64,000 nucleotides of DNA, from assembly GCA_902826615.1 (NCBI GenBank), contig CADEFN010000004.1:248001-312000 (forward strand), read 5' to 3'. Every line of letters begins with the position of its first letter. Positions within the stretch are counted from its first letter, which is position 1. Under the pieces are notes generated by a model. It made no database searches and was not told the DNA's origin. It saw nothing but the letters and a program-made list of their open reading frames with translations. The position numbers were made by a program, and so were the translations under genes. Origin of the DNA: an uncultured Gemmatimonadota bacterium. GTDB lineage: Bacteria > Gemmatimonadota > Gemmatimonadetes > Gemmatimonadales > Gemmatimonadaceae. Positions 1 through 64,000 of the stretch are shown here, one piece after another.

Positions 1-54
1 TCCAGGTCCGAGCATCACAGCAACCCTTCACCGGGCCTACCGGGACAGAGGGAT

Positions 55-1188
55 ATGCTCATTCGCCTGAGATTCCTGCCGACGCTGGCCCTGAGTGCCT
101 TGTGGCCGATCCCCGCCTCTGCACAGCTGGTCAAACTCGACCAGCCCACCGCGACTCTGGCCGAGCAATTCTCGTTTGTGCGCGGGGCGCGCGAGCTCTC
201 CTCGGGGCAGGTGATCCTCGTCGACTGGAGCGAGAACCGCGTGGTGATCGCAGACTTCGCAACGAATAGCGTGCGCCGATTGATGCGCGAAGGACCAGGG
301 CCGCAAGAGGTTCGCCTGCCGAGCGGGCTCGTGCGCCTGCGAGGCGACACCACACTGCTGTACGACGACGGCAACAATCGCTCGCATCTCCTCGCACCGG
401 ATGGTCGATCGCTGCGCACGATCGTGGCCGATGTCCCGGGTCGGGGCGGAATTCGTGGCCTCGACGCGACTGGTGCCTTCGTGTACGCCATCCCGTCGTG
501 GTCGGAAGGACCAAAGGCCCTGCCTGATGATTCCGTGCGCATCGTGCGCTGGAATCCTCAGCAGTCCGGAGAGCCGCAGGTGGTCACCGTGGTTCAGGGG
601 ACGCGTTATCGGAAGGATCGCTCTCCGGCCATGCAACCGCGTTTGCCCATGGTTGGATTTGCCTCGCAGGACAGCTGGCTGATCGCGCCAAATGGCGCAG
701 TCGCGGTGGTTCGCGCAACGCCGTATCACGTCGAGTTTCTTTCCCCGGGCCAGGCGCGTGTTGTCGGACCGTCTTATGCGGCGTCCACACGAGCGGTCAC
801 GGCAACCGACAAACTGCGATTCGTTCGCGAGTTTGCCGATGGAAGCGCCGTGAGTGGTCGAGGGCCTGGCGGTGGAATGGGGCACGCGCCTAAGATCTCC
901 GATGCCGAAGTGAGGCGCATGGCAGGGACAGCCGAATGGGCCGAACGTTTCCCGCCATTCGATGCATCGGCTGTGTTGTCCGGGGCTGACGGACGGATCT
1001 GGGTCGGTGCGGTGGTGCTTCCGGACGTTGCGCCACGATACGACGTCTTAGACAGGTCAGGCACCCGGGTCATGCAGGTGGAGCTGCGCCCTGGTCGACG
1101 GCTCATCCATGTGGGCGCGCGAGGCGTGTACGCCGTCGCCGAAGATGACGATGGCATTCAGACGATCGAGCGATACCGCGTCCCATAA
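55..1188 (+). CDS. Secreted 6-bladed beta-propeller-like protein, function unknown
   Basis: A 377-residue protein with an N-terminal signal peptide (basic MLIRLR, a hydrophobic stretch, then ASAQ as a likely signal peptidase I site near residue 23). The mature part has repeated short beta-strand patterns with DGxNR, ADGRIWVG and DVLDRSGTRV, which are typical of the 6-bladed propeller proteins common in Gemmatimonadota. No catalytic motif was recognised. The ATG at 55 is chosen because it directly precedes the signal peptide. It is the first gene of the window and its upstream region is cut off. It converges on the TonB-dependent receptor at 1220, with a hairpin between them. A role as a secreted or periplasmic binding or scaffold protein is inference from fold style only. 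Confidence 0.75.
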   Translation: MLIRLRFLPTLALSALWPIPASAQLVKLDQPTATLAEQFSFVRGARELSSGQVILVDWSENRVVIADFATNSVRRLMREGPGPQEVRLPSGLVRLRGDTTLLYDDGNNRSHLLAPDGRSLRTIVADVPGRGGIRGLDATGAFVYAIPSWSEGPKALPDDSVRIVRWNPQQSGEPQVVTVVQGTRYRKDRSPAMQPRLPMVGFASQDSWLIAPNGAVAVVRATPYHVEFLSPGQARVVGPSYAASTRAVTATDKLRFVREFADGSAVSGRGPGGGMGHAPKISDAEVRRMAGTAEWAERFPPFDASAVLSGADGRIWVGAVVLPDVAPRYDVLDRSGTRVMQVELRPGRRLIHVGARGVYAVAEDDDGIQTIERYRVP

Positions 1189-1190
1189 CG

Positions 1191-1215
1191 CCTCCTGATG
1201 AAAACGCTCAGGAGG
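1191..1215. terminator. Hairpin between convergent genes
   Basis: CCTCCTGA at 1191-1198 and TCAGGAGG at 1208-1215 form an 8-bp perfect stem with a 9-nt loop. It lies between the stop codons of two convergent genes, so it could terminate both. No T-tract follows on either strand, so it would be a weak intrinsic terminator. Confidence 0.45.
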
Positions 1216-1219
1216 GGTG

Positions 1220-3691
1220 CTAGCGCTGGAATTTCCAGTTGTACCCCACGCGAATCACCTGCGTCTCGAGATAGTCCGTGCTTTCGAACTCGAAATCCGT
1301 TCCACGGATCGTTCGGCGGATTTGCATGGTGTTGAGCAGATCCGTGGCGTTCGCCACGATCTCCCCCCTGCCCTTGAGCACACTCTTCCGTAGTCCCACG
1401 TCGAGAGAGTAGCGACTGGCGATGCGGCCCTGCGGCAAGAGATCCGGAGCGAGATAGACACTCGACACCCGGGTATCCCAGTCACGTGGGAGGCGGAACG
1501 ACGCGTTGAGCTTGAGGTTGCCGGACACCAGGCGCTGGCGCTCCGCGGTGTAGGTCACCGGCACGGGATATTGATTGACCACCGTGAACGCATCCACGGT
1601 GTTTCGATACACGTTGGCATTGGCGCTCAGCGACACCGACCTCGCCAGATTCTGCTGCCACACAAACTCCGACCCCGTGCTCCAGCTGCGACCCGCATTC
1701 TGAAAGACGTTGTACAAGAGGACGCTGCCGGGTGCCTGCGTGGCGATGCGCGTGATGGCATCGTCCACCCTCCGGTGATACGCGGCCACGTACGCACTGC
1801 CTTGTGGCCAGCTGGCCTTATAGCCCAGGTCGATCGAGGTGGTGAATTGCGGCCTGAGTGCGGGGTTGCCGACCTTGATCAGCTCCGGCTCGTCGTACTT
1901 TGGGAAAATCCGGATGTCCACTTCATTCGGACGGTCGACTCGCCGATTGAAGAACAATGAGACCTTGTGGTCGTCGTTGAACTTGAAGGCGGCCCGAAGA
2001 CTGGGGAAGGGTTGGGCATACCGGTAGCCGTCACTCTTGTAGGTATTGTGGCCCGGGTTGACGTCATAGTCGACAATCACGGTCTCCACCCGCAGGCCCC
2101 CTTCCAGTTCGATACGCGGCCCCTCGAAGACGTAGTTGCCATAGGCTGCGGGGATGGTTTCGCGATAGGTGGCCCGCCCCCCCGCACCACTGTCGATCAC
2201 CGACTGCGGCCCCGGGAAGAACTGCATGTTCACGGGAATGGAGCGATATCGGCCCTTGAAGCCTGCCTCCAGACGTCCCTGACGTAGTGGCTTGGTGTAG
2301 TCTGCGTTCAGATCGACGATGTGTTCATCCGACAACAGTTTGAACGCGTCGCGGCCGGTGAGTGTGGGCAGCGTGTTGGTGAAGTCGTAGCGCTCGTCTT
2401 CACGGTGAAACGAATAGTTGCTCGTGAACTGCAGCGAGTGGCCCGGCTGTGGGAACTTGTGTGTGACCACGGCGGTCGCGAACCCGGTGTACTTGACTTC
2501 GTCTTCCAGGAACTGCCAGAGCCGATACCGGTTGCTCACGTCGCCAAGAAAATAGGGATTATCCCCTTCGTCCAGGATCTTCTCCCGGTTGAACAGCGCC
2601 GAGACATTCACCGTGTTGCGTTCATCAACGGCATGGTCCACCCCCGCATTGATGGTCGCGTAGTCGGTGCGCCGATTGCGCTTGATTTGCTGGACGATGA
2701 CTGATCCGTTGTCGTACGTGCGCGTTGAGAACTCGTTCTTGTTGAGCGTAGGCGAGTGCAGCCAGTCACCCTGAACGAACGTATTGGTCGCCTGCTTCCT
2801 GTAGTTGAAGGCAACCGAGGGGTTCAGCTTGGGCGTCGCCTGGTACTGTGGCCGGATCGTCGGGAGGTTCTCGCGCTTCACCCAGAGGGCGCCGGCGCCA
2901 CCCATGAAACCGACCCTGCCGTTGAATCCGTCCTGATCCTCTTTCTTCAGGATGATGTTGATGATCCCGGCGCTGGCGTTCGCATCGTATCTGGCGGTGG
3001 GGTTGTTGATGATCTCGATGCGCTGCACGGCAGACGATGGCAGGTTGTCCAGCCCAGACTGTGAGCCGGCCCCGGTCAACGCTGTCTGCTTCCCGTCGAT
3101 CAACACCGCCACCCGGTCACTCCCTCGCAACAACACTTTGCCATCTTGCCCCGCGGTCACACCCGGGAGTGATGACATCGCCTGGAGCACCGAGCCACCA
3201 GACTGGCCGGTGAGTTCCGCGAGGTCATAGCTCTTCCGGTCCATCGCTCCCGCCACGTCTGAGGCCGCTGCGGTTACGACGATGGCCCCGAGTTCGGCAG
3301 CAAGGGCCTCCATCTGCAGCTCACCGAGATCGAGAAACCGGCTGAGCTCCCCAACCAGCACCCTTTGCCGCAGCGGCGAGTAACCGATAATCCGCGCATC
3401 TACCAGATAGCTGCCCCGGGCAAGCCCGGTGAACGTGAACGCACCGCTCGCGTCTGTGAGCCGCCCCGTAACGAAGGTGCTGTCCTTCTCGACCAGTAGG
3501 CGAAGGGTGAGGAAGGGGAGCGGAGCCTTCGTACGCGCGTCAACCACCTTGCCCGACACGGCGACCCCACCGGCGGACCCTTGTCCAACAAGGGCGGACG
3601 GCAGAGTGGCTACGAGAGGGACCAGGAGCGTAAGACGCAGCACGATGCGCGCGAGGAGCGCGCCATGTTCGTTGTGCGATCCGTAAGCCAT
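1220..3691 (-). CDS. TonB-dependent receptor, outer membrane beta-barrel family
   Basis: An 823-residue outer-membrane protein. After the signal peptide (ending near SALVGQG) comes a carboxypeptidase-regulatory-like beta-sandwich (GKVVDARTKAPLPFLTL, then TDASGAFTFTGLARGSYLV). A plug domain follows with VLLRGSDRVAVLIDGKQTAL and a plug end resembling RIEIINNPTARYDA and AGIINIILKK. The C-terminal ~550 residues have the aromatic, alternating pattern of a beta-barrel and end in GYNWKFQR. This layout matches Bacteroidetes-style outer_membrane_beta-barrel (OMP_b-brl_3) receptors rather than SusC, because no SusD gene adjoins it. It probably imports a siderophore, peptide or other small ligand using TonB energy; the substrate cannot be told. 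The ATG at 3691 directly precedes the signal peptide. It is divergent from the SusC gene at 3867. Confidence 0.9.
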   Translation of the reverse strand: MAYGSHNEHGALLARIVLRLTLLVPLVATLPSALVGQGSAGGVAVSGKVVDARTKAPLPFLTLRLLVEKDSTFVTGRLTDASGAFTFTGLARGSYLVDARIIGYSPLRQRVLVGELSRFLDLGELQMEALAAELGAIVVTAAASDVAGAMDRKSYDLAELTGQSGGSVLQAMSSLPGVTAGQDGKVLLRGSDRVAVLIDGKQTALTGAGSQSGLDNLPSSAVQRIEIINNPTARYDANASAGIINIILKKEDQDGFNGRVGFMGGAGALWVKRENLPTIRPQYQATPKLNPSVAFNYRKQATNTFVQGDWLHSPTLNKNEFSTRTYDNGSVIVQQIKRNRRTDYATINAGVDHAVDERNTVNVSALFNREKILDEGDNPYFLGDVSNRYRLWQFLEDEVKYTGFATAVVTHKFPQPGHSLQFTSNYSFHREDERYDFTNTLPTLTGRDAFKLLSDEHIVDLNADYTKPLRQGRLEAGFKGRYRSIPVNMQFFPGPQSVIDSGAGGRATYRETIPAAYGNYVFEGPRIELEGGLRVETVIVDYDVNPGHNTYKSDGYRYAQPFPSLRAAFKFNDDHKVSLFFNRRVDRPNEVDIRIFPKYDEPELIKVGNPALRPQFTTSIDLGYKASWPQGSAYVAAYHRRVDDAITRIATQAPGSVLLYNVFQNAGRSWSTGSEFVWQQNLARSVSLSANANVYRNTVDAFTVVNQYPVPVTYTAERQRLVSGNLKLNASFRLPRDWDTRVSSVYLAPDLLPQGRIASRYSLDVGLRKSVLKGRGEIVANATDLLNTMQIRRTIRGTDFEFESTDYLETQVIRVGYNWKFQR

Positions 3692-3866
3692 ACCCGAATC
3701 TTAGTTGCGGGGGGGGGCGGACGTCCTCGGGCGCGGCTGGATAGGCGGGCGCGATCAGGAATAGAGGGCTGGCTCTTTGCATACAGTTGCGCGTCCACAA
3801 AATCGGCTGCATGGTTTGGCCCGACAAGCTGGCCCAAATTCGGACCACCCACCGGAGACAGGAACC

Positions 3867-6800
3867 ATGATTCATCGAGCGTTCGGATGGAGGTGTGCGC
3901 GATACATCGCGCTCCTCGGCAGCATCCTCGCGGCAGGCTCAACAGCAGCCGCACAAACCGGGGTTGTCGCGGGGACGGTGTACGACGCGAAAAGCGGACT
4001 TCCCCTTCCGGACGTAACGGTTTCGGTTGAAGGGACCACCCTCGGCGCGCGATCGGGCACTCGCGGCGAGTTCCGGATTGCCAATGTGGCGGGAACGGCG
4101 ATTCGTCTGCGCGCCACGCGCATCGGCTACATCTCGAGCACCGCGAACGCCAACGTGGGCTCCACGACGGTCCGGATCGACCTCGCCGAAATGGCGGTGA
4201 AACTCGACGCGGTCGTTGTCACGGGCACCGCCGGCGTGGCGCAGAGCAGATCGTTAGGCAATGCGATCGGCCGGGTGGACGTGGCGACGAGCATGCAGAT
4301 CGCCGGCCCGCCGGCCAAGCTCCAGGACATGCTGTCGCCGAACGTGCCCGGTGTGCGCATCATGCGCGCCAGTGGCGGCATCGGCACGGGAGGCACCACC
4401 CGTATTCGCGGATCCGGGAGTCTCTCGCTGTCGAACGAGCCACTCATCTATATCGATGGCGTGCGCTCCAACAACCAGGCCGCGGTGTCGAGCTTCGGCT
4501 TCAACGGGCAGGAGAAGCCCAGCCGGCTCAATGACCTCAACCCTGAGGAGATCGAGTCGATCGAAGTGCTGAAGGGTCCGTCGGCTGCGACCATCTATGG
4601 CACCGAAGCCTCCAATGGCGTGATCAACATCATCACCAAACGCGGCCGAAGCGGGCGCCCCACGATCGAGACGCACTTTGATGCGGGCGCCAACTGGCTG
4701 AGTGATCCCGTTGGCCGCTACCCCTCCAACTACTATCTGCGCCGCGGCGGCGACTATCGCAACCCGGACGATATCAAGGAGTTCAACGTCCAGAAGTTCC
4801 GCAAGTCGCGTGGGTATCCGGACATCTTCAGCACCGGGCAGCCCTACGCCGCGGGTGGAAGCATCAGCGGTGGGAGCGATCAGCTGCGCTACTTCTTCTC
4901 GGGCGACTACAACCGCGATGAAGGCGCCGTGACCTACAACTGGCAGAACAAGCTGTCGAGCCGGGCCAACCTGCGGTATGCCACCGTGGACAACAAGTTC
5001 CGTGTTGATGTGAGCCTGGGTTCGGTGCGCGCCCTGACACGCGGCGCCTCGGGCACCCAGCCCATCACCACCTCAATTCTGTGGGCCTGCAACTTCCCCT
5101 GGTGCGAACCATCCGGCCCCGATACCAGCAAGACGGGTTGGAATGGTCCGGGACAGGGCTTCCAGTTCTATCGTCCCGACGATTACAACGGCGTCGAGGG
5201 CTTCGACAACATCGACCGGACCACACTCAGTGTGCAGCTGAACCATCAGCCCCTGTCGTGGCTACGCCACCGGCTGACGATCGGCCCGGACATCACCAAC
5301 AACAAGTCGTCGCAGCTGGTGTTCCGTGATCCCACCGGGTACAACCCGTTCTTCGCCGCGTCGCTGGGCCAGAAGCAGTCGCAGGGGCTCCGCAGCACCT
5401 TCTTCACGGCGGATTACGGCGCCAACGCCGACTGGAACATCACCAAGAACCTTGTGTCGACGACGTCGACCGGCGTGCAGTACTATTACAAACAGTTTGA
5501 CCAGCAGATTTCCCAGGGCTTCGAGTTCCCGGTGCCGGGCCCCGGTGACGCGGGCAGCGGTGCTCGCCGCGACGCCATCGAAAGCTTCCAGGAGAACAAG
5601 ACGTTCGGCGTCTATGCGCAGCAGCAGGTCGCCTGGAACAACCGCGTGTTCGCCACGGCAGCGGTGCGTGCTGACGGCAACAGCGCGTTTGGTGCCAACT
5701 TCGACGCCGCGTACTACCCCAAAGTCTCGCTCTCGTGGGTGCTGTCCGAGGAGTCCTTCTTCCAGAAGATGAAGTGGCTCTCGCAGCTCAAGGCACGCGG
5801 CGCATGGGGACGCGCCGGGTTGCAGCCTGATGTCTTCTCCGCCATCCAGACCTACGGCGCAGTCGTCGGTTCTGGCGGCGCAGGTGCGGTCACGCCACGA
5901 AACTTCGGCAACGCCGACCTGAAGCCCGAAATCGGTGAAGAATTCGAGGCCGGGATCGACGCCGGCATGTTCAACCAGCGGATTGGCGTGGAGTTCACCT
6001 ATTACCGCAAGGACATCAACGACGCCATCATCTCGGCGCCGCTGCGTCCGTCGCGCGGCTTCCCCGGTGTGCAGTTCCTCAACATCGGAAAGACGACGAA
6101 TCGCGGGATCGAACTCGCACTCGACGGCGCCGTGATCCAGTCATCGCGCTGGGGACTCGATCTGCGCGGAACGATTGCGACCAACGACTCGCGCATCCTC
6201 GACCTGGGCGGCGTGCCCCCCACGTTCGTCGGTGGCGCCCTCAATCAGCAGTTCAATGTCGAGGGCTTTGCGCCGCAATCGTACTTCAACAAGAAGGTTG
6301 TCGGAGCGTCCATCCGCCCCGACACGACCTGCACACGTGTGGCCGGCGCTTGCGTCGGAGCACCTACCTACGTTCTGCCGACCGGTTTCAATCAGCAGTG
6401 CGAAGGGGGCAAGGATCTGGGGCGTGGTGATGGCACCACGGTGTCATGCGTGGGCGCGCCGCGGATTTATACGGGACGTCCCACCCCGTCCTGGAATGGC
6501 GCCTTCACGGCAACGCTCCGTATCGGTCAGCGGTTGCGCATTCTCGGCATGGCGGACTATGTCGGCGGCATCCACGCCGCCGTGGGTGACGTGGGCGCGC
6601 AGCATTCCTTCTTCCGTAACTCACGCGCCTCAATTGACGGGCTCGACCCGGTCGTGCAGGGCTATCGCGCCGAAGCACTCGGCAACGCCGCGATGGGCAT
6701 GATGGATGCCGGCTTTGCCCGGCTCCGTACGGTTTCGCTGAACTACGACCTGCCGTTGAAGGTCGCCAAGATTGCGAACGCGTCACGAGGCTCCATCACC

Positions 6801-6980
6801 CTGGCCGCAGAAAACCTGGCCTTCCTGTGGCGTGCGCAGAAGGACTCGTATGGCGCTGCGTGGATCGACCCGGAACTGCTGCCCAACCGATCGACCGACG
6901 TGACCGGCAATGGTGGCTACACCCAGGAGTCGTGGCCGCAGCTCGCTCGTTTCCGCACCACTTTCCGCTTCACCTTCTAA
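3867..6980 (+). CDS. SusC/RagA-family TonB-linked outer membrane receptor
   Basis: A 1037-residue receptor. The signal peptide ends near STAAAQT. A carboxypeptidase-regulatory-like domain follows (GTVYDAKSGLPLPDVTV and TRGEFRIANV). The plug carries the SusC signature: TRIRGSGSLSLSNEPLIYID, then IESIEVLKGPSAATIYG and ASNGVINIITKRG. The rest is a large beta-barrel ending in the aromatic FRTTFRFTF, as expected for BAM-dependent insertion. The start is taken at 3867 because GGAGACAGG lies just upstream and the signal peptide begins there; an in-frame ATG at 3777 would add 30 residues with no signal character. The SusD partner begins 18 bases downstream, so the two form a classic uptake pair. SusC is the energised channel and SusD the lid; the substrate is not evident. 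Confidence 0.95.
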   Translation: MIHRAFGWRCARYIALLGSILAAGSTAAAQTGVVAGTVYDAKSGLPLPDVTVSVEGTTLGARSGTRGEFRIANVAGTAIRLRATRIGYISSTANANVGSTTVRIDLAEMAVKLDAVVVTGTAGVAQSRSLGNAIGRVDVATSMQIAGPPAKLQDMLSPNVPGVRIMRASGGIGTGGTTRIRGSGSLSLSNEPLIYIDGVRSNNQAAVSSFGFNGQEKPSRLNDLNPEEIESIEVLKGPSAATIYGTEASNGVINIITKRGRSGRPTIETHFDAGANWLSDPVGRYPSNYYLRRGGDYRNPDDIKEFNVQKFRKSRGYPDIFSTGQPYAAGGSISGGSDQLRYFFSGDYNRDEGAVTYNWQNKLSSRANLRYATVDNKFRVDVSLGSVRALTRGASGTQPITTSILWACNFPWCEPSGPDTSKTGWNGPGQGFQFYRPDDYNGVEGFDNIDRTTLSVQLNHQPLSWLRHRLTIGPDITNNKSSQLVFRDPTGYNPFFAASLGQKQSQGLRSTFFTADYGANADWNITKNLVSTTSTGVQYYYKQFDQQISQGFEFPVPGPGDAGSGARRDAIESFQENKTFGVYAQQQVAWNNRVFATAAVRADGNSAFGANFDAAYYPKVSLSWVLSEESFFQKMKWLSQLKARGAWGRAGLQPDVFSAIQTYGAVVGSGGAGAVTPRNFGNADLKPEIGEEFEAGIDAGMFNQRIGVEFTYYRKDINDAIISAPLRPSRGFPGVQFLNIGKTTNRGIELALDGAVIQSSRWGLDLRGTIATNDSRILDLGGVPPTFVGGALNQQFNVEGFAPQSYFNKKVVGASIRPDTTCTRVAGACVGAPTYVLPTGFNQQCEGGKDLGRGDGTTVSCVGAPRIYTGRPTPSWNGAFTATLRIGQRLRILGMADYVGGIHAAVGDVGAQHSFFRNSRASIDGLDPVVQGYRAEALGNAAMGMMDAGFARLRTVSLNYDLPLKVAKIANASRGSITLAAENLAFLWRAQKDSYGAAWIDPELLPNRSTDVTGNGGYTQESWPQLARFRTTFRFTF

Positions 6981-6998
6981 CCGGCCGAGGAGACGATC

Positions 6999-8228
6999 AT
7001 GACTATCGGAATCAAGCGCTCGGCATGGGCCGGCTTCTGCGCAACGTTGCTGGTGACCGCAGCGTGTAATGACATTCTCGAAGTGAAGTTCCCCGGGCAG
7101 ATCCCAACGGAACAGATCGCCGATGCGGCGCTCGCGCCCGTACTGGTTCGCTCGGCGATCAGCGACTTCGAGTGTGCCTACAGCAATTACACCGGGGGTT
7201 CCGCCGTCCACTCGGACGAATACGAGACCGCCAACTCGAACATCCCGCTGGCCAACTGGGGAGAGCGTTCGATCAGCGCCGATGAAAACGATTACGCCAT
7301 CGGCACGTGCGAAGGCAACTTCGGGATGAACCTCACGCTACACACGGCGCGGCTGCAGGCCGAGGATGCGTTCAAGAAGCTCTCTGCGTGGACTGACGCG
7401 CAGGTGCCCAATCGCACGTTGCTCATGGCGCAGACCAAGATCTACGCAGGGTATGCGTATCTGGTCATGGGCGAAGGCTTCTGTCAGGTCGCCTTTGATG
7501 GTGGCGCAGCGCAAGCACCGGCAGCGGCCCTCGCGCTTGCCGAGACGCGCTTCAGTGAAGGCCTCGCGCTTGCCAACACGGCGAACAATGCCGACATGCT
7601 CAACATGGGTCGGGTGGGCATGGCCCGGGCCAAGCTCGATCTCAAGAAGTACGCCGACGCCGTGACGTTCGCGTCGCAAGTGGGCGCAAACTACACCAAG
7701 AATGCCGACCGGGGCGCAGAGAGCAATCGCCGGTGGAACAAACTCTGGCGCCTGGCAGAGCAAACGGGTGCCTACACCGTGGCAACCGCGTATCGCACGA
7801 TGAACGATCCACGCGTGGTGGTAGCCGATGCCGGTCGTGGTTCCTTCAATGCTGAAGTACGACTCTGGATCGCGAAGAAGTACACCGCGCTCACGTCGCC
7901 CATTCGCATTGCCAGCACGATCGAGGCCAACCTGATCCGCGCTGAGGCCTTGATTCAGCAGGACCAGCTCGCCGCCGGCCTTGCGATCATCAACGCGCGC
8001 CGCGCAGACGTGAACCTGCCGGCCCTGGCCGCTACGACAAAGGACCAGGCCATTGCCCACGTGATCGACGAGCGCCGAAAGGAACTGTCGTTCGAGGGCG
8101 GTCATCGGTTGAATGATCTGCTGCGCTACAACCTGACGTGGAAAACGGGCTCGAATCCGTTCACCAACCGCGCGTATGGGGCCACGAAGTGCTGGCCGAA
8201 TCCCACGCGTGAGGTGAACGGCGTGTAA
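6999..8228 (+). CDS. SusD/RagB-family nutrient-binding outer membrane lipoprotein
   Basis: A 409-residue lipoprotein with a lipobox ending at Cys23 (LLVTAAC). Helical TPR-like repeats run through the middle. The C-terminal segment DERRKELSFEGGHRLNDLLR is the hallmark of the RagB/SusD family, and the N-terminal ILEVKFPGQIPTEQI is a typical SusD opening. A GAGGAG ribosome site precedes the ATG, 18 bases after the SusC stop, so the two are co-transcribed. By family knowledge it sits on the outer membrane as the hinged lid over the SusC barrel and captures oligomers. At 409 residues it is shorter than the Bacteroides SusD proteins (about 550), which is usual for Gemmatimonadota. No glycoside hydrolase adjoins the pair, so a glycan substrate is not supported. 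Confidence 0.93.
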   Translation: MTIGIKRSAWAGFCATLLVTAACNDILEVKFPGQIPTEQIADAALAPVLVRSAISDFECAYSNYTGGSAVHSDEYETANSNIPLANWGERSISADENDYAIGTCEGNFGMNLTLHTARLQAEDAFKKLSAWTDAQVPNRTLLMAQTKIYAGYAYLVMGEGFCQVAFDGGAAQAPAAALALAETRFSEGLALANTANNADMLNMGRVGMARAKLDLKKYADAVTFASQVGANYTKNADRGAESNRRWNKLWRLAEQTGAYTVATAYRTMNDPRVVVADAGRGSFNAEVRLWIAKKYTALTSPIRIASTIEANLIRAEALIQQDQLAAGLAIINARRADVNLPALAATTKDQAIAHVIDERRKELSFEGGHRLNDLLRYNLTWKTGSNPFTNRAYGATKCWPNPTREVNGV

Positions 8229-8235
8229 GTGGTGT

Positions 8236-8306
8236 GGAGAGGCTCCCGCTTCTGCGGGAGCGACGAATACAGGGGCCGTCGTCCCCGCGTTCGCGGGGGC
8301 CTCTCC
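8236..8306. repeat. REP/BIME-like pair of palindromes
   Basis: Two hairpins lie inside a larger inverted repeat. Stem 1 is GCTCCCGC 8242-8249 with GCGGGAGC 8254-8261, with a 4-nt loop. Stem 2 is CCCCGCG 8283-8289 with CGCGGGG 8292-8298. The outer arms GGAGAGGC 8236-8243 and GCCTCTCC 8299-8306 also pair. The two hairpins are in mirror orientation around a CGACGA/TCGTC core, the layout of a bacterial interspersed mosaic element. It could also terminate the susCD transcript. Confidence 0.6.
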
Positions 8307-8380
8307 ATGCCCCCTGTGCTTGGAAGGTCGGCGGTGCGAGGGGAGTGGAGCGCGGCGATGTATGGCTCTACTTTCCCCGC

Positions 8381-11300
8381 ATGCCTGATCATGTAATGCA
8401 TCGCTCTTCGCGCCAGCGCGCAGCCTCGTGGCTTGTCGCGCTGGCGCTTTTTCTGCCGTGCGCCGCGAACGGCCAGACTCCGCGCACCATTGCCTTCACG
8501 ACCACCGAAGGCACCTGGATGTCGCTCGACGTTGCTCCAAATGGACAAACCATCGTCTTCGAGCTCGTCGGGGAGATCTACACCATTCCGGTTTCAGGCG
8601 GCCGTGCCCAGCGCATTGCCGGGGGACGCGCGTTCGAATCGCAGCCGCGCTACTCGCCCGATGGCGCGCGACTGGTGTGGGTGAGCGATGCCGATGGCAC
8701 AGACAACCTGTGGACTGCACATATCGACGGTTCGGCGGCGCGGCAGGTGACCCGTATCCGCGACGCGCTCGTCATCTCACCTGAATGGTCGGCCGACGGA
8801 CGCTGGCTGTTCGCCACGCTGGTGGCCAATCGGGCCGCTGAGCTGTGGCGCTTTGACGCCACAACGGGAGAGGGTGCACGCGTCGTCGCCAACGGCAACG
8901 GACCAGCATCGCTCCTGGTCTCGACGCCAGCGCCGGGGCCCTACGGGCCGAGTGCATCGCCAGATGGGCGATCACTGTACTACGCGAGCGTCACCCCAAG
9001 TGTCGCGCGGAGTTATGTCCGCGCACAGAGCCGGATCGTGCGCCACGACCTCGCCACCGCCCGCGACGCGCCCGTGGTGACCGACGTCGCGCCGGCGATG
9101 AAGCCGGAGCTCTCTCCGGATGGCCGGTGGCTGGTGTACGGCGCGCAATCGCGTGGTGAAACGGGACTGCGACTCCGGGAGCTCTCGACTGGCACCGAGC
9201 GCTGGCTCGTCTACCCCATGCAACGCAATGAGCTGGAAGCGCGCGCGAGTCGCGATGTGCTGCCTAACTACGCCTTCACCCCCGATGGCCGGTCTCTGGT
9301 TGCCGCATACGGAGGGAAGATTCATCGGATAGATGTGATGACGGGTAGCGCCGTTGTGGTCCCCTTCTCTGCCGACGTGCGGCTCGAGGCAGAGCCGATC
9401 ATCACCGCACCGGCGCTCGCCGAGTCGGGTGCGCGGCTCGATGTAGCAACGCGTGCCCGGATGCCACAACATGTGGCGGTCGCTGCCGGTGGTCGTATTG
9501 CCTTCTCGGCGGCGGCCCGCATCTGGATCTCGACAGGACCTGGGCAGGTGCCCACGCGCCTCACGCGAACCGTGCGGCCGCGCGAGTTCATGCCCACCTG
9601 GTCTCCCGATGACCAATGGATCGCCTTCGCGACGTGGGGGGCCGACGGTGGTGCGTTATGGAAGACGCGCGCCGATGGTTCTGGCGAGCCCGTGCGACTC
9701 ACGACGGACGCGGGTGTGTGGATGGACCCGGTCTGGACACCAGGTGGCGACAGCATCGTGGTGTTGCGCGGTAATGCCGGCGCGAGCCATGCGACGTACG
9801 GTCTTCCCCCCGATGCCGAGCTCGTGGTGGTCCCTGCATCCGGCGGCAGTCACCGGACGGTCGCGTCCGCACAGGGTGTGCGACGTCTGCATTTCGCTGG
9901 CGACCCGCAGCGCGTGCTTGGAGTGGCAGGCACCTCCCTGGTTTCGATTTCGCTCTCCGGGGACGAGCGCACGGTCTTCGCGACACTCCCGCGACCGGAG
10001 AATCCATTGCCCTTTGCGCCTGGTGGGTCCGACCTGCGAGCCAGCCCGGATGGAAAGGAGCTGGCGGTTCTGGTCAACGAGCGTGTGTATCGCATGTCGT
10101 TGCCGCCGAGTAGCGCTCCCGCACTCAACCTGGCAAGTGCGAGTGATGTCACGGCCGGGAGGCCCACCGCGATCGGGTGGTCACCGGCCGGCTCGTTAGG
10201 CATGCTTGACGACTACTCCTGGCGCAGTACGGCGCCAGGCCCCGGAGCAAAGACCGCGCTGGCGCCTCTTCTGCAGCCGCGGGTCCCGGAGGGTTCGGTT
10301 GTGCTGCGTGGAGGGACAGCAATCACCATGAGTGGCCGGTCGATCGTGCGTGGCGCGGACATCCTTGTCACGAGGAACCGGATAGCACGCATCGGCCCAG
10401 CCGGGAGTTTCGCGATCCCAACTGGCACACAGATCGTTGACGTCAGGGGGAAGTTCATTGTCCCGGGGTTCATTGATGTGCACGCGCATACGGGACAACG
10501 CCATGAGCTGCTCGAGCCCGAGAATGCTGCGGCATACGCCAATCTGGCGTTTGGCGTCACCACCATGCGCGACCCGCAAACCGGTGCTGATGTGTTTGCA
10601 TACGCCGACATGGCGGCCTTCGGCGAGGTGGCAGCACCGCGGCTCCTCTCCACGGGGCCCGGGGTCTTTATGGATCGCAACTTCCAATCCTACGAGCAGA
10701 CACTCGAGTGGCTCTCGCGGTACCGCGACAACTACCAGACCACGCAGCTCAAGTCGTACCTCGTCGGGACACGCCGTCAACGCCAGTGGGTGGTACAGGC
10801 GAGCCGCGCGCTGGGCTTGATGCCGACCACCGAAGGTGGCGCGGACACCAAGATGGACATCACCCACGCGATTGACGGCTTCAGCGGCAACGAACACTCG
10901 GTGCCGACGACACCGATATACCGGGACCTCGTGCAGCTCTTTGCCCAAAGCGGCATTGCCTACACACCGACCTTGCTGGTGACCTTTGGCGGGGCCCTGC
11001 CGATCTACAAAGTGCATCCGCGCGAAAAGGCGCACCTGAACACACGCCTCCAGCACTACTGGCCTCCGGACGAACTCTTTCGTCAGGCGGCGTCGCCCAG
11101 ACTTGGCTTTCCGGACGAGGACTACAACGACGTCGAGGCAGCGCGTGGCGCCAATGCCATCCTGAAAGCCGGAGGACTCGTCGCGTTAGGCGGGCATGGC
11201 GAGATGCAGGGCCTGCAAGCGCACTGGGAGATGGAGCTTTTCGCCGCAGGGGGTATGGCGCCGCATGACATCCTGCGGGTGGCCACCATCAATGGGGCAC

Positions 11301-11506
11301 GCGCTCTGGGACTGGCAAGCGAAACGGGGAGCCTCGAGGCGGGAAAGCTGGCGGATCTCGTGGTGCTCGACCGAAATCCGCTGCTGGACATCCGCAACAC
11401 GAGGACAACCCGTTTTGTGATGAGGGGGGGAGTCCTGTACGACGCCCAGACGCTCAACGAGGTCTGGCCAACGCGTCGTGAGCTTCCCCGCCCCTGGTGG
11501 AGGTAG
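8381..11506 (+). CDS. Secreted TolB/PD40-propeller amidohydrolase
   Basis: A 1041-residue protein with a signal peptide (WLVALALFLPCAANGQT) and an N-terminal ~600-residue propeller made of PD40/TolB-like repeats (YSPDGARLVWVSDADGTDNL, SPDGRWLVYG, SPDGKELAVL). The C-terminal half is an amidohydrolase-superfamily TIM barrel. PGFIDVHAHTG carries the metal-binding His701-x-His703, and the end has the usual ETGSLEAGKLADLVVLDRNP, where a small beta-sandwich closes the domain. The family hydrolyses C-N bonds in amides, ureas or dipeptides; PD40-amidohydrolase fusions are common in Gemmatimonadota and Acidobacteria, but their substrate is not known. The start at 8381 gives a short leader before the signal peptide; Met at 8396 is an equally good alternative, while the ORF extension back to 8234 overlaps the REP element and is not credible. 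Confidence 0.9.
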   Translation: MPDHVMHRSSRQRAASWLVALALFLPCAANGQTPRTIAFTTTEGTWMSLDVAPNGQTIVFELVGEIYTIPVSGGRAQRIAGGRAFESQPRYSPDGARLVWVSDADGTDNLWTAHIDGSAARQVTRIRDALVISPEWSADGRWLFATLVANRAAELWRFDATTGEGARVVANGNGPASLLVSTPAPGPYGPSASPDGRSLYYASVTPSVARSYVRAQSRIVRHDLATARDAPVVTDVAPAMKPELSPDGRWLVYGAQSRGETGLRLRELSTGTERWLVYPMQRNELEARASRDVLPNYAFTPDGRSLVAAYGGKIHRIDVMTGSAVVVPFSADVRLEAEPIITAPALAESGARLDVATRARMPQHVAVAAGGRIAFSAAARIWISTGPGQVPTRLTRTVRPREFMPTWSPDDQWIAFATWGADGGALWKTRADGSGEPVRLTTDAGVWMDPVWTPGGDSIVVLRGNAGASHATYGLPPDAELVVVPASGGSHRTVASAQGVRRLHFAGDPQRVLGVAGTSLVSISLSGDERTVFATLPRPENPLPFAPGGSDLRASPDGKELAVLVNERVYRMSLPPSSAPALNLASASDVTAGRPTAIGWSPAGSLGMLDDYSWRSTAPGPGAKTALAPLLQPRVPEGSVVLRGGTAITMSGRSIVRGADILVTRNRIARIGPAGSFAIPTGTQIVDVRGKFIVPGFIDVHAHTGQRHELLEPENAAAYANLAFGVTTMRDPQTGADVFAYADMAAFGEVAAPRLLSTGPGVFMDRNFQSYEQTLEWLSRYRDNYQTTQLKSYLVGTRRQRQWVVQASRALGLMPTTEGGADTKMDITHAIDGFSGNEHSVPTTPIYRDLVQLFAQSGIAYTPTLLVTFGGALPIYKVHPREKAHLNTRLQHYWPPDELFRQAASPRLGFPDEDYNDVEAARGANAILKAGGLVALGGHGEMQGLQAHWEMELFAAGGMAPHDILRVATINGARALGLASETGSLEAGKLADLVVLDRNPLLDIRNTRTTRFVMRGGVLYDAQTLNEVWPTRRELPRPWWR

Positions 11507-11514
11507 CCGGGGGA

Positions 11515-11766
11515 CTACCGCGACTCGTGTTCTTTGGCGTAGGCGAATAGCTGACGCGCAAAGGTGACGTGAACGGCAATGAGCGCCGTCATGATCACCC
11601 CAATGGAGACCCGCGAAATAAGGCCGTGCTCAAAGTCGATCCCGCCCGCCGGCGGCGTGGCCGTGACCCAGATGAAGAAGGCAAAGATGGCGACGCATCC
11701 CGCCGAAACGCCCATCGCGCCGAGCGCAGCGAGCTTTCCGTGGGTCTTCATGGTAGGAGCGGGCAT
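11515..11766 (-). CDS. Small two-helix membrane protein, function unknown
   Basis: An 83-residue protein with two clear hydrophobic helices (about residues 12-36 and 49-70) and a charged C-terminus AYAKEHESR. No family was recognised. It converges on the amidohydrolase gene, with stop codons 8 bases apart. An alternative start is the Met at residue 6 (MKTHGK). The sense-strand codon use and the continuous hydrophobic helices argue for a real gene. Confidence 0.55.
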   Translation of the reverse strand: MPAPTMKTHGKLAALGAMGVSAGCVAIFAFFIWVTATPPAGGIDFEHGLISRVSIGVIMTALIAVHVTFARQLFAYAKEHESR

Positions 11767-11784
11767 GGTTCGGATGGCGGCAGT

Positions 11785-11812
11785 TGGCAGATGGCAGACG
11801 GTAGACGGCAGA
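11785..11812. repeat. Heptamer tandem repeat, 4 units
   Basis: Four tandem 7-base units of the form YGGYAGA (TGGCAGA, TGGCAGA, CGGTAGA, CGGCAGA) lie about 100 bases upstream of the BNR gene at 11909. The same unit occurs seven times just downstream of that gene at 15093-15141. Confidence 0.85.
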
Positions 11813-11908
11813 TCTGCGGTTCAACGAATAGGGGCTGGACTTTGATCCCGCAACTGCGAGGTGGGCGGAAGGGGCGATAGTTTTTCGGTACCCTCCACGC
11901 CCACATCC

Positions 11909-14900
11909 ATGATTCGGACTGCTTTCCGACTGCTCGCAGCGTCAAGCGCGCTCGCTTTGTCCCTTCCCGCCCAGCAGAACCGCCGCCCTGCGGCGCCCGC
12001 AGCCACGATGGCCCCTGCGGTGGCGGACTCCCTGTTTGCGAACCTCAGCTACCGGAACATCGGCCCGGCCAACATGTCGGGGCGGATGGCCGACGTCGAA
12101 GGGGTGCCAGGCGATCCGGCAATCATCTATGTGGGCTCGGCGTCGGGGGGTGTGTGGAAGTCGGTGAATGCCGGGACCACCTGGACGCCGATCTTCGACA
12201 AGCAGCCCGTCCAGTCCATCGGCGACCTGGCCCTCGACCCCACCAATCCCGAAGTGGTGTATGTCGGCACGGGCGAGGCCAACGTGCGCAACTCGGTGTC
12301 GTTCGGCAACGGGGTCTACAAGACCACAGACGGCGGCAAGACGTGGCGTCACCTGGGTCTGGCCGACACCCGCCACATCTCGCGCATCGTGGTCAACCCG
12401 CAGAACCCGAACAAGGTGTATGTCGCGGCCGTCGGGCACGCCTTCGGACCTAACGAGGAGCGCGGCGTCTTCATGAGCGAGGACGCCGGGGAGACATGGA
12501 AGAAGGTGCTCTACATCGACCCCGTCCACGGCGCCGCCGACCTCGACATCGATCCGGCAAATCCCAACCGGCTGTACGCCACGATGTGGTACTTCGACCG
12601 CAAGCAGTGGACGCATCGCTCGGGCGACGAAAACGGCGGTGTCTTCCGTTCCACGGATGGCGGCAAGACATGGACGAAGGCAACCAAGGGCCTTCCAAAG
12701 CTGATGGGGCGTATCGGCATCAAGGTGGCGCCGTCGTCGCCGAACGTGGTGTACATCGTGGCCGAGACGAAGGAGGGCTACGTCTTCAAGTCGACCGATC
12801 ATGGGGAGACATGGACGAAGACCAGCGACAACGCACACACACTGGGCCGCGGCTTTTATTACGCTGACCTGCGGGTACACCCCACCAACGAGAACACCCT
12901 CTACACGTTAGGCATGGCGTACATGACCTCGGTGGATGGGGGCCACACCTTTACCGGGATGACGGGCAACTTCCATGGCGATCATCAGACGATGTGGATC
13001 GACCCGAAGAACCCGAAGCGCATGTTCATGGGTGATGACGGCGGCATGAATGTGTCGCGTGACGCGGGCAAACAGTGGGAGTGGTTCCCCAACCTCCCCG
13101 TGGGTCAGTTCTACCAGCTGAGCTACGACATGCGCGAGCCATTCTTTCATGTGGCCGGTGGACTGCAGGACAACGGCGTGTGGACGGGCCCGACCCGTGT
13201 GCGTGGCTCGCAGATCCTCAGTGACGACTGGCGTTTCATCCAGAATGGCGACGGCTATTACGCCGTCTCGCACCCGGACAACCCGGACCACTTCCTCTCC
13301 GACTACCAGGCAGGCGGCATTCAGGCGACCAATCTGCAGACATACGAGCAGCGCGAGGCCAGCCCGCAGGTGAAGCGCATGGACGGCTACAGCGCCGACT
13401 CCAACAAGGTGCGTTTCAACTGGAACGCGCCGATCGTGAAGTCGCCGCACGACGGCAAGGTGGTGTATTTCGCCGGCAACATCGTGTACCGCTCGACCGA
13501 TTGGGGCAAATCGTGGACGGCCATCTCCCCCGAACTCTCGAAGAACGACAAGTCACGCCAGGGCGATGCGGGGGGGCCGATCCTCAAGGAGAACACGGTC
13601 GCCGAGTACTACGGGACTGTCTACTCGCTGGCGGAATCCCCGGCGCAGAAGGGCGTGATCTGGGTCGGGACCGACGATGGCAACGTTCAGGTGACGCAGG
13701 ACGACGGCAAGACATGGACCAATGTCACGCCTAACGTGAGTGGTGTTGGTGCGGATGCGGTGGTGTCGGGTGTCGAACCCTCGCGCACCGCAGCAGGAAC
13801 GGCCTACGTGACCTTCGAGCGGCGCATGATGGACGACTTCCGCCCCTACGTGTACAAAACCGCCGACTTCGGGCGGACGTGGTCCAACATCACCGGCAAC
13901 CTGCCGGCCAACCACTACGTGCAGGTGGTTCGCGAGGACCCGAAGAACGCGTCGCTCCTGTACGTCGGTACCGAACTCGGGCTGTATGCCTCGTGGACCG
14001 GAGGCAACGACTGGACGCGCCTGCATCTCGGCAATCTGCCGGCCGTGGCCGTGCACGAAGTCCTCGTGCATCCGCGCGATAACGACCTCGTGCTCGCCAC
14101 ACATGGGCGCGCCATCTGGGTGCTCGACGATGCGTCGCCGATTCAGCAGATGACGCCAGCCATCGCCTCGAAGAGCGGCCACCTCTTCCCCATGCGCGTG
14201 ACCACCCGATTCAACCAGGGCGACCAGAAGTGGAATTGGGGCAACCATCAGTATCGTGGCACCAACACCCCGTATGGCGCCCTGATCACCTACTGGTTAG
14301 GCAGGAAGCCAGTGGCCGACTCGCTGGTCAAGCTCGAGATCCTGCAGAACGGGACGGTGATCCGTACACTCAAACGCCCCTCGACGCAGAGTGGCTTCAA
14401 CCGTGTCACCTGGGACCTGCGCACCGACGCCCCAAAGGTCCTGAGCGACATGCCGGCCGACTCCGCCGATCCCGGCGACTGGCGTTCGCGTCCCATGGGA
14501 CCGCAGGTGCTTCCGGGCCAGTTTGCGGTGCGTCTCACCGTGGGTGGCGAAACCATGGAGCAGCCGCTGACGGTTCGTATCGACCCCACGTCCCCGGTGA
14601 CCCTCGCCGAACTGCGCGATCAGTATGAGCAGGCCACACGGCTCAACAGCGTGATCGCCAACCTCATCGACACCGAGCGTCAGCTGGTGGCGTTCAAGGG
14701 GCAAGTTGATGAACGACGTGCCACCGGCACGGAACTGCGTGGTCCGTCGGCGGCTGACATGTCCAAGGCCGCGGGTGAGGAACTGGTGCGGCTCGACTCG
14801 GTCCGGCTGCAGCTGACACGCCCGCGCTCTGAGCTGGTGCCCTTCTACTCCGAGGGACCACGTCCGGTGGAACGCGCGATGAGTCTCATGGGCTCCATCG

Positions 14901-15088
14901 ATAACGGCATCGTCGCGCCTATTGCGGCGCAACGCGAGTACCTCGGCGATGTGCGGCGCGATGCGCAGACCGTGATTGAGATGGTGGAGCGGCAGGTGGA
15001 GGCGACCGCGCGCCGGATGAACCCGTTGTTGCAGGCGCTGGGCCTTCCGGCGCTGGTGGCTCCGTCGAAGAAGCAGGCGGCGATGTAG
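11909..15088 (+). CDS. Secreted BNR/sortilin-like propeller protein (paralogue 1)
   Basis: A 1059-residue protein with a signal peptide (FRLLAASSALALSLPAQQ). It opens with YRNIGPANMSGRMADVEGVP and then carries many Asp-box/BNR repeats of the form S-x-D-x-G-x-T-W (STDGGKTW, SEDAGETW, STDHGETW, STDWGKSW). These build one or two large beta-propellers related to VPS10/sortilin and exo-sialidase-like folds. The last ~300 residues form a beta-sandwich and a helical tail. Databases often label such proteins glycosyl hydrolases, but no catalytic residues are evident and that activity should not be assumed. Two full-length paralogues occur at 21342 and 27277. The ATG at 11909 directly precedes the signal peptide; the extension to 11861 lacks a ribosome site. 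Heptamer repeats flank the gene on both sides. Confidence 0.85.
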   Translation: MIRTAFRLLAASSALALSLPAQQNRRPAAPAATMAPAVADSLFANLSYRNIGPANMSGRMADVEGVPGDPAIIYVGSASGGVWKSVNAGTTWTPIFDKQPVQSIGDLALDPTNPEVVYVGTGEANVRNSVSFGNGVYKTTDGGKTWRHLGLADTRHISRIVVNPQNPNKVYVAAVGHAFGPNEERGVFMSEDAGETWKKVLYIDPVHGAADLDIDPANPNRLYATMWYFDRKQWTHRSGDENGGVFRSTDGGKTWTKATKGLPKLMGRIGIKVAPSSPNVVYIVAETKEGYVFKSTDHGETWTKTSDNAHTLGRGFYYADLRVHPTNENTLYTLGMAYMTSVDGGHTFTGMTGNFHGDHQTMWIDPKNPKRMFMGDDGGMNVSRDAGKQWEWFPNLPVGQFYQLSYDMREPFFHVAGGLQDNGVWTGPTRVRGSQILSDDWRFIQNGDGYYAVSHPDNPDHFLSDYQAGGIQATNLQTYEQREASPQVKRMDGYSADSNKVRFNWNAPIVKSPHDGKVVYFAGNIVYRSTDWGKSWTAISPELSKNDKSRQGDAGGPILKENTVAEYYGTVYSLAESPAQKGVIWVGTDDGNVQVTQDDGKTWTNVTPNVSGVGADAVVSGVEPSRTAAGTAYVTFERRMMDDFRPYVYKTADFGRTWSNITGNLPANHYVQVVREDPKNASLLYVGTELGLYASWTGGNDWTRLHLGNLPAVAVHEVLVHPRDNDLVLATHGRAIWVLDDASPIQQMTPAIASKSGHLFPMRVTTRFNQGDQKWNWGNHQYRGTNTPYGALITYWLGRKPVADSLVKLEILQNGTVIRTLKRPSTQSGFNRVTWDLRTDAPKVLSDMPADSADPGDWRSRPMGPQVLPGQFAVRLTVGGETMEQPLTVRIDPTSPVTLAELRDQYEQATRLNSVIANLIDTERQLVAFKGQVDERRATGTELRGPSAADMSKAAGEELVRLDSVRLQLTRPRSELVPFYSEGPRPVERAMSLMGSIDNGIVAPIAAQREYLGDVRRDAQTVIEMVERQVEATARRMNPLLQALGLPALVAPSKKQAAM

Positions 15089-15092
15089 GAGA

Positions 15093-15141
15093 CGGCGGAT
15101 GGCAGATGGCAGATGGCAGACGGCAGATGGCAGACGGCAGA
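15093..15141. repeat. Heptamer tandem repeat, 7 units
   Basis: Seven tandem 7-base units, one CGGCGGA followed by six YGGCAGA (T,T,T,C,T,C at the first base). It begins 5 bases after the stop codon of the BNR gene. The rest of the 293-base intergenic stretch to 15381 holds no recognisable gene. Confidence 0.9.
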
Positions 15142-15381
15142 TCGATGGGTACGGCCAGCGCACACGACGTGCGTGATCCGAAGGGCGCCATCGATGCCGT
15201 CTGCGATCTCGTGACCGGCCGGTCGCTGCTGCCGAACGTTTGACGCCGAGCCACCGACGCGGCGTGCAAGGGGTTCGATGGCGAAGAGTTGTACGGCCTG
15301 CACCTACCCACCTGGCCGAGGCGTTGCCTCACTGAGCCCGAGGCTGCACCTTTGCGAGGCTGTTCCCCGCCTCACGTTCTG

Positions 15382-18090
15382 ATGAGCCTTCAAACGACCG
15401 AACAACTGCAGGCAGCTCTCGCCGGCCGCTACCTCATCGAGCGCCACATCGGTGAAGGCGGGATGGCGACCGTCTACCTCGCCCGGGACCTCAAGCACGA
15501 CCGACACGTCGCCCTCAAGGTGCTGAAGCCGGAACTCGGCGCCGTACTCGGCGTCGAGCGGTTCCTCTCCGAGATCAAGGTCACGGCCAACCTGCAGCAC
15601 CCCAACCTGCTCCCCCTGTTTGACTCGGGCGAGGCGAACGGGCTGCTGTTTTATGTGATGCCGTTTGTGGAGGGGGAGTCGCTGCGGGCGCGCCTCGATC
15701 GCGAACAGCAGCTCTCCATCGAGGAGGCGGTGCGCATCGCCAGCGCCGTGGCGAGCGCCCTGGCGTACGCGCACGAACGTGGGGTGATCCACCGCGACCT
15801 CAAGCCCGAGAACATCCTGATGCAGTCGGGCCAGCCGGTGGTGGCCGACTTCGGGATCGCGCTGGCGGTGAGCAACGCCGGGGGTGCCCGGGTGACGCAG
15901 ACAGGCCTCTCACTCGGCACTCCGCAGTACATGAGCCCCGAGCAGGCCACGGGTGACCGCACGATTGACGCCCGCAGCGACCTCTACTCGCTCGCGGCCA
16001 TGACGTACGAGATGATCGCCGGCGAACCCCCGCACAGCGGGCCTAACGCGCAGGCGATCATGGCCAAGCTGCTCACGGCGGAGCCGGCGCCCCTCTCCAC
16101 GCTGCGAACGTCGGCGCCGGTGCATGTCGAGCTGGCGATTGCCAAGGCACTGGCCAAGGTGCCGGCGGACCGCTTTGCGAATGCGACCGAGTTTGCGAAT
16201 GCGCTGACCGGGCATTCCCCAATCGCCGGGTTGACCGGTGCGACACGCGCCAATACCGCAGCGCGTGCAGCAGGTGCGAAGGGCGTTGGCAAGCGCGAGT
16301 GGTTCGCCTGGGGCATGGCAACCGTCGCCGTGACGGCGGCAGTCGGCGCGACACTGTGGCCGCGCTCGGGCCCGGAGGTGGAGCCACCAGTGCGGCGACT
16401 GACGATCAGCATACCCGACACGGTGTTTGCGAATGGCACGCCTATGGCGGCCAGTACGTCGGTGGCGATTTCGCCAGGCGGCGACCTGATCGCCTGGATC
16501 GGAACAAACGAAGCGCAGCTCCGCGAACTTTATGTGCGCCGCTCTGACGAACTCACCGCTCGCGTCCTCCCGGGTGTCGGCGCTGGTGCTGAGCTTCGCT
16601 TCTCGCCCGATGGCCGCCTGATCTACTTCCGGGACCCGCAGGGGAAACTGGTTCGCATTGCCGTGGACGGGGGGACTCCGGTGCCGGTCGCGGACAGTGT
16701 TCGATTTTATTCGATTGCTGATGACGGCACCATCTACTTTGCCGGGCCCGAGCGAAGCTTGTGGGCACTCGATGCCGGGCGTGGGAGCCCGCGCCTTGTG
16801 GCAAGGGCGGATAGCGCCGCGGGATTCCGCAACATCTACCGCGTTGATGTGTGCCCCGGATCTGCGATCGCCATGGCCTCAGTGTCGTTGCAGTACGCTG
16901 TTGTTTCAGCGGTGCTGGCGAGAGTAGACCTGCGCTCGGGCCACGTTCTTCCGCTCTCTGAGGGCGCCTTCAACGTCCACTGTGTGGACCAGGAGCTGGT
17001 TGTCGTTGGGCGGCAGGGTGGCGTTCCGACGATCGAGGCGATCCGCCTCGACCCATCAGGCGCGGTGCTGGGACGGCTCGACGTTCCGCTTGCTCAGGAC
17101 GTGGCATCGCTCAACTCCGCCGGAGTCGACTTCGCCGTTGCGAAAGACGGCACGAGCATCTATCGCCGGCGGCAGACGAACAGACTCCTTGCAACGGCCG
17201 TCGCAATCCAGCAAGGAACCCGGCGAAGCGTCCTGCGGTCGGATGGACAGCGCTACGACGAGCCTGCAGTCTCACCGGATGGGCGACGAGTGGTCCTCCG
17301 GGTCGGAGGGTCGGCCTTCAACACTGGTGAGCTCTGGCTGCTGGAAGTTGGCAGCGGCACTTTCACGCCGCTTACGCGAGGGGGCAACGCGTTTCGGCCG
17401 ACGTGGTCTCGGGACGGTAGCCACGTTTACTACTTTACCGGGACAGCTACGGACCAGTACCAAGTGCGTGCGAAACCCTGGGACGGTAGCGGAGGCGACT
17501 CCCTTCACCTCAAGGCACCTAACATCGCTGAATTCGCCGAGGGGCCACGCGGGGGATGGTCGGTCCTTCGCACGTATGGCCTCCGGGACATCTTGATCGT
17601 ACCTGCCGACTCACTGACCACGGCCACACCTCGCGCCATCGTCTCCGGCCCTGCCAATGAAACGAACCCTCGCATCTCTCCCTCCGGGCAGCTCCTCGCT
17701 TACCAGTCGGATGAGTCCGGGACGAGACAGGTCTTCGTCCGCCCATTGCCGGGCCCCGGCCCTCGCGTGCCCGTCTCGATCGATGGAGGGAGCGTCCCGC
17801 GGTGGTCGCGGGACGGCTCTCGCATCTTCTATCGTGCCAAAGGCACGCTCATGGCCGCGACGATCACCGAACAGCCGGAACTTGCCATCAGCCGGCGCGA
17901 CGTCGTGTTGTCCGAATTCGGCAACGAGTCCGAGGACCTCGCCGAGTGGATTTATGACGAGATGCCGAACGGCGCGATCCTCACGACGTTGCCAGTCGGC
18001 AACGTCAAGCCGGAGCCATGGGAGCTTGTCGTGCTGACCAACTGGCAACAACTGTTCAAACGACGTCCTGCCGGTCCTGTTTCTCCCTGA
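15382..18090 (+). CDS. Membrane Ser/Thr protein kinase with PD40 propeller sensor
   Basis: A 902-residue transmembrane kinase. The cytoplasmic PknB-type kinase domain is complete: glycine loop GEGGMATVY (24-32), catalytic Lys46 in VALKV, Glu64, HRDLKPEN (137-144) with Asp139, and DFG (156-158), followed by SPEQ for the P+1 region. One transmembrane helix (about 308-326) leads to an extracytoplasmic propeller of ~570 residues with PD40 repeats (FSPDGRLIYF, VSPDGRRVVL, WSRDGSHVYY, ISPSGQLLAYQ). By family knowledge the propeller senses a ligand or protein and the kinase phosphorylates cytoplasmic targets. The ATG at 15382 fits the family N-terminus (MSLQTTEQLQ); the extension to 15289 is unsupported. 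A truncated second kinase start lies just downstream. Confidence 0.93.
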   Translation: MSLQTTEQLQAALAGRYLIERHIGEGGMATVYLARDLKHDRHVALKVLKPELGAVLGVERFLSEIKVTANLQHPNLLPLFDSGEANGLLFYVMPFVEGESLRARLDREQQLSIEEAVRIASAVASALAYAHERGVIHRDLKPENILMQSGQPVVADFGIALAVSNAGGARVTQTGLSLGTPQYMSPEQATGDRTIDARSDLYSLAAMTYEMIAGEPPHSGPNAQAIMAKLLTAEPAPLSTLRTSAPVHVELAIAKALAKVPADRFANATEFANALTGHSPIAGLTGATRANTAARAAGAKGVGKREWFAWGMATVAVTAAVGATLWPRSGPEVEPPVRRLTISIPDTVFANGTPMAASTSVAISPGGDLIAWIGTNEAQLRELYVRRSDELTARVLPGVGAGAELRFSPDGRLIYFRDPQGKLVRIAVDGGTPVPVADSVRFYSIADDGTIYFAGPERSLWALDAGRGSPRLVARADSAAGFRNIYRVDVCPGSAIAMASVSLQYAVVSAVLARVDLRSGHVLPLSEGAFNVHCVDQELVVVGRQGGVPTIEAIRLDPSGAVLGRLDVPLAQDVASLNSAGVDFAVAKDGTSIYRRRQTNRLLATAVAIQQGTRRSVLRSDGQRYDEPAVSPDGRRVVLRVGGSAFNTGELWLLEVGSGTFTPLTRGGNAFRPTWSRDGSHVYYFTGTATDQYQVRAKPWDGSGGDSLHLKAPNIAEFAEGPRGGWSVLRTYGLRDILIVPADSLTTATPRAIVSGPANETNPRISPSGQLLAYQSDESGTRQVFVRPLPGPGPRVPVSIDGGSVPRWSRDGSRIFYRAKGTLMAATITEQPELAISRRDVVLSEFGNESEDLAEWIYDEMPNGAILTTLPVGNVKPEPWELVVLTNWQQLFKRRPAGPVSP

Positions 18091-18188
18091 GCCTGCGAAC
18101 GGGCACCCATCGCCATGTGCGCTGTTGTGGCGTTGTTGCAGACCTCGTTCGTCAGCGAATGCGGAGACACATCATGTCACGAGACACG

Positions 18189-18212
18189 CGAGCCCGCTGA
18201 TCAGCGGGCTCG
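18189..18212. terminator. 24-bp perfect palindrome, probable bidirectional terminator
   Basis: A perfect palindrome centred on TGATCA with arms CGAGCCCGCTGA and its complement. It lies between the convergent stop codons of the kinase (18090) and the M23 peptidase (18287), so a bidirectional terminator is the simplest reading. With no loop sequence apart from the TGATCA centre it could also be a protein-binding site. It directly abuts the kinase remnant that follows. Confidence 0.55.
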
Positions 18213-18276
18213 TGCCTTGGGTTCTCGCTATCGCGTCGACCGTGAACTGCGCGCAGGTGGCATGGCCACCGTCCCG
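18199..18276 (+). pseudogene. Remnant of a second Ser/Thr kinase N-lobe
   Basis: In one reading frame this stretch encodes GSRYRVDRELRAGGMATV (codons at 18220-18273). It aligns with AGRYLIERHIGEGGMATV at residues 14-31 of the intact kinase at 15382. The match stops exactly after MATV; the expected YLARD...VALK with the ATP-binding lysine is absent and the frame runs into the antisense of the M23 peptidase gene. No start codon with a ribosome site is apparent. It is best read as the leftover 5' end of a paralogous kinase gene cut off by a rearrangement. Kinase identity rests on about 18 residues but the match is distinctive. Confidence 0.6.
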
Positions 18277-18286
18277 AAGCTCCGAC

Positions 18287-19909
18287 TCAGGCGCAGCCGG
18301 AACCCCACCCTGTACGTCCCCGCAGCTGGGCGGTGGGATTCAGCACCTCGACACACTCCTGAAGGTTGTTGTAGGCGGGCGTGGTACGCCCAAGGTAGAT
18401 CGTCGACTCGGAGCTTGTCCCTGCGCCACTGTAGACGCGGATTACGGGATTGGCCGCGGTGAGTGTCGCGGATGTGGGGAAGGTGAAGATGGTGCCCGCC
18501 TTTGTCCGGATGGTCGCACCACCAAGGGATACACTCGCCGGTGCAAAGCGCGCGTCGCGCGACACTTCGATGTACTCGTTGTTGGGGTTCTGATCGTCTT
18601 TCACCCCCATCGCCTGAACGAGGCTCAATCCGAAGAAGGTCGTCCCCCCGTTCGCGTTGAAATCCACCGCGATGCGCGTGAACAACGCCGGAGCCTCACT
18701 GGCTTTCCACAGGTAGATGCTTGTCGCGCCATCTGCCTCGTTGAGCCAGGGATCGACCCCCGGACCCTCCCAGCCGTAGGGATCGATAACCGAGATGCGG
18801 CCACTCTTCGTTTGGGTCATGCGGTAGATGGCCAGATGAAGATGGGGATTGAGCGAACATCCCACACCGCCAGAGAGTCCGATCTGTTGCCCGGCGGTCA
18901 CGCGGTCGCCAGGACGCACATCGCGGCGACTCAGGTGGCCATAGTCCGAACGCACACGCACACCGCCCGGGAGGAGGTGCTCGAGGATGATCTGTCCGCT
19001 GCCATCGGGCGGGATCGTGGTGTTGAGGAGCGGGCAAAAGAACGATGTGTTGGCCGGCGCGATGACGATGCCGTCAGCAATAGCGTAGATGGGCGTGCCG
19101 GTATCCATGCGCCAGTCGTACCCTTCGTGGCCTTCGTATCCCGTGGCGTTGATCTGTTCACCCCAGAAGGTCACCTTGCGTCCATTGTCCTGAAACGCCC
19201 GAGGGACATCGTGGTCGTGGAAGTTGGTGGTGAAGTGGTCGACAGTGGCGGAGAATGGCCTGACGAAGGTTGGAATCCGCAACGAGTCGACGCTCGTTAT
19301 GCTGGCCGACGCGGTGCGGTTCTCGACCGTTGCGGTGATCGTCGCGGTGCCCGGCGCCACAGTGGTCACCAGTCCTGAAGTGCTGACGGTGGCGACCGCA
19401 GTCGACGACGACGACCAGATCACAGTGCGACCGGTCAGCGCGGATCCAGCCGCGTCGCGTGGAGTGGCATCGAGCTGCACCGTCCCACCGGCGAGTACAC
19501 TGGCCGTATCACGATTGAGTACGATGCTGACCACGGGTGGTGGCGTCACCGTGATTGTCGCCTGCCCCGAGCGCCCCTCGGCGGTCGCTGTGACTGTCGT
19601 GGACCCTGCCGCGACAGCGGTCACGAGCCCAGTGGCATTCACCGTGGCTATCGAGTTGTTGCCGCTGGCCCACGTGATGGTCCGACCAGTTAGTGTATTC
19701 CCCGAGGCGTCTCGCGTTGTGGCGGAGAGTTGTGCTGTTGCGCCGATTGCCAGCGAGGACGTGGAGGGTGAGACATCCACGGTGGCAACCGCGGCCGGAG
19801 TTGGAGGCGGTGCGGGCGGCGGTGTAACGGAGGGTCCGTCACTGCCGCCGCCACAGGCGGCCAACAATGTAAGAAGGAGGAGCCAGGCCCTGACGTGAGA
19901 CGTAGACAT
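18287..19909 (-). CDS. Lipoprotein M23 peptidase with BIG2 and lamin-tail domains
   Basis: A 540-residue lipoprotein (lipobox LTLLAAC, Cys19) with a proline-rich linker (24-39). Two BIG2 Ig-like domains follow (about 41-122 and 125-206; repeated GTATITATV-type motifs). Next is an M23/LytM-type metallopeptidase with H261xxxD265 in GHEGYDWRM and H356xH358 in NPHLHLAI, the expected zinc and catalytic residues. The C-terminus (about 435-520) looks like a lamin-tail domain (NNEYIEVS, GATIRTKAGTIFTFP, VIRVYSGAGT). By family the enzyme cuts peptidoglycan cross-links or Gly-rich peptides in the periplasm or at the surface. A paralogue without the BIG2 domains lies 83 bases upstream at 19993-21126 on the same strand, so the pair probably arose by duplication and domain gain. 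Confidence 0.9.
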   Translation of the reverse strand: MSTSHVRAWLLLLTLLAACGGGSDGPSVTPPPAPPPTPAAVATVDVSPSTSSLAIGATAQLSATTRDASGNTLTGRTITWASGNNSIATVNATGLVTAVAAGSTTVTATAEGRSGQATITVTPPPVVSIVLNRDTASVLAGGTVQLDATPRDAAGSALTGRTVIWSSSSTAVATVSTSGLVTTVAPGTATITATVENRTASASITSVDSLRIPTFVRPFSATVDHFTTNFHDHDVPRAFQDNGRKVTFWGEQINATGYEGHEGYDWRMDTGTPIYAIADGIVIAPANTSFFCPLLNTTIPPDGSGQIILEHLLPGGVRVRSDYGHLSRRDVRPGDRVTAGQQIGLSGGVGCSLNPHLHLAIYRMTQTKSGRISVIDPYGWEGPGVDPWLNEADGATSIYLWKASEAPALFTRIAVDFNANGGTTFFGLSLVQAMGVKDDQNPNNEYIEVSRDARFAPASVSLGGATIRTKAGTIFTFPTSATLTAANPVIRVYSGAGTSSESTIYLGRTTPAYNNLQECVEVLNPTAQLRGRTGWGSGCA

Positions 19910-19992
19910 AGCGACGGGAGAAGGAAGAGTCCAAGAGACGTCGCCATCGGTGCTTCGTGCTCAGATGGGGCGGAGCCGTGACGCGGCGGGCG

Positions 19993-21126
19993 TCAGGGTT
20001 GGCACGTGGACGGTGGAGCCCCGAGGTTGACCACGGTCTGCAATGGCGGGTTGGTGGTTGTCAGTACACGCCGCGCACAATCATCCCAGGCATTGCTCCA
20101 CATCGGTGAGGTGCGGCCCATGAAGATCTGCGTGGCCGTGTTGGTCCCGGCGCCGCTGTGGATACGCAGCGCAGAGCTCGCCGTCGTTAGTGTGATGCCA
20201 GCTGGGATGTCGAACGCGAAGCCGGATCGATCGCCGCGAATCTGGAATCCGTCGAGCAAGGCGGACGAAGCAACGTTGGTGTTGAGTGTGAGCTCGAGGT
20301 ATTCGTTGTTGGGATTGTTGCGGTCATCCACGCCCATCCATCGCACCGCGGTGATGGTGACCCGCGCCTGCGTGCCGGTCGGGTTAGGCGCAAACCGCTC
20401 TTCTCGAAAGCGCATTGGCGCCACACCAGCGGCCCAGAGGTTGATACTCGCCGTACCATTCTGATGGATCGACCATGGATCCGTGGTGCTAGCCAGCGTC
20501 CAGCCGTAGGGGTCGATCGGAATCGTGGAAGTGCCGACCACCTTCCGTGCCTCGAAGTGCAGGTGTGGTCCGTACACGCAGCCTTTGTCTCCCGACACGC
20601 CGATTGTTTCACCTGCTGCCACCTGCTGACCCACCGTCACAAATCTCTGGTCGAGGTGCACATAGTGGGTCTCCACGGCAGGCTGTAGCAGCCCGGCTGC
20701 ATGTCGGACGATCACGCGCCGTTGGTCCTTCACGACCGCCCCCGTTATCGGGCAGAAGAACGGCGGGTCCACCCCGACAAACCTGACGGTCCCGGCCGCC
20801 ACCGCACGAATCGGCGTCCCGATCGGCATGGACCAGTCGTACCCGGTGTGCCCGTCGACTCCGATGTTCGCGGTCGACACACGCTCACCCCACGTCGTCA
20901 GTTGATAGCCGTCGGTGTTGATCCCTTGCTGCGGAGTGTTGTGATCGAACCAGTTGCGCAGCTGAGCGGTTACGGCGAACGGTCGCGACGTGAAGAGGGG
21001 TTGGGAGGGTGCCACGGCGGCGTGGGCGGTGAGCTCGGGCGTAAGGGGTCGCACGCTGCTCGCTGCATCGCTGCAGCCGGTCAGGGCGCCAAGGAGAACG
21101 GCAAAGGCAGGAGCTTGGGTCTTCAT
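19993..21126 (-). CDS. Lipoprotein M23 peptidase with lamin-tail domain
   Basis: A 377-residue lipoprotein (lipobox LGALTGC, Cys18). The M23 metallopeptidase has H93xxxD97 in GHTGYDWSM and H188xH190 in GPHLHFEA, so zinc ligands and active-site histidines are present. The C-terminal third resembles a lamin-tail domain (NNEYLELTLN, GFQIRGDRSGFAFDIP, ALRIHSGAGT). It is a paralogue of the gene at 18287, sharing FFCP, IDPYGW and GRTSP-type segments, but has no BIG2 domains. The start at 21126 has a GAGG site just upstream and directly precedes the signal peptide; the ORF extension to 21276 is rejected. Likely a cell-wall or matrix peptidase facing the periplasm or outside. The two genes may be co-transcribed. 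Confidence 0.9.
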   Translation of the reverse strand: MKTQAPAFAVLLGALTGCSDAASSVRPLTPELTAHAAVAPSQPLFTSRPFAVTAQLRNWFDHNTPQQGINTDGYQLTTWGERVSTANIGVDGHTGYDWSMPIGTPIRAVAAGTVRFVGVDPPFFCPITGAVVKDQRRVIVRHAAGLLQPAVETHYVHLDQRFVTVGQQVAAGETIGVSGDKGCVYGPHLHFEARKVVGTSTIPIDPYGWTLASTTDPWSIHQNGTASINLWAAGVAPMRFREERFAPNPTGTQARVTITAVRWMGVDDRNNPNNEYLELTLNTNVASSALLDGFQIRGDRSGFAFDIPAGITLTTASSALRIHSGAGTNTATQIFMGRTSPMWSNAWDDCARRVLTTTNPPLQTVVNLGAPPSTCQP

Positions 21127-21341
21127 GGGAGCCTCACAAAGGGGAGCGTCTCGGAGCGGGCGTACGTACCAGCCGAGAGAAAGACGTCCCTTTTGCCATG
21201 CGTGGCTCACCTCGCGGGTGGGAGAGCGGCGCGTTTTTCCGCAGCCCCGCCGGCGCTGGGATTGGACCCGGAACAAATCCAGCGTTATCGTCTCGCCCGC
21301 CGTAGGCCTCCGTAACAGACCATCGGACCCTCATACCCTCC

Positions 21342-24300
21342 ATGTCAGCCTTCCTCCGCAGCGCGGCAACGACGTTCGGCCTTGCCCTCGTACTGTTCTC
21401 CATCAGCGCTGGCGCGCAGGCCGGCGCCCAGGTGGCAACGGAGTTCGACAAACTCCACTTCCGGTCGATTGGCCCGGCCACGATGTCGGGCCGGGTAGCC
21501 GACGTCGCGGTCTACGAACCCAACCCGGCGATCTACTACGTGGGCACGGCCCACGGTGGCCTGTGGAAGACCACGAGCAATGGGGCCACCTTCACTCCTC
21601 TCTTTCAGGATCAGGGGCTGATCTCGATCGGCGACGTGGCCGTGTCGCAGACCAACCCCGATCTGGTCTGGGTCGGGTCGGGCGAGTCGAACAACCGCCA
21701 GAGTACCTCGTGGGGCGGAGGACTCTACAAATCCACAGATGGCGGAAAGACCTTTGCGTTCATCGGACTGCCCAACTCACGCGCGATCAACCGGGTTGTC
21801 ATTCACCCGAATAACAGTGACGTCGTGCTGGTGGCGGCAACCGGGCCATTGTTCGGGCCCGGCGGGGATCGCGGTGTGTTCAAGACCACCGATGGCGGCA
21901 AGACGTGGAAGCAGGTGCTGAAGGTGGACGATGAGACGGGCGCCAACGACCTGGTGTACTCGCTCAGCGACCCCAACATCATGTACGCCTCGACCTATCA
22001 GCGGCGCCGCACAACGTGCTGCATGAATGGTGGCGGACCCGGGAGTGGCCTCTGGCGCTCGACCAACGGCGGCGAGACCTGGACGCGGATCAGCGGCAAC
22101 GGGTGGCCGGCGGGCCCGTTAGGCAGGATTGCGGTGGACGTGTTCCGCCAGAACTCGCAGGTGGTCTACGCCACGGTGGAGGGGCCTGGTGGCGGCTTTG
22201 GCGGCGGCGCTGGCGGAGCGGCGCCCGGGACACCCGTGCCGGCAGATCAGCCTCGTGTGCCGGCCATCACTGGCACCTACCGATCCGACGATGGTGGCGT
22301 GAACTGGCGCCGGGTGAGCGGCACGAATCCCCGCCCCATGTACTTCTCGCAGGTGCGCATCGACCCCCTGAATTCCGACAAGGTGTACATGGGTGGCGTG
22401 GGCATGCAGCTCTCCGTCAACGGTGGCCAGGCCTTCGAGACAGACGCCGCGCTCGTCACCCACGACGACGTCCACGCGATCTGGATCAATCCGAAAAACA
22501 CCGACCATGTCCTGACGGGCAATGACGGCGGGCTCGCGGTGTCGTACGACGCCAGCCGCACCTGGACCTTCATCCCCAACCTCCCGGTCGGGCTCTTCTA
22601 TCACGTCGGCTACGACATGGAGATGCCCTACAACGTCTGTGGCGGCATGCAGGACAACTACAACTGGTGCGGCCCCAGCGCCTCGCGCATGGGACGCGGC
22701 ATCATGAACTACGACTGGTTCCAGATCCTGGGCGGCGACGGCTTCGTGGCCATCCCCGACCTGCGCGACTCGAAGATCGTGTACACCGAATCGCAGGATG
22801 GCAACATCATCCGGCGCAACAAGGTGACGGGCGAGTCGCGGTCGATCCGCCCCAATCTGCAGAACGTCACCAATGCCACGCCGGGCGAAGCGTATCGCTT
22901 CCACTGGGATACCCCCCTGATGCTGTCGCCTAACGATCCGGGCGTGCTGCTGGCCGCCGCCAATCGTGTGTTCCGCTCGACGGACCGCGGCGACTCGTGG
23001 GAAGCGATCTCCCCGGACCTGACGAAAAACGAGTCGCGCGACTCCGTGGTGCTGATGGGAGTGAAGCTGTCGCAGGTGAACATCGCCAAGAATGACGGCA
23101 TCTCGCAGTGGCCCACGATTGTGGCGCTGGCCGAATCCCCCAAACAGCCTGGTCTCTACTACACCGGGACTGACGACGGCACGGTGAGCGTGTCGCGCGA
23201 CGGGGGCAAGTCATGGCAGAATATCACGAAGAACCTCCCGGGTTTCCCATCGGGGTACGCCTTTGTCTCGCGCATCGCGCCTTCGCGATTTGACGCCGGC
23301 ACCGTATATGTCACGGTCGATCACCACCGCGAGAATGACTACGAACCGTACGTGTGGGTGAGCACCGATTTCGGCGCCACCTTCCGCAGCATCACCAATG
23401 GCCTCAAGGGCGAAAACGCCCGCACCATCACCGAAGACACGCGCAATGCCGATGTCCTCTACCTCGGCACCGAAACGGGGATCTTCCTCTCGCTTGATCG
23501 TGGCGCGAGCTGGCGGCGACTCAAGGCCAATTTCCCGACCGTGCGCGTAGACGAGCTGACCATCCACCCGCGTGACAATGCCCTGCTCGTTGCCACACAT
23601 GGCCGAGCTCTGTGGATCCTCGATCATCTGGAACCGATCCAGGAGTACCGTGCCGCCGCGATGGCCGACGCGAAGTTGTACACACCCGGGCTGTCGCTGC
23701 AATGGAAGTCAAAGGACGATCGCAACGATGAGTTCTGGGGTCACCAGTTCTTCACCGGCGAAAATCCCCCGACGGAAAGTGTCATCCAGTTCCACCTCAA
23801 GTCGGCGCTGACTAACCCGATGTTGCGTTTCACGGACGCGGGGGGCGCAGTGGTGCGTGAACTCACCGTGCCGGCGAATCGCAATCAGGCCGGCATCCAG
23901 ACCATGTGCTGGGACCAGCGTGTCGCGCCCATCACGGCGATTGCCGGCCCGGCTGGCGGCGGACCTGGGGGCGGTGGTGGTGGCCAGGGAGGAGCGGGTG
24001 GTGTGCGGACGGTGCCGGGGATTCCCGAACCCTTGCCACCTGTCGGCTACCTCCCGGAGAACCCATGTGCTCCGCCCGCCGGACAGGGTGGCGGTGGCGG
24101 CGGCTTTGGCGGGTTTGGGGGAGGAAACCAGGGGCCCATGGTGGCTCCCGGTTCCTATACCGTTGCTTTGGTAGCGGACGGCAAGGTGCTCGATACCAAG
24201 CCGCTGCGGCTGGTCATGGATCCGCTGGTGCAGTTGACCGACCGCGCGCGATACAACGCCCTGCTCACCGATTTGCATGATGTCCAGCGCCGGGCGACCG

Positions 24301-24722
24301 ACGCCGCACGCCCCCTGGCCGCGCTCAACACGGAAATCGGTCGTGTGGCCGTCAAGGTTGATTCGAGTGCCGCACCAGCCAATGTGAAGGCCGACTGGGC
24401 CGCATTCCGGAAGGACTTCGACGCGGTGCGCGCAAAGTTTGGTGTTGGCATCCCGGTCGGCGGATTTGGCGGCGGCGGTGGCGGCGGTGGCGCCGCTGCC
24501 CAGGCCGCGCAGGCGGCCAACGTTCTTGGACGACTGGGCAACATCAAGGGCGCGATCATGGGTATCTGGGAGACTCCAAGCGAGGCCAGCGTACGTCAGG
24601 CCAACGACGCCAAGGCCGCTGTCAACGCCGCCGTACCAGAGATCGCACCGATCATCGCGCGGGCACGCGCGCTGAGTCAGGCCCTCTCAACACATGGCGT
24701 CACGCTGACCGTGCCACAGTAG
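21342..24722 (+). CDS. Secreted BNR/sortilin-like propeller protein (paralogue 2)
   Basis: A 1126-residue protein with a signal peptide (FGLALVLFSISAGAQA). It begins with FRSIGPATMSGRVADVAVY, close to the start of paralogue 1, and carries Asp-box repeats (STDGGKTF, TTDGGKTW, STNGGETW, STDRGDSW, SRDGGKSW). It differs by three Gly-rich linkers: one in the propeller (GGFGGGAGGAA), a long one near residues 865-930 and another near 1043-1055. A CxxC-like pair occurs in RRTTCCMN. The C-terminus is helical. Function unknown; a surface-displayed binding or processing propeller is inference. The divergent region to the M23 gene (21127-21341) has no other gene, and a strong terminator follows at 24764. 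Confidence 0.85.
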   Translation: MSAFLRSAATTFGLALVLFSISAGAQAGAQVATEFDKLHFRSIGPATMSGRVADVAVYEPNPAIYYVGTAHGGLWKTTSNGATFTPLFQDQGLISIGDVAVSQTNPDLVWVGSGESNNRQSTSWGGGLYKSTDGGKTFAFIGLPNSRAINRVVIHPNNSDVVLVAATGPLFGPGGDRGVFKTTDGGKTWKQVLKVDDETGANDLVYSLSDPNIMYASTYQRRRTTCCMNGGGPGSGLWRSTNGGETWTRISGNGWPAGPLGRIAVDVFRQNSQVVYATVEGPGGGFGGGAGGAAPGTPVPADQPRVPAITGTYRSDDGGVNWRRVSGTNPRPMYFSQVRIDPLNSDKVYMGGVGMQLSVNGGQAFETDAALVTHDDVHAIWINPKNTDHVLTGNDGGLAVSYDASRTWTFIPNLPVGLFYHVGYDMEMPYNVCGGMQDNYNWCGPSASRMGRGIMNYDWFQILGGDGFVAIPDLRDSKIVYTESQDGNIIRRNKVTGESRSIRPNLQNVTNATPGEAYRFHWDTPLMLSPNDPGVLLAAANRVFRSTDRGDSWEAISPDLTKNESRDSVVLMGVKLSQVNIAKNDGISQWPTIVALAESPKQPGLYYTGTDDGTVSVSRDGGKSWQNITKNLPGFPSGYAFVSRIAPSRFDAGTVYVTVDHHRENDYEPYVWVSTDFGATFRSITNGLKGENARTITEDTRNADVLYLGTETGIFLSLDRGASWRRLKANFPTVRVDELTIHPRDNALLVATHGRALWILDHLEPIQEYRAAAMADAKLYTPGLSLQWKSKDDRNDEFWGHQFFTGENPPTESVIQFHLKSALTNPMLRFTDAGGAVVRELTVPANRNQAGIQTMCWDQRVAPITAIAGPAGGGPGGGGGGQGGAGGVRTVPGIPEPLPPVGYLPENPCAPPAGQGGGGGGFGGFGGGNQGPMVAPGSYTVALVADGKVLDTKPLRLVMDPLVQLTDRARYNALLTDLHDVQRRATDAARPLAALNTEIGRVAVKVDSSAAPANVKADWAAFRKDFDAVRAKFGVGIPVGGFGGGGGGGGAAAQAAQAANVLGRLGNIKGAIMGIWETPSEASVRQANDAKAAVNAAVPEIAPIIARARALSQALSTHGVTLTVPQ

Positions 24723-24763
24723 CAGGGCAGCGCGGCTCGCCGGAACGCCGTAGCTGAGGTGAG

Positions 24764-24803
24764 AAAGGGGAGTGACTGGGCACAGACCAGTCACTCCCCT
24801 TTT
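24764..24803 (+). terminator. Rho-independent terminator after BNR paralogue 2
   Basis: A 16-bp perfect stem (24764-24779 with 24787-24802) around a 7-nt loop GCACAGA, followed by TTTT at 24800-24803. This is a textbook intrinsic terminator 42 bases after the stop codon. Because of its A-tract on the other arm it may act on both strands. It also shows that the upstream in-frame ATG at 24772 cannot be the start of the next gene. Confidence 0.9.
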
Positions 24804-24915
24804 CCATGCCGCCCACCCCGAACGAACACCCAATGTCCCGGCAGCAACACCGGTCATATCGTTTGAGGCGCCACGAGTTGGTCCGTGCCCCAACACTCCC
24901 GCCGCTCCGGACATC

Positions 24916-26028
24916 ATGTCCCTTGCTCGTTATGCAATCGACCCGGTTACCGGTTTCATTCCGGGGAACCCGCCGCTGGTGCGTCTGCCGGCCTACTTCG
25001 ACGCCTGGGAGGCCATCGCCACCGACCTCTCTGCCCTGATCAGGTCGCGCCGGTTACGTCCCGCCTTGGAGCAGCTCCCCCATCTGGACGCAGCCAGGCT
25101 GGCGTCGGACGCCGAACACGAACGCGCCTTTCTGGTCTTGTGTCACTTCGCCAACGCGTGGGTCTGGGGTGGAGATGAACCACATCTGCGTATCCCTGCT
25201 ACCGTCGCCGTACCGCTCTGCGCCCTGTCCGAAATTCTGGGGCGGCCGCCGATTGCGCACTACGCCTCGATGACGCTGCGCAACTGGCGACGTCTCGACC
25301 CGTCGGCGCCGTTGTCCGTGGACAACGCCCACACACAGATCGCATTTCTTGGTGGTGTGGACGAGGACTGGTTTTTCATTGCCTCCATGGGTGTGGAGCT
25401 CGCAGGGGCTCCCATGCTTCCGATCATTGAGAGCGGTCTTGAAGCCGCGGTGTCCGGCACCGACGACGAGCTGACGAGCCTGCTCGGTCGCTTCGCCGCA
25501 GGGCTCGAACCTGTCATCGTCGCCCTCGACCGTATTCGTGAGTGGTGTGACCCTGACATCTACTACAAACGGGCGCGTCCCTTCCTTGCCGGCTGGCCGG
25601 CACCCGGTGTGGTGTATGAGGGAGTCTGGGATGAGCCCCGTCGATACATCGGAGGGAGTGCGGCGCAGAGCTCGCTGCTGCAGTCCTTTGACGCTTTCCT
25701 GGGCGTGGCGCATCCCGAGGCACCGGCCGGCGCCTACCTCAAGGCCGTGCGCGCCTACATGCCAGTGCCGCATCGCGCCTTTCTCGACGAGGTGGAACGC
25801 ACGTCGCGAGTGCGCCAACGGGCCGCGAGCGGCACTCCAGCGTTGCGAGAGGCGTACAACGCCTGCCTGGACCACCTCGACACGTTCCGGGAACGCCACA
25901 TGAAGCTGGCTTATGACTACATCATCCGGCCATCGGGTGCGCCGAAGGACGCCACAGGCACCGGTGGCACATCGCTGACCGCATTTCTTCGCGGCGCGCA
26001 GCACTCCACCACGTCGTCGCGGCTATGA
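24916..26028 (+). CDS. Indoleamine 2,3-dioxygenase family protein
   Basis: A 370-residue heme dioxygenase. Family marks are GGSAAQSS (246-253) lining the heme pocket, the probable proximal heme ligand His328 in ERHMKLAYDYI, and the C-terminal GTGGTSLTAFL loop. It would open the indole ring of L-tryptophan (or a related indole) to N-formylkynurenine in the cytoplasm. The start is set at 24916; an upstream ATG at 24772 lies inside a terminator stem. The stop overlaps the kynureninase start by 4 bases (ATGA), so the two are translationally coupled and this fixes the pathway assignment. Bacteria more often use the unrelated-length TDO enzyme for this step, so an IDO-type enzyme here is notable. 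No formamidase lies nearby. Confidence 0.9.
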   Translation: MSLARYAIDPVTGFIPGNPPLVRLPAYFDAWEAIATDLSALIRSRRLRPALEQLPHLDAARLASDAEHERAFLVLCHFANAWVWGGDEPHLRIPATVAVPLCALSEILGRPPIAHYASMTLRNWRRLDPSAPLSVDNAHTQIAFLGGVDEDWFFIASMGVELAGAPMLPIIESGLEAAVSGTDDELTSLLGRFAAGLEPVIVALDRIREWCDPDIYYKRARPFLAGWPAPGVVYEGVWDEPRRYIGGSAAQSSLLQSFDAFLGVAHPEAPAGAYLKAVRAYMPVPHRAFLDEVERTSRVRQRAASGTPALREAYNACLDHLDTFRERHMKLAYDYIIRPSGAPKDATGTGGTSLTAFLRGAQHSTTSSRL

Positions 26029-27260
26029 CAACCCATCCGACACCGGCCGACCGTGACGCCACCGATGCGTTGCGTACCTTCCGCGACCGCTTTGTCCTGC
26101 CGGAGGGCGTGATTTATCTCGATGGCAACTCACTGGGCGCGCTGCCTGTGGCGACCGCAGGACGCGTGGCAGACCTGGTGAATGCGGAGTGGGGCCTGAG
26201 CCTGATCCGGAGCTGGAACGCGCATGACTGGATCGGCGCGCCACAACGTGTGGGTTCGAAGATCGCGCGCCTGATCGGTGCCCAGTCAGGCGAAGTGGTC
26301 GTGGCCGACTCGACATCGGTGAACTTGTACAAGCTGATCATGTCAGCGCTGCAGGCGCAGCCGGGGCGTCGCACCGTGTTGTCGGAGCCGGGCAACTTTC
26401 CGACCGACCTCTACATGGTGGAGTCGGCCATCGCGTCGTCAGGCGGCCAGCACCGGCTCTCCCTTGTACCGCGCGACCAGTTACTCAGCGCCATCGATGA
26501 CGATACGGCCCTCGTCCTCCTCACACACGTGCACTACAAGACGGCAGATGTGTGGGACATGGGTGCGGTGACCGCCGCGGCGCAGGAGCGCGGCGCCATG
26601 GTCCTGTGGGACCTCAGTCACAGCGCGGGTGCCATTCCGGTGGACCTCAACGGGTGCCACGCCGACCTGGCGGTGGGATGCGGATACAAGTTCCTCAACG
26701 GCGGGCCGGGTGCACCGGCTTTCCTCTACGTGGCGTCGCGTCACCAGTCGCGTTTGCAGACCCCACTCGGCGGCTGGATGGGACATAAGCGCCCCTTCGA
26801 CTTTGTCGACGGCTACGAGGCGGCACCGGGCATCGCGCGTTTCCTGTGCGGCACGCCACCGATGCTTTCGCTGATCGGGCTCGAGGTTGGGGTGGACCTG
26901 ATGCTCGAAGCCGATCGCGAGGCGGTAGCGACCAAGTCGCGCGCACTCGCGGCGTTATTCATGGCCGAGGTGAGCGCGCGCTGCACGCGCTTTGGTGTTG
27001 AGCTGGTGGGGCCGCCGCCGGGTGCACCCCGAGGGAGCCACGTCTCCTTCCGCCACCCCGAGGGATACGCCATCATGCAGGCGCTGATTGCCCGCGGGGT
27101 GATTGGAGATTTTCGTGCGCCCGACATCATGCGCTTCGGATTGACGCCGCTCTATCTCCGCTATGCCGATGTCTACGAGGCCGCACGTGTGATGGAAGAC
27201 GTGCTGGCCGCGGGAGCGTACCAGGCCGAGGAGTTCCGGGTACGCAAAGCGGTTACCTGA
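26025..27260 (+). CDS. kynU: Kynureninase
   Basis: A 411-residue PLP enzyme of fold type I. It has the family opening IYLDGNSLGALP, LTHVHYKTADVWDM, the PLP-phosphate region WDLSHSAGAIPVDL, and the Schiff-base Lys222 in GCGYKFLNGGPGAP, followed by GGWMGHKRPFDF. It hydrolyses L-kynurenine (or 3-hydroxykynurenine) to (hydroxy)anthranilate and alanine. Its ATG overlaps the dioxygenase stop by 4 bases, so the two genes form an operon for tryptophan breakdown. The intermediate formamidase (KynB-type) is not between them and must be elsewhere or replaced by spontaneous or other hydrolysis. The gene converges on BNR paralogue 3, with 16 bases between stop codons. Confidence 0.95.
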   Translation: MTTHPTPADRDATDALRTFRDRFVLPEGVIYLDGNSLGALPVATAGRVADLVNAEWGLSLIRSWNAHDWIGAPQRVGSKIARLIGAQSGEVVVADSTSVNLYKLIMSALQAQPGRRTVLSEPGNFPTDLYMVESAIASSGGQHRLSLVPRDQLLSAIDDDTALVLLTHVHYKTADVWDMGAVTAAAQERGAMVLWDLSHSAGAIPVDLNGCHADLAVGCGYKFLNGGPGAPAFLYVASRHQSRLQTPLGGWMGHKRPFDFVDGYEAAPGIARFLCGTPPMLSLIGLEVGVDLMLEADREAVATKSRALAALFMAEVSARCTRFGVELVGPPPGAPRGSHVSFRHPEGYAIMQALIARGVIGDFRAPDIMRFGLTPLYLRYADVYEAARVMEDVLAAGAYQAEEFRVRKAVT

Positions 27261-27276
27261 AGTTTGGCAGAAGCAG

Positions 27277-30200
27277 TTACATCACCGCCCTCGTCGGGAG
27301 TACGATCGCGCCAAGGCCAAGTCGACGCAGCAACTCATTGAAGGCTGCCACGTCGCGTTCGACAATCGTGCGAAGGCGCCCCGTCACCGGTGCGATCTCG
27401 CGGCCAAGGTCTGTGAAGCGCTGCGTGGCCGCGGGCGCAGGCCGCCCCTCGGGACCCCCGGCGATGTAGCCGTCAGTGCCAGTCACAAATCCGTAGAGCT
27501 CCACCAGCTGGTTGTCGAGTTTCCCGGCAAAGCGGATGGGGTCCTGCCCACTCTGGCTCTTCACCTGAGAGAAGTCCGTCTCTACTCCGCCGAGTTTGGC
27601 CGCAAGAGAATCAGCGGCCCCCCGCACCTCCCCGTCTCGGCCGATGCGCCCGGCCTGCTCCACTGCGCGTGTGGCCTGCTCGCGAATGGCGCGAATGGTC
27701 TCGAGACCGGCCTGGACCACATTGATCGAGTCGCGGATGGCGCTCGCCACCCGGTATTGCTCCTCGTATTCGGCCTGCGTGACACTCGTCAGGCGTGGAT
27801 CGGCGATCACTCGGAAGGTCTGCGACGTCGTCGCGCCATTTGCGATCAAACGCGCGGTGTACTGGCCGGGCGGGGCCTTCACACCCCCGGTGTATCCCCA
27901 GAGCACCTGTCCCTTGACCTGACGCGGCCCGGGATAGGTGAGGTCCCACACCAGACGATGCATGCCGGCCACTGTCTTGAGCGCCGGCTGCTGCCGCTCG
28001 CGCGACTTCGCGGTGTCACTGGTGAAGGTGCGCACAACACGTCCACCGGCATCCGTCAGGTCGAGGACGACCTCACCGGTGGCGGGGCTCCCCAGGACGT
28101 AGTGCAACAGTGCCCCGTTAGGCAGCTCGTCCGGGGCATTTTCCACTCCACCGGCACCACCACCGCCCACCTGCAGGCGATAGGCGTCCCGCGGCTTGTA
28201 CAGATGTGAGGCCGCCGCCCGTGTGACGCTTGCCGCCTGGTGCAACGGCGTGAGGTCGTCAAGAATCCAGAGTGACCGCCCCTGTGTGGCCACCACCAGA
28301 TCGTTGCGATGTACACGCAGGTCGGCCACCGGAGTGATCGGAAGGTTGAGCTGGAGTGATTGCCAGCGCTGCCCGCCATCAAAGGTGACGAAGAGCCCAT
28401 GCTCGGTGCCGGCATACGCCAGACCATCCTTGACGGGGTCTTCACGCACCGCACGCACGGGTGAGTTGGCGGGCAGGCCATCGATCACTTGCCGCCAGGT
28501 ACGGCCATAGTCTTCGGTGCGGAAGATGTACGGCTTGAAGTCGTCCATCCGGTACTTCTGCACGGCGAGCCAGGCCCGCCCGGGTTGATGCGCCGACAGA
28601 TCGATGTTCTCCACCGTGCCAAACGCTGGCATGCCGGGAGGGGTGATGTCCTGCCAGGTGCGCCCGCCGTCGCGGGTGATATGCACCTTGCCGTCGTCAC
28701 TCCCCGTCCAGAGCACGTTGCGGTCCTTTGGATCTTCGGCAAGGGCGAAGATGGTGTTGAAGATCTCGACGCCGGTGACATCGTTGTTGATTGGGCCACC
28801 AGCAAAGTCCTGCGTCGCTTTGTTGTTGGTGGTGAGGTCCGGGGAGATCTCGGTCCACGTCATCCCGCCATCGCTGGTGCGCAGCACGTGCTGCGCCCCG
28901 TGATAGACCACGTTGGGGTCGTGTGCCGATACCAGGATCGGCGCCACCCACTGAAAGCGATACTTCAGATTCTTCGCCGCCTGACCGAGCTGCAGCTGCG
29001 GATAGGCAATCATGTTGCGTCGCTCGTCGGCCTTGAGATCCCAGCGATTGATGGCACCGCCGTAGCAACCACCCCACAATACGTCAGGCCGGTCGGGGTG
29101 GAGGGCCACGGGCCCGGTTTCGCAGCCGGAGGCATACCGCCACTCATTGAGTGGGTGCAAAACGTTAGGCCCGTTCCAGGCCGGAATGCTGATACTCGTG
29201 TTGTCCTGCTGTGCCGAGTAGACGCGATACGGGAAGGCGTTGTCCACGGCCACATCGTAGAACTCGGCGGTGGGCTGCGCGTTCATCGAGGACCACGTCC
29301 GGCCACTGGTGAGGGAGACCACCGCCCCGCCGTCGTCGCCGAGCACCATGTAGCGCGAGTTGGCGGGATTGATCCAGAGATCATGTGTGTCGCCATGCGG
29401 GACACTGATCGTCGTGAAGGTCTTGCCACCATCCACGGATCGGTAGAGCGAGGTATTCAAGGCGTAGACGGTGTTCTCGTTCTGCGGATCGGCCTCGATG
29501 CGTGTGTAGTACCAGGCGCGCTGCCGCAGGTTGTTCTCGCTGTTGGTCCGCGTCCAGGTTTTTCCGGCGTCGTCGGAGCGGTAGACGCCGCCCTCCGGCT
29601 CTGCTTCGATGATGGCCCAGACCCGATCGGGATTGGCGGGACTTACGGTCACTCCGATCTTCCCCGTCAGCCCAGCGGGAAGTCCACCGCCAAGTTTCGT
29701 CCAGGTGTCACCACCGTCGGTGCTCTTGAAGACGCCCCCTTCGCGACTCCCCGAAATCATGCTCCATGGCTTTCGCTCCGCCCGCCACATGCCAGCGTAG
29801 AGAATCCGTGGATTCCGCGGATTCACCACGATGTCCGAAGCACCCGTGGAGTCATTGAGAAAAAGCACGCGATCCCAAGACTTGCCGCCATCCTTTGTGC
29901 GATAGACGCCCCGCTCACTGTTGCGACCGAAGGGGTGGCCTAACGCGGCCAGCCAGACCACGTCCGGATTGGTGGGGTGGATTGCCAAACGACGGATGGC
30001 ACCTGACTCCGGGAGCCCGACGAAGGTCCAGGTGACGCCGGCGTCGGTGGACCTCCACACACCACGCCCCTGCGAGGAATTGCCGCGAATATCCGCCGAC
30101 CCCGTGCCCACATAGATGACGTTCGGGTCAGAGTCTGCGACGTCGATGGCGCCAATGGATCCCCCAAAGAAGCCATCGGAGATGTTGACCCACTTGGTGC

Positions 30201-30468
30201 CGGCATCATCGCTTTTCCAGACCCCGCCACCGGTGCTCCCCATGTAGTAGAGGTGTGGATCCGCAGCGACCCCCGTGACGGCCGTCGATCGGCCGCCGCG
30301 GAAGGGACCGATCATGCGATACTTGAGTCCGGCGTAGAGTGTGGTGTCGACGGCAGCCGCGGTGCGAGCGGGCGCGGGGGCCGGACGGGTGGACTGTGCC
30401 CCGGCATTGGCGACGAGGAGAAGTGCACCTGCCAGTGAGGCGGCGCCCGGTAGAGCGAGGGACGTCAT
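27277..30468 (-). CDS. Secreted BNR/sortilin-like propeller protein (paralogue 3)
   Basis: A 1063-residue protein with a signal peptide (SLAGALLLVANAGAQS) and the family opening YRMIGPFRGGRSTAVTGVA. Asp-box repeats include SDDAGTKW, STDAGVTW, TKDGGKSW, STDGGDTW, SVDGGKTF, TSDGGMTW and TRDGGRTW, enough for two propellers. The C-terminal ~250 residues contain a Gly-rich linker (GGGGAGGVEN), a beta-sandwich and a helical tail as in paralogues 1 and 2. It is the most diverged of the three. It lies 34 bases downstream of a small SnoaL-like gene and may be the last gene of an operon with the nucleoside phosphorylase. No catalytic residues were recognised, so the hydrolase label often given to this family is not supported from sequence alone. 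Confidence 0.85.
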   Translation of the reverse strand: MTSLALPGAASLAGALLLVANAGAQSTRPAPAPARTAAAVDTTLYAGLKYRMIGPFRGGRSTAVTGVAADPHLYYMGSTGGGVWKSDDAGTKWVNISDGFFGGSIGAIDVADSDPNVIYVGTGSADIRGNSSQGRGVWRSTDAGVTWTFVGLPESGAIRRLAIHPTNPDVVWLAALGHPFGRNSERGVYRTKDGGKSWDRVLFLNDSTGASDIVVNPRNPRILYAGMWRAERKPWSMISGSREGGVFKSTDGGDTWTKLGGGLPAGLTGKIGVTVSPANPDRVWAIIEAEPEGGVYRSDDAGKTWTRTNSENNLRQRAWYYTRIEADPQNENTVYALNTSLYRSVDGGKTFTTISVPHGDTHDLWINPANSRYMVLGDDGGAVVSLTSGRTWSSMNAQPTAEFYDVAVDNAFPYRVYSAQQDNTSISIPAWNGPNVLHPLNEWRYASGCETGPVALHPDRPDVLWGGCYGGAINRWDLKADERRNMIAYPQLQLGQAAKNLKYRFQWVAPILVSAHDPNVVYHGAQHVLRTSDGGMTWTEISPDLTTNNKATQDFAGGPINNDVTGVEIFNTIFALAEDPKDRNVLWTGSDDGKVHITRDGGRTWQDITPPGMPAFGTVENIDLSAHQPGRAWLAVQKYRMDDFKPYIFRTEDYGRTWRQVIDGLPANSPVRAVREDPVKDGLAYAGTEHGLFVTFDGGQRWQSLQLNLPITPVADLRVHRNDLVVATQGRSLWILDDLTPLHQAASVTRAAASHLYKPRDAYRLQVGGGGAGGVENAPDELPNGALLHYVLGSPATGEVVLDLTDAGGRVVRTFTSDTAKSRERQQPALKTVAGMHRLVWDLTYPGPRQVKGQVLWGYTGGVKAPPGQYTARLIANGATTSQTFRVIADPRLTSVTQAEYEEQYRVASAIRDSINVVQAGLETIRAIREQATRAVEQAGRIGRDGEVRGAADSLAAKLGGVETDFSQVKSQSGQDPIRFAGKLDNQLVELYGFVTGTDGYIAGGPEGRPAPAATQRFTDLGREIAPVTGRLRTIVERDVAAFNELLRRLGLGAIVLPTRAVM

Positions 30469-30502
30469 ATGTCAGTAGAGTGGGATCGTTGCGACAGCGT
30501 GC

Positions 30503-30973
30503 CTAACGTTGAACGGGGGGCGCGGGAAGGGTGTCGGGCCACGAGGCCGTGACCGCGATGCGCATGCCCTGCGGGGTTCTGACAAAGGTGCGCGTGGAGA
30601 TGCCGGTGGCGGCGACACCACTGTTCACACCGATGTAGCGATACCAGCCATACACCACACCCGGTGCAACCGGGCGCACGGTCATCTCGCGCACAATGAG
30701 GGTGTCTGGCCACCCCCCAACCTGCGTGCGCGCTGACCACCCCTCCCATCCCGTCTCCAGGGTTCGCAAACCATGGCGCGTCAACCGATCGGTCTGGAGG
30801 TAGGTCGCGAGGTATCGGGGTCGATCCCGCTTGTGAATGGCGTCGATGTTCTCGCGAAACACTGCCATGGCGTCGGCCGAGTCAGCGGAGAGCACGGGGC
30901 GCGCAGACTGCGCGCCGGCCGATGAGGCGAAGGAGCCCGTGAGAGCGATGAGGAGAAGTGCGAGAAGGCGCAT
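30503..30973 (-). CDS. Secreted SnoaL/DUF4440-like (NTF2 fold) protein
   Basis: A 156-residue protein with a signal peptide (MRLLALLLIALTG, cleavage near SAGAQS). The mature part has the outline of the NTF2-like/DUF4440 fold: VFRENIDAIHKRDRPRYLA, then YLQTDRLTRHG, and late strands VVYGWYRYIG and ISTRTFVRTP. No catalytic residue was assigned. The start at 30973 is chosen for the signal peptide; the long frame upstream runs through the phosphorylase gene. It begins 10 bases after the stop of the phosphorylase gene, so both are probably one transcript. Periplasmic small-molecule binding is a guess from the fold. Confidence 0.7.
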   Translation of the reverse strand: MRLLALLLIALTGSFASSAGAQSARPVLSADSADAMAVFRENIDAIHKRDRPRYLATYLQTDRLTRHGLRTLETGWEGWSARTQVGGWPDTLIVREMTVRPVAPGVVYGWYRYIGVNSGVAATGISTRTFVRTPQGMRIAVTASWPDTLPAPPVQR

Positions 30974-30983
30974 GACCAAAAGC

Positions 30984-32369
30984 CTACTGCTCGCCGAACC
31001 CCTTGTACACGGGATACTCTGCGGTGCGCACCCATGGCTCTGACTCGTAGACCGCGACGCCGTCCTTCGTGATACGGTGTGAAATGAGCGGGAGCGGTGG
31101 GTCGGCTTCCTCGGCGATCGTGATCGCCTCTGCCAGTGCCGCCATGCCGGCGGCGAGCCCGGCTTCGTCGCGCGTGAAGATGGTGGCAATCGGTTCTCCC
31201 ACTTTCACCACATCGCCAGGACGCGCCCGAATGACAAAGCCAACGGTGGCGTCGATCCGATCGTCCATGGTGCGGCGGCCGCCACCTAACGCGGTGATCC
31301 CGCGACCGATGGCGCGTGGCTCGACCCGGGCAATCACACCGGCTCGTGGCGCCGAGTAGAACTCGACCATCCTGGCCTGCGGCAGGCGTGCGGGATCGTC
31401 CACCACCGACGCGTCGCCTCCCTGCGCCTCGATGATGCGCGCCAGCTGCTCGGCGGCCTTGCCTGACGAGAGACAGACCTCCATGCGACGCCGTGCTTCG
31501 TCCACGCCGCGCGCCACACCCGCCATCACCAGCATTTCGGCGCCTAACGTGTAGGTCACCTCCATCACATCGGGGGGCCCCTCGCCGTGCAGACAGGCGA
31601 TGGCTTCCTCCACTTCCAATACGTTGCCACACGCACGCCCAAGGGGCCGGTCCATCGCTGTCATCAACGCCACAACGGGACAGCCATTGGCCTCGCCCAG
31701 CGCAATCATGAGTCGTGCGAGTTCCACACCGCGGTCAAAGTCGGGAAGAAAGGCGCCGGAGCCTCGCTTGATGTCGAGCACCAAACCAGACAGACCTTCC
31801 GCGAGTTTCTTGCTCATGATCGACGCCGCAATCAGGGGAATGGCGTCGACCGTCGATGTGGCATCGCGCAGCGCGTAGAGCCGTTTGTCGACCGGGGCGA
31901 TCTCTCCCGTCTGACCGATGAGTGCGCACCCGATCCGCTCGACCTGCGCCTTGGCGGCGTCGAGGGTGAGGTCGGTCCGGAAGCCGGGGATGGACTCGAG
32001 CTTGTCGAGCGTTCCCCCGGTGTGGCCGAGCCCGCGCCCCGACATCATCGGTACGGCCACACCCAGCGCCGACACCAGCGGGGCGAGCACCAATGAGACC
32101 TTGTCGCCCACCCCACCTGTGGAGTGCTTGTCAAGGCGCGATTTCGCCAGGCCGCTGAAATCCAGGGAGGCACCGCTGTCGCGCATCGCCTCCATCAGCG
32201 CCGTTGTTTCGGCGTGGGCCATGCCCCGGAAAAAGACGGCCATGAGCAAAGCCGACATCTGGTAATCCGGAACCTCACCAGCGCCGTAGGCTGTGACGAG
32301 CTGGCCCCACTCCATCTGGGTCAGCTCACCACCATCCCTTTTTCGCTCGATCAATCGCGTGACGAGCAT
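30984..32369 (-). CDS. deoA: Thymidine/pyrimidine-nucleoside phosphorylase
   Basis: A 461-residue cytoplasmic enzyme. It has the family signature KHSTGGVGDKVSL beginning at residue 81 (phosphate and nucleoside binding), MMSGRGLGHTGGTLDKLESI, SIMSKKLAEG and LDIKRGSGAF. It cleaves thymidine (and perhaps uridine) with phosphate to the base and (deoxy)ribose 1-phosphate in pyrimidine salvage. Whether it is strictly thymidine-specific (DeoA) or a pyrimidine-nucleoside phosphorylase (Pdp) cannot be decided from sequence. The start at 32369 (MLVTRLIERKRDGGELT) matches the family; the extension to 32423 does not. It is divergent from the TPR gene at 32465 and heads a likely operon with the SnoaL-like gene. 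Confidence 0.93.
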   Translation of the reverse strand: MLVTRLIERKRDGGELTQMEWGQLVTAYGAGEVPDYQMSALLMAVFFRGMAHAETTALMEAMRDSGASLDFSGLAKSRLDKHSTGGVGDKVSLVLAPLVSALGVAVPMMSGRGLGHTGGTLDKLESIPGFRTDLTLDAAKAQVERIGCALIGQTGEIAPVDKRLYALRDATSTVDAIPLIAASIMSKKLAEGLSGLVLDIKRGSGAFLPDFDRGVELARLMIALGEANGCPVVALMTAMDRPLGRACGNVLEVEEAIACLHGEGPPDVMEVTYTLGAEMLVMAGVARGVDEARRRMEVCLSSGKAAEQLARIIEAQGGDASVVDDPARLPQARMVEFYSAPRAGVIARVEPRAIGRGITALGGGRRTMDDRIDATVGFVIRARPGDVVKVGEPIATIFTRDEAGLAAGMAALAEAITIAEEADPPLPLISHRITKDGVAVYESEPWVRTAEYPVYKGFGEQ

Positions 32370-32464
32370 ATCACCGTTCAGCGGGGTATACTGAGGGCAC
32401 CCCCAAGAGACTCCTCGCGCCACCGCTGCTCCCGGTCGACGCCTTCACCCCATGGGGCCACCAC

Positions 32465-33235
32465 ATGATCATTCGCAAGAAAATCCTGACACTTTCCTTC
32501 GCCGCGATTCTCGCACCCTCCGCCCTGTTTGGCCAGACCGTCGCCGAACACATCTCGGCCGGTGATCGCGAGTACGCCGCTCTCAAGTCCGCCGCCTCAC
32601 TCACACACTACGAAGCCGCGCTCGCCCTCGACAGCACCAATGCCGAGGCCCTCGGCAAGGCCTCGCGATCCACCGTTGATCTCGGTGAGGCGGAGAAGGA
32701 CGGAGCCAAGGCGAAAGCGCTCTTTCGCACCGGCGAGCAGTACGCCCGTCGCGCAGTGGCTGCCAACCCGAGGGACGCCGAGAACCAGTTTCACCTCGCC
32801 CGCGCACTCGGACGGACCGCCCTGAGTGTTGGCGTGAAAGAGCGGGTGAAGTACGCCACCGAGATCCGGGCGATTGCCGTGGAAGCACTGCGCCTGGACC
32901 CCAATCACGCCGGGGCCTTGCACGTGCTGGGCATGTGGAATGCCGAGGTCATGCGTCTCAACGGCGTCGAGCGCTTTTTCGCCAAGAACGTGCTGGGTGG
33001 CAAGGTGTTCAGCCAGGCCAACTGGAATGATGCCGTGACGTACATGGAAAAGGCGGTCGCCGTCGACCCGGCACGCCTCACCCACAAGCTCGACCTGGCC
33101 AAGGTCTACATGGACACCGGCGCCAAGGACAAGGCGCGCGCCCAATTCCAGGCGGTGATCGATGGCCAGGCCACTGACGTGAATGATCCCAGCTACAAGT
33201 CCGAGGCAGCTGCCCTGCTCAAGAAGCTGAAATAA
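32465..33235 (+). CDS. Secreted TPR protein
   Basis: A 256-residue protein with a signal peptide (KKILTLSFAAILAPSALFGQT). At least three TPR-like units are visible: HYEAALALDSTNAEALGKAS, GEQYARRAVAANPRDAENQF, and AVTYMEKAVAVDPARLTHKLDL. The layout recalls the tetratricopeptide proteins similar to regulator of microtubule dynamics (RMD-like), seen in many bacteria. It probably acts as a periplasmic protein-protein scaffold; no partner is indicated. It is divergent from the phosphorylase, with 95 bases between start codons. A possible -10 box TATACT lies at 32387-32392, but no convincing -35 box is spaced to match. Confidence 0.8.
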   Translation: MIIRKKILTLSFAAILAPSALFGQTVAEHISAGDREYAALKSAASLTHYEAALALDSTNAEALGKASRSTVDLGEAEKDGAKAKALFRTGEQYARRAVAANPRDAENQFHLARALGRTALSVGVKERVKYATEIRAIAVEALRLDPNHAGALHVLGMWNAEVMRLNGVERFFAKNVLGGKVFSQANWNDAVTYMEKAVAVDPARLTHKLDLAKVYMDTGAKDKARAQFQAVIDGQATDVNDPSYKSEAAALLKKLK

Positions 33236-33321
33236 CCCGGAGGGGGAACCCTCTATGGTTGCGCACGATTCGTCTGTTGTCGGGTTTACCTCGTTCGTCT
33301 ACATCGCACAAACAACGCACA

Positions 33322-33846
33322 ATGCTGATTTCGAAAGCCCTGAATAGCGCCATCAACGAACAGATCGGAAATGAGCTGGCCGCCTCCAACCAATACGTGG
33401 CGGTTGCCGTGTACTTCGATGGCGAGGGATTGCCGCTCCTGGCAAAGCACTTCTACAAGCAGGCGTCTGAGGAGCGCGCCCACGCGATGCGTTTTGTGAA
33501 GTACCTGGTCGACGCCTCGGGTGACGTGAAAATCCCGGCGATCCCCGCGCCTCGCCCCGCCTTCAAGTCGGCCACTGAAGCCGTGAAGCTTGCCCTGGAC
33601 AGCGAAATGAAGGTCACCGCGCAGATCAACGGACTGATGGACCGTGCCATCAAGGAAGGGGACCACCTGGCCACAAACGAGCTGGAGTGGTTTGTCCGCG
33701 AACAGCGTGAGGAAGTCACCAGCATGGACACCCTCCTTCGCATGGTGAAGCGGGCGGGCGAGGCAGGGCTTTTTCACGTGGAGAACTACCTGCTCTCGGG
33801 CGGGCTGGGCGGCGAGCCGGAAGCCGAGGCCGACGCCGAGGCGTAA
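33322..33846 (+). CDS. Ferritin (non-heme iron storage)
   Basis: A 174-residue four-helix ferritin. Ferroxidase residues expected for the family are present: Glu18 in IGNELAAS, Glu51 and His54 in EERAH, Glu95 in DSEMKV, and Gln128/Glu131 in EQREE. It stores iron as ferric mineral in the cytoplasm and limits Fenton chemistry. The ATG at 33322 gives the usual MLISKALNSAINEQ start; the extension to 33259 is unlikely. The C-terminus EAEADAEA is an acidic tail. A GC-rich hairpin follows directly. No Fur box was sought in detail and none was seen. Confidence 0.93.
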   Translation: MLISKALNSAINEQIGNELAASNQYVAVAVYFDGEGLPLLAKHFYKQASEERAHAMRFVKYLVDASGDVKIPAIPAPRPAFKSATEAVKLALDSEMKVTAQINGLMDRAIKEGDHLATNELEWFVREQREEVTSMDTLLRMVKRAGEAGLFHVENYLLSGGLGGEPEAEADAEA

Positions 33847-33859
33847 CGCGGGACCATCG

Positions 33860-33883
33860 CCTGCCCCGGCGCTCCGGGGCAGG
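33860..33883 (+). terminator. Hairpin after ferritin
   Basis: CCTGCCCCGG at 33860-33869 and CCGGGGCAGG at 33874-33883 form a perfect 10-bp GC-rich stem with a 4-nt loop, 13 bases after the ferritin stop. There is no T-tract, so termination may be partial. Confidence 0.6.
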
Positions 33884-33898
33884 AGTGCCCCTCGCTGA

Positions 33899-35977
<2,079 letters not shown>

Positions 35978-35986
35978 GGACTCGTT

Positions 35987-36547
35987 ATGCCAACACCACT
36001 CGACCTGACCGGACATGGAATGCTCGCGCTCACGCGGGCCTCGCTGAGCACGCTGCGCAGCGCACTCCTGCGTGATGGCGGCCCTGATGCCGCGATCTAC
36101 CTGCAGGAAGCAGGATACGCCGGTGGCGACGCGATGTGGCAGGCGTTCAAGCTCTGGCTCGCCGACCGCACCATCGTGGCCGCCGAAGATCTGGATGTGC
36201 CCACCTTCGAAGCGCGCGTCTCGGAGTTCTTCAAGGACGCGGGCTGGGGCCACATCAGCATCAGTTCAATGGGTGATGCGGTCGCCGTGATCGACAGCGC
36301 CGACTGGGGCGAGGCCGATCCCGCTGCCGGGATGAGTCACCCATCCTGCCACCTGACCACCGGCATGTTCGCCGATCTCTTCGGTCGCGTCGCTGGTCAG
36401 CCGGTAGCCGTGCTGGAGGTCGAGTGTCGTTCGACGGGCGCTCCGCGCTGCCGCTTCCTGGTGGGAAGCCCGGCGATGATGGAGCAGATCTACGATGAGA
36501 TGGGCCGAGGCGTTCACTACGAGGATGCCGTCGCCGTACTCGTGTAG
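35987..36547 (+). CDS. V4R-domain (4-vinyl reductase-like) protein
   Basis: A 186-residue cytoplasmic protein. Its C-terminal half fits the V4R small-molecule-binding domain: AVLEVECRSTGAPRCRFLVG carries the conserved Cys pair and Gly, and HPSCHLTTGMFADLFGRVAG precedes it. V4R domains bind hydrocarbon or tetrapyrrole-type ligands and are found in bacteriochlorophyll-pathway proteins and in regulators such as XylR; no specific ligand can be named here. It starts 9 bases after ligA, so it is probably co-transcribed. A strong intrinsic terminator ends the unit. Confidence 0.75.
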   Translation: MPTPLDLTGHGMLALTRASLSTLRSALLRDGGPDAAIYLQEAGYAGGDAMWQAFKLWLADRTIVAAEDLDVPTFEARVSEFFKDAGWGHISISSMGDAVAVIDSADWGEADPAAGMSHPSCHLTTGMFADLFGRVAGQPVAVLEVECRSTGAPRCRFLVGSPAMMEQIYDEMGRGVHYEDAVAVLV

Positions 36548-36567
36548 TCTCTCGTTAGGAAGCACGG

Positions 36568-36598
36568 AGGCCTCGGCGAAACGCCGGGGCCTTTTTTT
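36568..36598 (+). terminator. Rho-independent terminator after V4R gene
   Basis: An 11-bp stem with one G-U pair (36568-36578 with 36582-36592) around an AAA loop, followed by a run of seven T at 36592-36598. This is a classic intrinsic terminator closing the ligA-V4R unit. Confidence 0.92.
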
Positions 36599-36722
36599 GT
36601 GTCATGTGTCACGCCTCGCCCACGGCAGAGCTCCCTGCTCGTGTTACTCCGAGTGTACGGCGCCTTCGCCGCTCCCTAACATGTCAGCTCAAACGGAGTC
36701 CCGGTGGGGACAGGGAGGGGGT

Positions 36723-38900
36723 ATGGCACGACTCACTATTCCGCTCGATGCGTCGAGCGTGGAAGGGCTTGACCCGAAACAACCGGTCAAGGTGCTGGTG
36801 ACAGCAGGAGGCAAGGTGGTGGCCTCCGAGCGAACGACGCTGGACAAGAAGGGGATGGGCCAGGTGGCAGTAGACATCAAGGGCGCGGCGCCAGGGCTTC
36901 GCGTGACGGTTGGCCCACCCGATGCCAGCGATGAAGAGCTGCAGGGGCTGCAGACCATCGCCGTGGATGTGCCCGGCAGACGATGGTTGGGAAAAGACGA
37001 TCTGGTGCTGCCGCCGGTACGCATCACCCCGTACTACTGGTTCTGGTGGCTGCGCTGGTGCCGCACCTTCACCATTCATGGGCGTGTGCTCTGTGCTGAC
37101 GGCAGCCCGGTCCCGGGCGCCGTCGTTTGCGCGTATGACGTGGACGCCTGGTGGTGGTGGTTCAGCAAGCAACAGGTCGGGTGCGCGACGACGGATGCGA
37201 ATGGCTCGTTCACACTCAGCTTCCGATGGTGCTGCGGCTGGTGGCCCTGGTTCTGGTGGCGGTTGCGGCATTGGCAGGTGGAGCCGACGCTGGCCGGACA
37301 CATTCTTGATGGCCTGCAGCGCGAACCCCGCTTTCCAAAGATTCCAATCCCCGATCCGGCACCTGATCTTCGAGTACTCGATGGCCTCGCCGGGTCGCGC
37401 ATAGCGCTGTCGCGAGCCACGGGCCTGTCGTCTGCCACCGCCCTGTCGAAGACAAGCGGAGTGTTGCAGGGTCCGGTCACCGAGCCCTCGATCCTCGATT
37501 CGCTGCGCAACCGGCTCACCGCAACCCTGCCCCGCATTCCGGCGCTGGACTCGCTCAGGCTCTGGCCGTGGCATCCGTGGCATCCGTGGTGGGACTGCAC
37601 CCCGGACATCGTCTTCCAGGTCACGCAGAACTGCGGGGGTCAGCAGCAGGTGATCGTCAACGAAGGCTGGTTCCAGGCTCGGCAGAACATCGACCAGGTG
37701 TCGTCCGTGACGCTGGTGGCCGGCGACAACGCCTGCTGTGTGCCACCCAACGATTGTCTCGACGGCGAGTGCCTCGTGCTGGCCAAGGTGTGCGACATCG
37801 ATGTGGATGACGTGGGCGGCAATGTTGGCGCGCCCGTCGCCCCAGTCGGTTATGCCCACCCGGGCCTCGTCGCCACCAACGGCGACGCTCCGTTTGCGGA
37901 GCAGGTGAACATTCGCGGCACCGTGGCCTGCACCAGCGGTATCGACTACTACGAGATCGAGTTCACGAACAATGGTGGCGCAACCTGGCAGCTTGTCCCA
38001 CCGGCCGCCCTTGGCGCCTTCAGCCGCGAGTACTGGGACTTTTCGTTAGGCACCGTCGTCAGCGCACCCTTCGGCACCACGCCACCGGTCGACGGGAAGA
38101 GTGTGTACGAGACCGTGGAGCACTATGAAGCCACCCACACTCCGGGCGATTGGGGCAGCAGCAAGGTGTGGCTCGCCAGCAACTTCGACCTGGTCTTCCC
38201 ATGGCTCACCAACGGCACCTTTGGTGACGGCACGTATGGGCTGCGTGTGTTCGGATACGATGAGGTAGGCGGTGTGTTGTCCAACCGTCGCATCCTCAAT
38301 GTGTGCAACACCCAGACGCCAACCCAGGTGGTCGTGCGGCTCGACAACCAGTCGACCTTCCTGCCACCGGGGCCGGCATCGAATCCGTGCGGGCCGAACA
38401 CCACACACACCTGCACCAACGAACCCAACACCGATATCGTCGACGCACGCATTGTCCGCGGCGGTGGATCGGTAGCGATCGGGGCCTGCGGTGCCGTGGC
38501 GTTACAGCCTAACGATGTGCTCGAGGTGGACTTTGTGGCCCACGACGCCCAGGGACACCTGGCGTTCTACGACCTCATTGTCACCTTCGGCGAGAACCTC
38601 TCGCGCGATCTGATCGCCCTGGGCGGGACACTCACGCCGCTACCAGGCGGGGCGCCACCGGTGCCAGCGGCGGCCCAGGTGGGGCCGACGTATCAGGACG
38701 CGCGCAGTGCACCGCAGAACGCCGCGGCGCCGACCTGGACCGGCGGGGCCATTCGTCTCAGCATTCCGGCCTCGATCGCCTTCCCCATTTCCTGCTGCTA
38801 CCAGTTGGAGCTGCGGGCGTACAAGCGTACGATCGTGAACTGCCAGGAGAACTACGCTCACCGCAATCTGAGTGAGCGCAGTTTCCAGGTGACGGTGTAA
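36723..38900 (+). CDS. Trp/Cys-rich carboxypeptidase-regulatory-like protein
   Basis: A 726-residue protein with no signal peptide. Residues 1-100 are a soluble lead domain. Residues 101-186 hold 15 tryptophans between 106 and 184 (WFWWLRW, WWWW at 143-146, WWPWFWW) with cysteines C113, C124, C136, C154, C170 and C171. They wrap a transthyretin-like/CarboxypepD_reg motif (HGRVLCADGSPVPGAVV and TTDANGSFTL). A second cluster WPWHPWHPWWDC follows near residue 280, and the remaining ~430 residues are beta-rich. I recognise the style of this protein but no named function. The ATG at 36723 has GGGAGGGGG just upstream, better than the ATG at 36681. A DUF1360 gene and an MCCG gene follow closely on the same strand, so it heads a likely three-gene operon. 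Confidence 0.75.
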   Translation: MARLTIPLDASSVEGLDPKQPVKVLVTAGGKVVASERTTLDKKGMGQVAVDIKGAAPGLRVTVGPPDASDEELQGLQTIAVDVPGRRWLGKDDLVLPPVRITPYYWFWWLRWCRTFTIHGRVLCADGSPVPGAVVCAYDVDAWWWWFSKQQVGCATTDANGSFTLSFRWCCGWWPWFWWRLRHWQVEPTLAGHILDGLQREPRFPKIPIPDPAPDLRVLDGLAGSRIALSRATGLSSATALSKTSGVLQGPVTEPSILDSLRNRLTATLPRIPALDSLRLWPWHPWHPWWDCTPDIVFQVTQNCGGQQQVIVNEGWFQARQNIDQVSSVTLVAGDNACCVPPNDCLDGECLVLAKVCDIDVDDVGGNVGAPVAPVGYAHPGLVATNGDAPFAEQVNIRGTVACTSGIDYYEIEFTNNGGATWQLVPPAALGAFSREYWDFSLGTVVSAPFGTTPPVDGKSVYETVEHYEATHTPGDWGSSKVWLASNFDLVFPWLTNGTFGDGTYGLRVFGYDEVGGVLSNRRILNVCNTQTPTQVVVRLDNQSTFLPPGPASNPCGPNTTHTCTNEPNTDIVDARIVRGGGSVAIGACGAVALQPNDVLEVDFVAHDAQGHLAFYDLIVTFGENLSRDLIALGGTLTPLPGGAPPVPAAAQVGPTYQDARSAPQNAAAPTWTGGAIRLSIPASIAFPISCCYQLELRAYKRTIVNCQENYAHRNLSERSFQVTV

Positions 38901-38913
38901 CCGGAACGGCCAG

Positions 38914-39222
38914 ATGCGTGGCGTGATGGTGGTGGTGGGGATTCTGGTGACGTGGCGCGTCACGCATCTCGTCGTCGCGGAGGACGGACCATGGAACATC
39001 GTGGCCCGCCTCCGCGGCGCGGCCGGAGCCGGCTTCTGGGGACAACTGATGGACTGTTTCTACTGTGCGAGCCTGTGGGTGGCCTTTCCCGTGGCGGGCT
39101 GGATCGGGGAGGAGTGGGGAGCACGGCTGCTGCTGTGGCCGGCGCTCTCGGGAGGGGCCATCCTGCTCGAACGCCTCGTGCCCGACCGGCAGGCCGGTGC
39201 ACCAACAACCAACGGAGGGTAA
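38914..39222 (+). CDS. DUF1360-family membrane protein
   Basis: A 102-residue protein with hydrophobic segments at about 4-20, 47-63 and 70-85. The features TWRVTHLVVAEDGPWNIVARLRG, followed by LMDCFYCASLWVAFPVA with its CxxC pair, match the DUF1360 family. The family occurs in Bacillus and in phage-like or envelope-related gene groups; its function is unknown. It begins 13 bases after the Trp/Cys-rich gene and 4 bases before the MCCG gene, so the three form one unit. The CFYC pair could bind a metal or form a disulfide; this is inference. Confidence 0.75.
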   Translation: MRGVMVVVGILVTWRVTHLVVAEDGPWNIVARLRGAAGAGFWGQLMDCFYCASLWVAFPVAGWIGEEWGARLLLWPALSGGAILLERLVPDRQAGAPTTNGG

Positions 39223-39226
39223 CATC

Positions 39227-39475
39227 ATGTGTTGTGGCAGCAACCGGGCCGCGGCGCGCGCTGCGGCCGTGGCCGCCCAGCCGGTCCTGGGCTCGCCTGC
39301 ACCGCGGCCGTCGGGCGTGAGCATGTTCGAGCTCGTCCGCGGGGGCGAGGCGACATTACGCGGCGCCGTCACCGGCCGCCTCTACCACTTTGCGCACGCC
39401 GGAGCACGCCTCCGGGTGGATCCGCGGGACGAGGGAGGCCTGCTGGGCGATCCTCGCCTGCACGCAGTTCGTTAG
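39227..39475 (+). CDS. Small MCCG-start protein, phage-like
   Basis: An 82-residue protein beginning MCCGSNRAAARAA, with an Ala/Pro-rich linker and a C-terminal block FELVRGGEATLRGAVTGRLY, then HFAHAGARLRVDPRDEGGL. From memory, this C-terminal pattern (G-x-V-T-G-R, then V-D-x-R-D) resembles small proteins encoded in tailed-phage structural regions; this needs a search to confirm. GGAGGG lies 8 bases before the ATG, and the start is 4 bases after the DUF1360 stop. Its stop codon lies within a GTTAGGC motif. The frame extends upstream to 39065 but that part only shadows DUF1360. Confidence 0.65.
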   Translation: MCCGSNRAAARAAAVAAQPVLGSPAPRPSGVSMFELVRGGEATLRGAVTGRLYHFAHAGARLRVDPRDEGGLLGDPRLHAVR

Positions 39476-39570
39476 GCAAGGGCCGCCGACGCACCACAAT
39501 CGCGCGACGTACACTGCCACGCGCCACGAGCCATCGGGAGTGACGCGGCGGCCGTGGCGCGCACGACCAC

Positions 39571-39696
39571 TCAGCGCTTGAGCGCCTTGGTCAATGGTGG
39601 AGCCGCCTTTGCTGCCGCGGCGGCCTTCACGTCCTTCTTCTGGGTGATATCCTGCTGTTTCTTGCGTTCCTTGGATCGTGGAGACTTGTCGCCCAT
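39571..39696 (-). CDS. Very small basic MGDKSP protein
   Basis: A 41-residue Lys-rich protein, MGDKSPRSKERKKQQDI followed by an Ala/Lys-rich tail ending TKALKR. Short proteins starting MGDKSPKSK occur widely in bacteria as conserved hypotheticals; no function is established to my knowledge. The start at 39696 is set by that conserved N-terminus; the longer frame to 39813 is not supported. It converges on the MCCG gene. A charged, probably disordered protein that could bind nucleic acid or ribosome; this is inference. Confidence 0.7.
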   Translation of the reverse strand: MGDKSPRSKERKKQQDITQKKDVKAAAAAKAAPPLTKALKR

Positions 39697-39936
39697 TGGA
39701 GTCCGCCGGTGTTCGAGGAAGGGGCCGGAAACACGGCCAGCGCCCTGATACGGCACCGGTGTGCGCGCGGGTGAACTCACCACGTGCCGTAGCCCACTGG
39801 AGGTTACCCGCACCGAAGTGAGCCCACCAGTGCCGCTGCACGCATTCCTGCAATTTTCTTTTGGGTAGCGCGGGGGGACCTAGGCACTCACCACAACCCG
39901 CGTGAGTCTGACGAAGCATGGTGAAGACGCGTTCGA

Positions 39937-39973
39937 GTGATGCAGGGAGACCGGACACACCTCCCTGCATCAC
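39937..39973 (-). terminator. Hairpin after haloperoxidase gene
   Basis: A perfect 13-bp stem (39937-39949 with 39961-39973) with an 11-nt loop, just past the stop codon at 39985 on the minus strand. No T-tract is seen. The stretch 39697-39936 holds no other recognisable gene. Confidence 0.6.
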
Positions 39974-39984
39974 CTGCCCCGCGC

Positions 39985-41367
39985 TTAGCGCGGCGCCAGC
40001 GCTCTGGACACGAAGCGGCCCACCGCTCGTCCCTGCTCCAGCCCTTCGTTCGCAGCCTCACGGAAATGGAAGCCGACGTACACCCGTGATACCGCATTCT
40101 CGCGCGCTGCGTCGGCAAGCGATGGGAACCCACGACTCACTCCCGGCAGCGTGGTGCTGGTGGCAGTGAATGGTCCCGATGCACGCCCCAGCGCTTCGCG
40201 CACAATGACCGACGCGGCCCCACCAGCGCTCGCGTGTGCACTCGGCCAGTCCGGCACGGGCGGTGTCGGGAACGCCAGCACCTGCCAACCGGCCTGTGGC
40301 GACGTGGAGGGATTCCCATCGGTGCCGGCAAGCTCGATCGCCGAGACCGGACGCCAGAAGTTGTAGTGGTACTTTGACTCGAGGGTGGTGGCGTACACGT
40401 CGAACTCTCCCATTTGCAGCAGCGCAAAGAGGCGCGCCGCATCCCAGGCATTCAGCGTGTTGGCCGATACCAGTGTTCGAGCAATCCGATTCCACGCGGT
40501 GGGGGAATTCTCGATCCAGAAGTTGGCGATGCGTGTTTGCTCTGCTGACCTGGCGGCGCAGCCGACGCAGCCAAGGGCTTTGACCTCGTTGAAGTCACGT
40601 GTGTAGCCGTTGGTGAGAACCGCATCGGAGTTGGTCGCCGCGCCGTACGGCGCACGGGAGCGGAAGTGTGAGGTCGAAGGGACGAGGAATGGCGTCACAC
40701 TGATGCCCCAGACAGAGGCGTCCGCAAATCCCCCCGTGCCGAAGAAGTCGAAGCCCGGTGTGTTGAACGGGAAGGTGAACTGGTAGTCGCCCGGAGCGTG
40801 TCCCGGTGTGTAGGGTGCCACACCACCGCCGGCAGTGCCATCACTTGCCCGGCGCGCCAGGATGGCCGCGGCCGCACGCTGCCCGACCGCGATCCCCGCC
40901 GGAAGCCCGCTCTGCCCGGCCAGGTTGGCCATTTCTGCCGCATACCAGGCATCGGTACTCACCTGGGCACCGGGGGCAGCACCGACGATGGCATCATGGG
41001 CGGCGGTGAGAGCCGCCGCGACGGGATGCGCCCCCTGGTCCACGGGCCCAGTGTCAGCGTAACGGTCGTATCGGGGACGGACTCCATTGAGCGCGTCGTG
41101 GATCGCCGTGTTGGCAATGGCATACAGCCGTGCTTCGACAAAGGGCGGAAGAGGCGCGCCCACCGGAACGAGGGTTGGCGCCGCGTCGACGGCTTGCGCA
41201 TTGCCCGACAGCACGGCTGCCAGGGTACCCGCAACGGGGGCGGCGGCAGAGACGTCGAGGGGGGCGTCCGCTGGTCGCCAAGCTGCAGTGGGGACGTCCG
41301 CTGAGCAGGCACTCAACAAGACGGTGAGAGCGAGCACGAGACGGGAGGTTGGAGTGTTCCGGGACAT
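39985..41367 (-). CDS. Vanadium-dependent haloperoxidase/PAP2-type lipoprotein
   Basis: A 460-residue lipoprotein (lipobox VLLSAC, Cys21). The three phosphate/vanadate-binding motifs of the PAP2/vanadium haloperoxidase superfamily are visible: KYHYNFWRPV near 331-340, PDWPSAHASAGGAA near 370-383 (PSAH in place of the usual PSGH), and SRVYVGFHFREA near 425-437, with the catalytic His. FxxP-like and CxxC (LGCVGC) features precede them. It could oxidise halides with peroxide or hydrolyse phosphoesters; the FWRP form and overall layout favour the haloperoxidase branch. The start at 41367 has GAGG at a good distance; an ATG at 41379 adds four residues. It is divergent from the SARP-TPR regulator, with about 160 bases between the start codons. 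Confidence 0.88.
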   Translation of the reverse strand: MSRNTPTSRLVLALTVLLSACSADVPTAAWRPADAPLDVSAAAPVAGTLAAVLSGNAQAVDAAPTLVPVGAPLPPFVEARLYAIANTAIHDALNGVRPRYDRYADTGPVDQGAHPVAAALTAAHDAIVGAAPGAQVSTDAWYAAEMANLAGQSGLPAGIAVGQRAAAAILARRASDGTAGGGVAPYTPGHAPGDYQFTFPFNTPGFDFFGTGGFADASVWGISVTPFLVPSTSHFRSRAPYGAATNSDAVLTNGYTRDFNEVKALGCVGCAARSAEQTRIANFWIENSPTAWNRIARTLVSANTLNAWDAARLFALLQMGEFDVYATTLESKYHYNFWRPVSAIELAGTDGNPSTSPQAGWQVLAFPTPPVPDWPSAHASAGGAASVIVREALGRASGPFTATSTTLPGVSRGFPSLADAARENAVSRVYVGFHFREAANEGLEQGRAVGRFVSRALAPR

Positions 41368-41526
41368 GACGTACCTCATGGTGTGATGGAGGAGCTTGAC
41401 CTGCAGAGGCACCATGATCGATTCACGTGAGAGAGCCGTGATACGACTGCGTGATGGCCGTGAGCTGTACGCCTCACGGGGGCAGCGCCCTTCCTGCACC
41501 TCGGGGCTGCTCCTACCTTGTCGCCC

Positions 41527-43860
41527 ATGCTGCAGCTTCGAATGCTTGGTGAAGTCAGGCTGGCCGACGAAAATGGCGGCGAGTTTGACGCACTCCTGCG
41601 ACAGCCCAAGCATGTGGCGCTGCTGGCCTACCTGTCGCTTCCTCGCCCAGGCTCCTGGCACCGCCGCGACGCGCTCCTCGGCGTGTTCTGGCCCGATCAT
41701 GACCAGGGCAAGGCACGTTCGGCCCTGCGGAGCGCCCTCTATACGCTGCGGCGTCATCTGCCCGACGGGACGATTCGCGCGCGAGGGGATGAGGAGCTGG
41801 GACTGGATCCCGAGCTGATCAATAGCGACATCGCTCAGGTCGAGGCGTCGCTGGAGGGGGGTCGATACGCCGAGGCGGTCGACGCGTACGCGGGCGACCT
41901 GCTCGCGGGTTATTACGTTCCGGAGGCCCCTGAGTTTGACCGCTGGCTGCAGAGCGAGCGCGAGCGAATCCGTGGTCTCGCAGCCAAGGCCGCGGCCCAT
42001 CTCACGATCGAGCACAGTGACGCCGGCCGCCTCGGTCTGGCGGTGGCAGCCGCCCGTCGAGCGTCGGAGTTGGCACCGGCTGACGAAACGGCGGCACGGC
42101 GCTGGATTTCACTGCTGGACCGAAGTGGTGATCGTGCCGGAGCATTTGCGGTGTACGAGCGGCTACGCGAACAGCTGAACGAGTCCCTCGGAGTTCGACC
42201 GTCCTCGGAAACCGTCGCACTCATGGACGCCATTCGGACGAGGAGCGAGTCTCGCCCCCTTGACGATGACAGCCTCGCCGTCGACGTGCAGAGCACGGAC
42301 AATGTCCCCGGCCGCCCCGTTCCTTCGTCACCTGAGAAAGTCGCTCCGATACAGCAAGGAGTTGGAGACAAGGTGTCCGCGTCTCCTGCGCCAGGCCCGC
42401 GAGCCCTTCGCACGCACTCGCGGTGGATGTGGCTCGCGCTGCCCGTCATTGGAGTGCTTGCCTGGCTTGTCGCACGCGGGCGGACATCGCCGGATCCTGC
42501 GCCGACCCTCGTCGTGTATCCGATGCGCAACGAAACCGGGAACGCGACGCTGGCCTATCTGGCGTCAGGGATCGCTGATGGTGTGGGCCGACGCCTGGAC
42601 GGGGTGGGTGGCATCGTCATTCGTTCAAGTGCACGAGCAACGCTCGCGGACACAACCGGACCCGACCTCACTCGGCTGGGTTCAGACCTTCGTCGCACCT
42701 TTGTACTCGAGAGCTGGCTGCGCTCGAGAGGAGACACCCTCGAACTTCGGGCCGCCGTGCTCAACGCGGAGACGGGTCGGCGTGAAGAGGCAACCACGGT
42801 CTCATTCTCGCTGGCGGGGCTCAGCAATGCAGAAAGCCGAGTGGCGGCCGCGGTGGGAGCGACATTGCTTCGTCGGCGCGTGATACCCAAGGAAGAGTCT
42901 GACCGCATCGACGCAGAATCGTACCGGCTTACGCTGCTCGGGCTCTTCTTCCTGAACACCAGGCTGCGGCCTGATACGGCGCGAGCCCACTTTGAGGCAG
43001 CCATCGCGCGCGATCCGCGAAACGCGAGAGCGTGGGCAGGCATCTCGTCCTTCTGGATGTCAGCCGCGAACGGCGACCGCCTGCCCCCGGACGAGGCGGT
43101 GCGGGCAGGAACACACGCGGCCCAGCAGGCGCTGGCTCAGGATCCGCGGCAGGGCTCCGCGCTGGCCAATCTCGGAATGGCTATTGCCATCAGGGACCTG
43201 CGTTTGGAGCCAGCGCTTGCACTCGTCGATTCGGCCATCTCGGTCGAGCCATCGAACACGGAGGCATGGCTGCTCAAGTCGGTGCTGCTTCGCCACGCCC
43301 ACCGATTCGATGAGGCGCGGGATGCCATCCGTTTTGCACAACACCTGGATCCGTTCTCCGAGCTTTACCGTGGACGGGAGGTGATACTGCACTTTTGCGC
43401 TGGTCGTCCGGCAGACGCGTTGTCCCTGCTGGAAACGCAACTCGAGGCGAGACCACGTGAAACGGAAGCGCTGGAAGGCGCGCGACGCGCGCTGGCCATG
43501 CTGGGGCGTTACGACGATGCACTCGATATGTGGCGCCGTCTGGCCGAAGCAGAGGGAGATACCGTCATGCAAAGGCGACTCGATGGCGTGCGTGGAAAGG
43601 CGGGCTACTACGACCTGACCCATACCGACGGGCGCACAGAAATGGCGAGGCTGCAACGTCTGCCCCGCGCGAGCACGTTGCGCATGGGTCTCGCGGCCCT
43701 GCTGGCGGGTGACAGCGCGACCGGCTTCCGCGCCCTGCGTCAGCTGGAGCAGGAACGTTCCATTGCACTACATCGCATGAGTTGCCCGCCAGCTGTTGAT
43801 GAATTCCGGGATACTCCGACCTTCAAGGCGCTCCTGCAACGGGTCGGTCCACTCCGCTGA
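41527..43860 (+). CDS. Membrane-bound SARP/BTAD regulator with TPR domain
   Basis: A 777-residue protein. Residues 1-95 form an OmpR-like winged helix (MLQLRMLGEVRL, FWPDHDQGKARSALRSALYTLRRHL) and about 96-245 the bacterial transcriptional activator domain with TPR-like helices, as in SARP regulators. A single transmembrane helix (about 300-317) follows, then a TolB-N-like segment (PTLVVYPMRNETGNATLAYLASGIADGV) and several TPRs (AHFEAAIARDPRNARAWAGI, VDSAISVEPSNTEAWLLKSV). The DNA-binding part is cytoplasmic, and the TPR part probably faces the periplasm, so it may couple an envelope signal to transcription. Such fusions are frequent in Gemmatimonadota. The ATG at 41527 is preferred to the TTG at 41518. 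It lies between a divergent haloperoxidase gene and a convergent TonB-dependent receptor, which are candidate targets. Confidence 0.88.
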   Translation: MLQLRMLGEVRLADENGGEFDALLRQPKHVALLAYLSLPRPGSWHRRDALLGVFWPDHDQGKARSALRSALYTLRRHLPDGTIRARGDEELGLDPELINSDIAQVEASLEGGRYAEAVDAYAGDLLAGYYVPEAPEFDRWLQSERERIRGLAAKAAAHLTIEHSDAGRLGLAVAAARRASELAPADETAARRWISLLDRSGDRAGAFAVYERLREQLNESLGVRPSSETVALMDAIRTRSESRPLDDDSLAVDVQSTDNVPGRPVPSSPEKVAPIQQGVGDKVSASPAPGPRALRTHSRWMWLALPVIGVLAWLVARGRTSPDPAPTLVVYPMRNETGNATLAYLASGIADGVGRRLDGVGGIVIRSSARATLADTTGPDLTRLGSDLRRTFVLESWLRSRGDTLELRAAVLNAETGRREEATTVSFSLAGLSNAESRVAAAVGATLLRRRVIPKEESDRIDAESYRLTLLGLFFLNTRLRPDTARAHFEAAIARDPRNARAWAGISSFWMSAANGDRLPPDEAVRAGTHAAQQALAQDPRQGSALANLGMAIAIRDLRLEPALALVDSAISVEPSNTEAWLLKSVLLRHAHRFDEARDAIRFAQHLDPFSELYRGREVILHFCAGRPADALSLLETQLEARPRETEALEGARRALAMLGRYDDALDMWRRLAEAEGDTVMQRRLDGVRGKAGYYDLTHTDGRTEMARLQRLPRASTLRMGLAALLAGDSATGFRALRQLEQERSIALHRMSCPPAVDEFRDTPTFKALLQRVGPLR

Positions 43861-43895
43861 GTCGGGCTGCATTCATTGGTTTGCGTCGTTGCGCC

Positions 43896-46800
43896 CTATT
43901 GCACCCGCGCGCCAATCTGCAAACGCCATTTGGAGTCGTCGGGGACGGCGCGGCGACGCGACGGCAACGCAGCCACGCCGGCGCGCGCGGGGACGGCGTA
44001 CACAGGCCGGTTCCGCACCACGTCCCACCCCGTCACGTTGAGCAGCGGCACATCCTCACGAGCCGATGTCTCGCGCACGATGCCCCACTGCGACCGCAGC
44101 GCGTTGAGCACATTGAACAGATCGGCATCCAGCTCCACCCGCCGGTTGCCAGGCAGACGGATCGCGCGTGTCAGGCGCAGATCCAGCATCTGCACTGCCG
44201 GGTTTCGGCAGCTGTTGCGTGTCATCAACCGCCCGCGCGCCCGCTGCAGGCAGGACTCCTCGCGAATGAAGCGGTCCAGATCGCGAAACAGCGCTGGCGT
44301 TGAAAGCGAAATGTCGCTCGAATCTCTCGGGATCCATGCCAGGTCGTTGCGGGTGCCACTGTCGGCATTCACGTCGGCATTCACCGTGTAGGCGTAGGGA
44401 AGCCCTGACCGCAGTCGATACAGCAGCGTCATGGTGGTGCGGGATCCCAGGGGGAGGACACCCACGGCAACGACGGTGTGGGGCACGTCGCGCCCGGAGC
44501 GACGCAAGGCGCGTTGCTCGAGGCTCCCGTCGACCGGATTGTTGCGAAACATGAGGAGTCCGTTGTTGCCGACGACGCTCATGACGTCCTGCGCGCGCGA
44601 CCAGGTGTAACTCAGCTGCGTCAGACCACGGTCACCCCATGCACGACGGGCCGCCATCGTCACCAGGGAGGACCGCTCGCCAGAGACATTGCCAATACGA
44701 TAGACGGGGCCATAGGCAATATCGCGTCGCGCGACTCGCGCCGCCCCGTTCGACGCAAGACTGCCATACATGGCACGCCCTTCCGCGGTGACACCCAGCG
44801 GCACGAGGTTGTCGTCTGTGATCACCAGGTTGTCGCGCGAGCGCGTGGTGACCAGGTCTACCGTGGCCCGCACGCCAAGCCCCACGTCGCGTTCAATCCC
44901 CGCTGCAAACCTGGTGACCTGCTGCATCCGGAACCCGGGGTCGAACCAGGTAACACTCGGGATGGTCCGGACGCCCTGCGTGAGACAGTTCGTCGGAAGG
45001 GCATCGATGTCGACGGTCGCGGGTGGCACGCTCCCCGCTGTCCGGCAGGTGAGTGTGGTGCTCTGCTGCCCGGTGCCCGAGAACGCGTTCCCCAGCCAGG
45101 CGAGCGGGAGTCGTCCGACAAACGTTCCGATGCCGGCACGGAGCACCGTGTGTTGCGCCACCCTCGGCGCCCAGGTCAGGCTCACGCGCGGTGCGGCCGC
45201 CCCATAGCTGGAGGGAAAGCGTCCGGTGTCGATGTTGCCGAGTGCCGCTCTCGCCGCGAGGTCTGCATTGGTGGGCGGCTGGTTCGACCGTGAGTGATCG
45301 TATCGAAGGCCCGCGGCAAGGGACAATCCGTCGGTGAGCTGCCATTCGTCCTGCGCATAGACTGACAACAGCGTGGAGTTGATCCGTGCGCGAGGGCCCC
45401 CGTTGAGCGGGAGGGCGACCTCGTACAATGAGGGGGCGGCGCGAGCGAACGCATCGACACTCGGGTACGTCCACACACCCCACGCCCCTCGCACAAAGTT
45501 GTCGTCGGTGCGCACGAGGAGATTCTGCGTGCCAAGTGTGATGAGGTGCGACCCCAGCGACAGCATGGTGTTGCTGGTGGCTTCCACACTGCGATACGCA
45601 GTCCTGGTTCCCTGGGCCGACACCACTGAGCCAGCTGCAATGTAGTTGTTGCCGACATCACCCCGGATGAGAAAGAGGGGCGTGCGCTGTCGTGAATCGC
45701 CGGCATCACGAACGGACGAGACACTGAGAATCCCCTCATGGGTCACCCGCGACCAGTTGCTCACGGCTTTCAGCAGTCCGGTATTGGTGCGCGTGCTCGA
45801 CTCACTTCCGCTGCGCGATAGCTGGAAGCCGTCACTGACCTGCGAGTTGCGGACGCCCCGCGCGAGTCCCTCGGACCGGGCGGTGAGGGAGGCATGGCTC
45901 AGGGTAATCGCGTGCCGCGCGGAAGCCTGCCACGACAACTTGAGAAAGGTGTTCGCGTTGGGCTGGCCCAGCTGCACGTCATCCGCGGTGCCGGGGTCGA
46001 AGCCCAACTGCGAACGCACCAGGCTCCGCACACTGTCCGTCGTGGCCCGAGAAATACCGGTGGAAGGATCAGCAACCGGGTTGTCCTGATAGAGACGCGT
46101 ACGCGTTTCCCGTTCGGCAAGCCCGAAGTAGTACAGCCGCCCTGGCACGATGGGCCCACCGCTACTGAAACCAAGCTGGAGTTGCTCGGCGGCGCTTCCC
46201 AGGGCACCAGCGGTGTCGCGCCCGGTGAGGCTCGAACGCGAATACAAGGAGTAGACGCGATGTTGTCGCCGGTTGGTGCCAGACTTCGTCGCCGCCGAAA
46301 TCAGGCCACCGGTGAACCACCCGTATCGCACGTCGAAGGGGGCGACGCTCACGCGCAGTTCCTCGATCGCTTCAATGGATGTGGAACGCCCCCCGGTGTT
46401 GGCCCCAGGGGTGATGCCGGTTCCAAATAGGTCATTTGCGGCCGCACCGTCCACAAGAATGCTGTTGAACCGGAAGTGCTGACCGCCGATGGACGGGGTC
46501 CTGCCAAGGGCCTGTCCGGTGAGAGGGAGAAGGCCCGTGAAGTCGCGATTGAGCACGGGAACGTGGCGCACCTGATTCGCATCAATGACCGCGCTGGCGC
46601 CCCCATGACTCAGGTCACGCGCCGCGCCACCTCTTACGAGCACTCCCGGTAACGTGGAGGCGTCCGCGCCCTCGAGAGCGACCTCCACGAGCAGCCGATC
46701 CCCCAGTCGTGCCAGCACGTCCTCCACGCTCGCCGGCTTGAACCCAATTACACGAACCACCGCTCGATACCTGCCGACGTCGAGAGCCTGAAAGCGGGCG

Positions 46801-47024
46801 AACCCATCTCGCCCGGTCCGAATGGTGCGCGTAGCACCCGTCGCATACGAACCGAGGTCGACTGCCGCGTCAGCGACGGGTGTACCCCCTACGGATACGT
46901 GGATGTGCACGGAGGCGCCCGTGGGCCCCTGGGCGGCCAACGGGAAAGACCATGAGACCATCCAGAGCAAAGCTGTTCGTATCAACCGGGCTTGGGTCGC
47001 TGCTCGCGCGCATGCAGAACGCAT
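43896..47024 (-). CDS. Oar-like TonB-dependent receptor
   Basis: A 1042-residue outer-membrane receptor with a signal peptide (LIRTALLWMVSWSFPLAAQG). A carboxypeptidase-regulatory-like domain follows (VADAAVDLGSYATGATRTIR). The plug has RDFTGLLPLTGQALGR, FRFNSILVDGAAANDLFG and IEELRVSVAPFDVRYGWFTG; the latter resembles the Oar family of myxobacteria and relatives. The C-terminal barrel is large and ends LQIGARVQ, without a terminal aromatic residue. Oar-type receptors are tied to surface adhesion and protein export or import in Myxococcus; the substrate here is unknown. The ATG at 47024 is used; a TTG at 47060 with AAAGG upstream would add 12 residues. It converges on the SARP-TPR regulator, with 35 bases between stop codons. 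Confidence 0.88.
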   Translation of the reverse strand: MRSACARAATQARLIRTALLWMVSWSFPLAAQGPTGASVHIHVSVGGTPVADAAVDLGSYATGATRTIRTGRDGFARFQALDVGRYRAVVRVIGFKPASVEDVLARLGDRLLVEVALEGADASTLPGVLVRGGAARDLSHGGASAVIDANQVRHVPVLNRDFTGLLPLTGQALGRTPSIGGQHFRFNSILVDGAAANDLFGTGITPGANTGGRSTSIEAIEELRVSVAPFDVRYGWFTGGLISAATKSGTNRRQHRVYSLYSRSSLTGRDTAGALGSAAEQLQLGFSSGGPIVPGRLYYFGLAERETRTRLYQDNPVADPSTGISRATTDSVRSLVRSQLGFDPGTADDVQLGQPNANTFLKLSWQASARHAITLSHASLTARSEGLARGVRNSQVSDGFQLSRSGSESSTRTNTGLLKAVSNWSRVTHEGILSVSSVRDAGDSRQRTPLFLIRGDVGNNYIAAGSVVSAQGTRTAYRSVEATSNTMLSLGSHLITLGTQNLLVRTDDNFVRGAWGVWTYPSVDAFARAAPSLYEVALPLNGGPRARINSTLLSVYAQDEWQLTDGLSLAAGLRYDHSRSNQPPTNADLAARAALGNIDTGRFPSSYGAAAPRVSLTWAPRVAQHTVLRAGIGTFVGRLPLAWLGNAFSGTGQQSTTLTCRTAGSVPPATVDIDALPTNCLTQGVRTIPSVTWFDPGFRMQQVTRFAAGIERDVGLGVRATVDLVTTRSRDNLVITDDNLVPLGVTAEGRAMYGSLASNGAARVARRDIAYGPVYRIGNVSGERSSLVTMAARRAWGDRGLTQLSYTWSRAQDVMSVVGNNGLLMFRNNPVDGSLEQRALRRSGRDVPHTVVAVGVLPLGSRTTMTLLYRLRSGLPYAYTVNADVNADSGTRNDLAWIPRDSSDISLSTPALFRDLDRFIREESCLQRARGRLMTRNSCRNPAVQMLDLRLTRAIRLPGNRRVELDADLFNVLNALRSQWGIVRETSAREDVPLLNVTGWDVVRNRPVYAVPARAGVAALPSRRRAVPDDSKWRLQIGARVQ

Positions 47025-47186
47025 GACGGCCACAGTCGCACGGAGATAAGAGGAACGCAACCCGCCTTTTGATCAGCTCACGGCGCCGTCACCGGCAACT
47101 CACGATTGCCTCACACCTCCGCGCTAGGCTGGTCGTGCGGGAGGCGTATTTCGGCTCGGTCCCTGAGAACACCACGAGGCTCAATA

Positions 47187-48266
47187 ATGACAAGAAAGCA
47201 ACCCGGTTCCTGGCTGGGGGCCGTTGACCGGTGGCGTTGCATCCGCGGAACCCTGCGATCGGCGATCCAAACGCTCTCCATCATCCTGGTCGCCTCGCTC
47301 GGTTGCACCACGGAACCGACGAGCGTGTTCCAGGGCCAGCTCCACATCTCCGGTCTACTCAAGTTCAGCCTCACCATCGGCGCCAATCACCAGCTGAGCC
47401 TGGTCAGCGTTGGGCCGAACGGGGTGCAGACTCCTGTGACGGGAACGTGGGCATCTTCGGACCCCAAGGTCGTCGTCGTCGACGAAAAAGGACTTGCGCG
47501 TGCCGTCGGCCACGGGAGGGCGACCATTACGGCGACCTCGGGATCAAGGACCGCTCGCACCATTGTCGAAACTCACCCTGCCACAGTCCGGCTCAGGTTG
47601 GCCAGCGGCGGTACCGGCGTGGAAGTCGGAAAGAGTCATGAGATCATCGCCGAGTTCCTCGATGCCGAGGGAGAGGTGGTCGAGGTCTCGTCCCACATGA
47701 CCTGGTCAGCATCTGGGGTGCCTGCGATTGACGTATACGAAACTTCGGGGATTTCCCGAGCAACGATTCGCCCGATGTTCGCGGGTGAGATAGAGGTAGT
47801 GGTCAGATCCTTCGGGCTCGTTAATGAGTCCGACAGCCAACCCGGGCCTGCGGCCATGCTGCGCCTGACAGCGTGGTCGTTGTCTGACACACGGTACCCC
47901 GTGCTGGCGATCAACGAATACTCGATGCTCTACACAAGCGCGCCAGGTGCGCGGTATTTCGCGCCTGACATCGCGGTCACTTCGCTGGTCAACATGACCA
48001 TTACGCAGGTCGTCTTTGCCGGGCACACCTCCGCCTGCGCCGCGGTGCCACTGGAGGGCGGACAAAAGACTTTCCTCTTCGACTTCCAGCCCTATGACTT
48101 CGGCTGGGCTGTCGAATCGGTCCCGGAGAGAATGGCACCGATCGCCCGCGTGTCCGCCGTCCTCGAGGATGGGCGTCGCGTGACAGCGGAGGCGTCCGGC
48201 CCTCTCGTTGACCTCATCGGCATCCAGGATCGGGGCACACCAACCTTCGGCTGGTATGAATGCTGA
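47187..48266 (+). CDS. BIG2-like lipoprotein
   Basis: A 359-residue lipoprotein (lipobox VASLGC, Cys40, after an unusually long basic N-terminus). One clear BIG2-type Ig domain (GTWASSDPKVVVVDEKGLAR, then GRATITATSGSRTARTIVET) is followed by a second, weaker one (VEVGKSHEIIAEFLDAEG, MTWSASGVPAIDV). The C-terminal third is beta-rich and unassigned, and ends in FGWYEC. GAGG lies close to the ATG at 47187. It is divergent from the Oar-like receptor (162 bases) and followed by a beta-helix lipoprotein. A structural or adhesive surface protein is inferred from BIG2 domains, whose ligands here are unknown. Confidence 0.75.
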   Translation: MTRKQPGSWLGAVDRWRCIRGTLRSAIQTLSIILVASLGCTTEPTSVFQGQLHISGLLKFSLTIGANHQLSLVSVGPNGVQTPVTGTWASSDPKVVVVDEKGLARAVGHGRATITATSGSRTARTIVETHPATVRLRLASGGTGVEVGKSHEIIAEFLDAEGEVVEVSSHMTWSASGVPAIDVYETSGISRATIRPMFAGEIEVVVRSFGLVNESDSQPGPAAMLRLTAWSLSDTRYPVLAINEYSMLYTSAPGARYFAPDIAVTSLVNMTITQVVFAGHTSACAAVPLEGGQKTFLFDFQPYDFGWAVESVPERMAPIARVSAVLEDGRRVTAEASGPLVDLIGIQDRGTPTFGWYEC

Positions 48267-48346
48267 TGATGACCCGCAAGGACGCCGACCGAAGGACGCT
48301 TCTGACAGCCACCCGCCTGTCCTCCCCATTTCATCACGGACCGCAC

Positions 48347-49789
48347 ATGCACACACAGATCACGCGACGTCACCTCGGCCCGAGAGCTGCGATGGTCGCC
48401 CTCATGGCCCTCGTCGCTTGTAGCGACGCAGCAGAACCACCACCGTTCCAGGAACGCGCCGTGGTCTGCGAGCCAGGCGCCACCACATCAACCGAACTGC
48501 CAGTCGCGCGGCTGGGCGACCTTGTCGCCCGTGGCGGATACGTGGCTCGGCTGCTGGTGGACCGCGACATCACGCCGACACCTGGTGTGGTCTTTCGCCG
48601 CATCACGGACGCGCTGAAACAAGCGAGAGAAAGCCGTAGTCTGACCGCGAGTCGCGGAAGTGCCTGTCGCATCGTCATTCAGGTGTCCCCCGGTACCTAC
48701 GTGGGCACCACCGGCACCCCGGCGGGCCCGGACATCGAGCAACTCCCGCTCCTGATTGACATTCCGAACGTCACGTTGCGTGGTGCCTACGACATGCCGG
48801 TCGACGCCGCTGGACGCGCTTCAGGTCCCAGTGCCGGGCTCCGTGCCTCGGTGCTGCGCGCCGATCCGCCACTCCGGATCTTCGGGCCCACCAACAACAC
48901 GCGATACGCCGAAGTCCTGGTGGCCGTCGACGCCGGTGGCGATCGCAATGGTCACAACGCGCGCATCGAAGGGTTTGTGTTTCAGTCGGGACATCAGACA
49001 CCCGACACCGTGGCCGGCGTTGGTGTCCTCAGCTTGCGGGCCGAGGGGATCGAGGTGATCGGCAACAGCTTTGAAGGCAATTTCTCCGAGCGGGTGGATG
49101 TGCGCTCCGGTGGCGTCAGGGTGGAACGCAATTACTCGAGTGGGCCCGGTGGCACCTGCGACATCTGCATGAACGGTCCGGGGACAAACTTCATCGTGCG
49201 CTCCAATACCCTGGTGGATGGTGGAGTGCCCGGGGTGCTGATCATGCCGTTTACCCTGCTTCCCTTGCCCCCGGGATTCCAGCAGCTCGTGGTGCCCCGG
49301 ACGTCGACCGCCACGGTGGTCGTCGATAACAACGATGTCAGCGGCCATCAGCGAGTGCCCGTGGGAACCGCCTACCGCGTCGCAGCCATTGGCAATGGCG
49401 CCCCTGACGTGCAGGGAACGGTGAACGTGTCCCTCACCCGCAACCTGTCGACGGACAACCGGTTCGGGTTGATCATCGAAGGTGGGTTTCCGGTGGCGGG
49501 CACCACCCTCCGAGGTGATGTGAATGTCTCGGCGTCGGGGAATACGTTCATCAACAGCTGTCAGGCGAACCTGCTGATCTCCCTGTCCCGCCATTCGACT
49601 GGCCTGGGCCTTGGCGTACTACCGTACCTTCGCAGCTCCACCTTCGCGCTCTCACTTGGTGCGGAACTCCCCTTTGCCGACGCCTGGTTCTCGCACCCCG
49701 CGGCCCTTGGTAACACGCTGCGCGTAGATGGGGCCGACATGCCAAATGGCACGCGCGCCCCCTACAATGCCGCGAAGGTGTGCCTGTAG
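48347..49789 (+). CDS. Right-handed beta-helix lipoprotein
   Basis: A 480-residue lipoprotein (lipobox LMALVAC, Cys25). The body has repeats typical of parallel beta-helix proteins: NARIEGFVFQSG, LRAEGIEVIGNSFEGNF, GGVRVERNYSS, FIVRSNTLVDGGVPGVLI, TVVVDNNDVSG, VNVSASGNTFIN, with Asn-rich turns. Several conserved families with this fold (pectate lyase-like, PbH1) bind or cut polysaccharides, but no catalytic motif was found. It lies 80 bases after the BIG2 lipoprotein and is probably co-expressed. The ATG at 48347 directly precedes the signal peptide; an earlier frame start at 48260 overlaps the previous gene. It converges on the amidase, with 5 bases between stop codons. Confidence 0.75.
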   Translation: MHTQITRRHLGPRAAMVALMALVACSDAAEPPPFQERAVVCEPGATTSTELPVARLGDLVARGGYVARLLVDRDITPTPGVVFRRITDALKQARESRSLTASRGSACRIVIQVSPGTYVGTTGTPAGPDIEQLPLLIDIPNVTLRGAYDMPVDAAGRASGPSAGLRASVLRADPPLRIFGPTNNTRYAEVLVAVDAGGDRNGHNARIEGFVFQSGHQTPDTVAGVGVLSLRAEGIEVIGNSFEGNFSERVDVRSGGVRVERNYSSGPGGTCDICMNGPGTNFIVRSNTLVDGGVPGVLIMPFTLLPLPPGFQQLVVPRTSTATVVVDNNDVSGHQRVPVGTAYRVAAIGNGAPDVQGTVNVSLTRNLSTDNRFGLIIEGGFPVAGTTLRGDVNVSASGNTFINSCQANLLISLSRHSTGLGLGVLPYLRSSTFALSLGAELPFADAWFSHPAALGNTLRVDGADMPNGTRAPYNAAKVCL

Positions 49790-49794
49790 CCGGT

Positions 49795-51600
49795 CTACAG
49801 GGCCGGCCTCTTGAGGTGGATGTCCGCGGCCTCCTGAAAACGGTGCGCCACGGAAAGAATCTTGTCGTCGGCAAACAGGGCACCGATGATCGTCGCACAA
49901 ATCGGCTGCGCCTTGAGTTCGAGGCGGGGAGCGTTCTGCCCTCCCCCGCCTCCACCACCCGGCCCCTGCTGCTGCACCGGAACATCGAACTTGTAGGGCA
50001 CCACGGCACACGGATGACCGGTCTGCGCATTTTGCCCCACGTCCGCCGACGGTGCGGCGATGAACATGTCCAGCTCCTTCATGTATTCGCCCCAGCGCTG
50101 CACCAGCGCATAACGCCGCCGCTGGTTCTGCATGAAGTCGAATCCGCGCACGGTTCGGGCGCTCACAAACCGCGGGTTCCAGTCGCTGCCCGCAGTTGGG
50201 TTGGGCGGCGGCCCTCCTGGCGTGGCCGGTGGCGGACCGCCAGCGCCCGGTCCTCCCCCACCACGCGGTGTTTCGGGCAGAGCCGACAAGTCCAGACCGA
50301 TCTCCTTTGCCTTCCGCTGCACATACTCGTCGAAGGCCGCCGCCCCCTCGACGCCCAGCCCACTCCCCGACCCGGGCACCGTGGGCCGCGCGCCCACCGC
50401 TTTGGGGTTCATGCCCAGCTCACGGAGTTTGTCCACGAATTCCTTTGGCGCGGCCGGGTCCACCCCGATCCGCAGCGAACCTAACGCAATCTTGCGATCG
50501 AACTCGAATGGTGCCATCACCGTGGACGGATCCTTCTCGTCCACACCATGCAGCACGTTGAAGACCATGGCGCAGTCTTCCACGGTGCGGCACATGGGAC
50601 CCACACGGTCCATCGACCAGGCCAGCACCATGCCGCCATACCGGCTGACGCGGCCAAAGGTGGGACGCAGCGCACTGATCCCGTTGCGGATACTTGGGCT
50701 CACGATCGAGCCCGACGTCTCTGTCCCGATGCTGAACGCGACACACCCCGCGGCCGTCGCCGAGCCCGGTCCCGCGGACGATCCGCTGGCGCCCTGCACG
50801 ATGTTCCACGGATTGTTCGTGCGGCCCCGGAACCACTGATCGCCCTGGGCAAACATCCCCGTCGACAGCTTGGCGAGAAGCACGGCGCCTGCTTCGCGCA
50901 ACCGGACGACCACCTCCGCGTCCTCGTCGATGATGCGGTTCTCGAAGTCTCGTGTGCCCCATGCGGTCGGGACGCCTTTTGTGCTGAAGAGATCCTTGAG
51001 CCCGTACGGAAGTCCATGCAGGGGTCCACGATACCGCCCGGCCGCAATCTCGGCGTCCGCACGCGCCGCCTCCGCCCGCGCCTGCTCGGGCATGATGGTC
51101 ACGGCAAAGAGCAGCGTGGGGTTGTAGCGCTGCAACCGCTCGAGATAGATGTTGGTCAGCTGCAGCGACGTCACCTTGCGCGCCTTGATCAGCGCAGACA
51201 AACGATGCGCAGGCAGGAACGCCAGGTCCTCGGCGCTGGTGGGCACCGCCCCGTCCCATTTGGCCACCTTGAACTCGGCGCGATCGAAGGCCGCACGCCC
51301 GCGCTCGCGCGCCAGCTTTTCCATGAACGCCCCGGTGCCTCCCGGGTATGGCTGGAACTGCAGCGCCGGCGCCTCGCCGTTGCCTAACGGGAGTGGTGGC
51401 GTCTGCGGCTGCTGCTGCACCGGGGCTGCCGTCGGCGCCTGGGCCTGTCCTGCGCCAGACCAGCCGAGGGTGGTGGCTGCGGCCGAGGCCAGCGAGAACA
51501 GCATGAAGCGGCGTCGGTCGAGTCCTTCGAGACCAAGGGCGTCGGCCTGGGCTGACACATCGAGTTCAGCCTGAGCCAGCAGGTCTTCAGCGTTGTGCAT
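49795..51600 (-). CDS. Amidase, probable Tat-exported
   Basis: A 601-residue amidase-signature enzyme. The N-terminal DRRRFMLFSLASAAATTLG is a twin-arginine (Tat) signal. The catalytic triad is visible: Lys202 in YGLKDLF, cis-Ser274 in GASGSSAGPG, and the nucleophile Ser298 in GTETSGSI, which is 24 residues from the cis-Ser as in the family. The usual Asp in the GTDTGGS motif is Glu here, a small change. A Gly/Pro-rich linker (GGGGPGAGGPPPATPGGPPP) and a GGGGGGG segment interrupt the late part. It would hydrolyse amides in the periplasm, with an unknown substrate. The start at 51600 is set by the Tat signal position; the extension to 51804 is rejected. It lies in tail-to-tail contact with the beta-helix gene. 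Confidence 0.9.
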   Translation of the reverse strand: MHNAEDLLAQAELDVSAQADALGLEGLDRRRFMLFSLASAAATTLGWSGAGQAQAPTAAPVQQQPQTPPLPLGNGEAPALQFQPYPGGTGAFMEKLARERGRAAFDRAEFKVAKWDGAVPTSAEDLAFLPAHRLSALIKARKVTSLQLTNIYLERLQRYNPTLLFAVTIMPEQARAEAARADAEIAAGRYRGPLHGLPYGLKDLFSTKGVPTAWGTRDFENRIIDEDAEVVVRLREAGAVLLAKLSTGMFAQGDQWFRGRTNNPWNIVQGASGSSAGPGSATAAGCVAFSIGTETSGSIVSPSIRNGISALRPTFGRVSRYGGMVLAWSMDRVGPMCRTVEDCAMVFNVLHGVDEKDPSTVMAPFEFDRKIALGSLRIGVDPAAPKEFVDKLRELGMNPKAVGARPTVPGSGSGLGVEGAAAFDEYVQRKAKEIGLDLSALPETPRGGGGPGAGGPPPATPGGPPPNPTAGSDWNPRFVSARTVRGFDFMQNQRRRYALVQRWGEYMKELDMFIAAPSADVGQNAQTGHPCAVVPYKFDVPVQQQGPGGGGGGGQNAPRLELKAQPICATIIGALFADDKILSVAHRFQEAADIHLKRPAL

Positions 51601-51671
51601 GGGCGCGGGGTAAGGGGATCGCGCAGGAATCTGCCCCCCGTACGCGCCGAGGGAAGCCGCCGCCCCCCTCC

Positions 51672-53051
51672 CTACTGCACGGTGATGGTCGCGCTGGCGC
51701 GCTGCCCCTCGGATTCCGCAAAAATAAGAACCGACCCGCGCGCGAGGCCTGTCACCAGGCCCTGCGCCGTCACCCGCGCAATCGTGGCCGACCCAGAAAG
51801 CCACGTTACGACACGACCCGTCAGCGCGACGCCCGCGGCATCAAAAGTCGCCGCCGTCAGCTGGAATGTCTGGCCCCGGTTTATGGAGATGGTGGGCGGA
51901 GTGATAGTCACTCGAGCGACCGGAACGGTGGTCACCGTCACCGTTGCGTTGGCACTTTTTCCCTCGACCGTGGCGGTGATCCGCGCGGTCCCGGGCGCGA
52001 CCCCCGTGACCACCCCAGCAGACGACACCGTGGCAATTGTCGCCGCCGAGGTCACCCACGTCGCGGCGCGTCCTCCGAGCAGCCCCCCCGCACTGTCTGC
52101 CGGAAGGGCGATCAGGGGAGCGGTTTTGGAGACACCGAGAGTGAGTGTGTTAGGCACGACACTCACGGACGCCACGGGCACCGGGATCACTGTCACGGTG
52201 GCCGTGGCCGTTCGGCCCTCGCTCGTCGCCGTGATCGTCGCCGTTCCTGGGGCGAGGCCAATCACCACGCCAGTTGAAGACACCGAAGCAACCGCTGGCG
52301 CCGACGACGTCCAGCTGACAAACCGTCCGGTGATTACGGCATTGTCTGCTGCCCTGAGTGTGGCAGTAAACGGCACCGACCTCCCGACGAGCATTGATGC
52401 CGTCGCTGGAGCAACTGTCACCCGGGCCACAGCCAGTGCCTGCACCGCAATCACGGCGGTCCCCGTCACCCCGGCCACGGTTGCGGTGATACTCACCGTG
52501 CCGGGGGTCATTCCCTGCACCGTCCCCAGCGCATTGACGGACGCCACTGCCGCGCTGCTCGAGCGCCAGGTGATGGGACGCCCCTGGATGGTGTCTCCCG
52601 ACGCTTCGAGGGCGTCCGCCCGCAACGTCAGACTGGCGCCGACGCCAACACCCGACGTGGAGGGCGTCACACGCACCACGGAAATAGGCGGGGCCGCGAC
52701 CGTCACTTGCACCAGCCCCGATTTACCACCGGCACTGGCCGCGATGCGCGCAGTTCCGGGAGCGATGGCCGAAACGATCCCGACCGCCGATACCGTGGCC
52801 ACCGCGGTTGCTGATGACGCCCAATACACACGCCGATCCGGCAGCAGCGCGCCTTCGGTTGAACGCACCTCGGCGTTGACCACACTGTCCTCGCCCTGAG
52901 TGAGCGCGAGGTTCGCCGGCGTCACGTCAACGCGGGCAATGTCTTCGCCAAGCGTGGACTGATCGCTACACGACCCGATAGTCGCGAGCAGCACCAGCAC
53001 GCCGACGCGACGCGTCAGCCACAGTGTGGGGCACTCGAGGCAGCAACTCAT
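51672..53051 (-). CDS. Lipoprotein of five tandem BIG2 domains
   Basis: A 459-residue lipoprotein (lipobox ATIGSC, Cys28) made almost wholly of five consecutive BIG2 Ig-like domains of about 80-85 residues. Each shows the pattern V-x-V-x-P ... ITW/VSW-x-S-S-x-x-A-x-A-S/TVS ... G-x-V-x-G-x-A-P-G-T-A-x-I-T-A. The final domain ends the protein, so there is no anchor or enzymatic domain. Such strings act as surface stalks or adhesins in other bacteria. It lies 71 bases upstream of the amidase on the same strand and may be co-transcribed with it. The start at 53051 is set by the signal peptide; the longer frame to 53903 is antisense shadow of the LAL gene. Confidence 0.85.
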   Translation of the reverse strand: MSCCLECPTLWLTRRVGVLVLLATIGSCSDQSTLGEDIARVDVTPANLALTQGEDSVVNAEVRSTEGALLPDRRVYWASSATAVATVSAVGIVSAIAPGTARIAASAGGKSGLVQVTVAAPPISVVRVTPSTSGVGVGASLTLRADALEASGDTIQGRPITWRSSSAAVASVNALGTVQGMTPGTVSITATVAGVTGTAVIAVQALAVARVTVAPATASMLVGRSVPFTATLRAADNAVITGRFVSWTSSAPAVASVSSTGVVIGLAPGTATITATSEGRTATATVTVIPVPVASVSVVPNTLTLGVSKTAPLIALPADSAGGLLGGRAATWVTSAATIATVSSAGVVTGVAPGTARITATVEGKSANATVTVTTVPVARVTITPPTISINRGQTFQLTAATFDAAGVALTGRVVTWLSGSATIARVTAQGLVTGLARGSVLIFAESEGQRASATITVQ

Positions 53052-53291
53052 GTGAGCATGTGACTTGGCATCCAGTATGTGGACACCCGGCGCTTTCGAC
53101 AACCCGACGCCGATATGGCTGACCCCTTGAGGATGCCACGGCGACTCCCTGTGACGCCGGTCACCCTGACCGACAGAACCCTCGAGACCGTCGATCCCGT
53201 CGCAGGCATTCGACCCCATCTGGGGTAAAGCTGGGCCGCATAGATTGTGCGAGAGGGTGAGAGCAAGGTCTCGTCCATCCGCGGGCCGGAA

Positions 53292-55910
53292 ATGTCGCCA
53301 ATGCCGCAATTGGAGCTGCTCGAACGGGCAAGCGAACTCGCTGCGCTGACCGCTGCGCTCGATGATGCTGCGCAAGGCAGAGGGGCGATCGCGCTCGTCA
53401 GCGGCGAAGCCGGGATTGGCAAGACCGCTCTGGTCACGCACTTCGCTCGGAGGGTCGCCGATCGAGTCCGCACCCTCTGGGGAGCGTGCGACCCGCTCTT
53501 GACTCCGCGTCCCCTCGGTCCGCTTCACGACATCGCGCGCGTATCCAGCCCGCGACTTCTCGCGGCACTTGGCGGCTCCGGAGGGCGCGAGGCGATTTTC
53601 ACGGCCGCGCTTGACGAGCTTCAGCGCGGCAGGGGCGCGACGCTCTGTGTCATCGAAGACGCGCATTGGGCCGACGAAGCGACGCTCGACCTCCTCCGCT
53701 TTCTCGGCCGTCGCATCGCGAACGCCCCCGCGCTCATCGTCGTCACCTACCGCGACGACGAGATGGGGGCCACTCATCCGCTGCGCGCCGCATTGGGGCA
53801 ATTGCCAGGAAGTGCCCTCAGGCGCGTTAGGCCTGCCGCGCTGTCGCCAGTCGCGGTGTCGCGGCTTGCTCGCGATGCGGGACAGCCAGCGACGGGTCTT
53901 CACGAAATCACCGGGGGAAATCCCTTCTTCGTTACCGAGGCACTGGCGGCCGGGGACGGCGACGTGCCCCCAACCGTGCGGGACGCCGTGCTGGCGCGCA
54001 CCGCGCGTCTTTCACTAGACGCTCAATGCATCACGGAGCTCGCATCCGTCGTTCCGATGCGCACCGAGGGGTGGCTCATCGAGGCCTTGCTCGCGCCGCC
54101 GACGGCGGCACTCGACGAATGTGTGTCGGCCGGGATGGTGCGCGACGCCGAAGGCGCGCTGCGCTTCCGGCACGAGCTCGCCCGCCGGGCGGTCGAGGAA
54201 TCGCTGGCACCGGAACGGCGACGGCAGCTCCATGCACGATGCCTTGATACCTTGCGCCGCGTGGGCGCGGCTGACCCGGCGCGCGCGGACGTTGCCCGCC
54301 TGGTCCACCACGCCGAGGGCGCTCGGGACACGGTCGCACTTCGCGAGCTGGCGCCCCTCGCCGCCGAGCAGGCAGCCGCTGCCGGTGCACATCGTGAGGC
54401 GGTGAAGCACTTTGCCCGCGCGCTTCGCCACACCCTCGCGCTTCTGCCGACCGAGCGCGCTCGGCTCCTCGAGCGTCACGCCTACGAGTGCTACCTCACG
54501 GATCAGATGCCGGAGGCGATCGCCGCTCGTCAGGAGGCGCTCCGGCTCTGGCAGACATCAGGCAACGAGGAGCGCGCTGGCGAGACCCTGCGCTGGCTTT
54601 CTCGTTTGCACTGGTTCATCGGCCAGCGCGCCGACGCCGAGCGCTATGGTCGCGAAGCCGTGGACGTGCTCGAGCGAGTACCACGTGGGAGCGCACTGGC
54701 GATGGCCTACAGCAATGTCGCCCAGCTGGCGATGCTCGCCGACGACGTCGAGGGCGCGCTCCTCTGGGGCAACCGGGCGATCGCCATCGCCGAACCGTTA
54801 GGCGACGCGGCCACTCTCTCGCATGCGCTCAACAATGTCGGCACTGCCGAATGCGTTTACGAACGACCGGGCGGGTATGAACGACTGGAACGTGCGCTCG
54901 TCATCGCCCAGGAACACCAGTTGCACGAGCACATTGCACGGGCCTACACAAATCTCGCGTCAACGACGATCCTGTCTCGCAAGCTCGAGGCGGCCCGTCG
55001 CTGGCTCGATGAAGGCATCGCGTTCAGTACCGAGCACGACCTCGACTCGTGGGTGCTCTACATGCGCGCCTGGCGCGCTCACCTGCGCTTTCAAACCGGG
55101 GAGTGGGACTCAGCCGTCGACGATGCATGCGCCGTCGCGGACAATCCGCGCGCCTCGGTCGTGAGCCGCATCCCCGCGCTCGCCGTGCTGGCACGGGTGC
55201 GGAGGCATCGCGAGCACCCGGGCTGGGAGGCGCTGCTCGACGAGACCCGTGCCCTCGCAATCGGTGCTGACGAATTGCAGCGCCGAGAAGCAGCCGCCTG
55301 TGCACGCGCCGAGGCGGCATGGCTCAGCGGCAATGGTGAGCGAACGGGCGACGAGAGCGCGTGGGCCTATCCTCCTGACATGGAGGAGGTCACTCCGTGG
55401 CGCCGGGCGGAGCTCACGCTCTGGCTGTGGCGCGCTGGGCGAGTCGCGGGCCCGCTCGATGGCGTGCCGCACGTCGTGGGACTCTCGCTCGCAGGCGACT
55501 GGCGCGCTGCGGCCGCCGAGTGGAAGAACATCGGGAGTGTGGTCGACCAGGCACATGCTCTCGCGGATGCCGACGAGGAAGACGGGCTGCGCCAGTCGCT
55601 CGCGCTCTTCGAACGAATCGGCTCGCTCGCCGGCGCGACCATGGTCAGGCGGAAGCTTGCGAGCATGGGCGCCCGCGGAGTGCCGCGCGGCTCGCGTCCC
55701 TCGACGCGCGCACACCCGCTTGGACTCACTACGCGACAGCAGCAGATCCTCGGCCTCATCTGCGACGGGCTGAGCAATGCCGAGATCGCTGCGCGGCTCA
55801 ACGTCTCGGAAAAGACCGTCGACCACCACGTCTCGGCCGTGCTGGGCAAACTCGAGGTTCGGTCGCGGGCAAAAGCAGTGGCCAAGGCCGTCGCACTTGG
55901 GCTTCGTTAG
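53292..55910 (+). CDS. LuxR-family LAL transcriptional regulator
   Basis: An 872-residue regulator of the large ATP-binding LuxR (LAL) family. The N-terminal AAA ATPase has Walker A GEAGIGKT (38-45) and Walker B ending in Asp123 (LCVIEDAHWAD). A long helical middle with TPR-like repeats follows (AEQAAAAGAHREAVKHFA, MAYSNVAQLAMLADDV). The C-terminal LuxR helix-turn-helix is LTTRQQQILGLICDGLSNAE then NVSEKTVDHHV. LAL proteins bind ATP and a signal molecule, then activate target genes. The ATG at 53292 is chosen; a GTG at 53247 and an ATG at 53301 are alternatives. It is divergent from the BIG2 lipoprotein, and the DUF4242 gene follows 251 bases downstream, so either side may hold targets. Confidence 0.9.
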   Translation: MSPMPQLELLERASELAALTAALDDAAQGRGAIALVSGEAGIGKTALVTHFARRVADRVRTLWGACDPLLTPRPLGPLHDIARVSSPRLLAALGGSGGREAIFTAALDELQRGRGATLCVIEDAHWADEATLDLLRFLGRRIANAPALIVVTYRDDEMGATHPLRAALGQLPGSALRRVRPAALSPVAVSRLARDAGQPATGLHEITGGNPFFVTEALAAGDGDVPPTVRDAVLARTARLSLDAQCITELASVVPMRTEGWLIEALLAPPTAALDECVSAGMVRDAEGALRFRHELARRAVEESLAPERRRQLHARCLDTLRRVGAADPARADVARLVHHAEGARDTVALRELAPLAAEQAAAAGAHREAVKHFARALRHTLALLPTERARLLERHAYECYLTDQMPEAIAARQEALRLWQTSGNEERAGETLRWLSRLHWFIGQRADAERYGREAVDVLERVPRGSALAMAYSNVAQLAMLADDVEGALLWGNRAIAIAEPLGDAATLSHALNNVGTAECVYERPGGYERLERALVIAQEHQLHEHIARAYTNLASTTILSRKLEAARRWLDEGIAFSTEHDLDSWVLYMRAWRAHLRFQTGEWDSAVDDACAVADNPRASVVSRIPALAVLARVRRHREHPGWEALLDETRALAIGADELQRREAAACARAEAAWLSGNGERTGDESAWAYPPDMEEVTPWRRAELTLWLWRAGRVAGPLDGVPHVVGLSLAGDWRAAAAEWKNIGSVVDQAHALADADEEDGLRQSLALFERIGSLAGATMVRRKLASMGARGVPRGSRPSTRAHPLGLTTRQQQILGLICDGLSNAEIAARLNVSEKTVDHHVSAVLGKLEVRSRAKAVAKAVALGLR

Positions 55911-56161
55911 GTAGCCGCCGGGTCCTGCCCTCGCAGCTGGACGCTCGAGATGGACGCTGGTGCACCGAGCTCGGCCTCCGATCTCGTCGGCGCTTGGCGA
56001 CTCCGAGCGACGAGGCCCGCCCGGCTCGTTTTCGGCTCAGCCCTTCCAAGATAGGGATCGACCGAGGCCAAAATGGGGAACGCTCCCGATGTAGCGACAC
56101 TCCGGCCGAAACATGCTACGCGTGGCCGGAATGGTCCGGCTTTCAAAACAGGACAAGAGAC

Positions 56162-56446
56162 ATGCCTCGCTACATGGTCGAGCGCACCTTCCCGACCGGC
56201 CTTTCCGTGCCGGGTACGAAGGATGGCGCCGAGAGTTGCCTCCGCGTCGTCGAGAAAAACGCTGCCGAGGGAGTTACCTGGATTCACTCGTACGTCACCG
56301 ACGACCGGTCGAAAACATTTTGCATCTACGACGGCCCGAACCCGGAAGCCATTCGGCGAGTCGCGTCAGCAAATGGGCTGCCGGTGGACCGCATCGCATC
56401 AGTGCGCGTACTCGATCCGTACTTCCACGTCGCGGCGGAGGGCTGA
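56162..56446 (+). CDS. DUF4242-family small protein
   Basis: A 94-residue cytoplasmic protein with the DUF4242 pattern: MPRYMVERTFPTGLSVPG, then GVTWIHSYVTDDRSKTFCIY, PNPEAIRRVASANGLPVDRI, and VRVLDPYF. The family includes small ferredoxin-like-fold proteins described as nickel-responsive or nickel-binding; this role is known for some members only. GGACAAGAG lies just before the ATG. The stop is immediately followed by the next gene (GTG 56447 or ATG 56450), so the two are coupled. The stretch 55911-56161 upstream holds no gene. Confidence 0.85.
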   Translation: MPRYMVERTFPTGLSVPGTKDGAESCLRVVEKNAAEGVTWIHSYVTDDRSKTFCIYDGPNPEAIRRVASANGLPVDRIASVRVLDPYFHVAAEG

Positions 56447-56449
56447 GTG

Positions 56450-57019
56450 ATGCGCTACTCACCGATGCGTTACTCAGTGATTGTCGGCGCCGTGCTCGTC
56501 GCCGCCTGCGGCCGCGCTTCGAGCGATCCCGCGGCAACGGAGCCGCTGACGATTGTAAGGGAACACGAACCCGCGTCCCACGTTGCGGTGCAACTGACGC
56601 CCCAGGCTCTTCGCGAGCTCGCGGAGCTCCGAGCGGCAACAAAGCGGTATCGACGTCACGAGGTCGCCCTCGCGGCGGGGTACAAGGACTCGCTCACCGA
56701 GTGCATGACCGATCCCGTCGCCGGAGGCATGGGGCTGCACTATGGGTGGCTGTCCAGGTTCGACGGGACCGTGCAGCACGACGTGCCAGAGATCCTGGTA
56801 TACGAGCCACAGAAGGACGGGTCGCTCCGGTTCGTCGCCGTAGAGTTTGCGATTCCATTTGGGGCCTGGACGAGCGACACAGCGCCGTCGCTCTTTGGGC
56901 AGCCATTCCACAAGAACTTCCGCTTCGGGCTCTGGGTGCTGCACGTGTGGATCGGGCGCGAGAACCCGAACGGGCTGTTCATGGACTACAACCCGAAGGT
57001 GGGTTGCCCGAGGAAGTAA
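56450..57019 (+). CDS. Small conserved lipoprotein, function unknown
   Basis: A 189-residue lipoprotein (lipobox VLVAAC, Cys20) with the sequence GGMGLHYGW, then PEILVYEPQKDGSLRFVAVE, SLFGQPFHKNF, LHVWIGRENPNGLF and YNPKVGC. These blocks recur in a group of conserved exported hypotheticals, but I know no function. Several His, a Cys pair (C89-like ECMTDP and C186-like VGCP) and aromatic residues could make a metal or heme pocket; this is inference only. The GTG three bases earlier is an alternative start. It is coupled to the DUF4242 gene, so the two products may act in one process. Confidence 0.7.
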   Translation: MRYSPMRYSVIVGAVLVAACGRASSDPAATEPLTIVREHEPASHVAVQLTPQALRELAELRAATKRYRRHEVALAAGYKDSLTECMTDPVAGGMGLHYGWLSRFDGTVQHDVPEILVYEPQKDGSLRFVAVEFAIPFGAWTSDTAPSLFGQPFHKNFRFGLWVLHVWIGRENPNGLFMDYNPKVGCPRK

Positions 57020-57030
57020 CCGCCGTCAGG

Positions 57031-57066
57031 CCGACTCGTCATGCGTGGCGCTGCCTGACGAGTCGG
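57031..57066 (+). terminator. Hairpin after DUF4242 unit
   Basis: CCGACTCGTCA at 57031-57041 and TGACGAGTCGG at 57056-57066 form a perfect 11-bp stem with a 14-nt loop, 11 bases past the stop. CGTCAGG at 57024-57030 and CCTGACG at 57054-57060 are also exact complements, so an alternative shorter pairing is possible. No T-run follows. Confidence 0.6.
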
Positions 57067-57162
57067 AGGTTCCCCTCGAACGCGCCGAGTCGATGGTTGC
57101 CTGTCACGACCATCGCTCCGCGGCCCGCCACGAGCTCGCCGATGGGTCGTGGCAACGAGCCC

Positions 57163-57909
57163 TTACCCGACCAGTTCCCCGAGCAGGTCTTGCCGCTCTC
57201 CAGAACGCAGATCGGTCACGACCAGGCGGCGATTTGCGTTGTACGACCCCATGTCATGATCCCCATTGATGAGCACGGCGCCCATCACGATGAGATACCG
57301 CGCTTTGAAGGCGGTTCGGGCGGTGAGCAGGTCGATGCGGTCCGCGATGGCCTCCTGGATGACCTCGGTAGCTTCCTTGAGTGGTACGGCCGCCGTCAAC
57401 ACGCGCTCCCGCTGCCGGAGCAGGACTTGCTCGAGAACATTCTGCTGGTAGTCCAGCGCCGAGATGTCATCAGGAATCACGAGCCCGCCCTGGAGCTTGG
57501 CGAGGGCAGCACGGCAGGCCCCGCAACATCCGCTGCGGTTGTTCTGTCCCGGCCGCAGGATGGCGCCTAACGACCCATCCTTGCCCACCCCGATGTGCGG
57601 CGCATGATAGATGAACACGGCCCCATCGTCGGGCACATGCGCGGCAAACGCCCCCATGCCGGTGAGTCCGGCAAAGGGAAAGCCGTCCAGTCCCCCGAGT
57701 TTGAAGGGTCCGACCATCTCGAAGGCCCGGCGCGGATACTCCACGCTGTTCACGTCGTCGCTGCACACGCTATCACCCAGCACCACCTGGCTGGGGGTGA
57801 GCCCGAAGTGGCGATCGATGATGCCGAAGAACCGATCCACCGACTCGACGGTGGTCTGGGCGTCGGGGTAGTGACGGCGGACAACAGGAAGAAAGTCAGC
57901 GGCGGCCAT
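57163..57909 (-). CDS. LCIB-type (theta/beta) carbonic anhydrase-like protein
   Basis: A 248-residue cytoplasmic protein with the Cys-Gly-His-rich region that defines the LCIB/LCIC family: LGDSVCSDDVN (Cys49), GPFKLGGLDGFPFAGLTGMG (67-86), then FAAHVPDDG, the HAPHIGVGKDGSLG region (His102, His105), and SGCCGAC (Cys128, 129, 132). Known members bind zinc via Cys and His residues, and some interconvert CO2 and bicarbonate; Cys49, His105 and Cys128/129 are the likely ligands here. Its ATG lies 3 bases after the bestrophin stop, with no ribosome site of its own, so translation is coupled. It is the last gene of a four-gene unit. Activity is inferred from family, not shown. Confidence 0.82.
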   Translation of the reverse strand: MAAADFLPVVRRHYPDAQTTVESVDRFFGIIDRHFGLTPSQVVLGDSVCSDDVNSVEYPRRAFEMVGPFKLGGLDGFPFAGLTGMGAFAAHVPDDGAVFIYHAPHIGVGKDGSLGAILRPGQNNRSGCCGACRAALAKLQGGLVIPDDISALDYQQNVLEQVLLRQRERVLTAAVPLKEATEVIQEAIADRIDLLTARTAFKARYLIVMGAVLINGDHDMGSYNANRRLVVTDLRSGERQDLLGELVG

Positions 57910-57912
57910 GGG

Positions 57913-58926
57913 TTACATCAGGATATTGTTCACCGGCGCGAGGGGTGGCGGGATCTCCCGTTCACCCAGCAACTCGCGCAGGTCGATCTCGATGGTGCGA
58001 CTCAGCGCGGTGATCGGCACATCGTTGGGGCTCCCCTCGAAAGGGTTTTCCGTGGCGTCTCCGATGCGCTCCATGGCGTTGAAGACCCAGCCCACCAGAA
58101 AGCTGAACGGAATGCTCAGCCAGACGAACCCTGGGCCAAGTTTGCCGAACTCCTGCAACAAACCGAAGGGCACCAGCCAGACAAACAGCCGAATGAAGAA
58201 GAGGTTGATCGTGGCGAACTGGCGCGGGTACGGAAAATTCTTGATGCGCTCACATCGGCCCTGCGCATCGAGCAGGTCGGTCAACCGCTGCGCCAGCGCC
58301 ACGTGACGGTTGGGTTCCAGCACACCACGCGCGGCCAGCTCTGCCAGGGTCCGCGACTGCAGGGCAATCAGGTGGGTGGCGCGATTGCTCCCACGCATCA
58401 CCTCCGCGTGGTCAGCGGGCGCGAGCAGGGGGAGCAGCGCCGCCCCAATGTCACCGCCGGCTTCGGGTACGTCGTACGACCGTTGCTGATACTCCCGGCT
58501 CATCGGGGACGACATGCGCTCCCAGGTTCGTGGCTGGCGGAGCTGGAATCGCAGCGCGGTCAGCCACGCAATGTGGCGGTGAATCAGGAGGGCATGCGCC
58601 GCGCGGGCCTGCGGCTCCGTCAGCGGATGCACTGGCTGCACGAAGTCGATCACCTGCATGGCCCACGAGCGGCTGGCATTCACAATGCTCCCCCAGATCT
58701 GCCGAGCCTCCCACGCTCGCGCGTAGGTCGCATTGTTCTTGAACCCCACGATAAAGGCCGACGCAGTTCCGATCAGCGCCACAGGCACCCACGGAACAAC
58801 GATCCAGCGAATGTGGAGCACTTCGTACAGGATCACCGGAACGGTGGCCACCACGAAGAGCCACAACGTGTCCCGTCGTGTCCAGTAGAGGTAGTCCCGC
58901 AGACGATATCGAAGTCCGGTGTGCAC
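57913..58926 (-). CDS. Bestrophin-family anion channel
   Basis: A 337-residue membrane protein of the bacterial bestrophin (UPF0187) family. Two early transmembrane helices (about 21-38 and 42-62) lead into FKNNATYARAWEARQIWG (62-79) and IVNASRSWA, the family signature. Two more helices lie at about 241-295 (ATINLFFIRLFVWLVPFG, FLVGWVFNAMERIG), followed by ENPFEGSPNDVPI, a conserved acidic motif. Members form pentameric channels for anions or cations; in algae, bestrophin-like proteins are linked to bicarbonate. The start is a GTG at 58926. It begins 20 bases after the CocE stop and is followed at 3 bases by the LCIB-type gene. Which ion it carries cannot be read from sequence. Confidence 0.9.
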   Translation of the reverse strand: MHTGLRYRLRDYLYWTRRDTLWLFVVATVPVILYEVLHIRWIVVPWVPVALIGTASAFIVGFKNNATYARAWEARQIWGSIVNASRSWAMQVIDFVQPVHPLTEPQARAAHALLIHRHIAWLTALRFQLRQPRTWERMSSPMSREYQQRSYDVPEAGGDIGAALLPLLAPADHAEVMRGSNRATHLIALQSRTLAELAARGVLEPNRHVALAQRLTDLLDAQGRCERIKNFPYPRQFATINLFFIRLFVWLVPFGLLQEFGKLGPGFVWLSIPFSFLVGWVFNAMERIGDATENPFEGSPNDVPITALSRTIEIDLRELLGEREIPPPLAPVNNILM

Positions 58927-58946
58927 GAGAATGGTTGCGAAACGGC

Positions 58947-60851
58947 CTAACGAGGCACCACAGGCAGCACGACAAATGACGGGCGCGCGGCGTTGTGATG
59001 GATGGTGTTGTCCACTGACACCAAACGCCGATGCAGGCCAAGTGGTTCACCAGTCCCCGGATTCACGTCGAACCGGGGGAAGTTGCTGCTGGAAATATCG
59101 AGCCGGATGCGATGCCCCTTCTTGAACACATTGGCTGTCGGAAACGGCCTCACCACGACCGGATACACCACGCCCGGCGTGGCCAGACTCCGCGTCGCAC
59201 GGTCGTCGCGATAACTGAGCCGCTGAATGGCGTCGGTAATGTTGAGATCGAAACCCGAGGGGAAGTTGGCGCTGGGCGGGTACACGTCCACGAGCTTGGC
59301 CGTGAAATCGGTGTCGCGACCCGTCGTGCTCACGTGCAGCTGAACCTCGACCGGCCCGATCAGCACCACGTCCTCCTCGAGCGGCGCGGTTTCGAATACG
59401 AGAACATCGGAACGCGACTTGAGGGGAAGAAAGGGCGGGCGTGACCCGGCAAAGTCGGAGCGTTCGCGCTGATGATACGCCCCATCCTTGACCCGATTGG
59501 AAACATTGCCGCCGAGCGTCGGTACGGGGTGCGCCGGGTCGAAGGTGAAGGTGGTACCTCCCTCCTGTGCGCGAGGCTGCTCGGTGGACAGCAGGCCACC
59601 CGACCGAAGGTAGAACCTGGTGGGCCGGGTTCCGGTAAGCGGCCACGTCGTTCCTTCACGCCAGGTACCGCCATGTTGCAGACGTCCATTGGCGTCCTTT
59701 GTCCCCGGTCCTCCTCCCATCACAAACACCCGTACTGCCGGCTCGCTGGCCACGCCGTTAGGCATGCCACGCAGGAAGTGGTCGAACCAGCGGAGGTGGA
59801 AGGTGGTTTCGAAGCCCGCAATGGCGGCCTCCCGGCCGAAGTCCACCTCGCCCGCCCAGGTGCGCCCGTTGCCGCCATGCACCCAGGGGCCAATGGTCAT
59901 TCGTACCGGCCCTCGACGACCTGCACTCAACCCCAGGAAGTTGTCGACGGTTCCGCGGAGAAAAATGTCGTACCACCCGCCCAGGTGCAGCATGGGCACG
60001 TCAGCTGTCCTTGCGTAGTGCTTCTTCCAGTTCAGCGAGATCTTGTCCCAGTACGCGCCGGCGTCGCCGTTGACCCACTCATCCAGCAGGTAGGCCTCGT
60101 ACTCGGGCGCCGCGCTCAGCGGATTCTGGCCGCGGCGCAACGGGACGCGATCGTACCACTCCTCCACCTTCTCGCGTTCGAGGAGCGCACGCACCACCGA
60201 GTCGGGGGTTTCCCGCCGCGCCTCCTGCCAGGCCCACGTCATCTCGCGTCCCATCTCGAAGGCACCACCCTGACGCACCGCATGATCGCGGGCGTCGGCC
60301 ATGCCGCCCTGGTTCACGATCATCGCCGCGAGGTGCGGTGGGCGCAGCTTGGCAGCATCGGCCTGCGAATGCGCGGCGTACGACCGCCCCCAGGTACCAA
60401 CCTTCCCGCTGCAGAATGGTTGGGTCCCGAGCCACTCGATGGCATCGTAGCCGTCCGGGGCATCGAGCACCGAGTACTTGGTGAAGACCCCTTCGCTGCG
60501 ATAGCGGCCGCGAATGTTCTGCAGTGCCACCACGTACCCCTGTGAAGCAAAGAAGCGCGCCTGCATCACGATTTCGTCGCCGCGAATTTCGTAGGGGGTT
60601 CGGAGCAGCAGCGCGGGAAAGGCCGAATCGATGGGCACGGTGCCACGGGCCGGACGGTAGAGCTCAGTGGAGAGCTTCACCCCATCGCGCATGGGCACCA
60701 TCACACCATCCTGCCGGACCACGTCAAAGGGTGCCGGCTGCGCGTCGAGCAACGGCCCACGTACCAGGGACAGGAGTCCCAGCAGCAGCGCACTACGGCA
60801 GCGCACGTTCCACCGCCAGCGCCACCCGCTCCACAATCCGGTCAATCTCAT
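58947..60851 (-). CDS. CocE/NonD-family serine hydrolase (secreted)
   Basis: A 634-residue hydrolase with a signal peptide ending near LLDAQ. The N-terminal alpha/beta domain has the nucleophile Ser157 in GTWGRSYAA, oxyanion-region NIRGRYRSEG, the Asp in GGWYDIFLRG and the His in GPWVHGG. The C-terminal jelly-roll fits X-Pro dipeptidyl-peptidase/CocE proteins (ISSSNFPRFDVNPGTGEP). Members cleave esters, acyl groups or X-Pro peptides, here in the periplasm or outside. The ATG at 60851 keeps the signal peptide but makes a 59-base overlap with the end of the aminotransferase gene. A paralogue starts divergently at 62247. Confidence 0.9.
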   Translation of the reverse strand: MRLTGLWSGWRWRWNVRCRSALLLGLLSLVRGPLLDAQPAPFDVVRQDGVMVPMRDGVKLSTELYRPARGTVPIDSAFPALLLRTPYEIRGDEIVMQARFFASQGYVVALQNIRGRYRSEGVFTKYSVLDAPDGYDAIEWLGTQPFCSGKVGTWGRSYAAHSQADAAKLRPPHLAAMIVNQGGMADARDHAVRQGGAFEMGREMTWAWQEARRETPDSVVRALLEREKVEEWYDRVPLRRGQNPLSAAPEYEAYLLDEWVNGDAGAYWDKISLNWKKHYARTADVPMLHLGGWYDIFLRGTVDNFLGLSAGRRGPVRMTIGPWVHGGNGRTWAGEVDFGREAAIAGFETTFHLRWFDHFLRGMPNGVASEPAVRVFVMGGGPGTKDANGRLQHGGTWREGTTWPLTGTRPTRFYLRSGGLLSTEQPRAQEGGTTFTFDPAHPVPTLGGNVSNRVKDGAYHQRERSDFAGSRPPFLPLKSRSDVLVFETAPLEEDVVLIGPVEVQLHVSTTGRDTDFTAKLVDVYPPSANFPSGFDLNITDAIQRLSYRDDRATRSLATPGVVYPVVVRPFPTANVFKKGHRIRLDISSSNFPRFDVNPGTGEPLGLHRRLVSVDNTIHHNAARPSFVVLPVVPR

Positions 60852-62169
60852 CTTCTGTCACGTTGTAGGGTGGTGCGAGGATGGTGTGGTCACCCGCCAC
60901 CCCATCCACGGTACCGCCAATGGGGTAGGTGCCCACCCCACACGCGAGGCCCGCCGCTTTCACTCGCTCGTGGAGTTTCACGGAGGGATCGAACGGGGTA
61001 CGGCGGGCCTTGTCGCGCACAAACTCCAGCGCCTGGAACAACCCGCGACCACGGATGTCGCCCACATAGGGATGATCGCCAAACTGCCTGACGAGTGCGG
61101 CGCGCAGGTACGCGCCACGCTGGGCCGAACGTTCTACCAGCCCCTCCTCGGCGATGATGCGCTGTACCTCCAGGGCTCCCGCACACGCCACGGGATGCGC
61201 CTGATATGTGTGCCCATGGGCCAGGATGCCGCTGCCGCCCTGCAATGACTCGATCACGCGACGCGATGCCAGCACCGCGCCGATCGGGACGTAACCACCA
61301 CCCATCCCTTTGGCGATGACCTGGATGTCGGGGGCAATGCCCTCCTGTTCCCAGGCATGTGTGGTCCCGGTGCGGCCCATGCCACACATCACTTCATCGA
61401 GCACCAGCAGCACGCCATGACGATCGCATACCTCGCGCACGGCGCGGAAATATCCGGGGACTGCCGCCACACAACCGGTCGTTGCACCCACCACTGTTTC
61501 GGCCACAAAGGCGATCACCCGCTGCGGGCCTACCCGCTCGAACTCCGCCTCGAGTTCAGCGGCCAGGCGTGCCACATAGGCGGCGTCGCTCTCGTCAGGC
61601 AGTTGCCCGTGATAGGCAAAGCAGGGGGACACCCGTGAGAAGTTGCGCGGGAGGACATCTTCGTACGGGCGACGGCGCGCCAGATTGCCGCTCGCTGCCA
61701 ACGATCCAAAGCTGTTGCCGTGATATCCCTGGCGGCGCGACACGTAGTGGACGCGCTCCGACTCGCCGCGTTCGAGGTGGTACTGCCGCGCCAGCTTCAG
61801 CGCCGACTCCATGGCCTCGGACCCCGATGAAACAAAAAACGCGCGCGCAAGCCCGCCCGGCTCGTGACCGACCAGGAGATCGGCCAGCAACTCCGCGGCC
61901 TCGCAGGAAAAGAAGCCGGTGTGCACATACGCCAGTCGGCCGGCCTGCAGAGCGATCGCGCGCGCGACGCGTTCGTTGCCATGCCCGATGCAGGCCACGG
62001 CCGCCCCTCCCGAGGCGTCGAGGATCTCACGGCCGTCGGCAAGACGTATGGTCAGACCACGCCCCTCGGCAGCAACGGGGGGATGCGACGCGACGATGCG
62101 ATGCAGGACGTGAGACACGTGCGGGCGGGTTCTGCTGCTGTCGTTGAAGTGAAGCGGCCCGCGGAACAT
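60793..62169 (-). CDS. Class III PLP aminotransferase
   Basis: A 458-residue aminotransferase of the class III (omega-amino acid/ornithine-type) family. Visible marks are VSSGSEAMESALKLAR, the motif LLVLDEVMCGMGRTG, the PLP-binding Lys in IQVIAKGMGGGYVPIGAV, and HGHTYQAHPVACAGAL. It transfers an amino group from an omega- or alpha-amino donor to a keto acid; the exact substrate cannot be given. The start at 62169 gives MFRGPLHFND, close to family N-termini; the extension to 62325 crosses the divergent gene's start. It heads a unit with the CocE, bestrophin and LCIB genes, overlapping CocE by 59 bases. Confidence 0.92.
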   Translation of the reverse strand: MFRGPLHFNDSSRTRPHVSHVLHRIVASHPPVAAEGRGLTIRLADGREILDASGGAAVACIGHGNERVARAIALQAGRLAYVHTGFFSCEAAELLADLLVGHEPGGLARAFFVSSGSEAMESALKLARQYHLERGESERVHYVSRRQGYHGNSFGSLAASGNLARRRPYEDVLPRNFSRVSPCFAYHGQLPDESDAAYVARLAAELEAEFERVGPQRVIAFVAETVVGATTGCVAAVPGYFRAVREVCDRHGVLLVLDEVMCGMGRTGTTHAWEQEGIAPDIQVIAKGMGGGYVPIGAVLASRRVIESLQGGSGILAHGHTYQAHPVACAGALEVQRIIAEEGLVERSAQRGAYLRAALVRQFGDHPYVGDIRGRGLFQALEFVRDKARRTPFDPSVKLHERVKAAGLACGVGTYPIGGTVDGVAGDHTILAPPYNVTEDEIDRIVERVALAVERALP

Positions 62170-62246
62170 ACGCCCCGCGCACACACAAGAGAATGTCCCG
62201 GACTGACGTCTCACGCACTGGGCTGCACCGGCGTATTCTCCACCCC
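62170..62246. promoter_or_regulatory. Divergent promoter region, aminotransferase operon and CocE gene
   Basis: A 77-base gap between two divergent starts must hold promoters for both transcripts. No convincing -35/-10 pair or operator palindrome could be assigned by eye. Confidence 0.4.
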
Positions 62247-64000
62247 ATGACCCTACGACCCGTTCTCTTCCTGCTGCTCTGCGCCGCCACATCGCTCCGC
62301 GCGCAAACATCCGCCGGCGAGCCACCCTTCCCGCGTCCCGCCGCCCGGTACGAGTTCGACGTGGAGAAGGATGTGATGGTCGCCATGCGCGACGGTGTCC
62401 GCCTCGCGACCGACATCTACCGGCCCCGCGGACTCAGCGGCGCGCTGCCGGTGATCCTGATGCGCATGCCCTACAACAAGAATGTTTACGGGGGCGCCGT
62501 GCCACCGGCCCGCTTTTTTGCAAGCCAGGGCTATGTCGTTGTCCTGCAGGACGTGCGTGGCAAGTTCTCATCCGAGGGCACGTACAAGGTCTACGAAGGC
62601 GACGTCACCGACTGGTCCGACACCTTTGACTGGATTGGCGCCCAGTCATGGTCGACGAAAAAGATCGGCACCTACGGCTGCTCCTATCTTGGCGAAGGAC
62701 AGATCATCGCCATGCAGCATCGGCATCGATATCACACGGCCGCACTGCCACAGGCCGCCGGTGGCAACCTGGGGCGTGTGCCGGGACGACGCAGCTTCTG
62801 GGGCTCGGTGGAAGGAGGCGCCAACGCGTTGTCCATCAACTTCGGGTGGATGCCGATGTTTGCCTCCATCGACAAGGGCGCGCGCCCGCTGCCCCAGATC
62901 GATTTCGCTCAGCACTTCAAGACGCTGCCGACCATTGACATGACGGACCGCGCGGGAAGCCCGAGCTGGGACTGGCGCAACTTTCTCGAGCGCTCGCCTG
63001 ACGATCCCTGGTGGGACGCGCAAGGCTACCTCACCACCACGGACAGCACCTCGACTCCGGCGCTGCATGTCACCTCGTGGTTCGACCTGGCGGCCGAAGC
63101 ATTGCAGGAGGCGGAGATCCTGTCACGCAATGCCACGACGCCTGAAGCGCGAGACAATCAGTACGTCATTGTCGGTCCCAATGTGCACTGCGCGTACGAG
63201 CTCTCCACCAGCGCCACGAAGGTTGGCGATCTGAATGTTGGTGATGCTCGCTTGCGCTACCATGAGGTCTACCTCAAGTGGTTCGACTACTGGCTCAAGG
63301 GCGACCAGAACGGCGTGCGCAACATGCCGAAGTTTCAGTACTTCGTGATCGGGAAGAACGAATGGCGCGGTTCACCGGTCTGGCCGGTGAAGGGCATGAG
63401 CGAAACATCGATGTATCTCTCCAGCCGTGGTGTCGCCAATACCTCTGCTGGCAGTGGGCGTTTAGGTATGACGCTGCCCAAAGGCGCCGTCCGCGACACC
63501 TTCACCTACGATCCGATGAATCCCATTCCGTCGCGTGGGGGGTCCATCTGCTGTACGGGGAACCCGAAGGACCAGCCGGGCGCCTTCGACCACGCCGATC
63601 TCGAATCAAGCCGTGCCGATATGCTGGTCTACACCAGCGACAGTTTCGCCAGTGGTCTCGAGCTGACCGGTCCGTTGCGCGCCGAGGTGTACCTCTCGTC
63701 CGACGCCCGGGACACGGATCTCACAGTGAAGGTGCTCGACGTCTACCCCGACGGCCGCTCCATGAACATGATCGAGGGCATTACCCGGGTGCGGTACCGC
63801 GACGGTTTTGGGACGCCCCGCATGATGGAGCGGGGCAAGGTCTACAAGGTGCCGGTAGACCTGCATGCCACCAGCTGGTATCTGGCCCCTGGCCACCGGC
63901 TCCGCGTGCAGATCTCGAGCTCCAACTTTCCGCGCTTTGACCGCAATCTCAACACCGGGGGTCGCAACTACGACGAAACGTCCGGGGTGAAGGCGCACAA
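62247..64000 (+). CDS. CocE/NonD-family serine hydrolase (partial, runs off end)
   Basis: At least 584 residues in one open frame to the window end; no stop is seen. A signal peptide (LFLLLCAATSLRAQT) precedes an alpha/beta hydrolase with Ser146 in GTYGCSYLGE, and QDVRGKFSSEG, SWFDL and GPNVHC for the acidic and His residues. The C-terminal jelly-roll shows LRVQISSSNFPRFDRNLNTG. It is a paralogue of the CocE gene at 58947, but not close. It is divergent from the aminotransferase with 77 bases between starts, so a shared control region lies at 62170-62246. Exported ester or peptide hydrolysis is inferred from the family. Confidence 0.9.
   Translation, partial: MTLRPVLFLLLCAATSLRAQTSAGEPPFPRPAARYEFDVEKDVMVAMRDGVRLATDIYRPRGLSGALPVILMRMPYNKNVYGGAVPPARFFASQGYVVVLQDVRGKFSSEGTYKVYEGDVTDWSDTFDWIGAQSWSTKKIGTYGCSYLGEGQIIAMQHRHRYHTAALPQAAGGNLGRVPGRRSFWGSVEGGANALSINFGWMPMFASIDKGARPLPQIDFAQHFKTLPTIDMTDRAGSPSWDWRNFLERSPDDPWWDAQGYLTTTDSTSTPALHVTSWFDLAAEALQEAEILSRNATTPEARDNQYVIVGPNVHCAYELSTSATKVGDLNVGDARLRYHEVYLKWFDYWLKGDQNGVRNMPKFQYFVIGKNEWRGSPVWPVKGMSETSMYLSSRGVANTSAGSGRLGMTLPKGAVRDTFTYDPMNPIPSRGGSICCTGNPKDQPGAFDHADLESSRADMLVYTSDSFASGLELTGPLRAEVYLSSDARDTDLTVKVLDVYPDGRSMNMIEGITRVRYRDGFGTPRMMERGKVYKVPVDLHATSWYLAPGHRLRVQISSSNFPRFDRNLNTGGRNYDETSGVKAH

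Follow-up and report, generated by a model that had tools for sequence, protein, structure and literature searches.

The IDO and kynureninase (KynU) genes of the window, a 64,000-nucleotide stretch of DNA from an uncultured Gemmatimonadaceae bacterium, most likely encode the first and third steps of an ordinary kynurenine route that degrades tryptophan to anthranilate; we put the probability of this reading at about 0.87. The second step would be carried out by a KynB-type formamidase encoded elsewhere in the genome, and IDO would have replaced TDO', a divergent form of the dioxygenase TDO. IDO would convert L-tryptophan to N-formylkynurenine, the unlinked KynB-type enzyme would take off the formyl group to give kynurenine, and KynU would convert kynurenine to anthranilate and alanine. 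The anthranilate would probably then be degraded as its CoA ester through a separate operon on contig C2. Gene content, synteny and the pattern of exclusion were observed, whereas the enzymatic steps, the sequence of gains and losses and the degradative role are inferred. Classical bacterial kyn operons encode TDO, KynB and KynU and lead to anthranilate. The proposed route shares these three reactions and this product, but in the window IDO stands for TDO, kynB lies on another contig, and TDO is missing from the genome.

Table 1. Positions of the IDO-KynU pair and neighboring features in the window.
Feature	Position	Strand	Remark
Hairpin then short T run, probable terminator of upstream gene	24763..24803	.	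fold of 24755-24810
IDO, 370 aa	24916..26028	+	predicted Trp to N-formylkynurenine
KynU kynureninase, 411 aa	26025..27260	+	predicted kynurenine to anthranilate and alanine
Sortilin/BNR-repeat protein, upstream flank, outside pathway	21342..24722	+	PF15902, 112.2 bits
Sortilin/BNR-repeat protein, convergent downstream flank, outside pathway	27277..30468	-	PF15902, 124.7 bits

The earlier note had described IDO and kynureninase genes that overlap by ATGA, with IDO in the place usually held by TDO and no formamidase between or beside them. This description was borne out. The stop codon of IDO and the start codon of KynU share ATGA at 26025-26028, both proteins score above their family cut-offs, and neither TDO nor a formamidase gene adjoins the pair, which has sortilin/BNR-repeat genes on either side. 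Upstream of the pair, the 24755-24810 segment folds with -35.1 kcal/mol (z = -6.65), and none of 200 shuffled sequences was equally stable. The hairpin in this segment was not called by a simple terminator scan, and a simple promoter scan upstream of IDO-KynU found no sigma-70-like promoter. The hairpin suggests a separate two-gene IDO-KynU transcript that starts within 24804-24915. An alternative IDO start in the same frame, GTG at 24772, falls inside this strong hairpin. Three of five homologues begin at the column of ATG 24916; the remaining two are longer at this end by 1 and 7 residues. ATG 24916 is therefore correct or nearly so.

The IDO protein, an animal-type dioxygenase, matched Pfam PF01231 with 351.2 bits against a cut-off of 26, over residues 3-367 of 370 and profile positions 2-411 of 412. 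Structures of human IDO1 matched it over the full length (about 1e-59). In the alignment, the catalytic and substrate-pocket residues are kept as H328, F153, R221, S157, S248 and T352, which we take to correspond to H346 (the proximal heme histidine), F163, R231, S167, S263 and T379 of human IDO1, respectively. All 29 rows of the IDO alignment agree at the positions of human F163, R231, H346 and T379. The S167 position varies: 15 rows have His, 12 have Ser, as the window protein does, and 2 have other residues. At the place of human Phe226 the window IDO has Tyr, as do 26 of the 29 bacterial rows. The genome of the window, G000 (98 contigs totalling 5.9 Mb; completeness 99.1%), has one copy of the gene, whose product is predicted to form N-formylkynurenine from L-tryptophan in a heme-dependent reaction.

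In the IDO tree, the Gemmatimonadaceae rows form a single clade (100/100) in which the window IDO branches first. The IDO of genome G019, whose gene also adjoins KynU, is 56% identical to it. The parts of PMC4217691 available to us, citing Yuasa et al. 2011, describe three IDO branches, of which one alone degrades tryptophan efficiently; this branch holds the mammalian and fungal enzymes and those of Gemmatimonas aurantiaca and Streptomyces scabiei. The Gemmatimonas aurantiaca IDO (Yuasa et al. 2011, as reported in the available parts of PMC4217691 and PMC4191572) is from the same bacterial family as the window IDO and belongs to the same IDO clade.

These relationships bear on the proposal, made in the earlier note, that the substrate might not be plain tryptophan. 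The true substrate would then be another indole such as D-tryptophan, hydroxytryptophan or tryptamine, and the pair would serve a role other than tryptophan catabolism. IDO enzymes have lower specificity than TDO, according to the portion of PMC4217691 at hand. The separation of IDO-KynU from KynB, and the combination of IDO with a complete TDO pathway in the distant genome G037, also fit such a role. Against it, IDO is the sole tryptophan dioxygenase found, and stands beside KynU, in all nine IDO genomes of the family, and the Gemmatimonas aurantiaca enzyme is an efficient tryptophan degrader in the same partial source (PMC4217691). With the catalytic residues kept, TDO absent, and KynB and anthranilate-degradation genes present, the proposal found no support, and we consider another indole an improbable substrate.

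KynU scored 287.3 bits with the equivalog model TIGR01814 (cut-off 246.4). The 416-residue kynureninase 1qz9 matched its residues 2-411 at 6e-128, far ahead of the 465-residue kynureninases 7s3v (1.5e-42) and 3e9k (4.6e-37); a bacterial-type, anthranilate-making KynU is thus the likely reading. The PLP region reads GYKFLNGGPG in the window protein and TYKYLNGGPG in 1qz9, and the K of this YK-LNGGPG region is presumably the cofactor (PLP) lysine.

A search of G000 for kynB and kynA yielded one full-length KynB-type gene and no TDO. The KynB-type gene encodes 207 amino acids at G000:C8:59266-59877, on another contig than IDO-KynU. Its protein matched TIGR03035 with 191 bits over positions 2-206 of 206. 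The curated cut-off of 223.05 bits is not reached, so we call the protein KynB-type only. This cut-off is passed in only 3 of the 298 genomes sampled from the phylum, and the KynB of the complete kyn cluster in G037 scored 196.5 bits. Among solved structures, the C8 protein is matched best by the bacterial kynurenine formamidases 4cz1, 4co9, 4cob and 4cog. Aligned to 4cz1, it has HVGTHAD (HxxxHxD), HH and ILEN all present; the HxxxHxD motif and the later HH and E positions are what we take to be the metal-binding sites of KynB. G000 encodes four Cyclase-family proteins including this one, and the other three (L001-L003), at 33-62 bits with TIGR03035, were rejected as formamidases. As one of two options, the earlier note had suggested that another hydrolase performs this step. 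The candidate is instead a KynB-type gene of the same genome, unlinked to IDO-KynU.

The C8 KynB gene adjoins the bacillithiol gene BshB1. In G029, a genome of the same genus without IDO, the gene order is BshB1, TDO', KynB, ABC-type genes and two more genes, which we name from sequence as cysteine desulfurase-like and MnmA-like. G000 has this order minus TDO', with the genes on either side conserved, and only 19 bases separate the BshB1 stop codon (L007 9904) from the KynB start codon (L007 9884). The TDO' gene of G029 (L114 5839-6600) encodes a divergent TDO, with 154 bits for PF03301 and 205.1 bits for TIGR03036 against a cut-off of 390.7. BshB1 scored above its own cut-off (231.9 vs. 182.5). 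We fetched KynB loci from nine IDO genomes, two TDO genomes and seven hand-picked others among the 103 genomes of the family. The order BshB1-TDO'-KynB was found in all seven TDO'-bearing loci, which were chosen by hand and not at random (G029, G249, G218, G269, G184, G073 and G129). BshB1-KynB without TDO' was found in 9/9 IDO genomes and in both canonical-TDO genomes. In one IDO genome, G039, a metallo-beta-lactamase-fold gene (L107 6425-7423) occupies the TDO' slot between KynB and BshB1.

No TDO was found in G000 (99% complete) by the family search, which detects TDO in 187 of the 298 phylum genomes, or with a same-genus TDO' query, a search with no positive control of its own. The formamidase gene is outside the IDO operon because KynB sits at the BshB1-[TDO']-KynB locus, which is probably an older one. 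TDO' would have gone from this locus in the IDO-bearing genomes, and IDO would have taken over its job.

The distribution of the dioxygenases is consistent with such a replacement. IDO was found in 10 of the 298 genomes, nine of them in the window's family and the tenth, G037, in another family. KynU adjoins IDO in all nine family genomes. None of the nine had a TDO match, compared with 76 of the other 94 genomes of the family (Fisher P = 1.9e-6, uncorrected for relatedness and thus an overstatement of independence). KynB is found in each of the nine, at 155-192 bits, but never close to IDO-KynU: the two single-contig genomes have more than 2 Mb between them, and the others have KynB on a different contig. 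G000 lacks a second, complete operon encoding TDO and formamidase, which would give the pair another role. Such an operon is present in distant G037, where a complete kynU-TDO-kynB cluster (C3:122259-126268) accompanies an IDO gene (C1:70036-71139) that is not near KynU. G037 is the single exception to IDO/TDO exclusion among the 10 IDO genomes; it also shows that clustering of all three classical genes does occur within this bacterial order.

A true KynU, above the cut-off, occurs in 16 of the 103 family genomes, and each of the 16 has exactly one dioxygenase type: IDO in nine, TDO in four and TDO' in three. Neither IDO nor TDO was found in eighteen family genomes, and KynU exceeded the cut-off in none of these. 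TDO adjoins KynU in G033, G040, G063 and G090. In G218, G269 and G184 TDO' is beside KynB and no dioxygenase was seen beside KynU; for G184 and G218 a nearby contig end cuts off one side of the KynU neighborhood. KynU of G269 is next to a fumarase-family gene, where G079 and others have KynU-IDO-fumarase. KynB matches in G033 and G063 (loci L119 and L121), where TDO is beside KynU, were only weak (best E about 1e-15).

We also scanned named genomes for IDO and covered the best 80 of 119 loci. This IDO clade accounted for nine of these, one of which ends inside IDO; KynU adjoins IDO in the other 8/8. Five of the eight appear to duplicate sampled genomes (G268, G290, G248, G055 and G296) and three are additional. 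The remaining 71 loci, from Deltaproteobacteria, cyanobacteria, Actinomarina, SAR86 and others, had no KynU at E 1e-15 within the available stretch, which was short for many.

The same loci offer a candidate for a different second enzyme. In G079 (L021 3517-4317) and G055 (L020 9091-9879), and also at the named-genome locus L134, apparently the same as G055, KynU and an anthraniloyl-CoA-type hydroxylase gene are separated by an arginase/agmatinase-family gene. This gene may encode a second formamidase, and it is the best candidate should the formamidase in fact be an unrecognized hydrolase, with another job for KynB. Some KynB-less route would also be needed in G033 and G063, if their TDO-KynU pathway works. 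However, the arginase-family gene is in the operon of only two of the nine family IDO genomes and is absent beside IDO-KynU in the window and the six others, and its protein scored above the agmatinase cut-off (189.1 vs. 174.3). KynB is in all nine, and in the TDO'-bearing relatives it is next to the tryptophan dioxygenase gene. We regard an unrecognized hydrolase as quite unlikely and favor the KynB-type protein for step 2.

The KynU tree, in which 9 of 18 inner branches are weak, unites KynU of all 12 IDO- or TDO'-bearing genomes in a single clade (100/100) that excludes the TDO-linked KynU. Within it, KynU of G218, a TDO' genome, clusters with those of the IDO-using G268 and G296 (100/98). 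The position of the G218 protein among IDO-linked KynU indicates that the dioxygenase changes while the KynU lineage stays. IDO and TDO' have probably been exchanged more than once, in a direction that the tree leaves unproved. More broadly, we lean slightly toward the view that within this one family IDO, TDO and TDO', which are unrelated or distantly related, repeatedly swap around a lasting KynU and KynB, each arrival of IDO being matched by clean loss of TDO' from BshB1-TDO'-KynB, which would leave the formamidase orphaned. Two gene clusters hinted at a chromosomal site common to IDO-KynU of the window and TDO-KynU of G033, but an in-place swap there was rejected: against 39 kb of G033, the window matched only in KynU, in sortilin/BNR-family paralogues and in one 70-residue match. 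The window frames 11846-15085, 21342-24722 and 27277-30468, of about 1,060-1,130 aa, all resemble one sortilin/BNR-type protein of G033.

The fate of anthranilate may be read from contig C2. A flavoprotein there belongs by its score (1218.9, cut-off 1078) to the salicylyl-CoA 5-hydroxylase/oxidoreductase family, which we take to include 2-aminobenzoyl-CoA monooxygenase/reductase. The genes after it encode an enoyl-CoA hydratase-family protein, an acyl-CoA dehydrogenase-like protein and a CoA ligase. The best solved relative of the ligase is the anthranilate-CoA ligase 4wv3 (305 bits), and its TIGR02262 score of 373.9 is just below the cut-off of 375.25. A gene of the flavoprotein's family lies downstream of IDO-KynU in G019, G039, G055 and G079, which ties this family to the kynurenine pathway. 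In G019 the pair is followed by the anthraniloyl-CoA-type hydroxylase gene, and on the far side of IDO there is a fumarase-family gene. In the window, by contrast, only sortilin-like genes flank the pair, and a different contig carries the hydroxylase operon.

A biosynthetic role, in which the pair feeds NAD synthesis via quinolinate, would agree with the kynurenine pathway to quinolinate that the accessible part of PMC10581226 reads for some freshwater and wastewater Gemmatimonadota genomes. In G000, however, no 3-HAO was found over the cut-off, a partial match on C25 reaching 22.3 bits (cut-off 25). NadA (quinolinate synthase) is strong at 387.9 bits, which makes the presence of the aspartate route likely. 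The presence of NadA and the lack of a 3-HAO over the cut-off make a degradative role likelier than an NAD-making one, and we hold the latter to be very improbable.

Mutually exclusive occurrence of TDO and IDO in bacteria is already known (PMC4191572, in the sections available), and likewise all nine family IDO genomes have one and not the other. Compared with the published pattern, the exclusion is legible here at one locus, where TDO' is missing from its place flanked by BshB1 and KynB, and the true-KynU genomes carry one or another of three dioxygenase types. What is new is how the genes are arranged and that the TDO' slot has been emptied; we found no description of an IDO-kynU operon in the literature searched, whose coverage was partial. 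What looked like a pathway gap thus becomes a small natural experiment, in which close relatives combine one kynureninase lineage with either IDO or TDO', seemingly for an identical step. The selection of IDO over TDO could be approached by gene exchange between strains. Pathways read from a single operon may look broken when one gene stays at an older locus.

G000 also encodes a divergent kynureninase-like PLP protein (L126 7369-8547, equal to G000:C5:153368-154546). At 145.6 bits it is below the TIGR01814 cut-off of 246.4, and we excluded it from the counts of true KynU. Most family genomes show such below-cut-off matches. Many of these genomes encode TDO' and KynB without a true KynU, and the divergent protein may serve them as kynureninase.

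Follow-up and report, generated by a model that had tools for sequence, protein, structure and literature searches.

In Chlamydomonas, LCIB/C reportedly makes physical contact with BST1 and BST3, and CO2 is proposed to be recaptured as HCO3- in two steps (PMC6708349). The algal partnership poses two questions: does LCIB act as an enzyme or as a regulator, and what does its binding to bestrophin bring about? In algae, both proteins are entangled with photosynthesis. Here we describe a bestrophin-LCIB gene pair in a 64,000-nucleotide stretch of DNA from an uncultured Gemmatimonadota bacterium (the window). The pair joins the same two protein families as the Chlamydomonas system of LCIB/LCIC and the thylakoid bestrophins BST1-3, but it is a bacterial two-gene unit, found where RuBisCO, pyrenoid and thylakoid are all lacking. 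Such a minimal version makes both questions approachable in a simple cell.

Other described systems resemble the pair in part. The diatom protein PtLCIB4 (5b5y) and 6kfs share with the bacterial LCIB 26-29% identity, the fold, the Cys-His-Cys set and the Asp/Arg residues, but neither record contains a channel partner. KpBest of Klebsiella has the family and fold of the window bestrophin but conducts Na+ and has IIF at its neck, whereas the paired clade has TFF. DAB2/MpsAB also combine a membrane protein and a carbonic anhydrase (CA)-like subunit in one small system (PMC13144422), although their membrane partner is unrelated to bestrophin. Nor is the LCIB protein a DabA: it matches PF18599 and not the DabA family PF10070, and DabA is encoded elsewhere in the window genome. 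In algae the two families are already known as partners, but we found neither a bacterial bestrophin-LCIB operon nor its lateral spread or RuBisCO-free occurrence described in the open literature searched.

The two open reading frames, their coordinates and their three-base TAA-CCC-ATG spacing (Table 1) are as described in an earlier account of this DNA, hereafter the sequence-only reading. That account had also argued that the genes are translationally coupled, given this spacing and the lack of a ribosome-binding site for the second. There is indeed no Shine-Dalgarno sequence before the LCIB ATG in the window sequence, but this is weak evidence of coupling because the bestrophin GTG is without one there too. 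Coupling of the pair, which is probable, is better supported by the junctions in related loci, where the genes overlap by 4 nt as ATGA (L002, L004, L005) or, in the remainder, either possibly overlap as GTGA or are spaced by 2 to ~45 nt, with short spacing in most. A promoter and terminator scan returned nothing exceeding chance. The S15/CocE family, to which the neighbouring hydrolase belongs, has ~13 matches in the window genome; a tie of the pair to this particular upstream gene was rejected, as S15 is not kept beside the pair in other loci.

Table 1. Positions in the window of the gene pair, its predicted functional residues and associated features
Feature	Position	Strand	Basis or remark
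Bestrophin gene (337 aa, starts with GTG), upstream member of pair	57913..58926	-	PF25539, 168.6 bits; homologues share the same first residue
LCIB/theta-type carbonic anhydrase gene, 248 aa	57163..57909	-	PF18599, 204.6 bits; phmmer to 6kfs and 5b5y; fold match
Junction TAA CCC ATG, 3 nt between genes	57907..57915	-	Sequence; L002, L004 and L005 have an ATGA overlap here
Presumed zinc ligand Cys49, codon	57763..57765	-	Invariant, 40/40 LCIB rows
Asp51 (presumed Asp-Arg dyad), codon	57757..57759	-	Invariant, 40/40
Presumed zinc ligand His91, codon	57637..57639	-	Invariant, 40/40; aligned with H88 of PtLCIB4
Arg119 (presumed Asp-Arg dyad), codon	57553..57555	-	Invariant, 40/40
Presumed zinc ligand Cys129, codon	57523..57525	-	Invariant, 40/40
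Neck residues T54, F58, F62 (TFF)	58741..58767	-	Alignment
S15/CocE-type hydrolase, 20 bp upstream of bestrophin	58947-60851	-	Family match
Block missing from same-genus genome G257	52896..59006	.	blastn of window vs L096; holds LuxR-type regulator, small ORFs and the pair

We assessed the downstream protein by family, alignment and structure model. Its sole Pfam match is PF18599 (LCIB_C_CA; E=1.7e-60), with a score far exceeding the curated cut-off of 25 bits. A phmmer search of solved structures returned 6kfs (3e-26) and PtLCIB4 (5b5y, 1e-22), along with the structures of LCIB and LCIC from Chlamydomonas. Of the aligned sequences in which the five tabulated residues are invariant, 37 are bacterial LCIB proteins and three come from the PDB. 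We take C49, H91 and C129 to be the Cys-His-Cys zinc ligands, and D51 and R119 the Asp-Arg dyad, as in beta-like carbonic anhydrase. The AlphaFold model (pLDDT 81.9, falling below 50 for residues 70-87, a loop that stands near the active site) matches the fold of 5b5y (E=2e-13), 6kfs (TM 0.80; range over matches 0.74-0.80) and the LCIB/LCIC structures, and matches classical beta-CAs weakly. Thus, two checks named in the sequence-only reading come out in its favour: the protein is a member of the LCIB family, and its zinc ligands are intact in a model that agrees with the LCIB crystal structures.

Conservation of the active site also bears on whether the protein is an enzyme. In Chlamydomonas, a part in the CCM is indicated for LCIB/LCIC although their activity is unconfirmed (PMC10096703), they bind bestrophins (PMC6708349), and genomes with the pair already contain other CAs. 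All this would suit an LCIB that serves as a sensor subunit, with weak catalysis or none, and gates the bestrophin in response to CO2/HCO3-. We regard such a role as quite improbable, given that all zinc and dyad residues are retained and that S50 aligns with S47 of PtLCIB4, so that Ser occupies this position in both proteins; these features favour a working enzyme. Both H88 and S47 of PtLCIB4 have been mutated in solved structures (H88A is 5b5z).

The upstream protein matches PF25539 (E=2.7e-49), and KpBest was returned for it by the sequence search of solved structures. Its structure model, of moderate confidence (mean pLDDT 69.7), matches KpBest structures at E ~2e-9. The TFF neck is common to the paired bestrophins and their nearest unpaired relatives, with Thr at the first position clade-wide and both Phe kept; elsewhere the neck has three hydrophobic residues, IIF in KpBest and IFF in animal bestrophins (PMC8496536). 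The bestrophin tail carries a conserved motif, P-x-N-x-I-L-M. KpBest is a Na+ channel in which the I66F substitution shifts selectivity from Na+ towards Cl- (PMC8496536). Because this change moves KpBest towards chloride, the TFF neck leans towards anion conduction by the paired bestrophins.

We extended the analysis to the arrangement of the two genes in other genomes. When ~85,000 species genomes were scanned, close relatives turned up at seven loci, which belong to Bacteroidota, Acidobacteriota and Gemmatimonadota, and in all seven the bestrophin is directly upstream on the same strand. Family searches added two paired Bacteroidota (G596 and G581), giving, with the window, ten paired loci in three phyla. 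As L002, L004 and L005 are near-copies, these represent about eight independent loci, the window counted. The adjacency therefore far exceeds chance and, a point that the sequence-only reading had left to a count across genomes, it is not restricted to one. There are departures from the arrangement: G494 keeps both genes but separated, and G510 has an LCIB without a bestrophin of the paired clade.

A looser relationship would be expected if the bestrophin were a channel for chloride or other anions in osmotic or ion balance, with LCIB a loosely related passenger. Chloride export has been linked to a bacterial bestrophin homologue (PMC4271186), and some members of the TFF clade lie beside cation channels or exchangers with no LCIB (L070, L081). 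However, the same gene order with near-zero spacing at ten loci in three phyla would not be expected of a passenger, and we think this explanation improbable.

The pair is rare. LCIB is present in 1/298 Gemmatimonadota, 1/297 Acidobacteriota and 35/395 Bacteroidota, and the pair in 1/298, 1/297 and 3/395, respectively. In the LCIB tree, all ten paired proteins fall in one 12-member clade (support 99/98), of which two members are unpaired; the other 25 LCIB genes, which lie outside this clade, all lack the pairing. A five-locus subgroup (the window, L002, L003, L004 and L007) recurs in the LCIB and bestrophin trees and mixes the three phyla. Because the subgroup matches in both trees across phyla, transfer as a unit is favoured, and the trees speak for lateral spread of the pair in this form. 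Stand-alone LCIB genes are common in Bacteroidota (L014-L038), mostly without a Bestrophin_2 gene anywhere in the genome, and the papers searched contain no description of their role.

Comparison with genomes of the same genus points to the history of the window locus. In G257, blastn matches to the window at 51.3-52.9 kb and 59.0-60.7 kb are only ~310 bp apart, and neither LCIB nor bestrophin was found in that genome; nor was the pair found in the other same-genus genomes searched. With the flanks nearly joined and both genes missing, a block of ~6 kb was either gained here or lost there. We prefer gain because the pair is rare, and the window pair was thus likely acquired by transfer. The missing block also contains a large AAA_16/LuxR-type regulator (887 aa; 53247-55910, + strand), which may have arrived together with the pair. 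One edge of the block is the upstream end of a gene for an Ig-like tandem-repeat protein (51672-52991, - strand). Carriage by a mobile element was considered and rejected: tblastn against plasmids and phages gave no match, and a pattern scan of IMG/VR was likewise negative.

The absence of the pair from the other same-genus genomes searched could alternatively reflect a contaminant or an assembly artefact. This is hardly credible, as the pair sits inside a 584-kb contig with G+C and GC3 equal to those of its neighbours, and independent assemblies hold the same pair.

The genes that accompany the pair differ between loci. In L003, the end of a Na+/H+ exchanger gene is followed after 5 nt by the bestrophin, and another exchanger gene lies downstream, facing the pair. 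A K+ channel gene precedes the bestrophin in G581 and G596, with the filter TSIGFGD in L050 and TSIGYGD in L049. These two K+ channel genes (Ion_trans_2; L049 6804-7376 and L050 3250-3906) are 58% identical to each other, and the L049 copy stops early, past the filter. In L081, a Na+/H+ exchanger follows an unpaired bestrophin of the same clade. In L070 (1535-3171), where LCIB is absent, a TMEM175-type K+ channel gene overlaps the start of a same-clade bestrophin (TAATG), making this a possible operon of a cation channel and an anion channel. No cation transporter adjoins the pair at the window locus.

Carbon fixation does not explain the pair. No PF00016 match to RuBisCO was found in any of the 12 genomes searched; therefore the pair is not a CO2-fixation aid and does not serve RuBisCO in the algal manner. 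The window genome is among these RuBisCO-free genomes, in keeping with the heterotrophic setting that the sequence-only reading had assumed.

At about even confidence, we propose that the pair is a horizontally mobile two-gene bicarbonate transport metabolon. The LCIB protein, as a soluble beta/theta-type zinc carbonic anhydrase, would convert CO2 and HCO3- into each other where the bestrophin opens to the cytoplasm, and the bestrophin pentamer would conduct anions, HCO3- included. Under an inside-negative membrane potential, HCO3- would exit through the channel and CO2 would diffuse back in, such that one cycle amounts to the uptake of a proton (acid loading). The cell would be kept from excess cytoplasmic alkalinity and could vent respired CO2 as bicarbonate, and in related loci the neighbouring K+ channel or Na+/H+ exchanger would balance charge or protons. 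For this scheme we infer the physical contact between the two proteins, the HCO3- permeability, the enzyme activity and the direction of flux. Several observations count against it. Beta-CA genes are present in all ten paired genomes (as partial matches only in two), so a further bulk CA would be unneeded; the genes are apart in G494, and in G510 LCIB occurs without a bestrophin of the paired clade; the activity of LCIB from Chlamydomonas is itself unconfirmed (PMC10096703); the loop 70-87 is modelled with low confidence; and the window locus is without an adjoining cation transporter.

The sequence-only reading, which made no mention of physical contact between the algal proteins, had suggested that the module serves either pH or anaplerotic carbon. 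The Na+/H+ exchanger and K+ channel neighbours of related loci point to a probable role in pH or ion homeostasis, and the acid-loading route fits these companions, which move Na+, H+ or K+. In the anaplerotic alternative, the channel would admit HCO3- and LCIB would make CO2 or trap CO2 as HCO3-, feeding carboxylases. Carboxylations in heterotrophs require inorganic carbon, which MpsAB/CA systems provide (PMC8552792), and a urea transporter gene is convergent to the pair in L002. We nevertheless judge bicarbonate supply unlikely because an inside-negative potential opposes uptake through a passive anion channel, which would instead let bicarbonate escape, and because two beta-CAs and a further inorganic-carbon cluster are already present in the window genome. 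That cluster, separate from the pair, has SulP, beta-CA, a second SulP and DabA in a row (L076 3772-10853; G000 contig C3, ~45.8-52.9 kb).

Returning to the acid-loading metabolon, we advance a broader interpretation more tentatively, at somewhat less than even confidence: that a laterally spread bestrophin and LCIB-type metabolon, joined in some cases by a K+ channel or a Na+/H+ exchanger, parallels or predates the algal CO2-recapture partnership and serves pH homeostasis without carbon fixation. The evidence suggests a small bicarbonate-handling unit that moves jointly between unrelated non-photosynthetic bacteria, and hence an LCIB-bestrophin partnership independent of photosynthesis. As a compact bicarbonate module, the pair could also be of use in engineering.

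We also considered whether LCIB substitutes for beta-CA, and rejected this: among 395 Bacteroidota, 22/35 genomes with LCIB and ~219/360 without it have a beta-CA.
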